A stretch of DNA of 48,910 nt, from contig WFNF01000099.1 in the NCBI GenBank assembly GCA_015488775.1, positions 1-48,910 on the forward strand. Reading direction: 5' to 3'. A program made the position numbers and the translations under genes. The notes under the pieces were generated by a model. It was not told the origin of the DNA. It did no database searches and saw nothing but the letters and a program-made list of their open reading frames with translations. The first letter of the stretch is position 1; each line of letters opens with the position of its first letter. Below, piece by piece: positions 1 to 48,910 of the stretch. The DNA comes from Helicobacteraceae bacterium. GTDB lineage: Bacteria; Campylobacterota; Campylobacteria; Campylobacterales; Sulfurimonadaceae.

Positions 1-465
1 AAAAAAGATGCCGTGTTTGATCATATAGATTCATCACTACTTGAACTATATTACAACAAAGACTACAGATGGAATGAGGCAAGCATAGATGCAGATATAC
101 ATCTTGAAATATATAAACATATCTCTGATGCAAAATATATAACTTTTACTATGCCACCCTACACTACGGCTTATAGCATAGATCATTCTGTGATTTTAGC
201 AAAAGATTTTTTTGGATCACAAAACTTAAAAACGATAGAGATATATAACCCAAAAACTTTTGAAGATTGGTACGATAGAGCTAGTACAGAGATTACACAA
301 TATTTTCTACAAAACAACACAAATATAATGGTCATAAAAGGTTATGGTGTTTACGCCTACCACAGAGATTTAGGTGAGATGGCAAAAACTTTAGCTATTT
401 TGGAAAAAAGCTGTAGGCTACTTATGTTGGACAGCTCATCAGCATCATTAGATTTAGATTTTTAA
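1..465 (+). CDS. class II aldolase/adducin-domain protein, 5' end cut off
   Basis: The reading frame is open from base 1 (Lys-Lys-Asp-Ala precede the first usable start, a GTG at 13), and no ribosome binding site is visible before that GTG, so the gene most likely begins upstream of the window. The segment IKGYGVYAYHRDLGEMAKT near the C-terminus matches the closing helix of the class II aldolase/adducin fold, where a glycine-rich turn (normally HG) is followed by an amphipathic helix and a conserved glutamate (here ILEKS). Members are zinc-dependent aldolases or epimerases of sugar phosphates, but the zinc-binding histidines cannot be checked because the N-terminal part is missing, and the usual His before Gly-Val is Tyr here. 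Substrate unknown. It is followed after 10 bases by the small membrane protein at 476. Confidence 0.6.
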   Translation, partial: KKDAVFDHIDSSLLELYYNKDYRWNEASIDADIHLEIYKHISDAKYITFTMPPYTTAYSIDHSVILAKDFFGSQNLKTIEIYNPKTFEDWYDRASTEITQYFLQNNTNIMVIKGYGVYAYHRDLGEMAKTLAILEKSCRLLMLDSSSASLDLDF

Positions 466-475
466 GGACTATCAT

Positions 476-700
476 TTGAATTTACCATTTAGCAAAGAGC
501 AAGTAAAAAACTATATGTATATGTACACAGGAGTTATTATATTTGTAATACTATTTTTTTTACTTGCATATAATTTTCTTGATCAAGATAAAGATATACC
601 AAAAAAAGTTTTTTCAACTAAAAAGGTAGAGATAAATAAAGAGGTTAAAGAAAGCAAAGAGCCTAAAAAAAAGTTTAAACTCCTAAATAAAGCTTACTAA
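476..700 (+). CDS. small single-pass membrane protein, unknown function
   Basis: This 74-residue protein starts at a TTG codon; AAGGA at 464-468 lies 7 bases upstream, which supports that start. Residues about 14-34 form one hydrophobic helix (VIIFVILFFLLAYNFL). The remaining C-terminal half is strongly lysine/glutamate rich (EINKEVKESKEPKKKFKLL), so by the positive-inside rule this tail is probably cytoplasmic. No family is recognised. It sits 10 bases after the aldolase-like gene and probably shares its transcript. Its TAA stop lies inside a hairpin shared with the convergent porin gene. Confidence 0.55.
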   Translation: MNLPFSKEQVKNYMYMYTGVIIFVILFFLLAYNFLDQDKDIPKKVFSTKKVEINKEVKESKEPKKKFKLLNKAY

Positions 701-719
701 GAGGAAATTAACCTCTTAG
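697..719. terminator. hairpin between convergent genes
   Basis: CTAAGAGG (697-704) pairs with CCTCTTAG (712-719) around a 7-base loop. The stop codon of the upstream plus-strand gene (698-700) and that of the downstream minus-strand gene (716-718) lie in opposite arms. There is no strong U-tract on either side, so termination efficiency is uncertain. Confidence 0.5.
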
Positions 720-1834
720 AAATTGTAAGTATAATCTAATGTAAATGATGTTTGATTATTTGAAGCTTTTACTAATTCACTACCACCAAAAACTGGATCA
801 GATGGATCAACTGGATAAGTGTAAGAATCTGAAAAGCTCATTCCGTAAACAAATGATACATCTACGCGACCAAACTCACCAAAGTTATAACCTCCACCTA
901 TAGTTGCATGTGCAGCAGTTAAAGCTGGAAATCCGATGTAAGTACTAATAGTTTCACTTAAACTTGCATCATCAGGTATAACATCTGTGCCATAATTTGC
1001 ACCTACTCTAATAGCTAAAGAATCATTATCGAACTCATACCCTAGCGCAACAACATGTTGATTAATCCAACCGATGTTTTGGAATGCTTCAACACTGCCA
1101 TAGCCTATCATTTTATAATCCAAAGCGATAGTTGAACTTTGCGTTATAGCGTAGCTAACACCTAAACCTAAAACAGATGGATTTTCTATAGGTGTTGGAA
1201 AAGCATCAGTATATTCACTAGATATAGCAAGTTTATACATTAAAGCTAAAGTAATAGAATCTATATCATACGCTAAACCAAAATTAGCACCAAAATCTGT
1301 TGAACTAGCTCCATCAACTTTAGCATTATTTGATAAAGATGAATATTGTAAAATAGGAGCAATACCTATTGATACGCCACTTATATTATAAGAGAATGGA
1401 ATTGATACTTGTACAACTCCTAACTCGTTTTTTACACCAGCAGCTGCACTATCTCCAGTTGTTGGGTATTCAACACCTAAGCCAGCAGTTGAAGCCACAC
1501 CAAAACCAACAGCCATCTGATCATCTATTTTATAAGCAAATCCTGCATCTGGCAAAAAAGATGAACCATAAGTTGATTTATCAACACCATTTTTATCTTG
1601 ATAAGAGACATTTGGACTTAAAAGTGTAAAACCTAAGTTTGCACTCATCCCTTTAGCTTTAGAATACAAAGCAGGATTATTAAAAGCTGACTCACTACCA
1701 TGATATGTTGCAACTCCAACTCCACCCATTGCACGTGCTTTTGACCCAACACCTATAAGTTGTGTTCCATTTGTTGCAAAGGCACTTACACTCAATACAC
1801 TAGATGCTAACAATAAAAATATACTTTTTTTCAT
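716..1834 (-). CDS. FadL/OmpP1/TodX-family outer membrane transporter
   Basis: A 372-residue outer membrane beta-barrel for uptake of hydrophobic compounds (long-chain fatty acids or hydrocarbons in known members). I place the start at the ATG at 1834, preceded by GGAGA with good spacing; this gives a classic signal peptide (MKKSIFLLLASSVLSVSAFA). The mature N-terminus shows the FadL hallmark: TNGTQLIGVGSKARAMGGVG, then an NPA motif (FNNPALYSK), the luminal plug segment. The rest is alternating beta-strand sequence ending in YTYNF with a C-terminal Phe, as expected for BAM-dependent barrels. It diverges from the lipoprotein gene at 2025 across about 190 bases. The substrate cannot be told from sequence. 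Confidence 0.88.
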   Translation of the reverse strand: MKKSIFLLLASSVLSVSAFATNGTQLIGVGSKARAMGGVGVATYHGSESAFNNPALYSKAKGMSANLGFTLLSPNVSYQDKNGVDKSTYGSSFLPDAGFAYKIDDQMAVGFGVASTAGLGVEYPTTGDSAAAGVKNELGVVQVSIPFSYNISGVSIGIAPILQYSSLSNNAKVDGASSTDFGANFGLAYDIDSITLALMYKLAISSEYTDAFPTPIENPSVLGLGVSYAITQSSTIALDYKMIGYGSVEAFQNIGWINQHVVALGYEFDNDSLAIRVGANYGTDVIPDDASLSETISTYIGFPALTAAHATIGGGYNFGEFGRVDVSFVYGMSFSDSYTYPVDPSDPVFGGSELVKASNNQTSFTLDYTYNF

Positions 1835-1868
1835 TTTCTCTCCATAATATAATTTTTTATATATTGAC

Positions 1869-1874
1869 ATTATA
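1869..1874 (-). promoter_or_regulatory. candidate -10 of the FadL-type gene
   Basis: On the minus strand this reads TATAAT, about 35 bases before the ATG at 1834. No convincing -35 element is seen, as is usual for Campylobacterota sigma70 promoters. Confidence 0.4.
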
Positions 1875-1952
1875 ATATGTATATAATAAAAAATGACTTA
1901 GATAAACTAAATATTAATATCCAATTTAATAATTCTTTATGTTTTGTTTAGA

Positions 1953-1958
1953 TACAAT
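1953..1958 (+). promoter_or_regulatory. candidate -10 of the large lipoprotein gene
   Basis: TACAAT, preceded by a T-rich stretch. It would give an untranslated leader of about 60 bases ending in AAGGAG (2011-2016) before the ATG at 2025. Confidence 0.4.
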
Positions 1959-1977
1959 ACTTTCGAAAATGATTTTG

Positions 1978-1995
1978 TAACATTTTTAAATGTTA
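1978..1995 (+). promoter_or_regulatory. perfect dyad in the leader of the large lipoprotein gene
   Basis: TAACATTT, two T bases, then AAATGTTA: an uninterrupted 8-base inverted repeat between the candidate -10 and the ribosome binding site. It could be a repressor site or a weak RNA hairpin; nothing in the window says which. Confidence 0.35.
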
Positions 1996-2024
1996 TTTCA
2001 TCATCAAAACAAGGAGATTATTAA

Positions 2025-5000
2025 ATGAAACTTAATTCTAAAATGCTTTCAGTTGCTGCTGCAACTATATTGGTTGCTTCAATGACAGGTTGTGAGAGTA
2101 CTAGTACTAGTGCTGCACAAAGTACAACAGGTGCAACTGCGCAACACATCACTAACCCAAAAGGTAGTGTAACAGGTACAGTTCAAGATACAAATGGTAA
2201 TCCACTATCTGGTGTTAAAGTTTACCTTGCTGGTAAAGAAACAACTACAGATGCAGGTGGTGTTTATAATTTCGCTGATGTTCCAGTTACTAGCGTTGGT
2301 GCAACAGGAACACAAACTGGACAAGCTGTATCTATAACGATAGCTGCACCAGAAGGTTATGTAGGAGCAACTGTTACAGTAACTCCAATGGCACAAATTG
2401 ATAATGCTGAGAATGGTTCTACAAATGCTGTAGAAACTTTTGTAGATGGTTTTATGGCTAGTGCAGGTACTGCTGTTCTTCCACAAACAAATTCAACTGT
2501 TACTGGTACATTAAGAGATAATACAACTGGTGAACTTATAGCTAGTCAAGAAGTTACTTTTGAATTTATAAATGGTGGATCAGCAAATACAACTGCACAA
2601 GAGCAAACTCAAAATGGTGTAAATACATCTTACGCAGTAAGTAAATACACTATTACAACAGATGCATCTGGTAAATTCAGCTTTGCTTCACTTCCAACAG
2701 ATTCATCTTTTAAAGTTTTAATTCCTGGTTACACAACAAACAGCATCAATACTAACAATACTACTACATTCACTTCAAATGCTGAAGATATAATTGCACT
2801 TGGAAATGTAAAAGCTACAGCTATTACTGCTCTAGACAATATAAATCCTTATGTTGATAGTGTAGATAATACTATAGCTGTTAATGCTGGTCGTGCTACC
2901 TTAGATGATGATACTCGTAAATCATTCGTAGTTAACTTCTCTGAAACTTTAGATGCTAGTAAACTTGAACTTGCTGGAAACTCTGTACTTCTTTATACAG
3001 GTGATGCTACAAATGGATTGAGTGCTGATACAGGTGCAACAGCAACTATTGATACAAAAAATAAAACTATAACAGTAACAACATCTAAAACACTTACTGA
3101 TGGTGACTTAGTTGATATATTATTTTTAAATGCAGATGTACAAGATACAGCAGCAAACAACCTTGATTTAAGTGCTACTATAGCTTTTGATTCAACAGTA
3201 AACAACTACACAAAACTAGAACTAAAAATATTTGAAGAAGCTAATACTAATGCAACTCAAGTAAGTGCAGCTACTCAATTAACTAAAGATAATCTTGGTG
3301 TAGATGATGATGAGGCTATCCAAGCTAAATCTAATGCATTTAATGATGTTTTAGATGAAACAGCAGGCTTCCAACAACTAAATACTGCAGATGATGATGA
3401 TAATACTAATGGAATAGATGCACAAGAGAGACTTAATGCACTAGCAGTAGCTTTAGGGGCAAATAGTGTAAATGTTTCTAAATCTCGCATAAGTTTTACA
3501 CCATCTAACGCTTACCAATACAAAATAAGTGTTGAAGATAAAGCTGGTAATGCAAAAAATCAATCTAATGTAACAAATGTTGCAAATGCAACAACAAGTA
3601 ATGTTACTGTAGATAATGACTTTGGTGGTACAAATACAGCTACAATCAGTGTTTCTGATGCAAATAGTGTTGAAGTTTATTTATCAAATGTTGCACCAAG
3701 TGATGTTGTTACAATCACTCCAATTGATTCTTTAAATTATGTTGGAACAGCTGCAACTATTACTTTAGCTGACAATGTAGCACCTACAACTATCTTACAA
3801 AAATCTTACTTTGCAGGTAATGCAACTTCAGGTGAAGACTCTTCAAACACTGTAGTACAATTTGGTGATGGTGGTGAATTAGCTGATGCTAATGGTGCCT
3901 TAACAATTGGTACACCATATTTAGTTATAAACAACTCACTTCTTGATAATGAAGATGGAAATGGTGAAACAGTATCTACTGGTGTTAATCCAAATAAAAA
4001 ACTTACTACAGAACTATACAATCTAAGTGTAGTTGATGAAAATGGTACAAAGAAAATATATTTAGATGGACAAAAAGCATATGATGCACAAGCAGTTGCA
4101 GCATTTAATGTAGATGCTAAACTATCTCGTAAAATGGGTGTTGCTTTCTCTGAAGATTTAGCTACAACTGGAACTCCTGTATTTAATGGATCTACAAGTA
4201 TAACTAACTATACAATCAATAATGATGTAACTAAAAATGTAAATGGATCTACTGTTAATGCAGACTTAATAGATATGGATGTAGCTAATGTTATGAGTTT
4301 AGCTAATAGTGACAACTTAAAAACTATCACTTATACTGGTGTAACTGATAGCGCTGGTAATGCAGCAACTTCAGCTACAAACGCTGTAGTAGTTGTTAAA
4401 GATGAGATGGCACCTATAGTTTTAAAGGCAACATATACTGAAGCAACAGGCGATGTGGTTATAACGTTTAATGAACCAATCAAATTAACAGATAGTGCTG
4501 CAGCTCCAGCAGTAAATAGTAAAGTGGCTTTTGGTGGTGTAACAGCTACATACAACTCAAATGCAACAAGTAATCAATGGAGTTTAGATGCTACTAAGAA
4601 AGTGCTAACTATTCCACAAGCTGCATTTATAGGTGCGATTAATAAACGTTCAAACTGGACTGATGCAACATACGCGTACTACACAAATAATGAGTATGGT
4701 TTAGGTGTTACAACAGATGTAAATCACTTAGTATTAGACTATAGTGCGATCTCTGATACTCAAGATAATAGTTGGGATTCATATGCGACTAAAACAACAA
4801 CAAGAGCTGTAGAAGCTCCTAACTTTGCAGTAGCTGAAATACCAACTGTATTTGGTGCAAATACACCAACATTCGGTACAACAAACACCATTTCTAATAC
4901 ACAAGAAGTTAAATGGATCTTTTCACAACCAATTAGAATAGATAATGGAAGTGATATCTTTAATGGTGTTACACCAACAGCATCTGGTGATTATATCTTA

Positions 5001-5285
5001 GATGGAAATACTCCAGCTGATTTAACAAAAATCCAGGCTGCTTTTGAGGGTGTTATAGATCCAAGTAATGCAAATACTTCTGATCCATTAACAAATAATG
5101 CAGGTGATCCAACTACATTAACTTTAAGTGCTGACATGAAAACATTAACGCTTAGATTTAGAACTACAACTGATTTAACAAGTACAAATGGTGATATTAT
5201 TCGCTTAAATACTAAATCTATAGTATCTGATGGTGATACTGATCAAGTACTATCTAACAATGGTGTTACTGCGACAGCTAACTAA
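2025..5285 (+). CDS. large Ig-like-domain lipoprotein (1086 aa)
   Basis: A secreted lipoprotein: signal peptide with lipobox ASMTGC (Cys about residue 23). Next is a carboxypeptidase-regulatory-like fold (GSVTGTVQDTNGNPLSGVKV, about 48-115), a second copy of the same kind (TVTGTLRDNTTGELIA, about 158-260), then a long series of bacterial Ig-like (Big_5/SbsA type) modules. These are marked by repeated strands FSETLD, FSEDLA, FNEPIKL and FSQPIRI, and by D-x-AGN turns such as VEDKAGNAKN and TDSAGNAAT. Composition is Thr/Asn/Ala/Asp rich with acidic clusters (DDDD) that may bind calcium. No enzymatic motif and no C-terminal anchor are seen, so it is likely a structural, adhesive or matrix protein held by its lipid. 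Well placed AAGGAG precedes the ATG. It heads a five-gene same-strand run, but a hairpin terminator follows it. Confidence 0.75.
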   Translation: MKLNSKMLSVAAATILVASMTGCESTSTSAAQSTTGATAQHITNPKGSVTGTVQDTNGNPLSGVKVYLAGKETTTDAGGVYNFADVPVTSVGATGTQTGQAVSITIAAPEGYVGATVTVTPMAQIDNAENGSTNAVETFVDGFMASAGTAVLPQTNSTVTGTLRDNTTGELIASQEVTFEFINGGSANTTAQEQTQNGVNTSYAVSKYTITTDASGKFSFASLPTDSSFKVLIPGYTTNSINTNNTTTFTSNAEDIIALGNVKATAITALDNINPYVDSVDNTIAVNAGRATLDDDTRKSFVVNFSETLDASKLELAGNSVLLYTGDATNGLSADTGATATIDTKNKTITVTTSKTLTDGDLVDILFLNADVQDTAANNLDLSATIAFDSTVNNYTKLELKIFEEANTNATQVSAATQLTKDNLGVDDDEAIQAKSNAFNDVLDETAGFQQLNTADDDDNTNGIDAQERLNALAVALGANSVNVSKSRISFTPSNAYQYKISVEDKAGNAKNQSNVTNVANATTSNVTVDNDFGGTNTATISVSDANSVEVYLSNVAPSDVVTITPIDSLNYVGTAATITLADNVAPTTILQKSYFAGNATSGEDSSNTVVQFGDGGELADANGALTIGTPYLVINNSLLDNEDGNGETVSTGVNPNKKLTTELYNLSVVDENGTKKIYLDGQKAYDAQAVAAFNVDAKLSRKMGVAFSEDLATTGTPVFNGSTSITNYTINNDVTKNVNGSTVNADLIDMDVANVMSLANSDNLKTITYTGVTDSAGNAATSATNAVVVVKDEMAPIVLKATYTEATGDVVITFNEPIKLTDSAAAPAVNSKVAFGGVTATYNSNATSNQWSLDATKKVLTIPQAAFIGAINKRSNWTDATYAYYTNNEYGLGVTTDVNHLVLDYSAISDTQDNSWDSYATKTTTRAVEAPNFAVAEIPTVFGANTPTFGTTNTISNTQEVKWIFSQPIRIDNGSDIFNGVTPTASGDYILDGNTPADLTKIQAAFEGVIDPSNANTSDPLTNNAGDPTTLTLSADMKTLTLRFRTTTDLTSTNGDIIRLNTKSIVSDGDTDQVLSNNGVTATAN

Positions 5286-5297
5286 TTTTTACTAAAG

Positions 5298-5319
5298 TCT
5301 TAGTGCTTATGCACTAAGA
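5298..5319 (+). terminator. hairpin terminator after the large lipoprotein gene
   Basis: TCTTAGTGC (5298-5306), loop TTAT, GCACTAAGA (5311-5319): a perfect 9-base stem, extendable by a G-U and two A-U pairs into the following TTT. It lies 13 bases after the TAA and should at least attenuate transcription into the next lipoprotein gene. Confidence 0.7.
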
Positions 5320-5388
5320 TTTGTGTAAAAGTTTATCTATAAGCTAAAATACTTTTATAAAAATATCTGTTTTTTATTTAACATTGTT

Positions 5389-5394
5389 TATACT
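5389..5394 (+). promoter_or_regulatory. candidate -10 of the second lipoprotein gene
   Basis: TATACT 30 bases before the ATG at 5424, immediately preceded by TTTAACATTGTT (5377-5388), a 12-mer that recurs upstream of the PAS gene at 33252-33263. Confidence 0.4.
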
Positions 5395-5423
5395 ATGACT
5401 TTATTACTAAAAAGGTTACAAAT

Positions 5424-7226
5424 ATGTATAAAACTATATTACTACTTTTCTCTTTAGTGTTTTTGGCCTGTGATTCAAACACAGACATTCAAAATGGAAC
5501 AAGTGAAACTACAAAAAAATTACCAAAATTTTCAGCATCATTTTCTAAACGTTCATTAAAAACCCCCATAAACTCAGCCATAACTTTTAGTTTTTCTAAA
5601 GATATTGATATGACATCTTTATATTATTACGATAGTACACTAGATGTCTATGTTTATGGAATTGAACTTTATAAACAAGAAAATGATGGTAACTTTACTA
5701 AAATAAGTTTTGATGAGATAGAAGTACTAAAACCATATAAAGAGTTTGCAATGTACAATAAAGCTTACTTTGATGCAAACTCAACATATAAAGTTATCTT
5801 AGAAGATAGTATAAAAACATTAGATGGTGTAGAACTTGGCGTAGATGTAAGTTATACTTTTAGTACAGGAGACAACATAGACTTTACTCCACCAGAAGTT
5901 GTTCATATATCACCATCACAAGTTAGTTTTAACGGGGTTACAGAAGCTGATTCTAAAACTCAAGTAAGTGTAGTTTTTGATGAACCTATACTTCAAAATA
6001 ACCCAAAGTTTATTTTAAAAGATCAAAATCAAAATACTATACTTGGCAAATTTACCTATGGAAATAGATCTATAAACTTTAAGCCAAATAACAATTTAGT
6101 TGCATCAAACACCTATAAAGTATATTTTACAAATCAAGTTCAAGACCTTAGTCAAAATTACAGCCAAATTGATTTAAACAACCCTCAACACACGTTTAGT
6201 GTAGTCAATATAAATAATCAAAATAACCATAGTCTTTTGTATTCAGATACAAACAGCTCATACACAACTTTTGAAGCAAATCAAACAACTTTAATGATTC
6301 CACATGAAACAAACACATCAAGTACAATTGATTATGGACTACTAATTAAAAACTACACTGCAGATTATAATCAATCAAGTAATGAAATTGAAAATTTTAG
6401 ATTTGATGATGAAAATTCAAGTTATATCTCCATACTAAAACAAGACATACATAACTTAAATTACCAAAAAATAGAAAATTCTAAAATAACTAAAATAATA
6501 TATAAAGATCCTTATATATTTTTAATTACTAAAGCAGATGGATTTTATATAATACAGAACAACAAGATAATAAATCATACAAGTTTGAACTTACAAATTT
6601 CAGATATTTATTATGATCAAGAAACTAGACTTATCTATGTTGGAACATTAAGTGATGGCATATATGAATACTCTTTAAATTCAAACACACCAAGGCTAAT
6701 CAAAAAGATAACAGAAGCTACACCAACTTACGCACTCACATCTTACAGTGGTTTTTTATATATCGCTCAAGGTTTAGAGGGGGTAGCTAGTTATGATATG
6801 TCTACAGATTCTAACTATACAAAACTTGATTATGGGACTTTATTTGCTCATGATATAGAGGCTTTTAGCGATGGTAATAGTGCCAAAAGTGTAGTTATTA
6901 GTGATGCACAAGCTGGTGTTAGAGTGATGAATGAGGGAAATCTTGATAGCTATGATACATTAAGTTATGCTTACTCTGTTCAATATATAAACTATGATAG
7001 TACCTTTGTTCTTGGGGTAGTAGATGTAAAAAATGGCTTTAAAATGTATTCAGCTTACGATACATCAAACCTACCCTCATACTCAACTTATGAAAATACA
7101 AATTTTACTGCTACAAATAGTGACTTAATTGAAGCTAAATATACACATATACCACTTATAAGTACAGCAATAGTATTTATGTTAAACAATCAACATGAAC
7201 TTATTGTTGTAAGTGATGGTTACTAA
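5424..7226 (+). CDS. Ig-like plus beta-propeller lipoprotein (600 aa)
   Basis: The signal peptide ends in lipobox VFLAC (Cys about residue 16) followed by Asp. Two Big_5-type Ig-like modules come first: one around FSFSKDIDMTSL (about 40-150) ending in YTFSTGDN, and one around VVFDEPILQN (about 155-265) with the NTYKVYFTNQVQDLSQN closing strand. The C-terminal half (about 330-600) has repeated four-stranded blades such as KADGFYIIQNNKI, TLSDGIYEYSLN and GLEGVASYDMS, resembling LVIVD-type propellers. Eight D/E-x-N-x-S/T sequons (the extended PglB N-glycosylation signal) lie between residues about 85 and 490. The stop is 2 bases from the next reading frame, so it is surely cotranscribed with the TPR/barrel gene. 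Function unknown; a surface or periplasmic binding protein is likely. Confidence 0.7.
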   Translation: MYKTILLLFSLVFLACDSNTDIQNGTSETTKKLPKFSASFSKRSLKTPINSAITFSFSKDIDMTSLYYYDSTLDVYVYGIELYKQENDGNFTKISFDEIEVLKPYKEFAMYNKAYFDANSTYKVILEDSIKTLDGVELGVDVSYTFSTGDNIDFTPPEVVHISPSQVSFNGVTEADSKTQVSVVFDEPILQNNPKFILKDQNQNTILGKFTYGNRSINFKPNNNLVASNTYKVYFTNQVQDLSQNYSQIDLNNPQHTFSVVNINNQNNHSLLYSDTNSSYTTFEANQTTLMIPHETNTSSTIDYGLLIKNYTADYNQSSNEIENFRFDDENSSYISILKQDIHNLNYQKIENSKITKIIYKDPYIFLITKADGFYIIQNNKIINHTSLNLQISDIYYDQETRLIYVGTLSDGIYEYSLNSNTPRLIKKITEATPTYALTSYSGFLYIAQGLEGVASYDMSTDSNYTKLDYGTLFAHDIEAFSDGNSAKSVVISDAQAGVRVMNEGNLDSYDTLSYAYSVQYINYDSTFVLGVVDVKNGFKMYSAYDTSNLPSYSTYENTNFTATNSDLIEAKYTHIPLISTAIVFMLNNQHELIVVSDGY

Positions 7227-7234
7227 GGATGATT

Positions 7235-8527
7235 TTGAAAAAACTACTACTACTTGTTATATTATTAAACACTCTACATGCTTCTACTTATGGCGAGGCA
7301 CTTATCTCTTTTAATAAAAAAGATTATGAGGGCACTATACAACTGTTGCAAAATGACACAAGTTCGTTTACAGATATAGACTCCCAAATCCTTTGGGCAA
7401 GAGCTGAAAAAAACCTATCACATGAACCACTAGCTATGAGTGCATACGAAAGAGTTTTAATGCTAGATGAAAGCAATATTGAAGCTTCACTATACTTAGC
7501 AAAAATATATAAAAAACAAGGTTTATACACACAAAGTAAACATCTAGTAAAAAATCTAAATAACTATCAACTATCTCCATCCCAAAGAAGCGCAGTAGCA
7601 GCACTTCTGAATAGTTCAGATAATATCAATAAATTTAGAGAAAATGCAAATATAAACATAGGTTATGATACAAATGTAAATGTAAATGCAGGTGCTGGAA
7701 ACCTTGATAACTTCTATAACGATATAGGTATAGGCGGAGTTAGTACTGATGGTGTCATCTCAACACTTTTTGTATCATATGGTGTAAATCTTAGTTACTT
7801 AAATGAGTTAGGTAGTAAAAATGGTTTTTATATGCAAGGTGATATAAACTTATATGGACAAAACAACTTTGAAGATAAGGCAAAAAGATACAACACATAC
7901 TTTGGCAAAGGATCTTTAGGTCTAGGTTATAAGTTTTCAAAAAACACTTTATATATACCAATATCTTATGATAGATTAAACTATTTGAAAAAAGATTTAC
8001 TGCAAACATACTCTATAAATCCCATATTAAACACAGTTTTAAATAAAAACTTTTTAAGTTCATTAAAAATTTTATATAAAAAAAGGGCATACATAGAAAA
8101 AGTTGATCAAAACCGTGATGATAATGAGTATGGGGTGGATGAAACTATCTATGCGATATATCATAAAAATTTCATTTACCTAAAACTTGGTGCAGACTCA
8201 TTTATAGCTTCTAAAACCAATCCTGTCTCATATACAGATAAAAATTTATTTAATTTTGGTTCTGGTCTGAACTATGTTATAGCATCTAATCATATAATAA
8301 GTTTAGATTATAGATTTAGATTTGCACTTTTTAAAGATAAGGTTTCAATAAACAACTTAAATCCAAGAAGAGATATCTTTAACAATATATCTTTATCTTA
8401 CAATACAGTGTTTTTTAAATTTTTACAAACAAACTTAAGTTATTCATATACAAATAATATGTCTAACTATATCCCAGCAGCTTATGCTAAAAATGTTGTA
8501 AGTTTTGGCTTACAATACAACTATTAA
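7235..8527 (+). CDS. TPR plus outer-membrane beta-barrel protein, Slam-like
   Basis: I choose the TTG at 7235 rather than the ATG at 7229: AAGGA (7225-7229) is then 5 bases upstream, exactly the spacing used by the next gene, while for the ATG the Shine-Dalgarno would overlap the codon. The product (430 residues) has a signal peptide (MKKLLLLVILLNTLHAS), a TPR-like helical region (about 15-115; SFNKKDYEGTIQLL, AMSAYERVLMLDESNIEASL, AKIYKKQGLY) and then a C-terminal half of amphipathic strands starting NINIGYDTNVNVN and ending FGLQYNY with an aromatic last residue. This architecture is that of surface lipoprotein assembly modulators (Slam, DUF560), outer membrane proteins that help lipoproteins reach the cell surface. 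Two lipoproteins are encoded just upstream, which fits, but homology to Slam is my inference. Confidence 0.65.
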   Translation: MKKLLLLVILLNTLHASTYGEALISFNKKDYEGTIQLLQNDTSSFTDIDSQILWARAEKNLSHEPLAMSAYERVLMLDESNIEASLYLAKIYKKQGLYTQSKHLVKNLNNYQLSPSQRSAVAALLNSSDNINKFRENANINIGYDTNVNVNAGAGNLDNFYNDIGIGGVSTDGVISTLFVSYGVNLSYLNELGSKNGFYMQGDINLYGQNNFEDKAKRYNTYFGKGSLGLGYKFSKNTLYIPISYDRLNYLKKDLLQTYSINPILNTVLNKNFLSSLKILYKKRAYIEKVDQNRDDNEYGVDETIYAIYHKNFIYLKLGADSFIASKTNPVSYTDKNLFNFGSGLNYVIASNHIISLDYRFRFALFKDKVSINNLNPRRDIFNNISLSYNTVFFKFLQTNLSYSYTNNMSNYIPAAYAKNVVSFGLQYNY

Positions 8528-8535
8528 GGATTTTT

Positions 8536-9357
8536 ATGAAAGCGATACTATTTATATTTTTTTTGACACTTAGCCTAGAGGCAAATATAGGAACAATAGC
8601 AGCACTAATTGGAGATGCTAAAATACATAGGGGCAAAACAAGTATTAAAGCTAATATTGGTGCTTATATAGATGAAAAAGATATTATAACCACGTCAAAA
8701 AGAACCAGAATTCAAGTTATACTTAAAGATAACACAATTATAACCATAGGACCAAAATCACAATTTGCTTTTAATGAGTATTCAAACTCAACAAAAAAAC
8801 CCAAGTTAAACTTTAGAATAAAAAGAGGTTTTTTTAAAGCTATAAGTGGAAAAATCGGAAAAATCGCACCCTCAAGATTTAAAATAAGAACAAGATCAGC
8901 AACTATTGGTATTAGAGGGACTGTTTTTATGGGTGAAATTGGTGAAGATAGTGAAAAGATAGCTTGTTTAAAAGGTGCTATAACAATTCAAACAGATTTA
9001 AAAACTTTTGATATACCAAAGGGTGATATGATAATCTTATCTAAAAATCAACCTCAACTTAAAAAATTAGATATAAAAGAGTTTAAAACATTAAAAGCTA
9101 AAAACAGTCATAATGATAAAAATATGCCAGCAACTTCATCAACAAACGATAAAGCATCGCAAGATGATTTATTGGCTAATCAAGCACAGCAAGAACTTAC
9201 AGATGAAATTGAGTCAACTTTAGAAGACGAGATGTCTGATAATACTGTTCCTGATATGTTAGAACATGGTGAGGAGTTAGACAAAGGATCTTTTTCAACA
9301 TCTAATGGTACTAAAACAAGAGGAGATGAGCAAGTTATAGTAGGACCAAATAACTGA
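8536..9357 (+). CDS. FecR-domain periplasmic protein
   Basis: The 273-residue product has a short signal peptide (MKAILFIFFLTLSLEA). Residues about 20-160 form a FecR-type beta-sandwich: GTIAALIGDAKIHRGK, a strand VILKDNTIITIGPKSQF, and the diagnostic RTRSATIGIRGTVFMGEI followed by CLKGAITIQT. The tail (about 195-273) is acidic, Ser/Thr/Gln rich and probably disordered. Unlike FecR of iron uptake, there is no N-terminal cytoplasmic anti-sigma part or transmembrane helix, so it acts wholly in the periplasm. FecR-only proteins are often encoded beside CHASE2 cyclases; here the stop TGA overlaps the cyclase ATG (TGATG at 9355-9359), implying translational coupling. A likely role is as a ligand-binding or sensing partner of that cyclase, by inference. 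Confidence 0.85.
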   Translation: MKAILFIFFLTLSLEANIGTIAALIGDAKIHRGKTSIKANIGAYIDEKDIITTSKRTRIQVILKDNTIITIGPKSQFAFNEYSNSTKKPKLNFRIKRGFFKAISGKIGKIAPSRFKIRTRSATIGIRGTVFMGEIGEDSEKIACLKGAITIQTDLKTFDIPKGDMIILSKNQPQLKKLDIKEFKTLKAKNSHNDKNMPATSSTNDKASQDDLLANQAQQELTDEIESTLEDEMSDNTVPDMLEHGEELDKGSFSTSNGTKTRGDEQVIVGPNN

Positions 9358-11507
9358 TGAAAAAGATGTACCTATATCAAATTATAAGTGCAATTATAAT
9401 TTTTATATCTATAGATTTTGCTTATATCGTTCCAAGTGAAAATATAAAAGCTTTTGATTCCAGATTAAGAGACTTTTTTTTTATAAGCCGTGGTGAGATT
9501 CCACACTCAAACAATATAGTTATAGTAGATATTGATGAAAAATCTTTAAAAGAGTTTGGTCAATGGCCTTGGTCAAGAGATGTTGTAGCAGAACTGTTAG
9601 CTAATCTCACAAATATGGGTGCTGGCATAATAGGGCTGGATATTATTTTTTCAGAATCAGATAAATCATCACCATCAAGCATAGCAAAAAAGATAGGTAT
9701 AGATAAAAATGAGCTTGAAGATTACGATAAAATTCTAGCAGATGTAATTGCACAAACACCAAGTATAGGTGGTTATTTTTTTGATATGGACAATCAAACA
9801 CAAGATGATATATTTTTAGCCCTAAAAGGTACTTTTATAGAGATAAATTCAAATAAGGATTCAAGTACAAATAAAAATTCTGCTCAAATTTTAAATGCAA
9901 AAGGTGTTCATACAAATATTGAAATTCTACAAGATAGTTTTTATAGTGTAGGCTTTCTAAACAACACTCCAGATAGCGCAGGCGTTGTAAGGCGTGTGCC
10001 ACTGATGATTAAATACCAAAATATTTTATATCCATCTTTAGCATTAGAAATGGTAAGAATATTTCAACAAACAGATGTAGTAAAGCTACACAATGAAGCT
10101 TATGATAGAGATAAAATTGAAGTTGGTAAGTTAAATATAATTACAGACGAAAATGCTAGGTTAATTGTAAATTTTAGAGGTCCCGCACACCATTTTCCAT
10201 ATATCAGTGCCAGTGACATACTTCATAATGATGTAAATATTAGTGATATAGAGGGGAAGTTTATACTTATAGGTACAAGCGCGGTTGGATTATCTGATCT
10301 AAAAGCTACCCCTTATGATTCTTTAATGCCAGGAGTTGAAATACATGCAAATGTTATAGATAACATACTGCAAGATGATTTTTTACAAATTCCTGAGGGA
10401 TCAGTAGCCTTAAATATTTTTATATTTCTTGGAATAATAATACTAGGCCTTATATTATTTACATTTTTAAGAGTTCAATATTCACTAATAAGTTTTATTA
10501 CTTTATCTTTTCTGCTTTACTACTTTTTATACTATATGTTATTTGAAAAATATATAGTTTTAAATATACTTTTTTCTTATTTAAGTCTAATTTTGATATA
10601 TCTAAGTAGCACCATCATAAACTTTGCCTTTATTACAAAAGCTCAAGAGGATATAAAAAAAGTTTTTGCAAAAAAAGTTTCTAAAGCAGTTATGGATGAT
10701 TTGGTTAATCACTCAGATCAAGCACTTTTAAAACCTAGAGATGAAGTTGTAAGTATATTTTTTAGTGATATTAGAGGCTTTACAAGTATATCTGAGAAGA
10801 TAGGTAATCCACATAGTCTTATAGAGCTTTTAAATATATATATGACACCTATGGTTAAAGAAATAGATAGTTCTGGTGGTACGATAGATAAATTTATAGG
10901 TGATGCTATAATGGCATATTGGAATGCCCCACTTAAGGTAAAAAATCATGCTGATAAAGCTCTAAAATCGGCTATAAATCAAATAAAAATTTTAAAAACA
11001 GTAAATAAAACACTAGAAGAAAAATATAATCTAAATTTAGATATAGGTATAGGTATAAACACAGGACAAGTAACTATTGGAGATATGGGGAGTGAGGGTA
11101 GGAGTGATTATACTATTATTGGTGATCAAGTTAATCTAGCATCAAGGTTAGAATCTCTAAATAAACTGTATGGTTCAAACATAATTATTTCAAAATTTAC
11201 AAAAGATGAACTAATAAACAATTACTTTATAAGACCACTCGACTTTGTAAAAGTAAAAGGTAAAAACCAAGCTGTAGAGATTTTTGAAGTTTTCACTTTT
11301 AAATCCCTATCTACTGATCAAATACCTAAATATAGGTATGCATTAAATTTATATAGACATAGAGAGTTCAATAAGGCAAGAATACTGTTTCAAAAATTAA
11401 ATGCTCAAAATAAATCTACACTTTATCAACTATATATAGATAGATGTGAAAAATATATTAAAAGTCCAAACAACTTTTCCATAGTTGAAACAATGACAAC
11501 AAAATAA
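9357..11507 (+). CDS. CHASE2-domain class III adenylate cyclase
   Basis: A 716-residue inner membrane receptor cyclase. One N-terminal helix (about 6-25) leads into a periplasmic CHASE2 sensor (about 28-340; IVIVDIDEKSLKEFGQWPWS is typical), followed by three transmembrane helices (about 350-430) and a class III cyclase domain (about 455-640). Metal-binding aspartates are present in FFSDIRGFTS and FIGDAIMAYW, the transition-state Asn and Arg in VNLASRLE, and the base-selecting pair is Lys (TIDKFIGD) and Thr (SDYTIIGD), the pattern of class IIIb adenylate rather than guanylate cyclases. All catalytic residues are intact, so cAMP synthesis is expected. A TPR-like tail follows (NLYRHREFNKARILFQ). 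Its TAA is directly adjacent to the stop of the convergent EAL gene. Confidence 0.92.
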   Translation: MKKMYLYQIISAIIIFISIDFAYIVPSENIKAFDSRLRDFFFISRGEIPHSNNIVIVDIDEKSLKEFGQWPWSRDVVAELLANLTNMGAGIIGLDIIFSESDKSSPSSIAKKIGIDKNELEDYDKILADVIAQTPSIGGYFFDMDNQTQDDIFLALKGTFIEINSNKDSSTNKNSAQILNAKGVHTNIEILQDSFYSVGFLNNTPDSAGVVRRVPLMIKYQNILYPSLALEMVRIFQQTDVVKLHNEAYDRDKIEVGKLNIITDENARLIVNFRGPAHHFPYISASDILHNDVNISDIEGKFILIGTSAVGLSDLKATPYDSLMPGVEIHANVIDNILQDDFLQIPEGSVALNIFIFLGIIILGLILFTFLRVQYSLISFITLSFLLYYFLYYMLFEKYIVLNILFSYLSLILIYLSSTIINFAFITKAQEDIKKVFAKKVSKAVMDDLVNHSDQALLKPRDEVVSIFFSDIRGFTSISEKIGNPHSLIELLNIYMTPMVKEIDSSGGTIDKFIGDAIMAYWNAPLKVKNHADKALKSAINQIKILKTVNKTLEEKYNLNLDIGIGINTGQVTIGDMGSEGRSDYTIIGDQVNLASRLESLNKLYGSNIIISKFTKDELINNYFIRPLDFVKVKGKNQAVEIFEVFTFKSLSTDQIPKYRYALNLYRHREFNKARILFQKLNAQNKSTLYQLYIDRCEKYIKSPNNFSIVETMTTK

Positions 11508-12755
11508 TTATATATCTAGGTAATCTAAAGCTATAGGTTTAGATATATAATTACCTTGTACAAAGTCGGTATTAAGTTGCTTAACCGTGTCATAAACCTC
11601 TTTGGAACAAACATACTCCGTAATTACTTTTATATTCATTGTTGAAGCTATGGCAATTATAGCTTTAACAACCTTTTGTGCATTTTCATCTTTGTCAATA
11701 TTTTTAATTAAAGAACCATCCAGTTTTATAAAATCAACTTGAAGTTTTAAAAGATACGCAAAATTTGAGTAACCAGTTCCAAAATCATCTATAGCAACCT
11801 TACAGCCAAGTTTCCTAATATGTTGTAAAAATCCATTAACACTTTTAGAGTTTTCTATCTCTATAGACTCTAAAATCTCAAAAGTTAATCTCTCAGCACA
11901 AGTTGAATTATTCAACATAGCTATAATATCACTTTTAGTTGTAGCATCTTTTAAGTCTTCATAACTCAAGTTTATAGAGAAAAAGCATTCAGGTAACTCT
12001 TCAGCTTTTTTTATAACATTTTTTACAACACAAGATGTAATCTTAAGATAAAGCCTAACAGATGAAGCAACATCCATAAACTCACAAGGTTGATATATCT
12101 TGTCACCTGCACCTTTTATTCTCACAAGTGCTTCATATTTTTTAAATGTACTGTCATTTAAATCTTGTATCTGCTGATAGTAACAAATCACTTTATTATT
12201 ATCTAAGGCATCTTCTAAGATTCGTAACATATCCAAATTTTTGCTTAAGTCAATAGCTTTATTGTTTGAGTTATAAAAATGATAATTTTTAGATGAAATT
12301 TTAGATAGTTTTAAAGCATCAAAAGCCATAACTAAACATGAACTTTTAATCTCATGTTCATCCTCAAGAACTGCACCAATACTTGCTCTTACTGATAGCT
12401 CTATATCATAACATTTAAGTTTAATTGGATTTACAAATGCTGAGAAAAGGACAACATCCTCTTTAAATGAGTTGGTGTCAACCATATCATCAACCAAAAC
12501 AGCAAAACTATCTCCACCTAGATGATACTTTTTAAACTTTAAATCTGAAAATGTTTGACTAATTTTATGTGCGAATTGTCTTATGATTTCATCACCAATT
12601 ATTTCAGAAAACATAGAATTAATATCAGAAAACTTATCTATATCTATAATCATCATCTTTTTAGAACTCATAGTATTCAAATCATCTATTAGCTCTAATC
12701 TATTTGGGAAGAAGGTAAGATTGTCTAGGGTACAGATAGTTTTTTCAATATTCAA
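11508..12755 (-). CDS. degenerate GGDEF plus EAL c-di-GMP phosphodiesterase
   Basis: A 415-residue soluble protein without signal peptide or membrane helices. The N-terminal GGDEF fold (about 25-165) has the signature changed to HLGGDSFAVL, so cyclase activity is unlikely. The EAL domain (about 175-415) keeps the catalytic set: YEALVRI, SINLS, FEILES, IDDFGTGYSN, DFIKLDGS, the Glu of VITEYV, and VQGNYISKP; hydrolysis of c-di-GMP to pGpG is therefore plausible, though VITEYV replaces the usual AEGVE. There is no sensory domain, so control must come by binding or by expression. The start lies 2 bases after the exbD stop, placing it at the end of the algC-pyrC-exbBD operon, and its stop touches that of the cAMP cyclase. 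Confidence 0.88.
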   Translation of the reverse strand: MNIEKTICTLDNLTFFPNRLELIDDLNTMSSKKMMIIDIDKFSDINSMFSEIIGDEIIRQFAHKISQTFSDLKFKKYHLGGDSFAVLVDDMVDTNSFKEDVVLFSAFVNPIKLKCYDIELSVRASIGAVLEDEHEIKSSCLVMAFDALKLSKISSKNYHFYNSNNKAIDLSKNLDMLRILEDALDNNKVICYYQQIQDLNDSTFKKYEALVRIKGAGDKIYQPCEFMDVASSVRLYLKITSCVVKNVIKKAEELPECFFSINLSYEDLKDATTKSDIIAMLNNSTCAERLTFEILESIEIENSKSVNGFLQHIRKLGCKVAIDDFGTGYSNFAYLLKLQVDFIKLDGSLIKNIDKDENAQKVVKAIIAIASTMNIKVITEYVCSKEVYDTVKQLNTDFVQGNYISKPIALDYLDI

Positions 12756-12757
12756 TT

Positions 12758-13135
12758 TTATTCCTTAGTAACTATAAAAAGTTGTTCATGGTTTAACTTT
12801 TTCAAAGTATCCATAACTAAAACAAAGTCTTGAAATTTAGACTCTTTATCACTTCTTAACACTATAGTTTGATCTTTTGGTACTTTAGCTAAAATATTCT
12901 CTAAATTTTCTTTATCTACCTCTTGTTTATCTATAAAAATTTTAGCATCTTTAGTTACATAGATATTAAAATCTTTTTTTTGCTCTTTTTTATCTGAACT
13001 TTTTGCATCAGGTAAATCAACAGGTATAACCCCCTGCTTTATAAAAGTAGCAGTAGTAATAACCATTACAAAAAGAACAAGCATGATGTCAATGAAAGGT
13101 ATAACGTTGATAGAATCAACTTTTTTCATTTTCAT
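12758..13135 (-). CDS. exbD: ExbD/TolR proton-channel subunit
   Basis: 125 residues: a short cytoplasmic N-terminus, one transmembrane helix carrying the channel aspartate (NVIPFIDIMLVLFVMVITTA, about 10-30), and a periplasmic ExbD/TolR domain (about 40-125) with the strands FNIYVTKDAKIFID and TIVLRSDKESKFQDFV. It couples proton flow through ExbB to TonB-dependent transport or, as TolR, to envelope integrity; the TonB homologue at 47403 is a possible partner. AGAGG 7 bases before the ATG overlaps the end of exbB, which lies 4 bases upstream. A generic ExbD, not assignable to Ton or Tol with certainty. Confidence 0.92.
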   Translation of the reverse strand: MKMKKVDSINVIPFIDIMLVLFVMVITTATFIKQGVIPVDLPDAKSSDKKEQKKDFNIYVTKDAKIFIDKQEVDKENLENILAKVPKDQTIVLRSDKESKFQDFVLVMDTLKKLNHEQLFIVTKE

Positions 13136-13139
13136 AAAA

Positions 13140-13589
13140 CTAACCTCTCTTTTTTATTGCATCTGCTTCATAATAGGTGATAATTTTTTCCATTTTTCTT
13201 AAAAGAATATTGTAAAATACTATAGATGGTATAGCAACAACAAGCCCCATAGCCGTTGCTTTAAGAGCCAGTGCTAAACCCATCATAATTTTTTTACTAT
13301 CAACACTACCAACATCTCCAAGAGTATAGAAAGTTATCATAATACCTAAAACAGTTCCAAGCAATCCAACATAAGGTGCATTTGATCCTATAGTAGCGAT
13401 AGTTGAAACATTATTTCCAAGATCTAATTCTAGAAGTTCTTTAGAGTCAAAATCTTCAAATTTTATAGTTTTATAATACATCAATCTCTCTATAAATAAC
13501 CATAAAGCAACAAAAGACATAAGTATTAAAGTTCCCATCACTCCATAATCAAGTGCTTTTTCTGCGTACTCGCTCCAATGTGATTGCAT
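13140..13589 (-). CDS. exbB: ExbB/TolQ/MotA-family proton-channel subunit
   Basis: 149 residues, typical of the short ExbB proteins of Campylobacterota. It has three transmembrane helices: MGTLILMSFVALWLFIERL (about 18-37), APYVGLLGTVLGIMITFYTL (about 70-90), and ALALKATAMGLVVAIPSIVF (about 105-125), the last two holding the conserved pore residues T and AxxATAxGL. It forms the pentameric scaffold around ExbD helices. The ATG overlaps the pyrC stop (TAATG), so translation is coupled to dihydroorotase, an odd but compact arrangement. Confidence 0.92.
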   Translation of the reverse strand: MQSHWSEYAEKALDYGVMGTLILMSFVALWLFIERLMYYKTIKFEDFDSKELLELDLGNNVSTIATIGSNAPYVGLLGTVLGIMITFYTLGDVGSVDSKKIMMGLALALKATAMGLVVAIPSIVFYNILLRKMEKIITYYEADAIKKRG

Positions 13590-14632
13590 TAATCAACATC
13601 CTCAATAGACCATTTTAGTGTTTCACCAGCAAACATGGGGACTACATCTGTATAAATATCTGGAACTTTAAAAGGCTCTTCAACTAAAACAACCTCTTTA
13701 AAATCTGGACAAATACCATAAATACTTTGTGCATTATCACTTACAAAATATTGTAAGTTATCTAGTTTATCATGTTTATCAAAAAGTTCACATAAAGCTT
13801 GAAGTGCAATGGGAGCAGTAAAAACACCAGCTGCACATCCACAAGCCTCTTTAGCGTGTTGTGGGTGAGGGGCAGAGTCACTTCCAAACATAACCTTTGG
13901 ATGTGCATCTAATGCAACTTTTAAAAGTGCTTGTTGATCTTGGGGTCTTTTTGCAATTGGCTTACAAAATAGGTGAGGTTTCAACATACCACCAGCAACA
14001 TCATCAAGTGTGATTAAAAGATGGTGAAGCGTTATAGTAGCATATAGATTATCATATTTATCTAACATCTCAACTGCATCTTTTGTAGTTATATGTTCCA
14101 TAATGATTTTTAAATTTGGAAAGTTTGATGCAAGAAGTTCATAAACACTCATAAACTCAGTTTCTCTATCCATAACAAAACCATTACTCTCACCATGAAC
14201 ACAAAGAGGAATTTCAAGTTCACTAATAGCTTCTAGTGTTTCTCTCATACTTTCAATATCAAAGTTACTTACTCCACCCTCAGAGTTAGTTGTAATACCA
14301 GCAGGATAAAGTTTTATAGCTAAAATCTCTTCAGAGATATCTTCTAAAAACTCTTTAGAGTAGTTATCATAAAATAAAGACATATACGGTTCGAAATCTT
14401 GCTCACTCATAAACTCTTCATCTTCATCAGTTGGAACAACACCTGTACAATGCAATATACGCTCTTTATAAGCAATAACATCAGATTTAGTCTTAAGTGG
14501 TGGAACAAGGTTTGGCATAACTAAAGCCCCACTAAATGAATAAGAACTAAGATTTGCTATATGTTCCATCATTACACCATCTCTTAAGTGTAGATGCATA
14601 TCTAATGGCATTAAAAGAGTGTGTTGCTTCAT
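13589..14632 (-). CDS. pyrC: dihydroorotase
   Basis: The third enzyme of pyrimidine synthesis, interconverting carbamoyl aspartate and dihydroorotate in the cytoplasm. At 347 residues it has the length of E. coli-type (type II) dihydroorotases. Visible features are the metal-binding DMHLHLRDG (about 11-19), MPNLVPP, the carbamylated-lysine region LYPAGITTNSEGG (about 105-120), the metal histidines in VHGES and MEHIT, and the catalytic Asp in MFGSDSAPHP (about 245-255). Both ends overlap neighbours by one base through TAATG junctions with the phosphohexomutase gene and exbB. Confidence 0.96.
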   Translation of the reverse strand: MKQHTLLMPLDMHLHLRDGVMMEHIANLSSYSFSGALVMPNLVPPLKTKSDVIAYKERILHCTGVVPTDEDEEFMSEQDFEPYMSLFYDNYSKEFLEDISEEILAIKLYPAGITTNSEGGVSNFDIESMRETLEAISELEIPLCVHGESNGFVMDRETEFMSVYELLASNFPNLKIIMEHITTKDAVEMLDKYDNLYATITLHHLLITLDDVAGGMLKPHLFCKPIAKRPQDQQALLKVALDAHPKVMFGSDSAPHPQHAKEACGCAAGVFTAPIALQALCELFDKHDKLDNLQYFVSDNAQSIYGICPDFKEVVLVEEPFKVPDIYTDVVPMFAGETLKWSIEDVD

Positions 14633-15996
14633 TATATAGCTTCCTTAGCACTTTGTATAAGTTTGTTTAGCTCACTCTCATACAACTTCGCATCATTTTC
14701 ATCTACTGATTCAAATCTTGTTACTAAAACAGGAGTTGTATTTGATGCACGAACTAAACCCCAACCATTTTCAAATATAACTCTAACACCGTCAACATCA
14801 ACTATATCTTTAATTTTTGGCATTGAACTTGGTGGGTTTTGAAGTAACTCTTTTACTTTATCAATAATCTTAAATTTTTGATCCTCTGTAGTTTCAACTT
14901 TAATCTCTTCAGTTGAAAAAACTTTTGGTAGTTTATCTAACTCATCATCTAAAGATATACCATCATTTACAAGCTCTAACATTCTAAAAGTAGCATAGAT
15001 AGCGTCATCATAACCAAAGTATCTATCTTTAAAAAAGATATGTCCACTAACTTCACAAGCAAGATCAGCATCAAGCTCTTTCATTTTTACTTTTAAGTTA
15101 GAGTGACCAGTTTTATACATAACAGCAGTAGCCCCACGCTTTTCAAGTTCATCATACATAACTTGTGAACATTTAACCTCACCAATAACAGTTGGCTTAT
15201 CCATTTTCATAGAAAAAAGAAGTGCCATCTGATCACCTTTAATGTTGTACTTATGAGTAAGGACTGCAATTCTATCTGCGTCACCATCATAAGCAAAGGC
15301 TATATCACCATCACTCTCAAGAAGTTTTTTAATATCTACTAAGTTTTTTTCAACTGATGGATCTGGATGGTGGTTTGGAAAAGTTCCATCAGGATCAACA
15401 TATATACCCTTAGTATCTAGTTCAAGTGCCTTAAAGATATCCTCTATAACAACACCTGCAACACCATTTCCACAATCATAAACTATTTTTTCTTTCATCC
15501 CTTTAAGATGTTTAAATTCATTTACAATAAAATCTATATATCTTTGTTTTGCATCAATTTTAATGGCATCTTTTTCAACTTTACTTGGCATTGAAGCTTC
15601 TTTAACCTCACGACCAAGTGCATATATATCTTCCCCAAAAAATGGTGTTTTATCTATAGTGATTTTTAACCCATTATATTCACTCGGATTATGTGAACCT
15701 GTAATCATAACAGAGGCAACAGCTTGAAGCCCTTCAAACTCATTGTAGTTACAAAAATAGTTTGTTGGAGTTGGGACTAGACCCATATCTAAAACTTTTA
15801 ATCCACCAGAGTTTAAACCTGCACATAGGTATTCAAAAAGTATTGGGGAGTGAGATCTTGCATCATAGCCAATAGCTACAACATCGCCATGTGGCTTTAT
15901 CCTAGTAGCAAGTGCAGCACCTATCTTAGTTACACTATCTTCGTTTAACTCTTTCTCAAAAATCCCTCTAATATCATACTCTCTATAAATACTCAT
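14632..15996 (-). CDS. phosphomannomutase/phosphoglucomutase (AlgC/ManB type)
   Basis: 454 residues with all four alpha-D-phosphohexomutase signatures: the phosphoserine loop MITGSHNPSEYNG (about 97-110), the magnesium loop AYDGDADRIAVL (about 230-241), the sugar-binding CEVSGHIFFKDRY (about 315-327) and the phosphate-binding RASNTTPVLVTRFE (about 418-431). It interconverts hexose 1- and 6-phosphates for lipooligosaccharide, capsule or glycogen precursors; mannose or glucose preference cannot be read reliably. AAGGA sits just upstream of the ATG, and a TATAAT lies 27-32 bases before it, so this is the first gene of the operon running to 11508. Confidence 0.94.
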   Translation of the reverse strand: MSIYREYDIRGIFEKELNEDSVTKIGAALATRIKPHGDVVAIGYDARSHSPILFEYLCAGLNSGGLKVLDMGLVPTPTNYFCNYNEFEGLQAVASVMITGSHNPSEYNGLKITIDKTPFFGEDIYALGREVKEASMPSKVEKDAIKIDAKQRYIDFIVNEFKHLKGMKEKIVYDCGNGVAGVVIEDIFKALELDTKGIYVDPDGTFPNHHPDPSVEKNLVDIKKLLESDGDIAFAYDGDADRIAVLTHKYNIKGDQMALLFSMKMDKPTVIGEVKCSQVMYDELEKRGATAVMYKTGHSNLKVKMKELDADLACEVSGHIFFKDRYFGYDDAIYATFRMLELVNDGISLDDELDKLPKVFSTEEIKVETTEDQKFKIIDKVKELLQNPPSSMPKIKDIVDVDGVRVIFENGWGLVRASNTTPVLVTRFESVDENDAKLYESELNKLIQSAKEAI

Positions 15997-16022
15997 AAAA
16001 TTCCTTAATAAATTAATGGGTA

Positions 16023-16028
16023 ATTATA
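16023..16028 (-). promoter_or_regulatory. candidate -10 of the phosphohexomutase-pyrC-exbBD-EAL operon
   Basis: Minus-strand TATAAT, 27 bases before the ATG at 15996, with AAGGA in between. No -35 seen. Confidence 0.5.
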
Positions 16029-16074
16029 TCTAAGAGGGGGTTAATGTAGCTTTAGAACATTTCTATACTTAAGC

Positions 16075-16266
16075 CTAAGCAAAAAATTTATCAAAAAAAG
16101 ATTTTTCTTTTTTTGGTGCTTCGTATGTAGAAGATCTTTCATCCACAAAATCTGGATCTGGTTTCATTCTACTTTTATCAAAAGCTATATGTTTTTTTTC
16201 TATTTTACTTTTTCTATCTTTAGTAACAGAGTTATAAGTTTGAGCTGATCCATGAGGCATACACAT
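16075..16266 (-). CDS. small hypothetical protein (63 aa)
   Basis: A well-formed small gene: AAAGGAG stands 7 bases before the ATG, and a TATACT -10 lies just upstream. The product is highly charged, without signal peptide or membrane helix: MCMPHGSAQTYNSVTKDRKS at the start, a middle with DKSRMKPDPDFVDERSS, and a basic-aromatic end KEKSFFDKFFA. No family is recognised. Codon use resembles its neighbours. Cys and His near the N-terminus (MCMPH) might bind metal but a lone pair is weak evidence. It sits between the M16 gene and the phosphohexomutase operon on the same strand with its own likely promoter. Confidence 0.65.
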   Translation of the reverse strand: MCMPHGSAQTYNSVTKDRKSKIEKKHIAFDKSRMKPDPDFVDERSSTYEAPKKEKSFFDKFFA

Positions 16267-16291
16267 AATATCTCCTTTATTTTATGTTACA

Positions 16292-16297
16292 AGTATA
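16292..16297 (-). promoter_or_regulatory. candidate -10 of the 63-residue gene
   Basis: Minus-strand TATACT, about 25 bases before the ATG at 16266 and upstream of its AAAGGAG. Confidence 0.5.
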
Positions 16298-16332
16298 ACA
16301 TATATAAAAAGATATATCTGTGACTAGGCTCA

Positions 16333-17613
16333 CTATTTTGTAACTATAGCAACACTTAGATTTAAAATCTCATCATGATTTTTGATATAGTCATTTAAAT
16401 CATTTAGTTCTAGTTTAGAGATTTTTTCAAGATCTTTTTTTGAGCTACCAAGCTCTTTACCCTTGTAAAACTCTAAAAATGTACGAGATAATCTTTGAGA
16501 TAATGTCTCAACTCTTAAAGGTTCAGCTCCAAGTAAAAACTTTTTTGCTTGATCAAGTTCATCTTGAGTAACACCCTTATCTACAAACTCATCAAAAACA
16601 GAAAATACTGTTTTTTTAGCATCATCTAAAGATTCTAATTTAGTTTGTAAATGGCCATTTAAGTATGAAGCAGAGTTGTTAATGTTTACTCTTGCATAAG
16701 CAGAATAAGCTAAACCTTTTTTAACTCTTATCTCTTCCATAAGACGTGAACCAAAACCACCAGCACCTAAGATATAAGTACTAACACTAGCTTTATAATT
16801 ATCTAAATCATCCACTTTTGCATAATATGGTGAACCAAAATACAAATATGCTTGATCAGTCTCTTTTTTAACTATAGTTTCACTTTTTTTATCACTAACA
16901 CTATAATGAATAAGTTCAGACTTTTCACCTTTATCTAAAATAGAAAGCAAGTTTTTAGCATCTTTTTTAGCACTTGCTAAATCTATATCACCACCAACAA
17001 CAACTATTGCATTTGAGTAAACAACATGTTTATTTAAAAACTTTTTAATATCATCTATTTTTATTGCTTCTACCGATTTAACATCACCATTTGCAGGATT
17101 TTTTAGAGGGGTACCTCTAAAAAGCTCACCTTTTAAAAGATTTGATGCAACATAATCGTAATCATTCTCTTTTCTGCTAAGTGAACCAATTGTACTAGAC
17201 TTAACACGATTTAAAGAATCTTCATTTATATTTGGATCTTTTAATAGGTCTGAAAGTCTTGAAAGTGCATAATCAAACTGATCTTTTAAAGATGTAACCT
17301 CAATAACAAAAGTTTCAGTACCTGTAGAGATACTTATAGAGATAGCTCTTTCATCTAAAGATTTAGAAAACTCTTTGTGTCCATCTTTTGCTGTACCTTG
17401 ATTTAAAACTTTAGCTGAAAGTCTTGCTAAACCTGCTACATCACTACTAATATAACCACTATTTTTAAACACTAGTTGCATTGAAACTAGAGGTAATTTA
17501 TTATCCTCTTCAAAAACTAATGGTACATTTAAACCGTCTATATCAATTTTTTCTACACTTGCTGCCATCAATAAATTTCCTAAAAATAAAATACTTAAAA
17601 AAGTTTTTTTCAT
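16333..17613 (-). CDS. M16 peptidase-family protein lacking the zinc motif
   Basis: 426 residues with a signal peptide (MKKTFLSILFLGNLLMAAS), so exported to the periplasm. Two M16 (insulinase/processing-peptidase) halves are visible. In the first, the zinc site HxxEH should fall in the segment GLARLSAKVLNQGT (residues 61-74), but it reads Arg64, Ala67 and Lys68 in place of His, Glu and His. The second half has the conserved GAGGFGSRLMEEIRVKKGLA (about 278-297) typical of the non-catalytic partner subunit. In the family, such chains pair with an active subunit, which is not in this window. It follows mqnC by 3 bases on the same strand. Proteolytic activity on its own is unlikely. Confidence 0.88.
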   Translation of the reverse strand: MKKTFLSILFLGNLLMAASVEKIDIDGLNVPLVFEEDNKLPLVSMQLVFKNSGYISSDVAGLARLSAKVLNQGTAKDGHKEFSKSLDERAISISISTGTETFVIEVTSLKDQFDYALSRLSDLLKDPNINEDSLNRVKSSTIGSLSRKENDYDYVASNLLKGELFRGTPLKNPANGDVKSVEAIKIDDIKKFLNKHVVYSNAIVVVGGDIDLASAKKDAKNLLSILDKGEKSELIHYSVSDKKSETIVKKETDQAYLYFGSPYYAKVDDLDNYKASVSTYILGAGGFGSRLMEEIRVKKGLAYSAYARVNINNSASYLNGHLQTKLESLDDAKKTVFSVFDEFVDKGVTQDELDQAKKFLLGAEPLRVETLSQRLSRTFLEFYKGKELGSSKKDLEKISKLELNDLNDYIKNHDEILNLSVAIVTK

Positions 17614-17616
17614 AAT

Positions 17617-18666
17617 CTACCCTATAAGTTCTAAAGTCTCATAAGCTGTATTTCTAATCCCAGCTTTTTGTCCCACATCTTGAATAAGTCTTATCAACTC
17701 ACCTTTTTGCATATCAAAAGTAGCTCCAGCACTTCTTACAACATTTTCTTCCATCATTGTAGAACCTAAATCATTAGCACCAAATCTTAATGCCATTTGA
17801 CCTATGTAAGAGCCTTGAGTTACCCATGAACTTTGTATATTAGGTATATTATCAAGATATAACCTTGCAACAGCTAAAAGTCTTAGATATCTGTTAGAAG
17901 ATGGCTTTTTCATATCTGGAATCTCCTCAAGTAGCTTTGTATTAGCTCCTTGAAAACTCCACATTATAAAAGCTCTAAACCCACCTGTTTCATCTTGAAG
18001 TTTTCTTGCCATATCAAAATGCTCTATAATCTCTTCATCTGTTTCAACTGTACCATACATCATAGTTACAGTAGACTTAATCCCAAGTTTATGTGCAGCT
18101 CTATGAACATTTATCCATACATCTGAATCTATCTTTTTTGGTGCTATTATATCTCTAACTCTATCACTAAGTATCTCAGCGCCAGCGCCAGGGATAGAAC
18201 TCAAACCTTTATCTTTTAGTCTTTGAAGAGTTTCTTCTAGCGTTATCTTAGATATTTTAGCAATATAATCTATCTCAATAGCAGAAAAACCATGAATAGT
18301 AATTTGTGGATATTTAGTATGAATATGTTCAACCAAATCCTCATACCAATCAATTTTAAGTTTTGGATGTACACCACCTTGAAAAAGTATTTGTGTTCCA
18401 CCTATAGCTAAAAGTTCATCTATCTTTTCATCTATCTGATCAAAAGTTAAAACATAAGCACCATCCTCTTTAGGATGTCTATAAAAAGCACAAAACTTAC
18501 AATCAACCCAACATACATTTGTGTAGTTAATATTTCTATCTACTACAAATGTTGTTATACCTTTTGGATGAAGTTCTTTTCTTCTATCATCCGCCATCTT
18601 ACCTAACTCTTTTAAATCTTTATTTTTTATAAGGTCTAGTGCTTCTTCTTTTGTTAATCTTTTCAT
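17617..18666 (-). CDS. mqnC: cyclic dehypoxanthinyl futalosine synthase (radical SAM)
   Basis: A radical SAM enzyme of the futalosine route to menaquinone; it cyclises dehypoxanthine futalosine. The cluster motif is CWVDCKFCAF within RNINYTNVCWVDCKFCAFYR, the MqnC form rather than the MqnE form, followed by GGTQILFQGGVHPKL and GAGAEILSDRVRDIIAPKK. I take the ATG at 18666 (349 residues, MKRLTKEEAL); a TTG at 18678 is possible but would have its Shine-Dalgarno abutting the codon. It lies 5 bases after the multiheme cytochrome, so quinone synthesis and a probable quinone-linked cytochrome share a transcript. Confidence 0.93.
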   Translation of the reverse strand: MKRLTKEEALDLIKNKDLKELGKMADDRRKELHPKGITTFVVDRNINYTNVCWVDCKFCAFYRHPKEDGAYVLTFDQIDEKIDELLAIGGTQILFQGGVHPKLKIDWYEDLVEHIHTKYPQITIHGFSAIEIDYIAKISKITLEETLQRLKDKGLSSIPGAGAEILSDRVRDIIAPKKIDSDVWINVHRAAHKLGIKSTVTMMYGTVETDEEIIEHFDMARKLQDETGGFRAFIMWSFQGANTKLLEEIPDMKKPSSNRYLRLLAVARLYLDNIPNIQSSWVTQGSYIGQMALRFGANDLGSTMMEENVVRSAGATFDMQKGELIRLIQDVGQKAGIRNTAYETLELIG

Positions 18667-18671
18667 TAATT

Positions 18672-21053
18672 TTACCAACCTTTTTTATGTTTCTTTTTTC
18701 TAAAAAATATAAAATATACTATAAATAGAATAATTATTGACCCTATAGTAACTTGAACCCAAGCACTTAAAAGTAAAACTTTACTAAGTATATTTCCATG
18801 CTCTTTTTTATCTATCTTTATTTTTGCTACATCTGCAATGTGTGTTAAAACACTAACAGCTAAATCTTTTTCTGGAATAGATTTATGACAAGCTATACAT
18901 GAGCCTTGTCTATCTACTTTGTCTATCTGCTCTTTACTAAGAGGCTGAGATAATTTAAAATGGTGACCAACAGTCATAAGTTGAGTACCATTTTCATCTT
19001 GTATTCTAGTATAATCAGTTTTTAGATTATTGATTGCATTTATTTGTATAATGGCATTTTTTGAAAGCGTAGTTCCATTTATATCCATAAGATCAACTAT
19101 AACATCTTGATCCATAGGCGCTAGTGATCCTATGCCATAGCCTAAGGCTTTTTTACTTGTATGACAAGACTCACATGAGCGTGACTCTTTTGAGATAGTA
19201 TGTGGTTGAACTGGTGACATATCTATAGAGTTTTGCCCCTCTTCTCCCCCATGCTCAATTCCAGGTTTTTGCTTAAAAATATGGTTTTGTAAAAGAGTGT
19301 TTCCATCTTTTCCTATTACAGTTATAGTTGTTTGACATCCTGGTATAGTTGGGCTAATACGACCTTCACCATTTTGCGATAACATAGGATCTTCCCATCT
19401 TAAAAATGATCTTGTTTCTGTAACCTTACCATCAACCAAATACTTTTTAAGATCTCTCATCCCACCTGTTGTTCCATGTATATCGTTATCGTGTGAAGCT
19501 TTTAGGTAGTCTATATTTTTTTTGCCACCAGAGTAATCTATTTTTACATGACAACCATAACATTGAGGTGCCCAAGTTGCATGACAAGTGTAACACTCTA
19601 AATTATCTGTATGTGAATCTATTTTATCCATCGCTAAAAGAGCATTTGGGCTAAGTTTTTCTTTCTCTTTTAAGAGTTTTAGAGGTTTTAGTTTTATATC
19701 TTTTCCAGATGCTAAATGTATAGTTACACTGTTGTCTGGATTTTTTGCAGTATGAACTAATGGATTACCACGAGTTGTAAGTAGATAACCATCATTAGGT
19801 TTATCTACTGAACCTTGGTTAAGATAATCAATTAGTGTTTTAGTAAGACCTCTAGCTTTGCCAACCTTAACCTTTGTGGAAAACTCATCACTATATCCTA
19901 AAGGAAGTTCCCAAGGGTATTTTTTTGTTGTACCATGACAATCTTGACACTCTATTTCAACTGCTGCTAGATTTGCCCCAGTTAAAAAACCATCCCCGTG
20001 CATATCGTTTGAGGTGTGACAATCTTGACATAACATACCTTTTTTAAAGTGGATATCCTCTTTCATATGTAGATATCTCTTAGTATGTAACTTTGTTTGT
20101 CCATTGCCTTTTTCATCATAAGTTGAGTTATATGCTGATTCCATTAGACCTTGGTAAGAAACACCAATACGTTTACCGCGATTATGACAAGTAGTACAAG
20201 TTTCAACAGGTATTCCACTATAGTTATGATCATTAATCTCTATTTTTGTATCGCGTGAACTTTGAATTTGGTGAGATAGAAGGTGTCCTGGCTCTTTTTT
20301 AGAGATAGTTTTATCTTTACCCTCATATAGACCAGTGTTTGAGTATGGAATATGACAAGATGCGCACCCTACCCCTCTAAAATCACCACGTCTAAGCCTA
20401 CCTTTTGAGCTAGTATGACATCTTAGACACTCTTGTCTTAAGTAAGTATAAACTGCTAAAGATGGGTCTTTTTCAACTTCATCAGCAGTTGGAGCTTTTG
20501 GTAACACTTCCATATCATTAGGAAAAGCTTGTGGTTCAAGTTTACTTAATTGTTGCATATATGTTTTATAAGACTTAGTTCCAAGTCTTTTGTGTATATC
20601 TTTTGGATTTTGAGTCTTAAAGTTTCCTATATTATGTTTATATCCATCATTTCTAGCAAATGACCAGATTGCACCTTGAATCTTACCTTGTTCGGTGTTC
20701 ATTAAAGAGTTCATTTGAGTAGAAACTTGTTTTTCATGACACATACCACAAGTGTTTTCGTTTATATATGCAGATGTAGGTGATGGGTAAAACTCTTTAG
20801 GACCCTTATGAGTTTTAAAATATTTTATAGTTCCCTTATGAGCTCTTTTTTTACTTGTTGTATTTGGATTTCCACCATGACAAACAATACAATCATTGCC
20901 TTCATAGCCAGATTTATCTGCAACTTTTATAATCTCTTTCATCATGTCAGAGCTACGATCACGTATATCTTCAATGCCTTGATGACATTTGAGACATTTA
21001 TTTGATGCCTCAAGCCCTAAAATTAGAAATAAAAGTAAAAAAAGAGTTTTCAT
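18672..21053 (-). CDS. dodecaheme c-type cytochrome with C-terminal membrane anchor
   Basis: 793 residues, with signal peptide (MKTLFLLLFLILGLEAS). Twelve CxxCH haem sites can be counted in order: CLKCH, CIVCH, CGMCH, CLRCH, CASCH, CTTCH, CQDCH, CQDCH, CYTCH, CYGCH, CESCH and CIACH. A gap of about 100 residues separates the tenth and eleventh. One transmembrane helix near the end (VTIGSIIILFIVYFIFF) with a basic tail KKKHKKGW holds the haem domain on the periplasmic face. I do not recognise a named reductase family; the layout fits a periplasmic electron conduit or a terminal reductase/oxidase fed by membrane electrons. Overlap of context with mqnC supports a menaquinone link, by inference. 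It begins 5 bases after nusB. Confidence 0.9.
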   Translation of the reverse strand: MKTLFLLLFLILGLEASNKCLKCHQGIEDIRDRSSDMMKEIIKVADKSGYEGNDCIVCHGGNPNTTSKKRAHKGTIKYFKTHKGPKEFYPSPTSAYINENTCGMCHEKQVSTQMNSLMNTEQGKIQGAIWSFARNDGYKHNIGNFKTQNPKDIHKRLGTKSYKTYMQQLSKLEPQAFPNDMEVLPKAPTADEVEKDPSLAVYTYLRQECLRCHTSSKGRLRRGDFRGVGCASCHIPYSNTGLYEGKDKTISKKEPGHLLSHQIQSSRDTKIEINDHNYSGIPVETCTTCHNRGKRIGVSYQGLMESAYNSTYDEKGNGQTKLHTKRYLHMKEDIHFKKGMLCQDCHTSNDMHGDGFLTGANLAAVEIECQDCHGTTKKYPWELPLGYSDEFSTKVKVGKARGLTKTLIDYLNQGSVDKPNDGYLLTTRGNPLVHTAKNPDNSVTIHLASGKDIKLKPLKLLKEKEKLSPNALLAMDKIDSHTDNLECYTCHATWAPQCYGCHVKIDYSGGKKNIDYLKASHDNDIHGTTGGMRDLKKYLVDGKVTETRSFLRWEDPMLSQNGEGRISPTIPGCQTTITVIGKDGNTLLQNHIFKQKPGIEHGGEEGQNSIDMSPVQPHTISKESRSCESCHTSKKALGYGIGSLAPMDQDVIVDLMDINGTTLSKNAIIQINAINNLKTDYTRIQDENGTQLMTVGHHFKLSQPLSKEQIDKVDRQGSCIACHKSIPEKDLAVSVLTHIADVAKIKIDKKEHGNILSKVLLLSAWVQVTIGSIIILFIVYFIFFRKKKHKKGW

Positions 21054-21058
21054 TTAAA

Positions 21059-21457
21059 CTACTTGTCTTTAGATATAGCGTCTAAGACACCATTTATAAA
21101 TTTAGGTGATTGCTCAGTTCCAAAAGCTTTTGCACACTCTATAGCCTCGTTAATTATAACTGCACTATCTAATGATGAGTTCAAAATCTCATAAGCACCA
21201 AGCCTAAGTGTAGCTCTTTCAATTGAACCTAATCTTTCAAAATCCCAATCTTTAAGATGTTTAACTATCATTTCATCAACTCTAGGTAAGTTGTCCATTA
21301 CCCCTTTGAAAAGGTCTAAGGCAAATTCACGTTGTTTATTTCGTATTTTTTTCTCTTCCAAAATATCGTCAGAAAAGTCTGCAATGCTTTGATTACCTAA
21401 ATCGTAAGCATAAACTAAAGAAACAACTGCCATTCTTGCATGATGTCTAGTTGCCAT
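21059..21457 (-). CDS. nusB: transcription antitermination factor NusB
   Basis: 132 residues, all-helical NusB fold. Recognisable are the N-terminal RHHARMAVVSLVYAYDL, the middle LKDWDFERLGSIERATLRLG, and the C-terminal INEAIECAKAFGTEQSPKFI plus NGVLDAI. It binds boxA RNA with NusE to stop premature termination in rRNA operons. The start overlaps the ribH stop (TAATG), the widespread ribH-nusB pairing. Confidence 0.95.
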   Translation of the reverse strand: MATRHHARMAVVSLVYAYDLGNQSIADFSDDILEEKKIRNKQREFALDLFKGVMDNLPRVDEMIVKHLKDWDFERLGSIERATLRLGAYEILNSSLDSAVIINEAIECAKAFGTEQSPKFINGVLDAISKDK

Positions 21458-21927
21458 TACGCTTGAACCTCACTATAAAGATTTAACATCTCTATTAAAG
21501 TAACCATAGCTTCAAAACCTTTGTTACCAGCTTTTGTACCAGCTCTCTCAATTGCTTGTTCTATACTATCTACAGTTAAAACACCAAAAGATATTGGTAT
21601 ACCAGATTTTAGTGCTACACTAGCTACACCCTTAGTTGCTTCAGCAGATATATAATCAAAATGAGGAGTTGAACCCCTTATAACTGCACCAACAGTACAT
21701 ATAGCATCATACTTAGCAGATGCAACTAAACGCTCAACAATTAAAGGTATCTCAAAAGCACCTGGAACTAAAACTAGATCTAAATCTTTTTCATCTCCAC
21801 CATGTCTAAGATAAGCGTCTTTTGCACCCTCAACCAATCTATCAGTAACAAGATGATTAAATCTTCCATTTACTATAGCTATTCTTCTACCTTTTTGTAC
21901 GCTTAACTTGCCTTCAATTACATTCAT
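21457..21927 (-). CDS. ribH: 6,7-dimethyl-8-ribityllumazine synthase
   Basis: 156 residues, the penultimate riboflavin enzyme, forming icosahedral or pentameric assemblies. Motifs: [17 protein letters not shown], the substrate-binding [22 protein letters not shown] with the catalytic His, and [18 protein letters not shown] with a C-terminal KGFEAM. It precedes nusB with a one-base overlap and follows kdsA by 9 bases. Confidence 0.97.
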
Positions 21928-21936
21928 AATTTTCCT

Positions 21937-22728
21937 TTATATATTGTCAATTTTTATTAATGTTTCACTTAAATTTTCTAACTGATCAAGTGTTAACATA
22001 TTTGGTCCATCACTTAGTGCCTCTTTTGGATTTGGATGAGTCTCAAAGAAGAAGCCATCTACTCCAACCGCTGCAGCTGCTTTTGCTAAAGTTGGAACCA
22101 TAGAGCTATCACCACTTGTAGTTCCACCACCTGCACCTGGCATCTGCACAGAGTGTGTAGCATCAAATATAACAGGAGCGAACTCTCTCATTATTTTTAA
22201 GGCTCTCATATCTACAACTAGGTTTCCATAACCAAAAGTTGAACCTCTTTCAGTTAAAAACACTTTATGCTTTCTAGAGTTTTCATAAGATATCTCATCA
22301 CAACCTCTAGTTTTTAGAACCTTTAGAACTGAATGTTTCATATCGCTAGGGTTCATAAATTGACCTTTTTTGATATTTACAATCAAGTCTGTTTTAGCAG
22401 CAGCAACCAACAAATCAGTTTGCCTACATAAAAAAGCTGGTATCTGTATAATATCTGCTACTTTAGATATAGCTTCAACTTGAGAGCTTTCATGAACATC
22501 AGTTACAATTTTATAACCATACTCTTTTTTTATTTTTGCTAACATCTCTAAACCAGCTTCTAAACCAGGACCCCTATAGGAGTCTAATGAAGTACGATTA
22601 GCTTTATCAAAGCTAGCTTTAAAATAAAAATCAAATCTACCATCTTCATGGTACTTTTTTAACGATTTTGCTATAAAATCTAAGTTATCCCAAGACTCTA
22701 TAACACAAGGACCAGCCATTAAAATCAT
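21937..22728 (-). CDS. kdsA: 3-deoxy-8-phosphooctulonate (KDO-8-P) synthase
   Basis: 263 residues. It condenses phosphoenolpyruvate with arabinose 5-phosphate for the lipopolysaccharide core. Signatures: MAGPCVIES (positions 4-12), [47 protein letters not shown] and [19 protein letters not shown]; the Cys in MAGPC and His/Asp residues fit metal-dependent forms. Shine-Dalgarno AAGGAAA precedes the ATG. A TACAAT in the gap behind argB could add a local promoter. Confidence 0.96.
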
Positions 22729-22751
22729 AAATTTCCTTACTATAAGTTTTT

Positions 22752-22757
22752 ATTGTA
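22752..22757 (-). promoter_or_regulatory. possible internal -10 before kdsA
   Basis: Minus-strand TACAAT in the 51-base gap between argB and kdsA, the only sizeable gap in this part of the operon. Confidence 0.3.
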
Positions 22758-22779
22758 TCAAAAATATTTTAAACCCAAA

Positions 22780-23634
22780 TTATGATGAGACAATCTGTGT
22801 CCCAACACCCTCGCTTGTAAAAAGTTCTAAAAGCATAGAATGTTCAATCCTACCATCAATAATATGTGCTTTTCTAACTCCACCATTTAATGCTTCTAAA
22901 CAAGCATCAACTTTTGGAACCATACCACCATGTATAGTTTCATCATCTTTTAATCTTTGAACATCATCTTGTGTTAAAGTTGAAAGTAGATTTTTATCTT
23001 TATCTAAAACACCAGCAGTGTCAGTTAAAAAAACAACTTTTGATGCACCTATAGCTTTTGCTATATATGAAGCTGCAAGATCCGCATTAATGTTATAACC
23101 TATGTGGTTTAATTCACTATCACAAGCTATTGGCGCAATAACAGGTATAAACTTTTCTTTGATCAGATTACACACTACTTTTGCATTTACATCAGTTATA
23201 TTACCAGTATAACCCCATTTACTTGCATCTTTTGCTTTTGCTTTTATAAAATGAGCATCTTTTCCACTTATACCTATAGCTTTAGCACCATGAGAGTTTA
23301 AAAGTGAAACTATCTCTTTATTTATTGAGCCAGATAAAACCATCTCTACTATATGCATGATTTCAGGAGTTGTAACTCTTTGACCCTCTATAAATGATGT
23401 TTCTATATGTAAAGCTTCAAGCATCTCATTTATTTTTTTACCACCACCATGAACTATAACAGGTTTTATACCTACAAGATACATTAGTAAGATATCTCTT
23501 GCAAACCTAGCTTTAAGTTCAGGTGAACTTTGAGCAGAACCACCATACTTTATAACCACTATCTCTTCACTAAACTCTTTTATAAAAGGTAGTGCATCAA
23601 GTAGTGTTTTTACTTTTTCAATATTTTTTTGCAT
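22780..23634 (-). CDS. argB: acetylglutamate kinase
   Basis: 284 residues of the amino acid kinase fold, phosphorylating N-acetylglutamate in arginine synthesis. Seen are VIKYGGSAQ (about 27-35), VIVHGGGKKINEML (about 58-71), GQRVTTPEIMHIVEMVL, the glycine-rich AIGISGKDA, VIAPIACD with NINADLAASYIAKAI, and KVVFLTDTAGVL followed by IHGGMVPKVDACLEAL. The start overlaps the 3' end of lpxK by 17 bases. Confidence 0.97.
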   Translation of the reverse strand: MQKNIEKVKTLLDALPFIKEFSEEIVVIKYGGSAQSSPELKARFARDILLMYLVGIKPVIVHGGGKKINEMLEALHIETSFIEGQRVTTPEIMHIVEMVLSGSINKEIVSLLNSHGAKAIGISGKDAHFIKAKAKDASKWGYTGNITDVNAKVVCNLIKEKFIPVIAPIACDSELNHIGYNINADLAASYIAKAIGASKVVFLTDTAGVLDKDKNLLSTLTQDDVQRLKDDETIHGGMVPKVDACLEALNGGVRKAHIIDGRIEHSMLLELFTSEGVGTQIVSS

Positions 23635-24529
23635 AATTTTTTACTTTATCTAAAATTTTTTTATCTACATCTAACTCTAAGTCCATTAAAGACAAAGGAA
23701 AATCAAAGTTTGACATTTTAACAAAATCTTTATAAGTTACAAGCAAACTCTGTACTTTAGTTTCACTAAGTATCTTTTCGAGTTCATTTTTTTTAAACTT
23801 ATGATGATCTTCAAAGCTAAATTTTACACTTACTCCATCTGGTAGGTATTTATCTAATCTTGATGAGCGTGCTATACTTGTAACAAGTGCCATATCTTTA
23901 GTTAAATTTTTAAAAGAGACAACTCTTCTAAAATCAACATCCTCTTTTATAAAAAAAGTATCTTGATTTTTAAAATACTTTTGTCTTTTAGGTCCACTTG
24001 GAAGACAAAATTTATTTTTAGTTTCTATATCAATAAGTATATTTAACTTTTTTATATTGTGCTTACTATAAGCATCATCTAAAAAAATAATTTTTGCACC
24101 AAGCTCTTTAGCTTTTTTTATAGCTTTAACCCTATCTTCACTAACTATAACAAATGAGTTTTTACACTTATGTGCATATATAGTGGCTTCATCACCACTT
24201 ATATCAACACTATAATTTATTTTTTCTAAATCCCTAACTACATACATACCTTTAGAATCTCTACCATAACCCCTAAGTATAATGGCACTTTTTTCAAAAT
24301 TATTTGCTAAAAAAGTAACTAAAGGGGTTTTTCCACTTCCACCTATAACAAGATTACCCACATTTATTACAGCTATACCATAATCAACCTCTTTAGAAAA
24401 AATATATTTAACACAGATGATAAAACAATATATAAGAGTAAGTGGCAAAAGTAAAAAAGAAAGTGACCATCCTAAAAAAGATGGTCTATATAGATAAGAT
24501 TCTATATATAAAGCTAAATGTTTTTTCAA
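23618..24529 (-). CDS. lpxK: tetraacyldisaccharide 4'-kinase
   Basis: 303 residues. An inner membrane enzyme that phosphorylates the lipid A precursor at the 4' position. One N-terminal membrane helix (about 17-40; LSFLLLPLTLIYCFIICVKYI) precedes a P-loop domain: VGNLVIGGSGKTPLVTFLAN (about 55-74), AIILRGYGRDSKGM, GDEATIYAH, and the DDAYSKHNIKK motif, where most family members have DDGxQH. The start is a TTG overlapping the aminotransferase stop (TTGA), with no clear Shine-Dalgarno, so translation is probably coupled. Confidence 0.93.
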   Translation of the reverse strand: MKKHLALYIESYLYRPSFLGWSLSFLLLPLTLIYCFIICVKYIFSKEVDYGIAVINVGNLVIGGSGKTPLVTFLANNFEKSAIILRGYGRDSKGMYVVRDLEKINYSVDISGDEATIYAHKCKNSFVIVSEDRVKAIKKAKELGAKIIFLDDAYSKHNIKKLNILIDIETKNKFCLPSGPKRQKYFKNQDTFFIKEDVDFRRVVSFKNLTKDMALVTSIARSSRLDKYLPDGVSVKFSFEDHHKFKKNELEKILSETKVQSLLVTYKDFVKMSNFDFPLSLMDLELDVDKKILDKVKNYAKKY

Positions 24530-25650
24530 ATACGATTTTTAGCTATATTTTTAATAGTATCAATAACATATTCTACATCACTATCTTCCATAGCAGCATA
24601 GATAGGTATAGATAAAACTTGTTGAAATGATGTTAAAGCTTTAGGGTAATCATTTATTCTTAACATATATTTATTTTTATAATATGACATTAAATGCAAA
24701 GGTATATAATGCAAACCTACAGATATACCTTGGGCTTCCATCTCTCTTGCAAAAGAATCTCTATTTTTATCAATTTTAATGATATATAAAGAGTAAGAGT
24801 GATTTTTATCTTTAACAGGCACTCTTACATGTTCAACACCATCTAGTGCATCACTATATCTTTGAGCTATATCTTTAACTCTTTGAGTATATATATCATG
24901 GCTTTTTAGTTGAGAGTTTATAAAAGCTGCATCTAACATAGACATTGTGTACTTACTACCAATATCTACAACATCATAAACATAATCTAAAGAACCCTCA
25001 TCTACAACCATAGCATGATCTCTAAGTAGTTTAGCTCTATCATAAAGATCTTCATCTTTTGTTGTTAGCATACCACCATTACATATAGAATTTTTCAGAT
25101 GTGTATTAAAAGAGAAACAAACTAAATCACTTTGAAATGAACCTATCTTTTCACCATTAAAAGTAGATCCAAGTGCTTCTGAAGCATCTTCCACAACTTT
25201 AATGTTATATATATCTGCAATTCTTAAAAGTCTATCAATATCTACACTTAAACCAGCCATATGAGTAACTATTACAGCTTTTAGCTTTTTAACACTATTG
25301 TCTTCTAGGTATGATTCTAGTTTATCTAAGTTTATATTGTAAGTATCTTCATCAATATCTATAAAAATAGGTTCAGCATCAAAATGTCTTACAACCTCTG
25401 GAACGGCTGGAAAAGAGTTAACTGAACACAAAACTTTATCTCCACGCTTTAAATCTAAAGCCAACATCGCTAGGTGAAGTGCTGATGTTCCATGAGAAGT
25501 TGCTAGAGCAAAATCAGTACCTATATAGTTTTTAAAATCCTCTTCTAAGTCTTCAACTGCATTTTGTGTAACTTCATCTACAACATTATCAATATAATCT
25601 CTATCATTATTGCTAATTTCACGTCTAAAAAATGGTATTTTTTTGCTCAT
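24526..25650 (-). CDS. DegT/DnrJ/EryC1/StrS-family sugar aminotransferase
   Basis: 374 residues; a PLP-dependent transaminase of nucleotide sugars used in surface glycans. Signs are SHGTSALHLAMLALDLKRGD (about 53-72), VNSFPAVPEVV, VVEDASEALGS, and the cofactor lysine in CFSFNTHLKNSICNGGML, which carries one residue more before the lysine and one fewer after than is usual. C-terminal HYIPLHLMSYYKNK and FQQVLSIPIYAAMED are typical. Substrate uncertain: PseC-like or a related 4-amino-sugar enzyme. AAGGAC precedes the ATG and a TATAAA lies 40-45 bases upstream; lpxK follows at once. Confidence 0.88.
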   Translation of the reverse strand: MSKKIPFFRREISNNDRDYIDNVVDEVTQNAVEDLEEDFKNYIGTDFALATSHGTSALHLAMLALDLKRGDKVLCSVNSFPAVPEVVRHFDAEPIFIDIDEDTYNINLDKLESYLEDNSVKKLKAVIVTHMAGLSVDIDRLLRIADIYNIKVVEDASEALGSTFNGEKIGSFQSDLVCFSFNTHLKNSICNGGMLTTKDEDLYDRAKLLRDHAMVVDEGSLDYVYDVVDIGSKYTMSMLDAAFINSQLKSHDIYTQRVKDIAQRYSDALDGVEHVRVPVKDKNHSYSLYIIKIDKNRDSFAREMEAQGISVGLHYIPLHLMSYYKNKYMLRINDYPKALTSFQQVLSIPIYAAMEDSDVEYVIDTIKNIAKNRI

Positions 25651-25689
25651 TTTTTAAGTCCTTGCTTAAATATTTTAATTATTAGTAAT

Positions 25690-25695
25690 TTTATA
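25690..25695 (-). promoter_or_regulatory. candidate -10 of the aminotransferase-lpxK-argB operon
   Basis: Minus-strand TATAAA in the 89-base gap behind the ferritin-like gene, about 40 bases before the ATG at 25650. Confidence 0.45.
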
Positions 25696-25739
25696 CCTTA
25701 AGTTTGCTTAATTAAAACCTAAAAAATGTATATAAACGG

Positions 25740-26561
25740 TTATTCACATACTTTTTCACTAGAAATTTTCTCTAATTCACAACATGAAAAGCCAGCCTCT
25801 TTTCTAGCATCTATATTTATCTTTTTTATACGGGGAAAAGTTCTAGGATAATATTTTTTAATAATATCAAAATAGATATCACTATTAACACCATTTTTAT
25901 TACAAGCAAACTTAAACCAGTAGTCGCCTTTTTTAACATGATCAACTTCTTCCTCTAAGATTACGTTTAAGGTTTTAACAACTTTATCTATAAAAGGATC
26001 ATCTACTATTTTTTCTAATTTGCTTAAAATTTCAGGAGTAGCATCAAGTCCACCTGCTTCTAAATATCTAGGCACAACAGCCATTCGTTCTATAAATGAG
26101 TTATCAGTCCATCTTGAAGCATCAAATAGTGCATTATGAATTTCAAAATCACCATATTTAAAGCCTAACTCATCCAAAAGTTCATTTAACATATTGAAAT
26201 GCCTAACTTCATCACTTGCAACACTTAACCAATCTTCTATATAGCTTGATGGCAAATCTCTAAAATTATATATATGATCAAGTGCTAAATCTATAGCACA
26301 GTATTCTATATGTGTAATGGCATGTATTAAAAGTGCCTTACCATGATTCGTTGTAAACTTTTTTCTTTTTTGAACATTTTTAGGTAAAACGACATTACAA
26401 AAACTTTCATTTGAAGCTTGTAAAATTTTACATTTTTCTGATTTAACATCAATTGTATAATTTTTATAATTTGAAAAAAAATAATCGAATTTTTTTAATT
26501 TTTCCTCAACACTAGAGGCAATTAAAACTTTATATAACTCTTCATAAAAGTATTTAGCCAT
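25740..26561 (-). CDS. DUF455 ferritin-like protein
   Basis: 273 residues. The four-helix bundle with a probable di-metal centre is seen in HAITHIEYCAIDLALDHIYN (about 82-101), SVASDEVRHFNMLNELLDEL (about 113-132) and ILEEEVDHVKKGDYWF (about 205-220): each supplies an ExxH- or E-type ligand group. DUF455 proteins resemble MiaE, the tRNA hydroxylase, but their reaction is not established. A cysteine pair (GFSCCELEK) lies near the C-terminus. It starts 2 bases after the bioA stop, so it is cotranscribed with biotin synthesis, which is not a standard pairing I know. Confidence 0.85.
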   Translation of the reverse strand: MAKYFYEELYKVLIASSVEEKLKKFDYFFSNYKNYTIDVKSEKCKILQASNESFCNVVLPKNVQKRKKFTTNHGKALLIHAITHIEYCAIDLALDHIYNFRDLPSSYIEDWLSVASDEVRHFNMLNELLDELGFKYGDFEIHNALFDASRWTDNSFIERMAVVPRYLEAGGLDATPEILSKLEKIVDDPFIDKVVKTLNVILEEEVDHVKKGDYWFKFACNKNGVNSDIYFDIIKKYYPRTFPRIKKINIDARKEAGFSCCELEKISSEKVCE

Positions 26562-26563
26562 AT

Positions 26564-27871
26564 TTATCTAGTTTCCAACACTTTAACTACAGCATCAAAA
26601 GTAACATCTATCACTTTTTGTAACTCATCTTTACTTATAACATATGGAGGCATAAAATAAACTACATGACCTAGTGGTCTAATATAAACACCATATTTTA
26701 ACGCTTCTTGATATATTTTTACACCTATACGTTCACCCTGATCAAAATTTTGAAGTTCTATTGCTGCAATCATCCCTTGTTGCCTTGTTTCTTTAACACA
26801 ATTTAACTTACTAAACTTTAGTAAACCCTCTTGCATCTGATCAATTAAAACTTTATTTTTTTCTATGATGTTTTCATTTTCAAATATATCTATAGTAGCA
26901 TTAGCTGCGGCACATGCTAAGGCATTACCAGTGTACGAGTGGGAATGTAAAAAAGCTTTATTATCCTCATAATCGCAATAAAAAGCACTATATATTTCAT
27001 TTGTTGTCATACATACTGAAAGTGGCAAGTAACCGCCTGTAAGACCCTTAGAAAGTAGCATAAAATCTGGTGTAATTTCAGCACTTTCACAAGCAAACAT
27101 TGTCCCAGTTCTACCAAAGCCAACTAAAATTTCATCAGCAATAAGATGAACATCATATTTTTTTGAAATTTCACTTAACAAAGTTATAAAGTGAGGATGA
27201 TACATATTCATATATCCAGCACCCTGCACTAATGGTTCAATAATTAAAGCACTAATCTCAGAAGCTCTCTCTTTTAATAAATTTTCATACTCTATTGCCG
27301 CTTTTATAGCAGACTCTTTAGTTTGATCAAAAGGTGTTGGAGTTGAGATAGCTCTTATAAGTAAAGGTTTGTATGTATCTTTATATAGTTCAACATCACC
27401 TACACTTAATGCTCCTATTGTTTCACCATGGTATGAATTTTGTAAAGACACAAATAATGATTTTTCTTTACCCCTATTTTTGTTGTAGTGGTAACTCATT
27501 TTTAATGCTACTTCAACAGCACTTGAACCATTGTCTGCATAAAAACATTTATCTAAACCAGATGGTGTTAATTTAACTAATCTCTCAGAAAGTTCAATAA
27601 TACTTTTATGTGTAAAACCAGCTATGATTACGTGTTCCAAAGTATCTAACTGCTCTTTAATTTTAGTATTTATATATTTATTTGTGTGTCCAAATATATT
27701 TACCCACCATGAACTTATAGAATCAATATAAGAGTTTCCTTCAAAATCTGTAATATACACACCATGAGCTTTTTTTATGGGGATTAAAGGTAAGATCTCA
27801 TAATCTTTCATCTGCGTACATGGATGCCAAAGAACTTCTAAATCTCTATTTTTCAACTCTTCATTAGTCAT
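26564..27871 (-). CDS. bioA: adenosylmethionine-8-amino-7-oxononanoate aminotransferase
   Basis: 435 residues; makes 7,8-diaminopelargonate in biotin synthesis, using SAM as amino donor. The N-terminal LWHPCTQMKDYE is diagnostic of BioA. PLP motifs: FYADNGSSAVEVALKMSY, NSYHGETIGALSVG, LIADEILVGFGRTGTMFACE and the cofactor lysine in LLSKGLTGGYLPLSV; HSYTGNALACAAA follows. AGGAAC is placed before the ATG. It heads a two-gene unit with the ferritin-like protein and diverges from the ppiD-like gene. Confidence 0.96.
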   Translation of the reverse strand: MTNEELKNRDLEVLWHPCTQMKDYEILPLIPIKKAHGVYITDFEGNSYIDSISSWWVNIFGHTNKYINTKIKEQLDTLEHVIIAGFTHKSIIELSERLVKLTPSGLDKCFYADNGSSAVEVALKMSYHYNKNRGKEKSLFVSLQNSYHGETIGALSVGDVELYKDTYKPLLIRAISTPTPFDQTKESAIKAAIEYENLLKERASEISALIIEPLVQGAGYMNMYHPHFITLLSEISKKYDVHLIADEILVGFGRTGTMFACESAEITPDFMLLSKGLTGGYLPLSVCMTTNEIYSAFYCDYEDNKAFLHSHSYTGNALACAAANATIDIFENENIIEKNKVLIDQMQEGLLKFSKLNCVKETRQQGMIAAIELQNFDQGERIGVKIYQEALKYGVYIRPLGHVVYFMPPYVISKDELQKVIDVTFDAVVKVLETR

Positions 27872-27899
27872 ATTTAAAGTTCCTATAATTTTAATTTTA

Positions 27900-27905
27900 A
27901 TTGTA
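27900..27905 (-). promoter_or_regulatory. candidate bioA -10 inside a TTGTA/TACAA dyad
   Basis: Minus-strand TACAAT, 28 bases before the bioA ATG. It overlaps the left half of a TTGTA (27901-27905) / TACAA (27930-27934) dyad whose span resembles biotin-repressor sites; see the finding. Confidence 0.4.
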
Positions 27906-27932
27906 GTTATTTTACACTAAAAATATTATTAC

Positions 27933-27946
27933 AAGCTTATAAGCTT
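27933..27946. promoter_or_regulatory. 14-base perfect palindrome in the bioA/ppiD gap
   Basis: AAGCTTATAAGCTT is its own reverse complement. It lies about 30 bases behind the bioA -10 and 100 bases before the ppiD -10, in a divergent control region of 231 bases. Possible operator; no regulator is suggested by context. Confidence 0.35.
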
Positions 27947-28044
27947 TATAGATGTTACAAACAGTTAAATTAAAATATCTTTTTACCAATATTAGCTAAA
28001 TTATTTAGGTAGTTTTAATCACAATAGAGCTAAAATAAGAGCAA

Positions 28045-28050
28045 TATTAT
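28045..28050 (+). promoter_or_regulatory. candidate -10 of the ppiD-ftsA-ftsZ unit
   Basis: TATTAT, followed by ATAAGG, 53 bases before the ATG at 28103. Confidence 0.35.
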
Positions 28051-28102
28051 ATAAGGTATCACTAAAATAAATTAGTATGCCATAAAAAAAGGTTTTATTT
28101 AG

Positions 28103-29566
28103 ATGATTACTTGGATGCAAAGACATAGAAAATGGCTTGTTATAACTATATGGATTTCAACAATCTCGTTTATAGGTGCGGGAGCTACTAGTTGGGGTCA
28201 AAATCCTGCGAGTGACAAAGGAAGCGTAATTGCTGAAGTCGGTAAAGTAGAGATTACACAAAGAGAATTACAAAAAGAGTATTCACGCCTTTATTCACAG
28301 TATAACCAAATTTTTCAAGGTAACTTTTCAAAAGAGCAAGCAGAATCTTTTGGTTTACAAAAACAAGCATTTAAACAACTTGTAAATCAATCTTATGTTT
28401 TAAACTTAGCAAAAGATTTAAAACTAGAAGCTTCAGATAAGGAAGTTTTTAAAGTGATTGAAGCTGAAAATGCTTTTACTAAAGATGGTAAATTTTCAAA
28501 AGATATATATAAAAAAGTTTTACAACAAAACAACATGTCTATGAAAGAGTTTGAAAATGATTTAAGAAATGATATTGTAACAAGAAAAGTTATAAATCTT
28601 ATTCAACCAAGTGTAAGTGATTTAGAACAAGAGGTTTTAAATATACCTTTAAACATTGCAGATAAAATCGAATATAAAATACTTAGTGATAAAAATATCA
28701 ATATTGAAACTGATGAAAAATCTCTTAAAACATATTGGGAGATGAATAAAAACTCTTATATGGATGAATCAAGCTTTGATATAGAGTACTTTGTTGAAAA
28801 TATAGCATCAAATGAAATAGATGCAAGTGATATTGCTGATTATTATGAATCTCACAAAAATGATTATGTAAATGAGGAGGGTATGCGTTTAACTCTTGAT
28901 CAGGCACAATCTAAAGTAAAAGCAGACATAAATGCTAAAGAGACAAAAAAAACAGCACTTAAAAAATATATCAAATTTAAAAAAGGTGAAGGTAATTTTA
29001 CAACTTTAAATACAAAAATTTCACTTAGTTCAAATATATTTAATAATGAGGTTTATACAAAGCTAAATGAGACAAATCTTTTAAAACCAGTTCTTAAACC
29101 TATAAAAGTAGGAAATACATTTGTAGTTATAAAACTAATTAAGAAAAATGAATCTACACCAAAATCTTATGAAAGTGTAAAAGAGCAAATAAAAGTAGCT
29201 TATATCTTAAATCAGAAAAAGCTAGAACTACTTAAATTAGCAAAAACATCTGCCGATACTTTTAAAGGTAAAACTAGCGTAGTATTGAACCCGATGAGTG
29301 ATATTAAAATTGAAGGGTTAGATTCTATAGCTAGTAAAGACTTTATAAATAAACTATTTAAAGTAAAAACTAAAAGAGGTTATATAGAATCACCAAATGG
29401 CGATGTAGTTTTATATAACATATTGGAACAAAACTTGCTTAGTAAGTCTAGTGTGGATCAAACATCAAAAGTTATGGAGATAAAGAGTAAAATGTTAAAT
29501 AGTGGCTTAATAAAATCATTAGAATCAAAATACTCAATTGAAGTATTTGTAGCAGGATTAGAGTAA
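28103..29566 (+). CDS. PpiD/SurA-type periplasmic folding factor
   Basis: 487 residues. A membrane-anchored periplasmic chaperone: an N-terminal cytoplasmic stub with one helix (WLVITIWISTISFIGAGATS, about 10-29), then a SurA_N-3-like chaperone region (about 40-180; EVGKVEITQRELQKEY, FGLQKQAFKQLVNQSYVL, MKEFENDLRNDIVTRKVI). The parvulin isomerase core expected near 230-350 is hard to see, so isomerase activity is doubtful. The stop overlaps the ftsA ATG (TAATG), tying it to cell division genes; this pairing is recurrent in the group as far as I recall. Confidence 0.82.
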   Translation: MITWMQRHRKWLVITIWISTISFIGAGATSWGQNPASDKGSVIAEVGKVEITQRELQKEYSRLYSQYNQIFQGNFSKEQAESFGLQKQAFKQLVNQSYVLNLAKDLKLEASDKEVFKVIEAENAFTKDGKFSKDIYKKVLQQNNMSMKEFENDLRNDIVTRKVINLIQPSVSDLEQEVLNIPLNIADKIEYKILSDKNINIETDEKSLKTYWEMNKNSYMDESSFDIEYFVENIASNEIDASDIADYYESHKNDYVNEEGMRLTLDQAQSKVKADINAKETKKTALKKYIKFKKGEGNFTTLNTKISLSSNIFNNEVYTKLNETNLLKPVLKPIKVGNTFVVIKLIKKNESTPKSYESVKEQIKVAYILNQKKLELLKLAKTSADTFKGKTSVVLNPMSDIKIEGLDSIASKDFINKLFKVKTKRGYIESPNGDVVLYNILEQNLLSKSSVDQTSKVMEIKSKMLNSGLIKSLESKYSIEVFVAGLE

Positions 29567-30939
29567 TGCATAGATCAGTTTTAGCATTAGACATTGGTAG
29601 TACAAAAGTATGTGCCATTATTGCTGATATTGATAATGACAACATTAAGATAACTGGTGCAGGTATTTCAAAATCTCAAGGTCTTAAAAAAGGTACTATT
29701 ACAAATATTGAGTTAGCTTCAAAATCTATTAAATCTGCAATAGCAGATGCAAAAAGGGTTTCTGGAGTTGATATAACAAGTGCAATTGTTTCTATATCTG
29801 GGGCATACACAAAATCACTAAACTCTAGTGGTATTGTAAATATCCCAAATAAAGAGATAAGTATTAAAGAGATAAATCGTGTAATGCATACCTCTTTATA
29901 TAATGCGAATATACCAAATGAGTATGAAGTGTTACATACTTTACCTTTTAACTTTAAAGTTGATGATCAAGACTTCATTGAAGACCCTTTGGGGATGAAT
30001 GCTTCAAGACTTGAGGTTGAAACACATATCATTACAACTCAGAAGTCAAACCTTTCAAATCTAAAAAAAGCTGTAAAAGCAGCTGGTATAGATGTTGAAG
30101 GTGTTGTATTAAGTGGCTATGCATCTTCTATAGCAACTTTAAATGCAGATGAAAGAGAGTTAGGTGCAGCTGTTGTTGATCTTGGTGGAAGTACATCTAA
30201 CATAGTTGTACACTCTGGAAATGCTATAAGATATAATGATTACCTTGGTGTTGGTTCAAACCACATCACAAATGATTTGTCTATGGCACTACATACACCA
30301 CTAAATACAGCTGAAAGTGTAAAGATATCTTATGGTTCTTTACAAAATCCAAGCAATGATTTAATAGAATTGCCGATTATAGGAGATGAAGAACAAACTC
30401 ATGAGGTATCTCTTGAGGTGGTTCATAATGTTATTTATGCTAGAGTAGAAGAAACTCTTATGATTATAGCTCAGTCGATAGAAAAATCTAACTTAAAAGA
30501 TTTAATGGGTGCAGGTATAATTTTAACAGGTGGTTTTACAAAAATGGAGGGTCTAAGAGAGTTGGCTGTTGCAATTTTTGACAATATGCCTGTTAGACTA
30601 GCAAAACCAGCAGATATAGATGGTCTTTTTGATTCTTTGAGAGATCCTTCATACTCTGGTGCTATTGGCCTTTTAAGATACGCGGCTGATGGATATACAA
30701 CTTATGAGATTGATGTAAATAAAAAAATGCGTCATCCAAACGAACCAGAGGTTGCCAGAAGTCAACCTAGTTTGAATGACATAAGTGAAATAGAAGATGA
30801 TAGCAAACAAATCCCTGTTGCTATTTTGGACGAAGATGTTAAAGAGTCTTTTAAGACTTTTGAAGATCCAAAGGGTAAGAAGAGTGATGAGGCAAGTATA
30901 TTTGCTAAATTTTGGAACTGGGCTACCCAGTTATTTTAA
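29566..30939 (+). CDS. ftsA: cell division protein FtsA
   Basis: 457 residues, actin-like ATPase tethering FtsZ to the membrane. Phosphate-1 motif ALDIGSTKVCAII (about 6-18), SHS2-type 1C subdomain (about 85-165; VSISGAYTKSLNSSGIV), phosphate-2 AAVVDLGGSTSNIVV (about 202-216) and adenosine loop GAGIILTGGFTKMEGL. The end FAKFWNWATQLF is an amphipathic membrane-targeting helix. A charged linker (about 395-440) is poorly conserved, as usual. Confidence 0.97.
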   Translation: MHRSVLALDIGSTKVCAIIADIDNDNIKITGAGISKSQGLKKGTITNIELASKSIKSAIADAKRVSGVDITSAIVSISGAYTKSLNSSGIVNIPNKEISIKEINRVMHTSLYNANIPNEYEVLHTLPFNFKVDDQDFIEDPLGMNASRLEVETHIITTQKSNLSNLKKAVKAAGIDVEGVVLSGYASSIATLNADERELGAAVVDLGGSTSNIVVHSGNAIRYNDYLGVGSNHITNDLSMALHTPLNTAESVKISYGSLQNPSNDLIELPIIGDEEQTHEVSLEVVHNVIYARVEETLMIIAQSIEKSNLKDLMGAGIILTGGFTKMEGLRELAVAIFDNMPVRLAKPADIDGLFDSLRDPSYSGAIGLLRYAADGYTTYEIDVNKKMRHPNEPEVARSQPSLNDISEIEDDSKQIPVAILDEDVKESFKTFEDPKGKKSDEASIFAKFWNWATQLF

Positions 30940-30963
30940 TTTATAAATTTTGAGGAGTGTGTT

Positions 30964-32082
30964 ATGAATGAAGCTTATTCTATTGAGGAGTCTGTGACTC
31001 CAGCTGGTGCTAGAATTGTTGCTATTGGTGTTGGTGGTGGCGGTGGAAATATGATTGGGCATATGATAAGTGAGGGTGTTAGTGGGATTGAACTTGCTAT
31101 TGCTAACACTGATGCTCAAGTCTTAGAAAAGAGTCATGCAGCTACAAAAATACAAATTGGGGCAAAACTTACTCGTGGACTTGGTGCGGGAATGAAACCT
31201 GATGTTGGTAAAGATTCTGCACTTGAGAGTTATGATGAGATAAAAAATGCACTTATTGGTGCAGATATAGTTTTTATTGCTGCTGGTCTAGGTGGTGGAA
31301 CAGGAACAGGTGCTGCTCCTATAATTGCTCAAATAGCTAAAGAGGTTGGTGCTTTAACTATATCTGTAGTTACAAAACCTTTCTCTTATGAGGGTAGAAA
31401 AAGAATGAAACTAGCAATGGCTGGTTTGGAAGAGCTTAAAAAAGAGTCTGATTCTATAGTTATTATACCAAATGATAAACTACTTTCTATTATAGATAGA
31501 AATCTAGGTATGAGAGAGAGTTTTAAAATTGTTGATACTGTTTTAGCAGAAGCTGTTAGTGGAACTTCTGGTGTTATTTTATCTGAGGGTACAATTAATG
31601 TTGACTTTGCAGACTTTCAAACAGTTATGTCTCATAGAGGTATGGCTTTGATGGGTATAGGTTCTCACAAAGGTGAAAATGCTGCTTATGAAGCTATAAA
31701 ATCTGCTATAGAGTCACCGTTGCTTGACAATATGAGCATAAACGGTGCTTTAGGTGTTTTAGTAAACTTTCATATGCATCCTGATTACTCTATGATGTCT
31801 ATAACTGAAGCTATGAATGTAATCAATGACAGTGCAGATGAAGATGCAGAAGTTATCTTTGGTGTTTCTAATGATGATACACTTGAACTCGATGAGATTA
31901 AAGTTACACTAATTGCTACAGGTTTTGAAAAAGATGTAGATGTTGGTGTTAACAACAATGAATATGTAAATGAAACTGTAGTCCAAGAGAGTCCTGTTGT
32001 TTCAAGACCAAAACTTGTAATGAATGGTGAAAATGAAGATTTTTTGGATGTACCGACATTCATGCGTCAACAAAAAGATTAA
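30964..32082 (+). CDS. ftsZ: cell division protein FtsZ
   Basis: 372 residues; tubulin-like GTPase of the division ring. Seen are VGGGGGNMIGHMI near the start, the signature GLGGGTGTGAAPIIAQIAKE (about 105-124), the catalytic T7 loop INVDFADFQTVM (about 215-226) and, after a short acidic linker, the C-terminal peptide DFLDVPTFMRQQKD that binds FtsA. GAGGAG precedes the ATG, 24 bases after ftsA. Confidence 0.98.
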   Translation: MNEAYSIEESVTPAGARIVAIGVGGGGGNMIGHMISEGVSGIELAIANTDAQVLEKSHAATKIQIGAKLTRGLGAGMKPDVGKDSALESYDEIKNALIGADIVFIAAGLGGGTGTGAAPIIAQIAKEVGALTISVVTKPFSYEGRKRMKLAMAGLEELKKESDSIVIIPNDKLLSIIDRNLGMRESFKIVDTVLAEAVSGTSGVILSEGTINVDFADFQTVMSHRGMALMGIGSHKGENAAYEAIKSAIESPLLDNMSINGALGVLVNFHMHPDYSMMSITEAMNVINDSADEDAEVIFGVSNDDTLELDEIKVTLIATGFEKDVDVGVNNNEYVNETVVQESPVVSRPKLVMNGENEDFLDVPTFMRQQKD

Positions 32083-32093
32083 ACTAAATTTCA

Positions 32094-32396
32094 ATGCATA
32101 CCTCTTCACAAATCATAAAGGCCAAAACACTCCTTGGCCTTAGTGATAAAGCAACACTATCTCAAGTAAAAGTAAATTATAAAAACTTAATCCATAAATG
32201 GCACCCAGACAAAAACACTCAAGATATAGACTTAGCAAATAAAATGAGTTCACAAATAAATGAAGCCTATAAAATAGTTCTAGAATATATAAAAAACTAC
32301 TCTTTTCCCTTCGATGAAGAGACTGTAAGTTCATCATATAGAACTCCAGATGAATGGTGGCATAATCAGTTTGGGACAAACACACCAAACAAATAA
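32094..32396 (+). CDS. small J-domain protein
   Basis: 100 residues, essentially a lone J domain: helix I-II (AKTLLGLSDKATLSQVKVNY), the HPD loop IHKWHPDKNTQ (about 37-47) and helix III (ANKMSSQINEAYKIVLEYI). The tail TPDEWWHNQFG is aromatic. It should stimulate a DnaK-type ATPase for an unknown client. It starts 11 bases after ftsZ with no clear Shine-Dalgarno, so it may depend on coupling. Confidence 0.9.
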   Translation: MHTSSQIIKAKTLLGLSDKATLSQVKVNYKNLIHKWHPDKNTQDIDLANKMSSQINEAYKIVLEYIKNYSFPFDEETVSSSYRTPDEWWHNQFGTNTPNK

Positions 32397-32411
32397 ATTC
32401 AAGGATATAAA

Positions 32412-33233
32412 ATGTTCATAAACTCTGATCATGATAACAAAAAACTTTACTATAACAAATATCTACCTAAACAATACAAACAAGTGATGATTATACTTCA
32501 TGGTTATGCTGAATATTTTGATAGGTATGAACCAGTTATAGATTTTTTAAACCAAAATAATATTGCTGTATATGGTTATGATCAAAGAGGTCATGGAGAT
32601 AGTGATGGACAAAGAGCTCATATTGGATCATTCAAAGAATATACAGATGACCTAAATCAATTTATAGATTTTGTTTATTTAGAAACACAGATTAAACCTA
32701 TATTATATGCACATTCTATGGGTTCACTAGTAGCACTTAGATACCTACTGGATTATGATCAAAAAAAGCTAAAAGCTGTAATCTCTAGTGGCACACTTAT
32801 AAAAAGTGTTAATGCAACAAAAACATATCTAAAAATTCTAGCAAAAATAATTTCTAAGTTCCATCCAACTTTCTCAGTAAAGCTAAAATTTAACACAAAA
32901 GCAACTTGTTCCTTAAGCTCAGTTGTTGATGGTGCAAAAGCTGATAAAAAGATGTTTGGAGTTGCCAGTGCAAGATGGGGTGATGAGCTTATGATAAATA
33001 TGAAAATGGTAAAATCAAAACTTAAACAAGTAGATATACCTATACTATTTATTCATGGGAAAAATGATAAAATTAATGACAGAGACGCTACATATGAATT
33101 TTATGAAATGATTGAGTGTAAAAATAAAAACTTTTTTACTTATGAAAACTCCTTACATGAAGTGCATTTTGATGTTGAAAGAGAAAAATTTCAAACAGAT
33201 TTAACATCTTGGTTAAATACCATAAAACAGTAG
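32412..33233 (+). CDS. alpha/beta hydrolase, monoacylglycerol-lipase-like
   Basis: 273 residues, cytoplasmic. Oxyanion loop IILHGYAEYFDRYEP (about 27-41), YGYDQRGHGDSDGQ (about 56-69), nucleophile elbow LYAHSMGSLVAL (about 98-109, Ser in HSMGS), acid in LFIHGKNDKIND, and His near NSLHEVHFD. The RGHG and HSMG pairing is typical of the lysophospholipase/monoacylglycerol lipase group. AAGGA precedes the ATG. It follows the J-domain gene by 15 bases. Confidence 0.88.
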   Translation: MFINSDHDNKKLYYNKYLPKQYKQVMIILHGYAEYFDRYEPVIDFLNQNNIAVYGYDQRGHGDSDGQRAHIGSFKEYTDDLNQFIDFVYLETQIKPILYAHSMGSLVALRYLLDYDQKKLKAVISSGTLIKSVNATKTYLKILAKIISKFHPTFSVKLKFNTKATCSLSSVVDGAKADKKMFGVASARWGDELMINMKMVKSKLKQVDIPILFIHGKNDKINDRDATYEFYEMIECKNKNFFTYENSLHEVHFDVEREKFQTDLTSWLNTIKQ

Positions 33234-33251
33234 TTTTTACACATAATATTT

Positions 33252-33266
33252 TTTAACATTGTTAAA
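33252..33266. promoter_or_regulatory. dyad upstream of the PAS gene
   Basis: TTTAACA, one T, TGTTAAA: a 7-base inverted repeat. Its first 12 bases match 5377-5388 next to the -10 of the second lipoprotein gene. A candidate -10 (TATTAT at 33304-33309 or TATAAC at 33315-33320) lies downstream. Confidence 0.3.
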
Positions 33267-33340
33267 TAATCATAAATTTATTTTTGTTTAAGTTATAAGA
33301 TACTATTATAACAGTATAACTACTTTTTCAAGGATTAAAA

Positions 33341-33817
33341 ATGGAAGTACCAATTGCAAACGATACTGAGGTAAAATTTCCAGGTGGTGTGATGATAACA
33401 GAGACTGATACCAAAGGTCGCATAACTTATGTAAATCGCAAATTTGTTAATATGTCAGCATACTCCAAAGATGAGCTTTTAGGAAGCCCACATTCAATCA
33501 TGAGACATCCAGATATGCCTAAATGTTTATTTAAAAACATGTGGGAATCTTTAAAAAAAGATCAAATTTGGAAGGGTTACGTAAAAAACCTAAGAAAAGA
33601 TGGCGCATACTATTGGGTTATAGTATATGTTGAACCAAAGTTTAATGAAAATGGTGAGATTGTTGGATATATTGCAGCAAGAAAAGTTCCAGGCGAACAA
33701 ACTATAGAAGAGATAAAATCTAAATATGGTGAACTTTTAGATATTGAATCTTTATCTAAAGAAGCAGAAGCAAAAGTTGTAAATATAATCTCTGAAGATT
33801 TAAGAGCAGCTATTTAA
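33341..33817 (+). CDS. PAS-domain energy-taxis protein (Aer/CetB-like)
   Basis: 158 residues, almost wholly one PAS domain (about 15-130): ITETDTKGRITYVNRKF, YSKDELLGSPHSIMRHPDMP, WKGYVKNLRKDGAYYW and NGEIVGYIAARK. The SIMRHPDMP turn is the form found in Aer and in CetB of Campylobacter, where a flavin-binding PAS protein partners a separate membrane chemoreceptor. No output domain follows, only a short helical tail (about 130-158), so a partner is required. AAGGA precedes the ATG; it has its own promoter region and faces the DUF4149 gene, 3 bases apart at the stops. Confidence 0.88.
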   Translation: MEVPIANDTEVKFPGGVMITETDTKGRITYVNRKFVNMSAYSKDELLGSPHSIMRHPDMPKCLFKNMWESLKKDQIWKGYVKNLRKDGAYYWVIVYVEPKFNENGEIVGYIAARKVPGEQTIEEIKSKYGELLDIESLSKEAEAKVVNIISEDLRAAI

Positions 33818-33820
33818 CAG

Positions 33821-34300
33821 CTACCCTCTTTTAAGTAACATTAAACGTCTAACAAATAAAACTAGTAAAGCTACAGCTAGGATCTTGAAATCTAGCTCGC
33901 TTGCGAAATGTAAGTTGTCAAAGGTTTTGCTAGATGTAAACTCTTTACCTTTAGCTTGTAACTCTAAGATTTTAGGTATATAAACACTTGTAAACATACT
34001 TATAGTTGCAAAAGATGTTATAGCACTTAAAATTACTATCTTATCTCTTTGCATAAATCTATACTTTATAATCTCATATAAAACTATAAAAAGTGCCGTA
34101 AAATTTAAAAAGTAAGAAAATCTTCTAAATATCTCACTCATCAAAAGTCCACTCTCAAACCTACTCATATCTAAACCTACAATTTCTGGATGAAACACAA
34201 CAGGAGCTACAATTGCACCTAGAGTTAAAACCCCACCAACTGATACAAGTAAAACTATAAAGTAAGAAAAATCGAAAATCAAATGTTTGTATTTAAGCAT
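33821..34300 (-). CDS. DUF4149 (TMEM205-like) membrane protein
   Basis: 159 residues with four hydrophobic helices: FIVLLVSVGGVLTLGAIVAP (about 14-33), FSYFLNFTALFIVLYEII (about 61-78), IVILSAITSFATISMFTSVY (about 88-107) and FKILAVALLVLFVRRLMLL (about 137-155). The first helix with its GGxLTxGAxVAPxxF pattern is typical of DUF4149, whose role is not established. Its ATG overlaps the end of prmC by 8 bases. Confidence 0.8.
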   Translation of the reverse strand: MLKYKHLIFDFSYFIVLLVSVGGVLTLGAIVAPVVFHPEIVGLDMSRFESGLLMSEIFRRFSYFLNFTALFIVLYEIIKYRFMQRDKIVILSAITSFATISMFTSVYIPKILELQAKGKEFTSSKTFDNLHFASELDFKILAVALLVLFVRRLMLLKRG

Positions 34301-35114
34301 TATTAACCTTTTTTAAAATAAATCCTCTATCTAATTGAGCATAATCTTTGTAGAATTCTACCTTATAGTTATCAAATTTTTCACACATAAACTCTACACT
34401 TGCCCTTTGATCATAACCATACTCACAAATAAAACATTTAATATCTTTTTCAACAACTTGATCAATAAGTTTTAAAACCAATTCATCACCTTTTACACCA
34501 CCAAAAAGTGCATTTTGTGGTTCATAAGATAAATTGCTTTCTAATACTTCATCATCTGCTATATAAGGTGGATTAGAAACAAGTAAATCAATATTCTGAT
34601 CAATACCATACAGTAAGTCATTTTGCTGAAGTTTAACTATTTTGTCAACATTAAAAAGTTTGAAATTTTCTTTTGCTAATGATAAAGCTTCATCAGATAT
34701 ATCCAAGGCAAGGTAATTTTTTGATGGAAAGTTTTTAGCTAAGATAGTTGTAATAATCCCACTACCAACACCAACTTCACAAACATTTTTATAGTCACTA
34801 TTTTTTAACTCTTTTAAAGCTATATCGATAAGTAGTTCTGTTTCTGGTCTTGGGATTAGTGAGCGTGAATCTATCTTAAAAGTTTCACTATAAAATGAAA
34901 CTTTCTTAACTATATATTCATAAGGCTCATTTTTTGCTCTACGATTTACTAAAGCAAAGAAATCTTTTTCATCTACATCTTCATTTTGATTTATCATAAC
35001 CCATAATAGATCTTTATCTAAAGAGTGAACAAGAAGCAATTCTGACTCTTTTCTTGGATTTGGTATATCTTTTAAAATAGTACTTGCTTTTGAAAGTAAC
35101 TCTTTAACTTTCAC
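34293..35114 (-). CDS. prmC: release factor glutamine methyltransferase
   Basis: Methylates the GGQ glutamine of peptide release factors, using SAM. An N-terminal helical domain (about 1-80) precedes a Rossmann methyltransferase: VCEVGVGSGIITTILAKNF, LALDISDEALSLAKENF and the catalytic DLLVSNPPYIADDE. I prefer the GTG at 35114 (273 residues, starting Met-Lys-Val-Lys-Glu-Leu-Leu), which gives a normal N-terminus; the longer frame from 35150 would overlap the protease gene by 47 bases. Confidence 0.93.
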   Translation of the reverse strand: MKVKELLSKASTILKDIPNPRKESELLLVHSLDKDLLWVMINQNEDVDEKDFFALVNRRAKNEPYEYIVKKVSFYSETFKIDSRSLIPRPETELLIDIALKELKNSDYKNVCEVGVGSGIITTILAKNFPSKNYLALDISDEALSLAKENFKLFNVDKIVKLQQNDLLYGIDQNIDLLVSNPPYIADDEVLESNLSYEPQNALFGGVKGDELVLKLIDQVVEKDIKCFICEYGYDQRASVEFMCEKFDNYKVEFYKDYAQLDRGFILKKVNNA

Positions 35115-36333
35115 TTTTATTATCTTTAAGACCTGGAACATATACTCCAAGCTCTTTTAATCTCTCAATTACTGGTGGATGTGTATAGTTGAAAAATATA
35201 TATAATGGGTGTGATAATGGGAAAGATTTATTTTCCTCAACAAGCTTCATTAAAGCAGAACCTAAAGCTTCACTTGACTCTAACTCAGATCCCATTTTAT
35301 CTGCTTCATACTCGTTGTGACGGCTTACAACACCCATTATAGGCATCATAAAAAAACCAACTACACTCATAAAAAGCATAAATATAATCATAATTGAAGC
35401 AGGTGATTCGCTTATACCAAGCTCCATATATAAAGAACTATCTATATTTCCAAAAAAGGCAAAAGCAAAAAATAGCATTAAGCCCATCATTCCTATGTTT
35501 TTGTATATGTCACCATGTGCGAAATGTCCAAGTTCATGACCTAAAACAGCTAAAAGCTCTTTTGCGCTAAGTTTCTCTAACAAGGTATCAAAAAGAACAA
35601 CTCTTTTAGATTTACCAAGTCCACCAAAGTATGCATTTAATCTACCATCTCTTTTACTAGCATCACTAATAAAAACACCAGAACTTACAAATCCAGTTTT
35701 ATCCATTAAACTTTGTATTTTATCATTTAACTCTTCATCATCAAGTGGAGTAAGCTTATCAAAAAACATAGCTCTAAATGTTGGGTACAACATATTGATC
35801 AAGATTATAACACCAAAGATAAATAAAAAGCTCCATAACCACCATAAAGATGTAGATGAGATAATATAATAAACAACTCCTATAACTAAACTACCTAGAA
35901 CAAGACTAATAATAAAAGAGGTGATTGTATCTTTAATAAAAAGTTTTTTACTTGATTTGTTAAATCCAAACTCCTCATCAAGCACAAACTTTTCATAATA
36001 AGAAAATGGAAGTCCCAGTATAGAGTTAATAATAACAAAAGTCAAAACAACAGCAACATTACTAAGTAAAGGGGAATCAAACATTATATTTTGATCAAGG
36101 TAAGCTATACCTCCACCCATAAATACAACAAAAACTATATAAGAAAAAAATGTTTGCACCAAGTTAAACTTCTCTTTAGCAACACTATAACGACCAGCTT
36201 TTATAAAATCACTAGGTTTTAAAAGTACATTATCTTTATTTTTAGCAACATTAACATAACCAATTTGCATAACACTAACATATATAGATATAAGTGTATA
36301 TAGAGTATAAATACTCATCAAAATCATCAACAT
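35104..36333 (-). CDS. M48-family membrane metalloprotease (Ste24/HtpX type)
   Basis: 409 residues. Two N-terminal membrane segments are followed by more helices (about 55-75, 95-115, 140-195) and a cytoplasmic-facing zinc protease domain: LAVLGHELGHFAHGD gives HExxH (about 260-275), and the third ligand Glu is in HNEYEADKMGSEL. An additional membrane pair (about 285-335) interrupts them, as in Ste24. At the end, PLYIFFNYTHPPVIERLKEL is the typical C-terminal motif. Expected to act in membrane protein quality control. AGGAT lies before the first of several near ATGs; prmC and DUF4149 follow in one unit. Confidence 0.92.
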   Translation of the reverse strand: MLMILMSIYTLYTLISIYVSVMQIGYVNVAKNKDNVLLKPSDFIKAGRYSVAKEKFNLVQTFFSYIVFVVFMGGGIAYLDQNIMFDSPLLSNVAVVLTFVIINSILGLPFSYYEKFVLDEEFGFNKSSKKLFIKDTITSFIISLVLGSLVIGVVYYIISSTSLWWLWSFLFIFGVIILINMLYPTFRAMFFDKLTPLDDEELNDKIQSLMDKTGFVSSGVFISDASKRDGRLNAYFGGLGKSKRVVLFDTLLEKLSAKELLAVLGHELGHFAHGDIYKNIGMMGLMLFFAFAFFGNIDSSLYMELGISESPASIMIIFMLFMSVVGFFMMPIMGVVSRHNEYEADKMGSELESSEALGSALMKLVEENKSFPLSHPLYIFFNYTHPPVIERLKELGVYVPGLKDNKSES

Positions 36334-36430
36334 AAAATATCCTATTTTTTATTTTTCGAAGTATATCATTTAATTTACAATCTGTAGTAAGAAATAGATA
36401 TTGATTTTTATACTTTAGCTACAATATAAC

Positions 36431-36991
36431 ATGAATAAAACTTTCTACCATCTTATAAGAGTTCCAACATATATATTTATATCTATGATGCTTTTAAACT
36501 TTATATATATGTTTCAACACGATTTTTTGTATAATGAAAAAAATCTATACACGAGTGCTATTTTAGGTGCAATGTTTTTACTCTTTTTAAGTGCTTGGAA
36601 CCATCACTTTGTAAAAAAAGGCGACTTTCCTAAACCTAAAATTATCTTAGAAAAGTTTTCACTAATCAGAAAAATCTTCAACATAGCTATAACACTTTTT
36701 TTCCTTTTTCTGTTTCTTTGGGGATCTTTCCTTTTTACTATACCTAGATATATCACCCTAATGTTTACACCACAAAAAACAGTGATTACAGAAGCTATTT
36801 TAGAGTATTCTACAAACTCAAAAGAGTGCAAGTACCAGCTAAAACTAAAATACTACCCAATACAAACCTTTGAGCACACTTGTGTTTCAAAAGAGTTTTT
36901 TTACAACACAAAAAAGCCCATCTATGTAAAGGCAAATATAAAAGAGGGAGCTTTAGGTACATATATAGGTGATATATATCTTCAGAATTAA
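36431..36991 (+). CDS. hypothetical three-helix membrane protein
   Basis: 186 residues, no family recognised. Hydrophobic helices at about 10-28 (YIFISMMLLNFIYMF), 40-56 (TSAILGAMFLLFLSAW) and 84-107 (NIAITLFFLFLFLWGSFLF) are followed by a soluble part with two cysteines (CKYQLKL and HTCVSKE, about 134-156) that could form a disulphide if periplasmic. No Shine-Dalgarno is seen, and TATACT at 36409-36414 leaves a leader of only about 10 bases, so translation may be nearly leaderless. The stop shares TTAA with the stop of the convergent kinase gene. Confidence 0.6.
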   Translation: MNKTFYHLIRVPTYIFISMMLLNFIYMFQHDFLYNEKNLYTSAILGAMFLLFLSAWNHHFVKKGDFPKPKIILEKFSLIRKIFNIAITLFFLFLFLWGSFLFTIPRYITLMFTPQKTVITEAILEYSTNSKECKYQLKLKYYPIQTFEHTCVSKEFFYNTKKPIYVKANIKEGALGTYIGDIYLQN

Positions 36992-38208
36992 AAACACACC
37001 TTAAAGATATGTAGTTTATCTTTAAAGCTATACTCTAATGTAAAGTTGTGTATATTGACAATCTCATCAACTAAGTATAAACCTAAACCGTAAGAGTTAT
37101 GTGTGCTAAACTCACCAAAGTAAGCATTTTTTACTATATCTATATCCAAGGCTTTATCTTTTGCTTTGTTTTGAAAAGAGATATAGTTTTTATCTATAAT
37201 GATTTTTATTTTATTATCTTGTGAGTATTTTAAAGCGTTATCTATCAAGTTTTTAACAAGCATAATAAAAAGTGTATAATCCAAACTCACTAAAAAGTTA
37301 TCATACTCTACCTCATAGCTGTTTTCATCAATCATAAGTGCTTCTAAAACCTCATCAAGCATACTTTTTAGATTATATTTTTTAAACTCTAGTTTTTGCA
37401 TCTTATAAGAGATTTTATCTAATTCTCCAAGCCTTAACATCTCTTTTGACATCTGATCAAATAAGTTGTTAAATCTATCTTTGTTTTTATCTTCATCGCT
37501 CATAAAATGAGTTAAAAATTTAGCTTTGGTAAGCGGTGTTTTTAACTCATGCATTATAGCTTTTGTAAATATATCTTTTTGCTTTTTTATCTTTATAGAG
37601 TTTTCATAAGCCCTATAAAAAGCGTTTGCTAGCTTAGATATCTCATCAGATTGTTTCTCATACTCAACTTTCACCTCTTTGTTGTTCGAAAAAGCTTCAA
37701 TATTTTTATTTAATTTTTTTAAAGGTTTTAGTGAGTTTTTAACAAATATATATATTAAAGACAAAAACAGTAAAAGTAAAAATAGATATAAAACAAAGTA
37801 TAAAACAACATCACTGTATAGAGTTTTATTTGAATAAAAATAGTAAGTTGCCCCATTAACACTTATATCAAAAACAACCCTAGAATTTATCAGATATATC
37901 TTAATCCCCATCTTTGCAGATATATCTCTTATATCATCATCACTTATAAAATCTTCTAAATCTTTTCTCATAAAAATTGTACTATTTTTATCTACTTGTT
38001 TTAAATCTTTATCTTTTAAAAAAGTGTATAACTCTGTTTTATTGTTTTGTATAATATTTAAAAGTTTTATAGCTATAACACCCTGCTCTTTTTTAGAGTA
38101 AAGCTGTGTAGTTTTAAAAGCAACACCAAGAAGTATGCTTATAAGTATCGCTAAGATAAAAGCTAATATTCTAACATTTGATACAAGTGAGTTACTAAAT
38201 AGCTTCAT
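36988..38208 (-). CDS. ArsS-type sensor histidine kinase
   Basis: 406 residues. Two transmembrane helices (about 12-32 and 130-152) flank a periplasmic sensor of about 95 residues; then a HAMP-like linker, the dimerisation box IMHELKTPLTKAKFL (phospho-acceptor His about 218), N box LVKNLIDNALKYS, and a short G box YGLGLYLVDEI. The shape resembles the ArsS acid-response kinases of Helicobacter and Campylobacter; the signal here is unknown. Its start overlaps the response regulator by 14 bases. Confidence 0.9.
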   Translation of the reverse strand: MKLFSNSLVSNVRILAFILAILISILLGVAFKTTQLYSKKEQGVIAIKLLNIIQNNKTELYTFLKDKDLKQVDKNSTIFMRKDLEDFISDDDIRDISAKMGIKIYLINSRVVFDISVNGATYYFYSNKTLYSDVVLYFVLYLFLLLLFLSLIYIFVKNSLKPLKKLNKNIEAFSNNKEVKVEYEKQSDEISKLANAFYRAYENSIKIKKQKDIFTKAIMHELKTPLTKAKFLTHFMSDEDKNKDRFNNLFDQMSKEMLRLGELDKISYKMQKLEFKKYNLKSMLDEVLEALMIDENSYEVEYDNFLVSLDYTLFIMLVKNLIDNALKYSQDNKIKIIIDKNYISFQNKAKDKALDIDIVKNAYFGEFSTHNSYGLGLYLVDEIVNIHNFTLEYSFKDKLHIFKVCF

Positions 38209-38863
38209 ATTTGTAGCCGCTTAGTCTTATAGTTTTGATTATCTCTTTTTCACTTAGTTTTTTAAGTTTTTTTCTTATGCGACCAACTAAAACATTTATA
38301 CTATCTAGTGAGCTATCTAAGGAGTGTGCATTCATAGAGTAAGAGAGCTGTTCTCTTGAGATGATCTGTGCTTCATGGGTATAGAGTTGATAAAATATCT
38401 CAAACTCAGCTGTTGAGAGTTCAATAAACTCATCTTTATAATAAACTTTGAGCTTATCTTCATCTATGTATAAAGAGTCATCTCTAAGATTTGAGTTTTT
38501 TAAAAGTATCTCAACTCTAGCATGTAGCTCACGAGGATCATAAGGCTTTGGCAGATAATCCTCTGCACCAAGCTCAAAAGAGCTAAGTTTATCATCTATA
38601 GCATCTCTTGCGCTTGAGATGATTATCTTTGCACTACTGATATCTTTAAGTTTTGTGCATAACTCAAGCCCATCCATTTGAGGTAGGCTTAAGTCTAATA
38701 TGATTACATTAAAATTATATATCTTAACAAGCTCTAAAGCTTCAAGTGGAGTTGATACAGCTTTTACTATATAGTACTCACTTAAAAACTGAGCTAAAAG
38801 CTCACTAAGTTCTAAATCATCCTCAACTAGAAGTATCTTTGCTCTATTATGTTTAATATTCAT
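38195..38863 (-). CDS. OmpR-family response regulator (ArsR-like)
   Basis: 222 residues. The receiver (about 8-120) has the acidic pair LLVEDD, the phospho-acceptor Asp in VIILDLSLPQMDG, and IISSARD followed by GAEDYLPKPYDPREL. The DNA-binding winged helix (about 130-222) ends with SREQLSYSM, SINVLVGRIRKKLKK and IRLSGYKY. Partner of the kinase it overlaps. It lies 19 bases behind the nucleotidase gene, which may be in the same transcript. Confidence 0.93.
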   Translation of the reverse strand: MNIKHNRAKILLVEDDLELSELLAQFLSEYYIVKAVSTPLEALELVKIYNFNVIILDLSLPQMDGLELCTKLKDISSAKIIISSARDAIDDKLSSFELGAEDYLPKPYDPRELHARVEILLKNSNLRDDSLYIDEDKLKVYYKDEFIELSTAEFEIFYQLYTHEAQIISREQLSYSMNAHSLDSSLDSINVLVGRIRKKLKKLSEKEIIKTIRLSGYKYEAI

Positions 38864-38882
38864 AAAGAAACTCTAACATAAA

Positions 38883-40829
38883 TCACTTTAGAGGTTGTAC
38901 AAAGTCGCTTTGTGGCCATAAAGGTGTTTGTGAGATATCTTCTACATTGTTTGTATCACTAATTTCACTTAATAATCCACTTTTAAATGACTCTATTAAA
39001 AAATCTGCTGTTGTAAGACTCTCTTGTGTTACACCACTAAAAAGAGATGTCCCACATAAAGTTGTACTTGCGACTTCTGGTGTTATATCTATAGGTCTAG
39101 CACATGAGCTTACAACACTTAGAGTATCATCATCCAAGATATCTTTATTATCTTTTTTTACACTAATAAGCTTAGCGCCATCTTCTGCAGATATATCAAC
39201 TTTTAGTTTTATACCATCAACCCCAACAAACCATCCTCCACCTTGTTTAAAAGCATCATCACTAAACACAGAAGTAAGCTCAGAGTTTAAAAAAGTTTTT
39301 AGATTTTTTCCTAAAACACTAGCAGTTGCAACATAGTTGATTGATGGTAAAAATCTATATACATCCTCAACACTTACATTGCCATCTAGTACAACATTTG
39401 CCTCATCTTGCCATTTATACTCACTAGAACCTGTATAGTTATCTTTTGATGGTATAACTGAACTATCGTATCTAAAACCTGCTACTAGAGACATATCTTT
39501 AGAGTAAACTTTTTTTAGAAGTGAGCTAAACACTTTGTTAAAACCGTTTTCTAAAACATTTTTTCTCTCTAAAGGTAGAGTTGTAGTTGCTAGATGTTCA
39601 TCTAAAGAGTGATCTAAAACTATATCTTTTGGATCAAATGCAAACATCTTTTCACTAGCTTTTTTCTCAAAAAAGTTAAGATCTGCATCTTTAGTATTTG
39701 GCATAATAGTTGAAGATACTACATTTACACCCTTGCCTAGATATTTAGCTCTTGTAAGCTCTATCTGTTTTGCCAATGCCTCATCATCTTTTATATCTTT
39801 AGTTATCTCATGAAGTTTCCATCTGTATGAGCTAACATTACCATCTGTAAAATCAACTTTCATCTCACCAAGATATGTATCATCACCAGATTCTACAACC
39901 TTTACACCATTTTCAAGTTCTATCATATCAAAAGTTGCCTCATGTGTATGGGCACTAAAAAAGATATCTACAACACCAGCATCTAAGTGTGAAGCTAGTT
40001 GTTTATCTTTATGGATACCAAGCTCACTCATAACAACAACAAGATTTACACCCTTATCTTTCAACTCTTTTGAGTATCTGTTTAGTAGTGCTTTATAGTT
40101 ATCTTCACCCTCAGTAAACTCAACAAAAGGTAAAAGTAGTGGTGACATATGTGCCACTATATCACTTGTTAAACCTATAAAACCAATTTTGATATTATTT
40201 TTTTCTATAATTTTTGTAGGGTTTAAGAAGTTATCACCTGTTTTATACTTATAGACCTTTTCAAGCACACTTTGACCAATACTAAGTTGAAAGTCGTTTG
40301 AAGCTTGCTCTTTCATAGCTTGGGGAACTATATATTTTGCATTTGCGGCTATATATTCAAAATTTGGCTTTTTAACATTTTGATCAACAACATTTCCAAA
40401 TCTAGCCATAGTTGCAGGTGCACCATAAGCATAATCCCAGTTTCCTATAACACCAACATCTATATTTAGATCATTCACAAGTTCAACTATATCGTTACCA
40501 TTTGAAAAAAGTGCCTCTGCACCACCATGAAAGGTATCACCAACATTCATAACAATACCATTATCTGCTCTTAACTCATCTATCTTTGTTTTTATCTTTG
40601 CTAAGCCACCACGCATAGAGAGTTTGATACCATCATTATCTTTAACCTGTTCTAAGTGTGGTGTTAAGTGAGCGTGTAAGTCATTTAACTCAATAAGAGT
40701 TATTGTAGTGTTCGCATCTGAACTTTCGATTTTTGGAGGGGTCACTTCACTTTTTTGTGCTTCACAAGCTATAAAACTTGTTGCAACAACTAAAGATAGT
40801 GTTGCCATTTTTACTTTTTCTAAAAACAT
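38883..40829 (-). CDS. 5'-nucleotidase/SoxB-like metallophosphoesterase lipoprotein
   Basis: 648 residues with a lipobox (SFIAC, Cys about 22), so lipid-anchored. The N-terminal calcineurin-like domain (about 45-330) has metal ligands in ELNDLHAHLTPH, NVGDTFHGGAEALF, GNWDYAYG and IFFSAHTHEATF; the C-terminal 5'-nucleotidase domain (about 400-600) includes GFRYDSS and a FLPSINYVATASVLGK strand. The GNWDYAYG segment recalls SoxB, the manganese thiosulfohydrolase of the Sox pathway, as much as UshA; no other sox gene is nearby. Three D-x-N-x-S/T sequons occur. A TATACT lies before its AAAGGATG. Confidence 0.85.
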   Translation of the reverse strand: MFLEKVKMATLSLVVATSFIACEAQKSEVTPPKIESSDANTTITLIELNDLHAHLTPHLEQVKDNDGIKLSMRGGLAKIKTKIDELRADNGIVMNVGDTFHGGAEALFSNGNDIVELVNDLNIDVGVIGNWDYAYGAPATMARFGNVVDQNVKKPNFEYIAANAKYIVPQAMKEQASNDFQLSIGQSVLEKVYKYKTGDNFLNPTKIIEKNNIKIGFIGLTSDIVAHMSPLLLPFVEFTEGEDNYKALLNRYSKELKDKGVNLVVVMSELGIHKDKQLASHLDAGVVDIFFSAHTHEATFDMIELENGVKVVESGDDTYLGEMKVDFTDGNVSSYRWKLHEITKDIKDDEALAKQIELTRAKYLGKGVNVVSSTIMPNTKDADLNFFEKKASEKMFAFDPKDIVLDHSLDEHLATTTLPLERKNVLENGFNKVFSSLLKKVYSKDMSLVAGFRYDSSVIPSKDNYTGSSEYKWQDEANVVLDGNVSVEDVYRFLPSINYVATASVLGKNLKTFLNSELTSVFSDDAFKQGGGWFVGVDGIKLKVDISAEDGAKLISVKKDNKDILDDDTLSVVSSCARPIDITPEVASTTLCGTSLFSGVTQESLTTADFLIESFKSGLLSEISDTNNVEDISQTPLWPQSDFVQPLK

Positions 40830-40848
40830 ATTTCATCCTTTTAGCAAA

Positions 40849-40854
40849 GTATAA
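40849..40854 (-). promoter_or_regulatory. candidate -10 of the nucleotidase gene
   Basis: Minus-strand TATACT, about 20 bases before the ATG at 40829, in the 46-base gap behind flgG. Confidence 0.45.
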
Positions 40855-40875
40855 ACTAATGGCTTAAACTCAATA

Positions 40876-41664
40876 TTAACGTTTTAGTGAATTTGTAGTT
40901 TGTAACATCTCATCTGATGTTGTTATAACCTTTGAGTTAGCATCGTAAGCTCTTTGACCAGTAATAAGGTCAGTTAACTCAACAACAAGTTGAACATTTG
41001 AAAGCTCAACAAAACCTTGTCTAATCACACCAAGACCATCAATCCCTGGAACACCTTCAACAGGTTGTCCAGAACTATCTGTCTCAACAAAAATATTATC
41101 ACCAAGAGCGTGTAAACCAGCTGGATTAATAAAGTTTGTAAGATTGACTTGACCAACTTGTGTAGCTTGAGTTTGTCCAGGTTGAACTACTGTAACTATA
41201 CCATCAGTACCAACGTTTATAGCAGTTGAATCTTCAGGCACAACAATTTCAGGTATAAGTTTATATCCATCACTATTAACTATAGTTCCATTTTCATCTA
41301 GTTTAAAAGCACCATTTTTTGAGTAAACCTCAGTACCATCAGGAAGTTCAAGTTTAAAAAAACCACGTCCAGTTATAGCCATATCAAGATTGTTATCTGT
41401 TTGCTTTAAAGAGCCTTCTGAAAATATTTTATTTATAGCAGTTGTTCTTACACCAAGACCAACCTCAACACCAGTTGGTGATTTTGTTACATCAGATGTT
41501 GCAGTTCCAGCGTACTCTTGAACCTTATACATAAGGTCAGCAAACTCAGCGCGAGATTTTTTAAAACCTATAGTGTTAACATTGGCAATATTATTTGCAG
41601 TTGTGTCGATTTGGGTTTGCATACCCATCATTCCAGTTGAACTAGTATAAAGTGATTGCATCAT
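40876..41664 (-). CDS. flgG: flagellar distal rod protein FlgG
   Basis: 262 residues. The N-terminal rod signature SLYTSSTGMMGMQTQIDTTA followed by NNIANVNTIGFKKSRAEFADLMY (about 22-45) and the C-terminal VELSNVQLVVELTDLITGQ plus RAYDANSKVI are diagnostic, as is the central GRGFFKLELPDG. It forms the distal rod across the peptidoglycan and outer membrane. It follows flgF by 12 bases in a sigma54-driven unit. Confidence 0.97.
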   Translation of the reverse strand: MMQSLYTSSTGMMGMQTQIDTTANNIANVNTIGFKKSRAEFADLMYKVQEYAGTATSDVTKSPTGVEVGLGVRTTAINKIFSEGSLKQTDNNLDMAITGRGFFKLELPDGTEVYSKNGAFKLDENGTIVNSDGYKLIPEIVVPEDSTAINVGTDGIVTVVQPGQTQATQVGQVNLTNFINPAGLHALGDNIFVETDSSGQPVEGVPGIDGLGVIRQGFVELSNVQLVVELTDLITGQRAYDANSKVITTSDEMLQTTNSLKR

Positions 41665-41676
41665 GATTTAAGCCTT

Positions 41677-42498
41677 TTATCTTTTAGCTGCAATTTTTTC
41701 AATTGCATCTCTATTTAAGTCATTCATTTGTGAATCCATAACTTTTTGGTACATACCAACTAAACGGTTAGTTTCAATCATAGCAGTCATCTCTTTTACT
41801 GCATTAACATTACTTCCTTCTAAAAAGCCTTGTTCTAGTGCTCCACTTTCAGCCCTAATCTCTTTCATATCTCCATTTGCTGGAACATAAAGATTATCAC
41901 CCTCTTTTACAAGTGCTTTAAGGTTTTGAGGTTGAACAATCATAAGTTTTTTAGAAAGTCTAAACTGCGCAGTTCCCGTTAAATCAACACTTAACTGTCC
42001 ATTTTTATCAGATTTAATTATAGAGTCTCTACTATCAAAACTTATATTTCCACCAGAACTAAAAAAGTCATCTGCTAAAACTTCATAACCTTGTTTAGTA
42101 ACTAAGGCACCATCATCATTTAAAGTAAAAGCACCATCTCTAGTAAGTCTTACACCTTGTGGAGTATTTACTGCAAAAAACACACCCTCTTGAGATAAAC
42201 CAAAATCTAAATCATTACCTGTTTGTTTCATAGATCCAAGAGTATGATTTGTGTAAACTTCTGAGATTTGAGGTACTCTGCTCATAGTTCTATTAAGAAA
42301 CTTAGCACCTTCAATTGTGTTGTCTTTGTTTGGTAAATCATCACGAGACTCTTTATATAATCTCATAAAATCACCAACAACTTCATTATCCTCTTTAAAG
42401 CCATTGGTGTTAACATTTGCCAAATTGTTTGCAATCATTTCAAGACGGTTAAACTGCGTAACCATCCCACCTGCTGCATTATAATACCCTGTTTGCAT
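41677..42498 (-). CDS. flgF: flagellar proximal rod protein FlgF
   Basis: 273 residues from the ATG at 42498, where AAGGA stands 7 bases upstream; the frame is open further back but the family N-terminus (MQTGYYNAAGGMVTQFNRLE) fixes the start. NNLANVNTNGFKED, the central LSQEGVFFAVNTPQGVRLTR and the C-terminal LEGSNVNAVKEMTAMIETNR mark it as a FlgF/FlgG-type rod protein; it is shorter on the variable domain than hook proteins. It comes first in the flgF-flgG unit. Confidence 0.92.
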   Translation of the reverse strand: MQTGYYNAAGGMVTQFNRLEMIANNLANVNTNGFKEDNEVVGDFMRLYKESRDDLPNKDNTIEGAKFLNRTMSRVPQISEVYTNHTLGSMKQTGNDLDFGLSQEGVFFAVNTPQGVRLTRDGAFTLNDDGALVTKQGYEVLADDFFSSGGNISFDSRDSIIKSDKNGQLSVDLTGTAQFRLSKKLMIVQPQNLKALVKEGDNLYVPANGDMKEIRAESGALEQGFLEGSNVNAVKEMTAMIETNRLVGMYQKVMDSQMNDLNRDAIEKIAAKR

Positions 42499-42536
42499 CC
42501 TTGCATCCTTATGTGTATTTTTAATTAATAGACTTA

Positions 42537-42554
42537 AAGCAAAAAATGTTCCAT
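42537..42554 (-). promoter_or_regulatory. sigma54 (RpoN) promoter of flgF-flgG
   Basis: On the minus strand ATGGAACATTTTTTGCTT, matching the Campylobacterota consensus TTGGAACR-N4-TTGCTT at every fixed position except the first. The predicted start near 42527 leaves a leader of about 30 bases to the ATG at 42498. RpoN control of rod genes is established in Campylobacter. Confidence 0.88.
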
Positions 42555-42612
42555 TTTTTAGCACTACACTTTTTTTAATCTTTGTCGATATTTGTTTTTA
42601 AGAAAATCTCGG

Positions 42613-42618
42613 TATAAT
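42613..42618 (+). promoter_or_regulatory. rpoD -10 element
   Basis: A consensus TATAAT in CGGTATAATCC, 62 bases before the GTG start, behind a T-rich stretch. Confidence 0.6.
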
Positions 42619-42631
42619 CCTTTTTCTATTT

Positions 42632-42655
42632 TACAAGGAGATATAAAACCTTGTA
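42632..42655 (+). promoter_or_regulatory. hairpin in the rpoD leader covering a Shine-Dalgarno-like AAGGAG
   Basis: TACAAGG (42632-42638) pairs with CCTTGTA (42649-42655) around a 10-base loop. The AAGGAG at 42635-42640 is partly in the stem. It is too far from the rpoD GTG to serve it but is correctly placed for a nine-codon frame at 42651. Confidence 0.4.
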
Positions 42656-42680
42656 TATCCCTCAAACATTGGAGCATTAG
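42651..42680 (+). CDS. possible nine-codon leader peptide of rpoD
   Basis: TTG-started frame (Met-Tyr-Ile-Pro-Gln-Thr-Leu-Glu-His) whose TAG ends at 42680, overlapping the rpoD GTG by one base (TAGTG). AAGGAG lies 10 bases upstream. Speculative: the frame is very short and the overlap could be chance, but the same kind of overlap couples many genes in this window. Confidence 0.2.
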
Positions 42681-44536
42681 TGACTGCAAAAGAGCTGAAC
42701 CAAACCATTGAAAAATTTTTCACTGATCATAAAGGTAAAGATTGTTTAACATTTGAAAGTTTAATTGAAATCTTTCCAAAACAACCTACTGCCGCACAAG
42801 TTAAAAATGTTGTAAAACTTGCTACAAAAAATAAAGTTTGTTTATTTACTTCATCTGAACAAGCCAAACTTTTAAATGAGCAAGAAGCAGCAGCAAGACG
42901 CGCTGCACAAAGAAAACTACTTGAAGATACAGAAAGTAGTGAGTTTGACATCTCAAAAGAGCATGAACTACTAGAGTGGTCAAGATCTGATTCACCAGTG
43001 AGAATGTACCTAAGAGAGATGGGTCAAATCCCACTTTTAACAAAAGAGGAAGAGATAGAGATATCTAAAAAAATCGAGGGTGGAGAGAGTATTATCCTTG
43101 ATGCTATCTGTTCTGTTGGTTACCTTATAGACTTTATTTTGGACTATAAAGAACCATTGATCAACAGAGAAAGGCGTGTTAAAGAGCTATTTAAAAGTTT
43201 TGATGATGAAAAAGAAGATAGTTCAGATACTGCACCTGAAAAAGAGGAAGTTGATAATAGCGAAAAAACTTTAGGTGCTAAAGATAAAAAAAGAGTTGAA
43301 AAAGTTGTTGCAAGCTTTAAAGCACTAGAAAAAGCTAAAAAAGACTGGATGAAATCTTTAGAAAAAGATGCTCCTGAAGTTAAAGAGGGTGAACTAACAG
43401 AAGAGTATGTAACTTACTTTTTAGCTGTTTCATTTAAAAAATCTATATTAAAAGAGAAACTTTTAGATCTTGGACCAACTTCAAAGCTTATTAATGAACT
43501 TGTTAAATCTATGGAAACTTCACTTAAAAGTGATGATGGTTTTGATAAAGAGCTTAAAAGATTAGAATATAAGCTACCTCTTTTTAATGATACATTAAAG
43601 AAAAACCATATATCTATAGTTGAACAAATCACAGAACTAACAAAAGAAGACATAGCAGCTTTAGTTCCTGAAGCGACTATGGTAAGTACTTATGTTGAGA
43701 TAAAAAAACTTATCCAAACTCAAGAAGCTTCTAAAGGTGGATTTGATATGGATCCAGAAAAGCTTTTAGACATCTTAGAACAGATTAAACGTGGTAAAGC
43801 TATATCTGAAGTTTCAAAAACTAGAATGGCAAAATCTAACCTTAGACTAGTTGTATCTATTGCAAAAAGATATACAAACAGAGGTCTTCCTTTCCTTGAT
43901 CTTATTCAAGAGGGTAACATCGGTCTTATGAAAGCTGTTGATAAGTTTGAATATAAAAAAGGTTACAAATTTTCAACTTATGCTACTTGGTGGATTAGAC
44001 AAGCTATATCAAGAGCTATTGCTGATCAGGCTAGAACTATTCGTATACCTATACATATGATTGAGACTATTAACCGTATCAATAAAATTATGAGAAAATA
44101 CCTGCAAGAAAATGGTAAAGAGCCAGATGTAGATACAATTGCATTAGAGGTTGGATTAAGTGTTGAAAAAGTTAAAAATGTTATTAAAATAACAAAAGAA
44201 CCTATCTCACTTGAAGCACCTATTGGTAATGAAGAAGATGGTAGATTTGGTGACTTTATTGAAGATAAATCATCTTTATCTCCTTCAGATTCAATTTTAA
44301 AAGATGACCTTAGAGGACAAATTGAAGGCGTTTTAGAGCAGTTAAACGAAAGAGAAAAAGCTGTTATAAAAATGCGTTTTGGAATTATGGATGATGAGAG
44401 TGATAGAACTCTTGAAGAGATTGGTAAAGAGTTAAGTGTTACTCGCGAGCGTGTAAGACAGATAGAGTCTTCGGCAATTAAAAAGCTTAAGCATCCTAAA
44501 GTTGGTAGAAAACTAAAGAACTACATAGAAGAGTAA
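42680..44536 (+). CDS. rpoD: RNA polymerase primary sigma factor (sigma70)
   Basis: 618 residues, starting at GTG with GGAG (42671-42674) 5 bases upstream; no in-frame alternative exists before a stop at 42644. Region 1.1 (about 1-70), region 1.2 [20 protein letters not shown] (about 110-129), a long non-conserved insert (about 150-330), then region 2 ([40 protein letters not shown]), region 3 and region 4.2 [19 protein letters not shown]. Core-binding and -10/-35 recognition elements are intact. A companion gene of unknown role follows after 5 bases. Confidence 0.98.
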
Positions 44537-44541
44537 TCTAT

Positions 44542-45228
44542 ATGACATTTTCACAGCAGTGGGTTGAAAACGATTTCAACCCCTACTTTCTTTTTAGCTC
44601 TGAAGGAAAGATAATCACCCTAAATACAGAAGCTCAATTTTTACTAGCTAGTGTTGACTCCTCAACTATTTTTGAACTTGCTTCATCTTACGCCACATCT
44701 TCATTTGGTTTTAAAACAACTTTTTTTGATTTAGATTTTGATAATAATAAATTTTTTGGCATCATGGTAGGTTATGAAAATGAAGATGAGATAGGTATAA
44801 AACTTTATCAAAAACCTAGGATTAAGTTTAAAGAGCCTAGCTTAGATGGTGAACTTGTAAATATATACACCATATTGGACTTATGTATAAGTTCAAACTC
44901 AATAGGAAACTCTTTAAACATAAAAAAAGATTTTGATCCAACTTTCCCAGATGTTAGAGTCAATATAGAAACTATAATCAAACTTATAAATAAATCTTTT
45001 GAAACTGTTATAGAAAAGTCAAAAGACATAACACTAAAACTATATATCAAAACTGGTGAACACATAAGATTTGATGATAAAAAGTACTCTATCTTTACTA
45101 TAGAGATATGTTCAAACTGTAAAGAGTTGGACTTTAGTTTAGTTTCTGAAGTTGCTGGGCTTGATGGAATTTATTGTGAAGATAGTTCAAGTTCTATAAA
45201 AATCAATCTACCTATGATTATGAGCTAA
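44542..45228 (+). CDS. unknown protein, PAS-like plus kinase-ATPase-like
   Basis: 228 residues, no signal peptide. The N-terminus (about 12-70; PYFLFSSEGKIITLNTEAQF) reads like a PAS domain core. The second half (about 135-225) resembles a histidine-kinase ATP-binding fold: VRVNIETIIKLINKSFETVI stands where an N box would be, but the catalytic Asn, the phospho-acceptor His and the glycine boxes are not evident. So it is perhaps a degenerate signalling protein. It follows rpoD by 5 bases and must share its transcript; its last 11 bases overlap the convergent membrane protein gene. Confidence 0.55.
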   Translation: MTFSQQWVENDFNPYFLFSSEGKIITLNTEAQFLLASVDSSTIFELASSYATSSFGFKTTFFDLDFDNNKFFGIMVGYENEDEIGIKLYQKPRIKFKEPSLDGELVNIYTILDLCISSNSIGNSLNIKKDFDPTFPDVRVNIETIIKLINKSFETVIEKSKDITLKLYIKTGEHIRFDDKKYSIFTIEICSNCKELDFSLVSEVAGLDGIYCEDSSSSIKINLPMIMS

Positions 45229-45724
45229 AAACCTCTTTTGAGGTTTTAAAAGCTACAAATATACCAATACCTAAACCAATTAAATAAGCAAATATACTAA
45301 GATACTCATTGTTTTTTAAACCTATAAAACCTACCACTAAAAAAACATAAGGAACTACTCTATATACAGAGATAAGTGCTGGTGAGCTTTTGTAAACATT
45401 ATTTATAGTATTTGTATTTTTAAGTTTTTTTCTCTCATTTTTAATAACCTCTTGTAAATCAAGATCTTTAGAATCCTCAACAATTTCACTCTCATCATAT
45501 AAATCATATGGATCATCTATTTTATCTACTTCATCTTGTTCTAACATCTCATACTCTGCTGATCTCTTTTTAACTAATTGCGAGTATGAGTATGAGCTTC
45601 CTAGAAGTATAAAAAAAGACGATAAAAAAGCTATCTCAAGAGAGAGATAAACCTTAAAAGATAAAAAAAGAGCAAATATAAATATAACTTGAACTAGAAA
45701 AAATAGTTTAATAGCTTTTACCAT
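45218..45724 (-). CDS. hypothetical four-helix membrane protein
   Basis: 168 residues from the ATG at 45724, where GAGGA stands 5 bases upstream; the frame is open for 44 more codons but those overlap the atpI-like gene and read as non-coding. Helices at about 4-22 (KLFFLVQVIFIFALFLSF), 25-43 (LSLEIAFLSSFFILLGSS), 121-140 (RVVPYVFLVVGFIGL) and 143-162 (YLSIFAYLIGLGIGIFVAF), with an acidic middle (DKIDDPYDLYDESEIVED). It overlaps the atpI-like gene by 17 bases, so a role with ATP synthase assembly is possible but unproven. Confidence 0.6.
   Translation of the reverse strand: MVKAIKLFFLVQVIFIFALFLSFKVYLSLEIAFLSSFFILLGSSYSYSQLVKKRSAEYEMLEQDEVDKIDDPYDLYDESEIVEDSKDLDLQEVIKNERKKLKNTNTINNVYKSSPALISVYRVVPYVFLVVGFIGLKNNEYLSIFAYLIGLGIGIFVAFKTSKEVFSS
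45228..45247. terminator. bidirectional terminator between convergent genes
   Basis: AAAACCTC (45228-45235), TTTT, GAGGTTTT (45240-45247): an 8-base stem, with A and T runs on both sides so that either strand ends in a U-rich arm. It sits directly after the plus-strand stop and within the last codons of the minus-strand gene. Confidence 0.7.
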
Positions 45725-46034
45725 TATAATCCTCATCTTCGTCATCATCTTCAAGTTGTTTTTGTATTTTATATCTCGGGTTTTCAGCCAATTTTTCAAA
45801 CTCTTTATATTGTTTAGAGTAAGCTTTATAAACATTAAGCACGGCAGCTGAAACACCTATAAACACACCTATCCAAAGAGTCCAAGCAAGTCCTGTTAAA
45901 GACTTAAGTCCAAGACCAATACCAACACCAATAAGTGTAGCAACTACAATTGACACACCTAAAGATAAGTCATTTGCGCCTTCTATAATAGGTTTAATTC
46001 TCGGTTTTTTTTCCTCTTGAATCTCATCAGACAT
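45708..46034 (-). CDS. AtpZ/AtpI-family ATP synthase assembly protein
   Basis: 108 residues. Two membrane helices, SLGVSIVVATLIGVGIGLGL (about 24-43) and LAWTLWIGVFIGVSAAVLNVY (about 48-68), joined by a short turn, with an acidic tail (EDDDEDED). This is the layout of AtpZ/AtpI, which help assemble the c-ring of F-type ATP synthase; the two-helix form with an N-terminal charged stretch is AtpZ-like. No other atp gene is nearby. The ATG overlaps the hemL stop (TAATG). Confidence 0.75.
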   Translation of the reverse strand: MSDEIQEEKKPRIKPIIEGANDLSLGVSIVVATLIGVGIGLGLKSLTGLAWTLWIGVFIGVSAAVLNVYKAYSKQYKEFEKLAENPRYKIQKQLEDDDEDEDYNGKSY

Positions 46035-47320
46035 TATTTTATAGCCTTAAAAACTTTTTTAGATGCTTCTATAGTATCTTCTATCATCTGATCAGTTGTT
46101 CTTGTTGATATAAAACCTGTCTCATAACCTGAACATGCAAAGTAAAAACCTGCATCTAACATAGCAGCATGAAATAAAGCAAAAAGTTTGTGATCAGCTT
46201 TTGCAGCATCTTCAAAGTTTTTAACCCCGTTTTTACTAAAGAAAAAGCCAAACATTGAACCTCTAACATCAACAACCATATCTATACCATTTTCACAAGC
46301 AGCATCTTTCATGCCATTTACCAAACGAGTAGCTCTGTCTTCTAGTATTTTATATATATTAGAATTTTTCTTTAGTTTTGTTAACGCAGTGTAACCAGCA
46401 GTCATCGCTATAGGATTGCCACTAAGAGTACCCGCTTGATAAACAGGACCCTCTGGAGACAATGAAGCCATAATCTCTTTTTTACCACCAAAAGCACCAA
46501 CAGGCATACCACCACCTATAACTTTACCAAGAGTAACCAAGTCTGGAGTAACGCCAGTTATAGACTCAGCACCTCTAAGAGTTGCTCTAAAACCACTCAT
46601 AACTTCATCAAATATAAGTAATGCACCATTTTTAGTACATAAATCTCTTAATTCGTGTAAAAACTCTTTATCCGCTGGAACTAAACCCATATTTCCAGCT
46701 ATTGGCTCTATGATCACACAAGCTATATCTTTAGAGTTCTCAAAACATTTTTTTACAGACTCTATAGAGTTGTAAATTGCTAGAAGTGTATGTTTTGTAA
46801 AGTCTGCTGGAACACCAGGTGAGCTTGGATTTCCAAAAGTTGCAAGACCAGAACCAGCTTGAACTAGTAAAGAATCAGAGTGACCATGGTAACATCCTTC
46901 AAACTTAACTATATCATCACGACCAGTAAAACCACGAGCAAGTCTTATAGCACTCATCACAGCTTCAGTTCCACTACTTACAAAACGAACTTTCTCTACA
47001 CTATCAAAGATATCTGTAACCTCATGTGCTAAGGCAGTTTCTATTTGTGTTGGAGCACCAAAACTAAGACCATGTTTAACAGCATCTATAACTGCATTTT
47101 CTATATCTTCATCTCTATGACCAAAGATAAGTGGACCCCAACTTTGAACATAATCAACATATTTATTTCCATCAATATCTTTTATGTACGCACCATCAGC
47201 TTCTTCAATAAATCTTGGTATCCCACCTACTGAGCTAAATGCTCTAACAGGAGAGTTTACACCACCAGGAATAAGTTCCTTTGCTTCATTAAATGCGTCA
47301 ATTGATTTTAAATTTGTCAT
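46034..47320 (-). CDS. hemL: glutamate-1-semialdehyde 2,1-aminomutase
   Basis: 428 residues; PLP enzyme that makes 5-aminolevulinate for haem. [16 protein letters not shown] at the N-terminus is diagnostic; [48 protein letters not shown] and the cofactor lysine in [19 protein letters not shown], then [14 protein letters not shown], complete the set. A strong demand for haem fits the cytochrome at 18672. AGGA precedes the ATG. It shares a compact divergent promoter region with tonB. Confidence 0.98.
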
Positions 47321-47343
47321 GATTGTCCTAAATATTTTTTGAA

Positions 47344-47365
47344 ATTATATCCTTTTAGATATAAT
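47344..47365. promoter_or_regulatory. back-to-back -10 elements of hemL and tonB forming a dyad
   Basis: Minus-strand TATAAT (47349 to 47344) for hemL and plus-strand TATAAT (47360-47365) for tonB lie within an inverted repeat, ATTATATC, six bases, GATATAAT. The two RNA polymerase footprints would overlap. Confidence 0.55.
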
Positions 47366-47402
47366 ATAGTCTTTATACCATTTCAGGAAACCAATTAACT
47401 AT

Positions 47403-48284
47403 ATGTCTCGTTCATTTACAGCTTTTTTAATCACCTTTTTATTATATATTGTACTTTTACTTTTAACTATTTTAGCTCTGCAAAATAATGTTTTTGAGTC
47501 TAAAAAAAGTGCCCCTAAAGAGGAAAGACGTATGAAAGTGTCTTTAAAAGAGAAGCCAAAAGCTAAAAAAGATGCTATAGTTAAAAATCAAACTCACACT
47601 AAAAAAGCAAAACCACTTCCTAAGGGTAAACAGCTAAAAAAATTAACTAAAAAACCAAATATCAAAGTTCCAAAAAAAGTACAAACACAAAAGCCAAATC
47701 AAACAAAACCTAAAATAAATAAAAAACCCATAAAAACAAAGCCAAAGGTTGAAAAGTTACCTCCAGCTAAACCTTTTATACCTCTTGAGTCTAAAAAAGA
47801 TGATAAAAATACAACTAAGCTTGCAAAGAAAAAAGAGCACTCTGAGCTTTACTCATTTTTAAGTAAAGAAGATCCAAAACAAAAAAAGAGCGAAGAGAAA
47901 CAATCATACTCCAAACGTACAAGTAAAATAAATCAAGATATTAAAGAGTTATATGGTGATGAGTTTGGGAAACTAAGTGCGGGTGAACAAAAATACATAA
48001 TTGACAATCAAGAGATTATGAGAAGAATCACACAAGAGGTACTTAACCGTGTTGGACGTGTAAATGTACCAAGAAACTTAAGGGTAAATGAGGAAAATGT
48101 TATAGAGTTCTATCTTTACCCCAATGGAGACATCTCAGATATCCACTACATAAAACGTTCAGGTTTTTATATCTTAGATGACACAACAAAAGAGACCATA
48201 GAGTACGCCTACGCTAAATACCCAAGACCAGAACAAAAAACTAAGATAAGATACAAGGTTGGTTACTACCTAAGAGGTTATTAA
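47403..48284 (+). CDS. TonB-family energy transducer
   Basis: 293 residues. One N-terminal signal anchor (AFLITFLLYIVLLLLTILAL, about 7-26) leads into a very Lys/Pro-rich periplasm-spanning rod (about 35-150; KPKAKKDAIV, KPNIKVPKKV, TKPKINKKPI), then a spacer and a C-terminal TonB fold (about 215-293): VPRNLRVNEENVIEFYLYPN, GDISDIHYIKRSGFYILDD and ending YKVGYYLRGY. It should couple ExbB-ExbD to outer membrane receptors; TolA is an alternative given the generic rod. No Shine-Dalgarno close to the ATG. Confidence 0.88.
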   Translation: MSRSFTAFLITFLLYIVLLLLTILALQNNVFESKKSAPKEERRMKVSLKEKPKAKKDAIVKNQTHTKKAKPLPKGKQLKKLTKKPNIKVPKKVQTQKPNQTKPKINKKPIKTKPKVEKLPPAKPFIPLESKKDDKNTTKLAKKKEHSELYSFLSKEDPKQKKSEEKQSYSKRTSKINQDIKELYGDEFGKLSAGEQKYIIDNQEIMRRITQEVLNRVGRVNVPRNLRVNEENVIEFYLYPNGDISDIHYIKRSGFYILDDTTKETIEYAYAKYPRPEQKTKIRYKVGYYLRGY

Positions 48285-48306
48285 CAATTTTATAAGAAGG
48301 AAAAAC

Positions 48307-48621
48307 ATGTCAGTTTTAGTAGAGTTTAGTATGTTCCCAACAGATAGAGGTGAAAGCAAAAGCGAGTTTGTTGCTAGAGTTTTAGATGTAATAGATAATT
48401 CTAATCACACCTACCAACTTACACCTATGGGGACGATTTTAGAAACAGACACCATAGATGAAGCCTTAAAAGTTATAGGAGATTGTTATAAAGTACTAGA
48501 GATAGACTGCAACAGAGTATCAAGTTTTATAAAGTTTGATATTAGAAAAAGTACATCTTCAAGACTAGATAGTAAAATTTCCTCAGTCGAAAAAAAGCTT
48601 GGACGCAAACTAAAATCTTAA
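48307..48621 (+). CDS. MTH1187/YqgV-family thiamine-binding-type protein
   Basis: 104 residues. The small ferredoxin-like fold is seen in SVLVEFSMFPTDRGESKSEF at the start, NHTYQLTPMGTILETDTIDE in the middle and the C-terminal VSSFIKFDIRKSTS. Family members bind thiamine or related pyrimidines and form tetramers; their cellular role is unsettled. AAGGA precedes the ATG, 22 bases after tonB. Confidence 0.9.
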   Translation: MSVLVEFSMFPTDRGESKSEFVARVLDVIDNSNHTYQLTPMGTILETDTIDEALKVIGDCYKVLEIDCNRVSSFIKFDIRKSTSSRLDSKISSVEKKLGRKLKS

Positions 48622-48628
48622 AATACAC

Positions 48629-48654
48629 CTTTTGATTTTAATTAGTTTCAAAAG
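48629..48654 (+). terminator. weak hairpin after the thiamine-binding-type gene
   Basis: CTTTTGA (48629-48635) pairs with TCAAAAG (48648-48654) over a 12-base loop. No U-tract follows, so a terminator role is only possible. Confidence 0.3.
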
Positions 48655-48684
48655 AAATTAAACTCCCACTTCCATAACCACTCA

Positions 48685-48704
48685 GGAGGTGGGACTTCAG
48701 TCCC
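48685..48704 (+). repeat. REP-like element, copy 1
   Basis: GGAGGT followed by the hairpin GGGACT-TC-AGTCCC (48691-48704). A GGAG tetranucleotide 5' of a short imperfect palindrome is the form of REPs handled by REP-associated tyrosine transposases (RAYTs). Confidence 0.65.
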
Positions 48705-48732
48705 GCTTTTAAAACAACTCCAAAGCACTTGC

Positions 48733-48752
48733 GAGGCTGAAGCCTCACCTCC
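48733..48752 (-). repeat. REP-like element, copy 2, inverted
   Basis: On the minus strand this reads GGAGGT followed by GAGGCT-TC-AGCCTC. It matches copy 1 in 16 of 20 bases, and the four differences form two compensated base pairs of the stem. The two copies face each other across 28 bases, as in BIME-type REP pairs. Confidence 0.65.
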
Positions 48753-48793
48753 AAAAAGATAGGTAAATCCGATGAGATTTAGGCTCAAAAATT

Positions 48794-48820
48794 GCTTATT
48801 GACTTTAAAAAGTCAAAAGC
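48794..48820 (+). repeat. hairpin directly before the transposase start
   Basis: GCTT, a bulged A, TTGACTTT, loop AA, AAAGTCAA, AAGC: a 12-pair stem with one bulge ending at the base before the ATG at 48821. It could lower translation of the transposase or be part of the element's end. Confidence 0.4.
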
Positions 48821-48910
48821 ATGAAACTAAAACAGAAAAAGCTACTCTTAGAAGAGCTAAAAACAGTAAAAGATTTTAGAGTAGATAAACATAAGATACT
48901 CTATCCACTA
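48821..48910 (+). CDS. ISAs1/H-repeat-type transposase, N-terminal fragment
   Basis: Thirty codons to the window end, not yet closed. The peptide MKLKQKKLLLEELKTVKDFR followed by Val-Asp-Lys-His-Lys-Ile-Leu-Tyr-Pro-Leu has the form of the N-terminal domain that precedes the DDE domain in ISAs1-family and H-repeat-associated transposases (a short helix, then a D-x-R and an H or K before Y-P-L). No clear Shine-Dalgarno. Too short for certainty; the catalytic part, if present, lies outside the window. Confidence 0.5.
   Translation, partial: MKLKQKKLLLEELKTVKDFRVDKHKILYPL

Follow-up and report, generated by a model that had tools for sequence, protein, structure and literature searches.

Five open reading frames, all on the + strand, together span positions 2025-11507 of the window, that is, the whole 48,910-nucleotide stretch of Helicobacteraceae DNA that was analyzed. 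They encode a lipoprotein of 1086 aa (LP1; 2025-5285), a second lipoprotein of 600 aa (LP2; 5424-7226), a TPR-barrel protein of 432 aa (7229-8527), a FecR protein of 273 aa (8536-9357) and a CHASE2 cyclase of 716 aa (9357-11507). The gap between LP1 and LP2 measures 138 bases; from 5424 onward the genes are packed with gaps of 8 bases or less, in agreement with the initial sequence-only reading of this DNA (2 bases between LP2 and the barrel gene, 8 between the barrel and FecR genes, and a 1-base overlap of the FecR and cyclase genes). The first part of the LP1/LP2 gap is occupied by a terminator-like stem-loop on the + strand (5284..5333; 51 nt; -24.5 kcal/mol; z -8.68) that folds deeper than 200 of 200 shuffled sequences. 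Because this strong hairpin separates LP1 from LP2, LP1 probably forms its own transcription unit, and the locus probably comprises LP1 alone and a four-gene operon, LP2-barrel-FecR-cyclase (5424-11507). On the downstream side, the cyclase gene is abutted by a convergent GGDEF-EAL gene. A site scan detected no excess of CRP-type sites in the window and none beside gene starts, the matches of a promoter scan were no more numerous than in shuffled sequences, and an Rfam search returned no match.

Both lipoproteins start with a signal peptide and a lipobox (MTGC in LP1, FLAC in LP2). Their original description as two Ig-like lipoproteins holds for LP2, in which a domain search identified a Big_5 Ig-like domain (E 5e-14) and the C-terminal half of which appears propeller-like, judged by eye. 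It does not hold for the Thr/Asn-rich LP1, for which the domain search gave no Ig-family match and a sub-threshold match of the N-terminal region to a carboxypeptidase-regulatory-like (CarboxypepD_reg-like) domain.

The cyclase consists of a TM segment (residues 9-27), a periplasmic CHASE2 domain (E 2e-61), three to four TM helices (350-427) and a class III cyclase domain (E 6e-23). Residues D471, K512, D516, T586, N593 and R597, which we take to be involved in metal binding (D471, D516), adenine choice (K512, T586) and the transition state (N593, R597), are conserved across an alignment of 106 homologs except for a single Ser in place of Thr. Every catalytic residue, including the adenine-specific K and T, is present, which identifies the protein as a CHASE2 class III adenylate cyclase, and it can be expected to be active. 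The same genome encodes only one further class III cyclase, likewise of the CHASE2 type, in a locus with genes for FecR, a GAF/HD-GYP protein and a class II phosphodiesterase and without a barrel gene. Six proteins of this genome contain cNMP-binding domains and are possible cAMP receivers.

The TPR-barrel and its FecR partner

By definition, a Slam protein combines a TPR domain with a DUF560 barrel that is predicted to have 14 strands (PMC5449769). The window barrel matches PF04575 (SlipAM) with 26.1 bits, which is above the curated cut-off of 22 but marginal, and its TPR matches are weak. An AlphaFold2 model with a mean pLDDT of 89.7 places TPR helices at residues 33-127 and strands at 134-431, with a strand count of approximately 14 after joining one broken strand. 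The profile match and the model bear out the earlier proposal that this is a Slam-type barrel. Among solved structures, the fold comes nearest to two monomeric porins, CymA and OmpG, and a PDB sequence search yielded TPR proteins only, among the matches listed. Within the barrel family, SlipAM matches 18 of the 39 members (best 1.6e-14) and TPR_Slam matches 7. Among 298 Campylobacterota genomes, 20 of the 21 SlipAM matches belong to this barrel family, and in the window genome no second match was found besides the window barrel. A gene cluster of a cyclase, a phosphodiesterase, FecR and a 'TPR protein' was reported for Campylobacterota in 2022, and its authors proposed that it forms one pathway (PMC9239204). 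On the strength of the profile matches and the structure model, the 'TPR protein' of this cAMP cluster is predicted to be a Slam/T11SS (DUF560, SlipAM)-type 14-strand barrel.

The window FecR protein contains a cleavable-type signal peptide, a FecR domain (PF04773, E 2.5e-13) and a polar tail; no anti-sigma domain was detected in it and no sigma gene among the immediate neighbors. The alignment of FecR proteins shows that many relatives possess a long C-terminal extension with the motif GxFYGxxA...GGxF. In Pfam, 15 of 20 such extensions match TbpB_B_D (best 1.1e-9) and one matches the C-terminus of factor H binding protein. The model of one tailed FecR protein (locus L048; overall pLDDT 63, approximately 70-85 in both folded parts) includes an N-terminal FecR fold, a disordered linker and then eight strands (371-490). 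When this model was compared with solved structures, the first part resembled FecR-type anti-sigma domains and the second part NHBA and TbpB. A C-terminal TbpB-like barrel is a feature common to Slam/T11SS cargo (PMC8406197, PMC12282271). In the 298 genomes, 19 of 21 TbpB_B_D domains are located within 4 kb of a member of this barrel family (chance expectation, approximately 0.01), and in two loci (L122 and L126) the barrel is paired with other TbpB_B_D proteins. Judging from these profiles and models, the FecR partners of this barrel are mostly predicted Slam-cargo-type proteins with a TbpB-like 8-strand tail, and in most relatives the FecR protein itself is the likely cargo of the barrel or its partner. 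The window FecR is a short form, and TbpB_B_D was found neither in this protein nor elsewhere in the window genome.

Gene linkage in relatives and the upstream lipoprotein

A cyclase-seeded search produced 80 related loci, and a barrel-seeded search, in which the 39-member barrel alignment was compared with the 298 Campylobacterota genomes, produced 38 barrels in 33 genomes; merging both sets gave 79 non-redundant barrel loci. Given that a FecR gene lies no more than two genes from the barrel gene in 74 of the 79, the barrel-FecR association is beyond chance; a CHASE2 cyclase is present in the neighborhood in 63 of the 79. The barrel-FecR linkage is tighter than the barrel-cyclase linkage, since the barrel-centered set alone gives FecR in 32 of 37 loci versus CHASE2 in 23 of 37. 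Seen from the cyclase, 42 well-flanked loci include 31 with FecR, 29 with the barrel, 28 with both and 10 with neither. Over 60 linked triples, the barrel, FecR and cyclase distance matrices give correlation values of 0.79-0.82, with a permutation maximum below 0.1, a result that shows co-inheritance, not contact. An apparent 1088-aa FecR-CHASE2 fusion (L041) was considered as Rosetta-stone evidence and rejected, its junction being an out-of-frame Ala-rich repeat, that is, a frameshift artefact.

The barrel-FecR-cyclase part of the gene order recurs in other Campylobacterota, whereas the lipoproteins are lineage-specific and not core parts of the system. An LP1 homolog was found to adjoin the cassette in L003 only, with no further case in the 298 genomes searched. 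An LP2-type gene occupies the same position in L003, L004, L008, L013 and L018, and such genes precede the barrel gene mainly within the window's clade. In the barrel tree, the window belongs to a supported 18-member clade in which all FecR proteins are short (213-280 aa) and about half of the members have a lipoprotein gene directly 5' of the barrel gene. A gene for an Ig-like or similar lipoprotein is found there in the window and in L003, L008, L013, L018, L026 and L029, and likewise in L004 and L028, where the loci are cut by contig ends. In a related genome (L121), four Big_5 lipoproteins surround a barrel-FecR pair that has no cyclase. A lipoprotein gene directly 5' of the barrel was found in 0 of 29 loci with tailed FecR versus 10 of 36 with tail-less FecR (Fisher p 0.0015), an anticorrelation that is not significant in tree-aware pairs and comes down to essentially one clade and one event. 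Automatic lipobox matches in L051, L062 and L064 were false, being N-termini of PDEase_II-type proteins or of the cyclase, and were left out. The combination of tail loss and an upstream lipoprotein would fit an exchange of cargo. Display of one or both lipoproteins by the barrel, as the sequence-only reading envisaged, is conjectural because neither has the C-terminal barrel of known Slam cargo: TbpB_B_D was not found in either.

A possible relay from the outer membrane to cAMP

We favor, with moderate confidence, the interpretation of 5424-11507 as an operon for a trans-envelope relay in which an event at the outer-membrane barrel is converted to cAMP. Under this model, the outer membrane would house the TPR-barrel, whose TPR domain would face the periplasm; the FecR protein would act in the periplasm, and cAMP would be made by the inner-membrane CHASE2 protein. 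The trigger at the barrel could be engagement or passage of cargo or, alternatively, binding of an outside ligand, and in the window genome LP2 would possibly mediate this event, which in turn would alter the signal that FecR presents to CHASE2, thereby setting the cyclase. The computation establishes the gene linkage, the barrel type, the FecR type and the intact active site of the cyclase. The direct contacts, the direction of the signal and a role of LP2 as cargo or co-receptor are what we infer from them. The relay is supported by the barrel-FecR-cyclase linkage in the 79 loci, the distance correlations and the architecture of the NsrA-CyaK pair of Sinorhizobium meliloti, and also by the barrel model, the conserved cyclase residues and the TbpB/NHBA-like FecR tails. 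Against it, there are barrel-FecR pairs without a nearby cyclase and the cyclases that have neither partner, and the distance correlations could stem from co-inheritance alone. The relay idea of the first reading is reasonable, and in part anticipated in print; the lipoproteins do not belong to its core.

A stronger form of the relay would make it a secretion checkpoint, with the barrel as a true T11SS translocon and CHASE2 sensing whether cargo is retained in the periplasm or exported. This we regard as a tentative proposal, and the same caution applies to its historical part, in which FecR-TbpB_B_D would be the ancestral cargo and LP2 would have become the cargo in the window's clade of tail-less FecR. 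The above-threshold SlipAM match and the near-confinement of such matches to this barrel family favor it, as do the TbpB_B_D matches and TbpB/NHBA folds of the FecR tails, the other TbpB_B_D partners in L122 and L126, the restriction of directly upstream LP2-type lipoproteins to tail-less loci and the Big_5 lipoproteins flanking the barrel-FecR pair of L121. It has to contend with the missing TbpB_B_D cargo domain in LP1, LP2 and the window genome, and with a tail/lipoprotein anticorrelation that is confined to essentially one clade. In its most specific version, FecR, by virtue of its TbpB-like tail, would serve a Slam-type translocon as cargo or plug, the CHASE2 cyclase would report the state of the translocon as cAMP, and the cargo role would have passed to an Ig-like surface lipoprotein in the window's clade; we offer this version as a somewhat unlikely conjecture.

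The barrel might instead act as a porin-like receptor that binds a small molecule or a peptide, the lipoproteins being unrelated surface proteins that are co-transcribed by chance. NsrA, a receptor for a plant signal, sets a precedent, and many loci in the window's clade have no upstream lipoprotein, but the 2-base spacing of LP2 and the barrel, the recurrence of LP2-type genes at this position in several species and the tie of the barrel family to the T11SS cargo domain speak against this alternative, which is about as tentative as the checkpoint. It is improbable that FecR and CHASE2 are already complete as a periplasmic sensor, with the barrel and the lipoprotein as passengers: the second FecR-CHASE2 cyclase pair of the window genome, which has no barrel, is compatible with it, but the barrel is linked to FecR (74/79) more often than to the cyclase.

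Should the relay be real, it would provide a concrete outer-membrane partner for CHASE2 receptors, few of whose natural inputs are known, and the Slam/T11SS family would gain a signaling role besides cargo export. FecR-TbpB_B_D would then be a suggested cargo for T11SS barrels of bacteria that are not animal-associated, and surface display would be linked to cAMP in a phylum in which cAMP signaling has hardly been studied.

Comparison with known systems

The locus resembles FecIRA cell-surface signaling in its FecR-family periplasmic domain and in an outer-membrane barrel as the input, and differs from it in having no sigma factor, anti-sigma domain or TonB-dependent receptor. In the Burkholderia FecR-LysM operon, a FecR protein likewise adjoins a CHASE2 receptor, but that receptor is a histidine kinase, so that the output is a kinase rather than a cyclase, and there is no barrel (PMC5192318). 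With Slam/T11SS, the window barrel shares the TPR N-domain and the predicted 14-strand barrel, and the barrels of most relatives adjoin proteins with a TbpB_B_D C-terminal barrel; in contrast, a TbpB_B_D protein is absent from the window genome, and the T11SS surveys consulted make no mention of FecR, cyclases, CHASE2 or Campylobacterota.

The closest relative within the phylum is the cluster reported in PMC9239204, where a CHASE2 cyclase, FecR and a TPR protein adjoin as well. The accessible part of that report names a TPR-domain protein and no Slam-type barrel, TbpB-like FecR tails or lipoproteins, and the phosphodiesterase gene of that cluster is absent at the window locus and present at the other CHASE2 locus of the genome. 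Given this cluster and the NsrA-CyaK precedent, the claim that no system of this composition had been described is not supported. What we have not found described is the assignment of the barrel to the Slam/T11SS type, the usual Slam-cargo type of its FecR partner and the clade that combines tail loss with an upstream Ig-like lipoprotein.

In S. meliloti, perception of the signal requires both the outer-membrane receptor NsrA and the cyclase CyaK (PMC7529298). The gene retrieved from an S. meliloti replicon, which by size, barrel position and neighborhood is very likely NsrA, encodes a protein of 1190 aa in which FecR (66-160) is followed by many TPRs up to approximately 590 and then by a barrel; the gene is located directly 5' of a CHASE2 cyclase gene. 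No homology was detected between its barrel and the window barrel, so the precedent is architectural. NsrA differs further in holding FecR, TPR and barrel in one chain, in the size of its barrel (approximately twice that of the window barrel) and in having no lipoprotein, but the two systems share the combination of FecR, TPR and an outer-membrane barrel encoded 5' of a CHASE2 adenylate cyclase (PMC7529298, PMC13001267).

Surroundings of the window locus

Between the genes for the lipoproteins LP1 and LP2, an A/T-rich, near-perfect hairpin (window positions 5284-5333; z -8.7) probably functions as a terminator. At the other end, a GGDEF-EAL gene (11508-13589) abuts the adenylate cyclase gene in convergent orientation, and beyond it lie an ExbD/ExbB pair and what is probably pyrC.

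FecR-containing loci

The genome of the window carries a second CHASE2 locus (L083, contig C81, 3434-8113), which comprises genes for FecR, a CHASE2 adenylate cyclase, a GAF/HD-GYP protein and a class II cAMP phosphodiesterase of the MBL fold. In the related loci L098 and L105, the latter two are a single protein of 780-800 aa that combines cAMP and c-di-GMP hydrolase-type domains. The 1088-aa FecR-CHASE2 "fusion" of locus L041 was rejected as only apparent because it results from a frameshift within an Ala-rich repeat.

Five loci (L007, L014, L015, L022 and L080) contain two FecR genes that flank or precede the barrel gene, and in L022 the barrel-FecR pair is duplicated in full. Locus L121 of genome G060 (2249-17503) has no cyclase; its FecR gene and a 1032-aa protein that fuses DUF11, TPR and barrel are surrounded by four Big_5 lipoproteins. 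Elsewhere, barrel-FecR pairs precede very long exported proteins of 1377-1777 aa with many surface-type repeats (L105, 2208-7538; L123, 3480-7610; L031, 3273-7505; L047, 6546-10697), which are possible further cargo.

Barrels paired with TbpB_B_D proteins

Locus L122 (3394-6326) lacks FecR; directly upstream of its gene for a member of the barrel family, it encodes an OmpA/Pal-like lipoprotein with a TbpB_B_D barrel at its C-terminal end. These two genes are a candidate for a plain Campylobacterota T11SS pair. The barrel with the top SlipAM score (6e-26) belongs to genome G209 (L126, 5609-10400) and adjoins a 1165-aa protein whose reading frame contains the top TbpB_B_D match (7.9e-16), making this locus a candidate T11SS with a new type of cargo.
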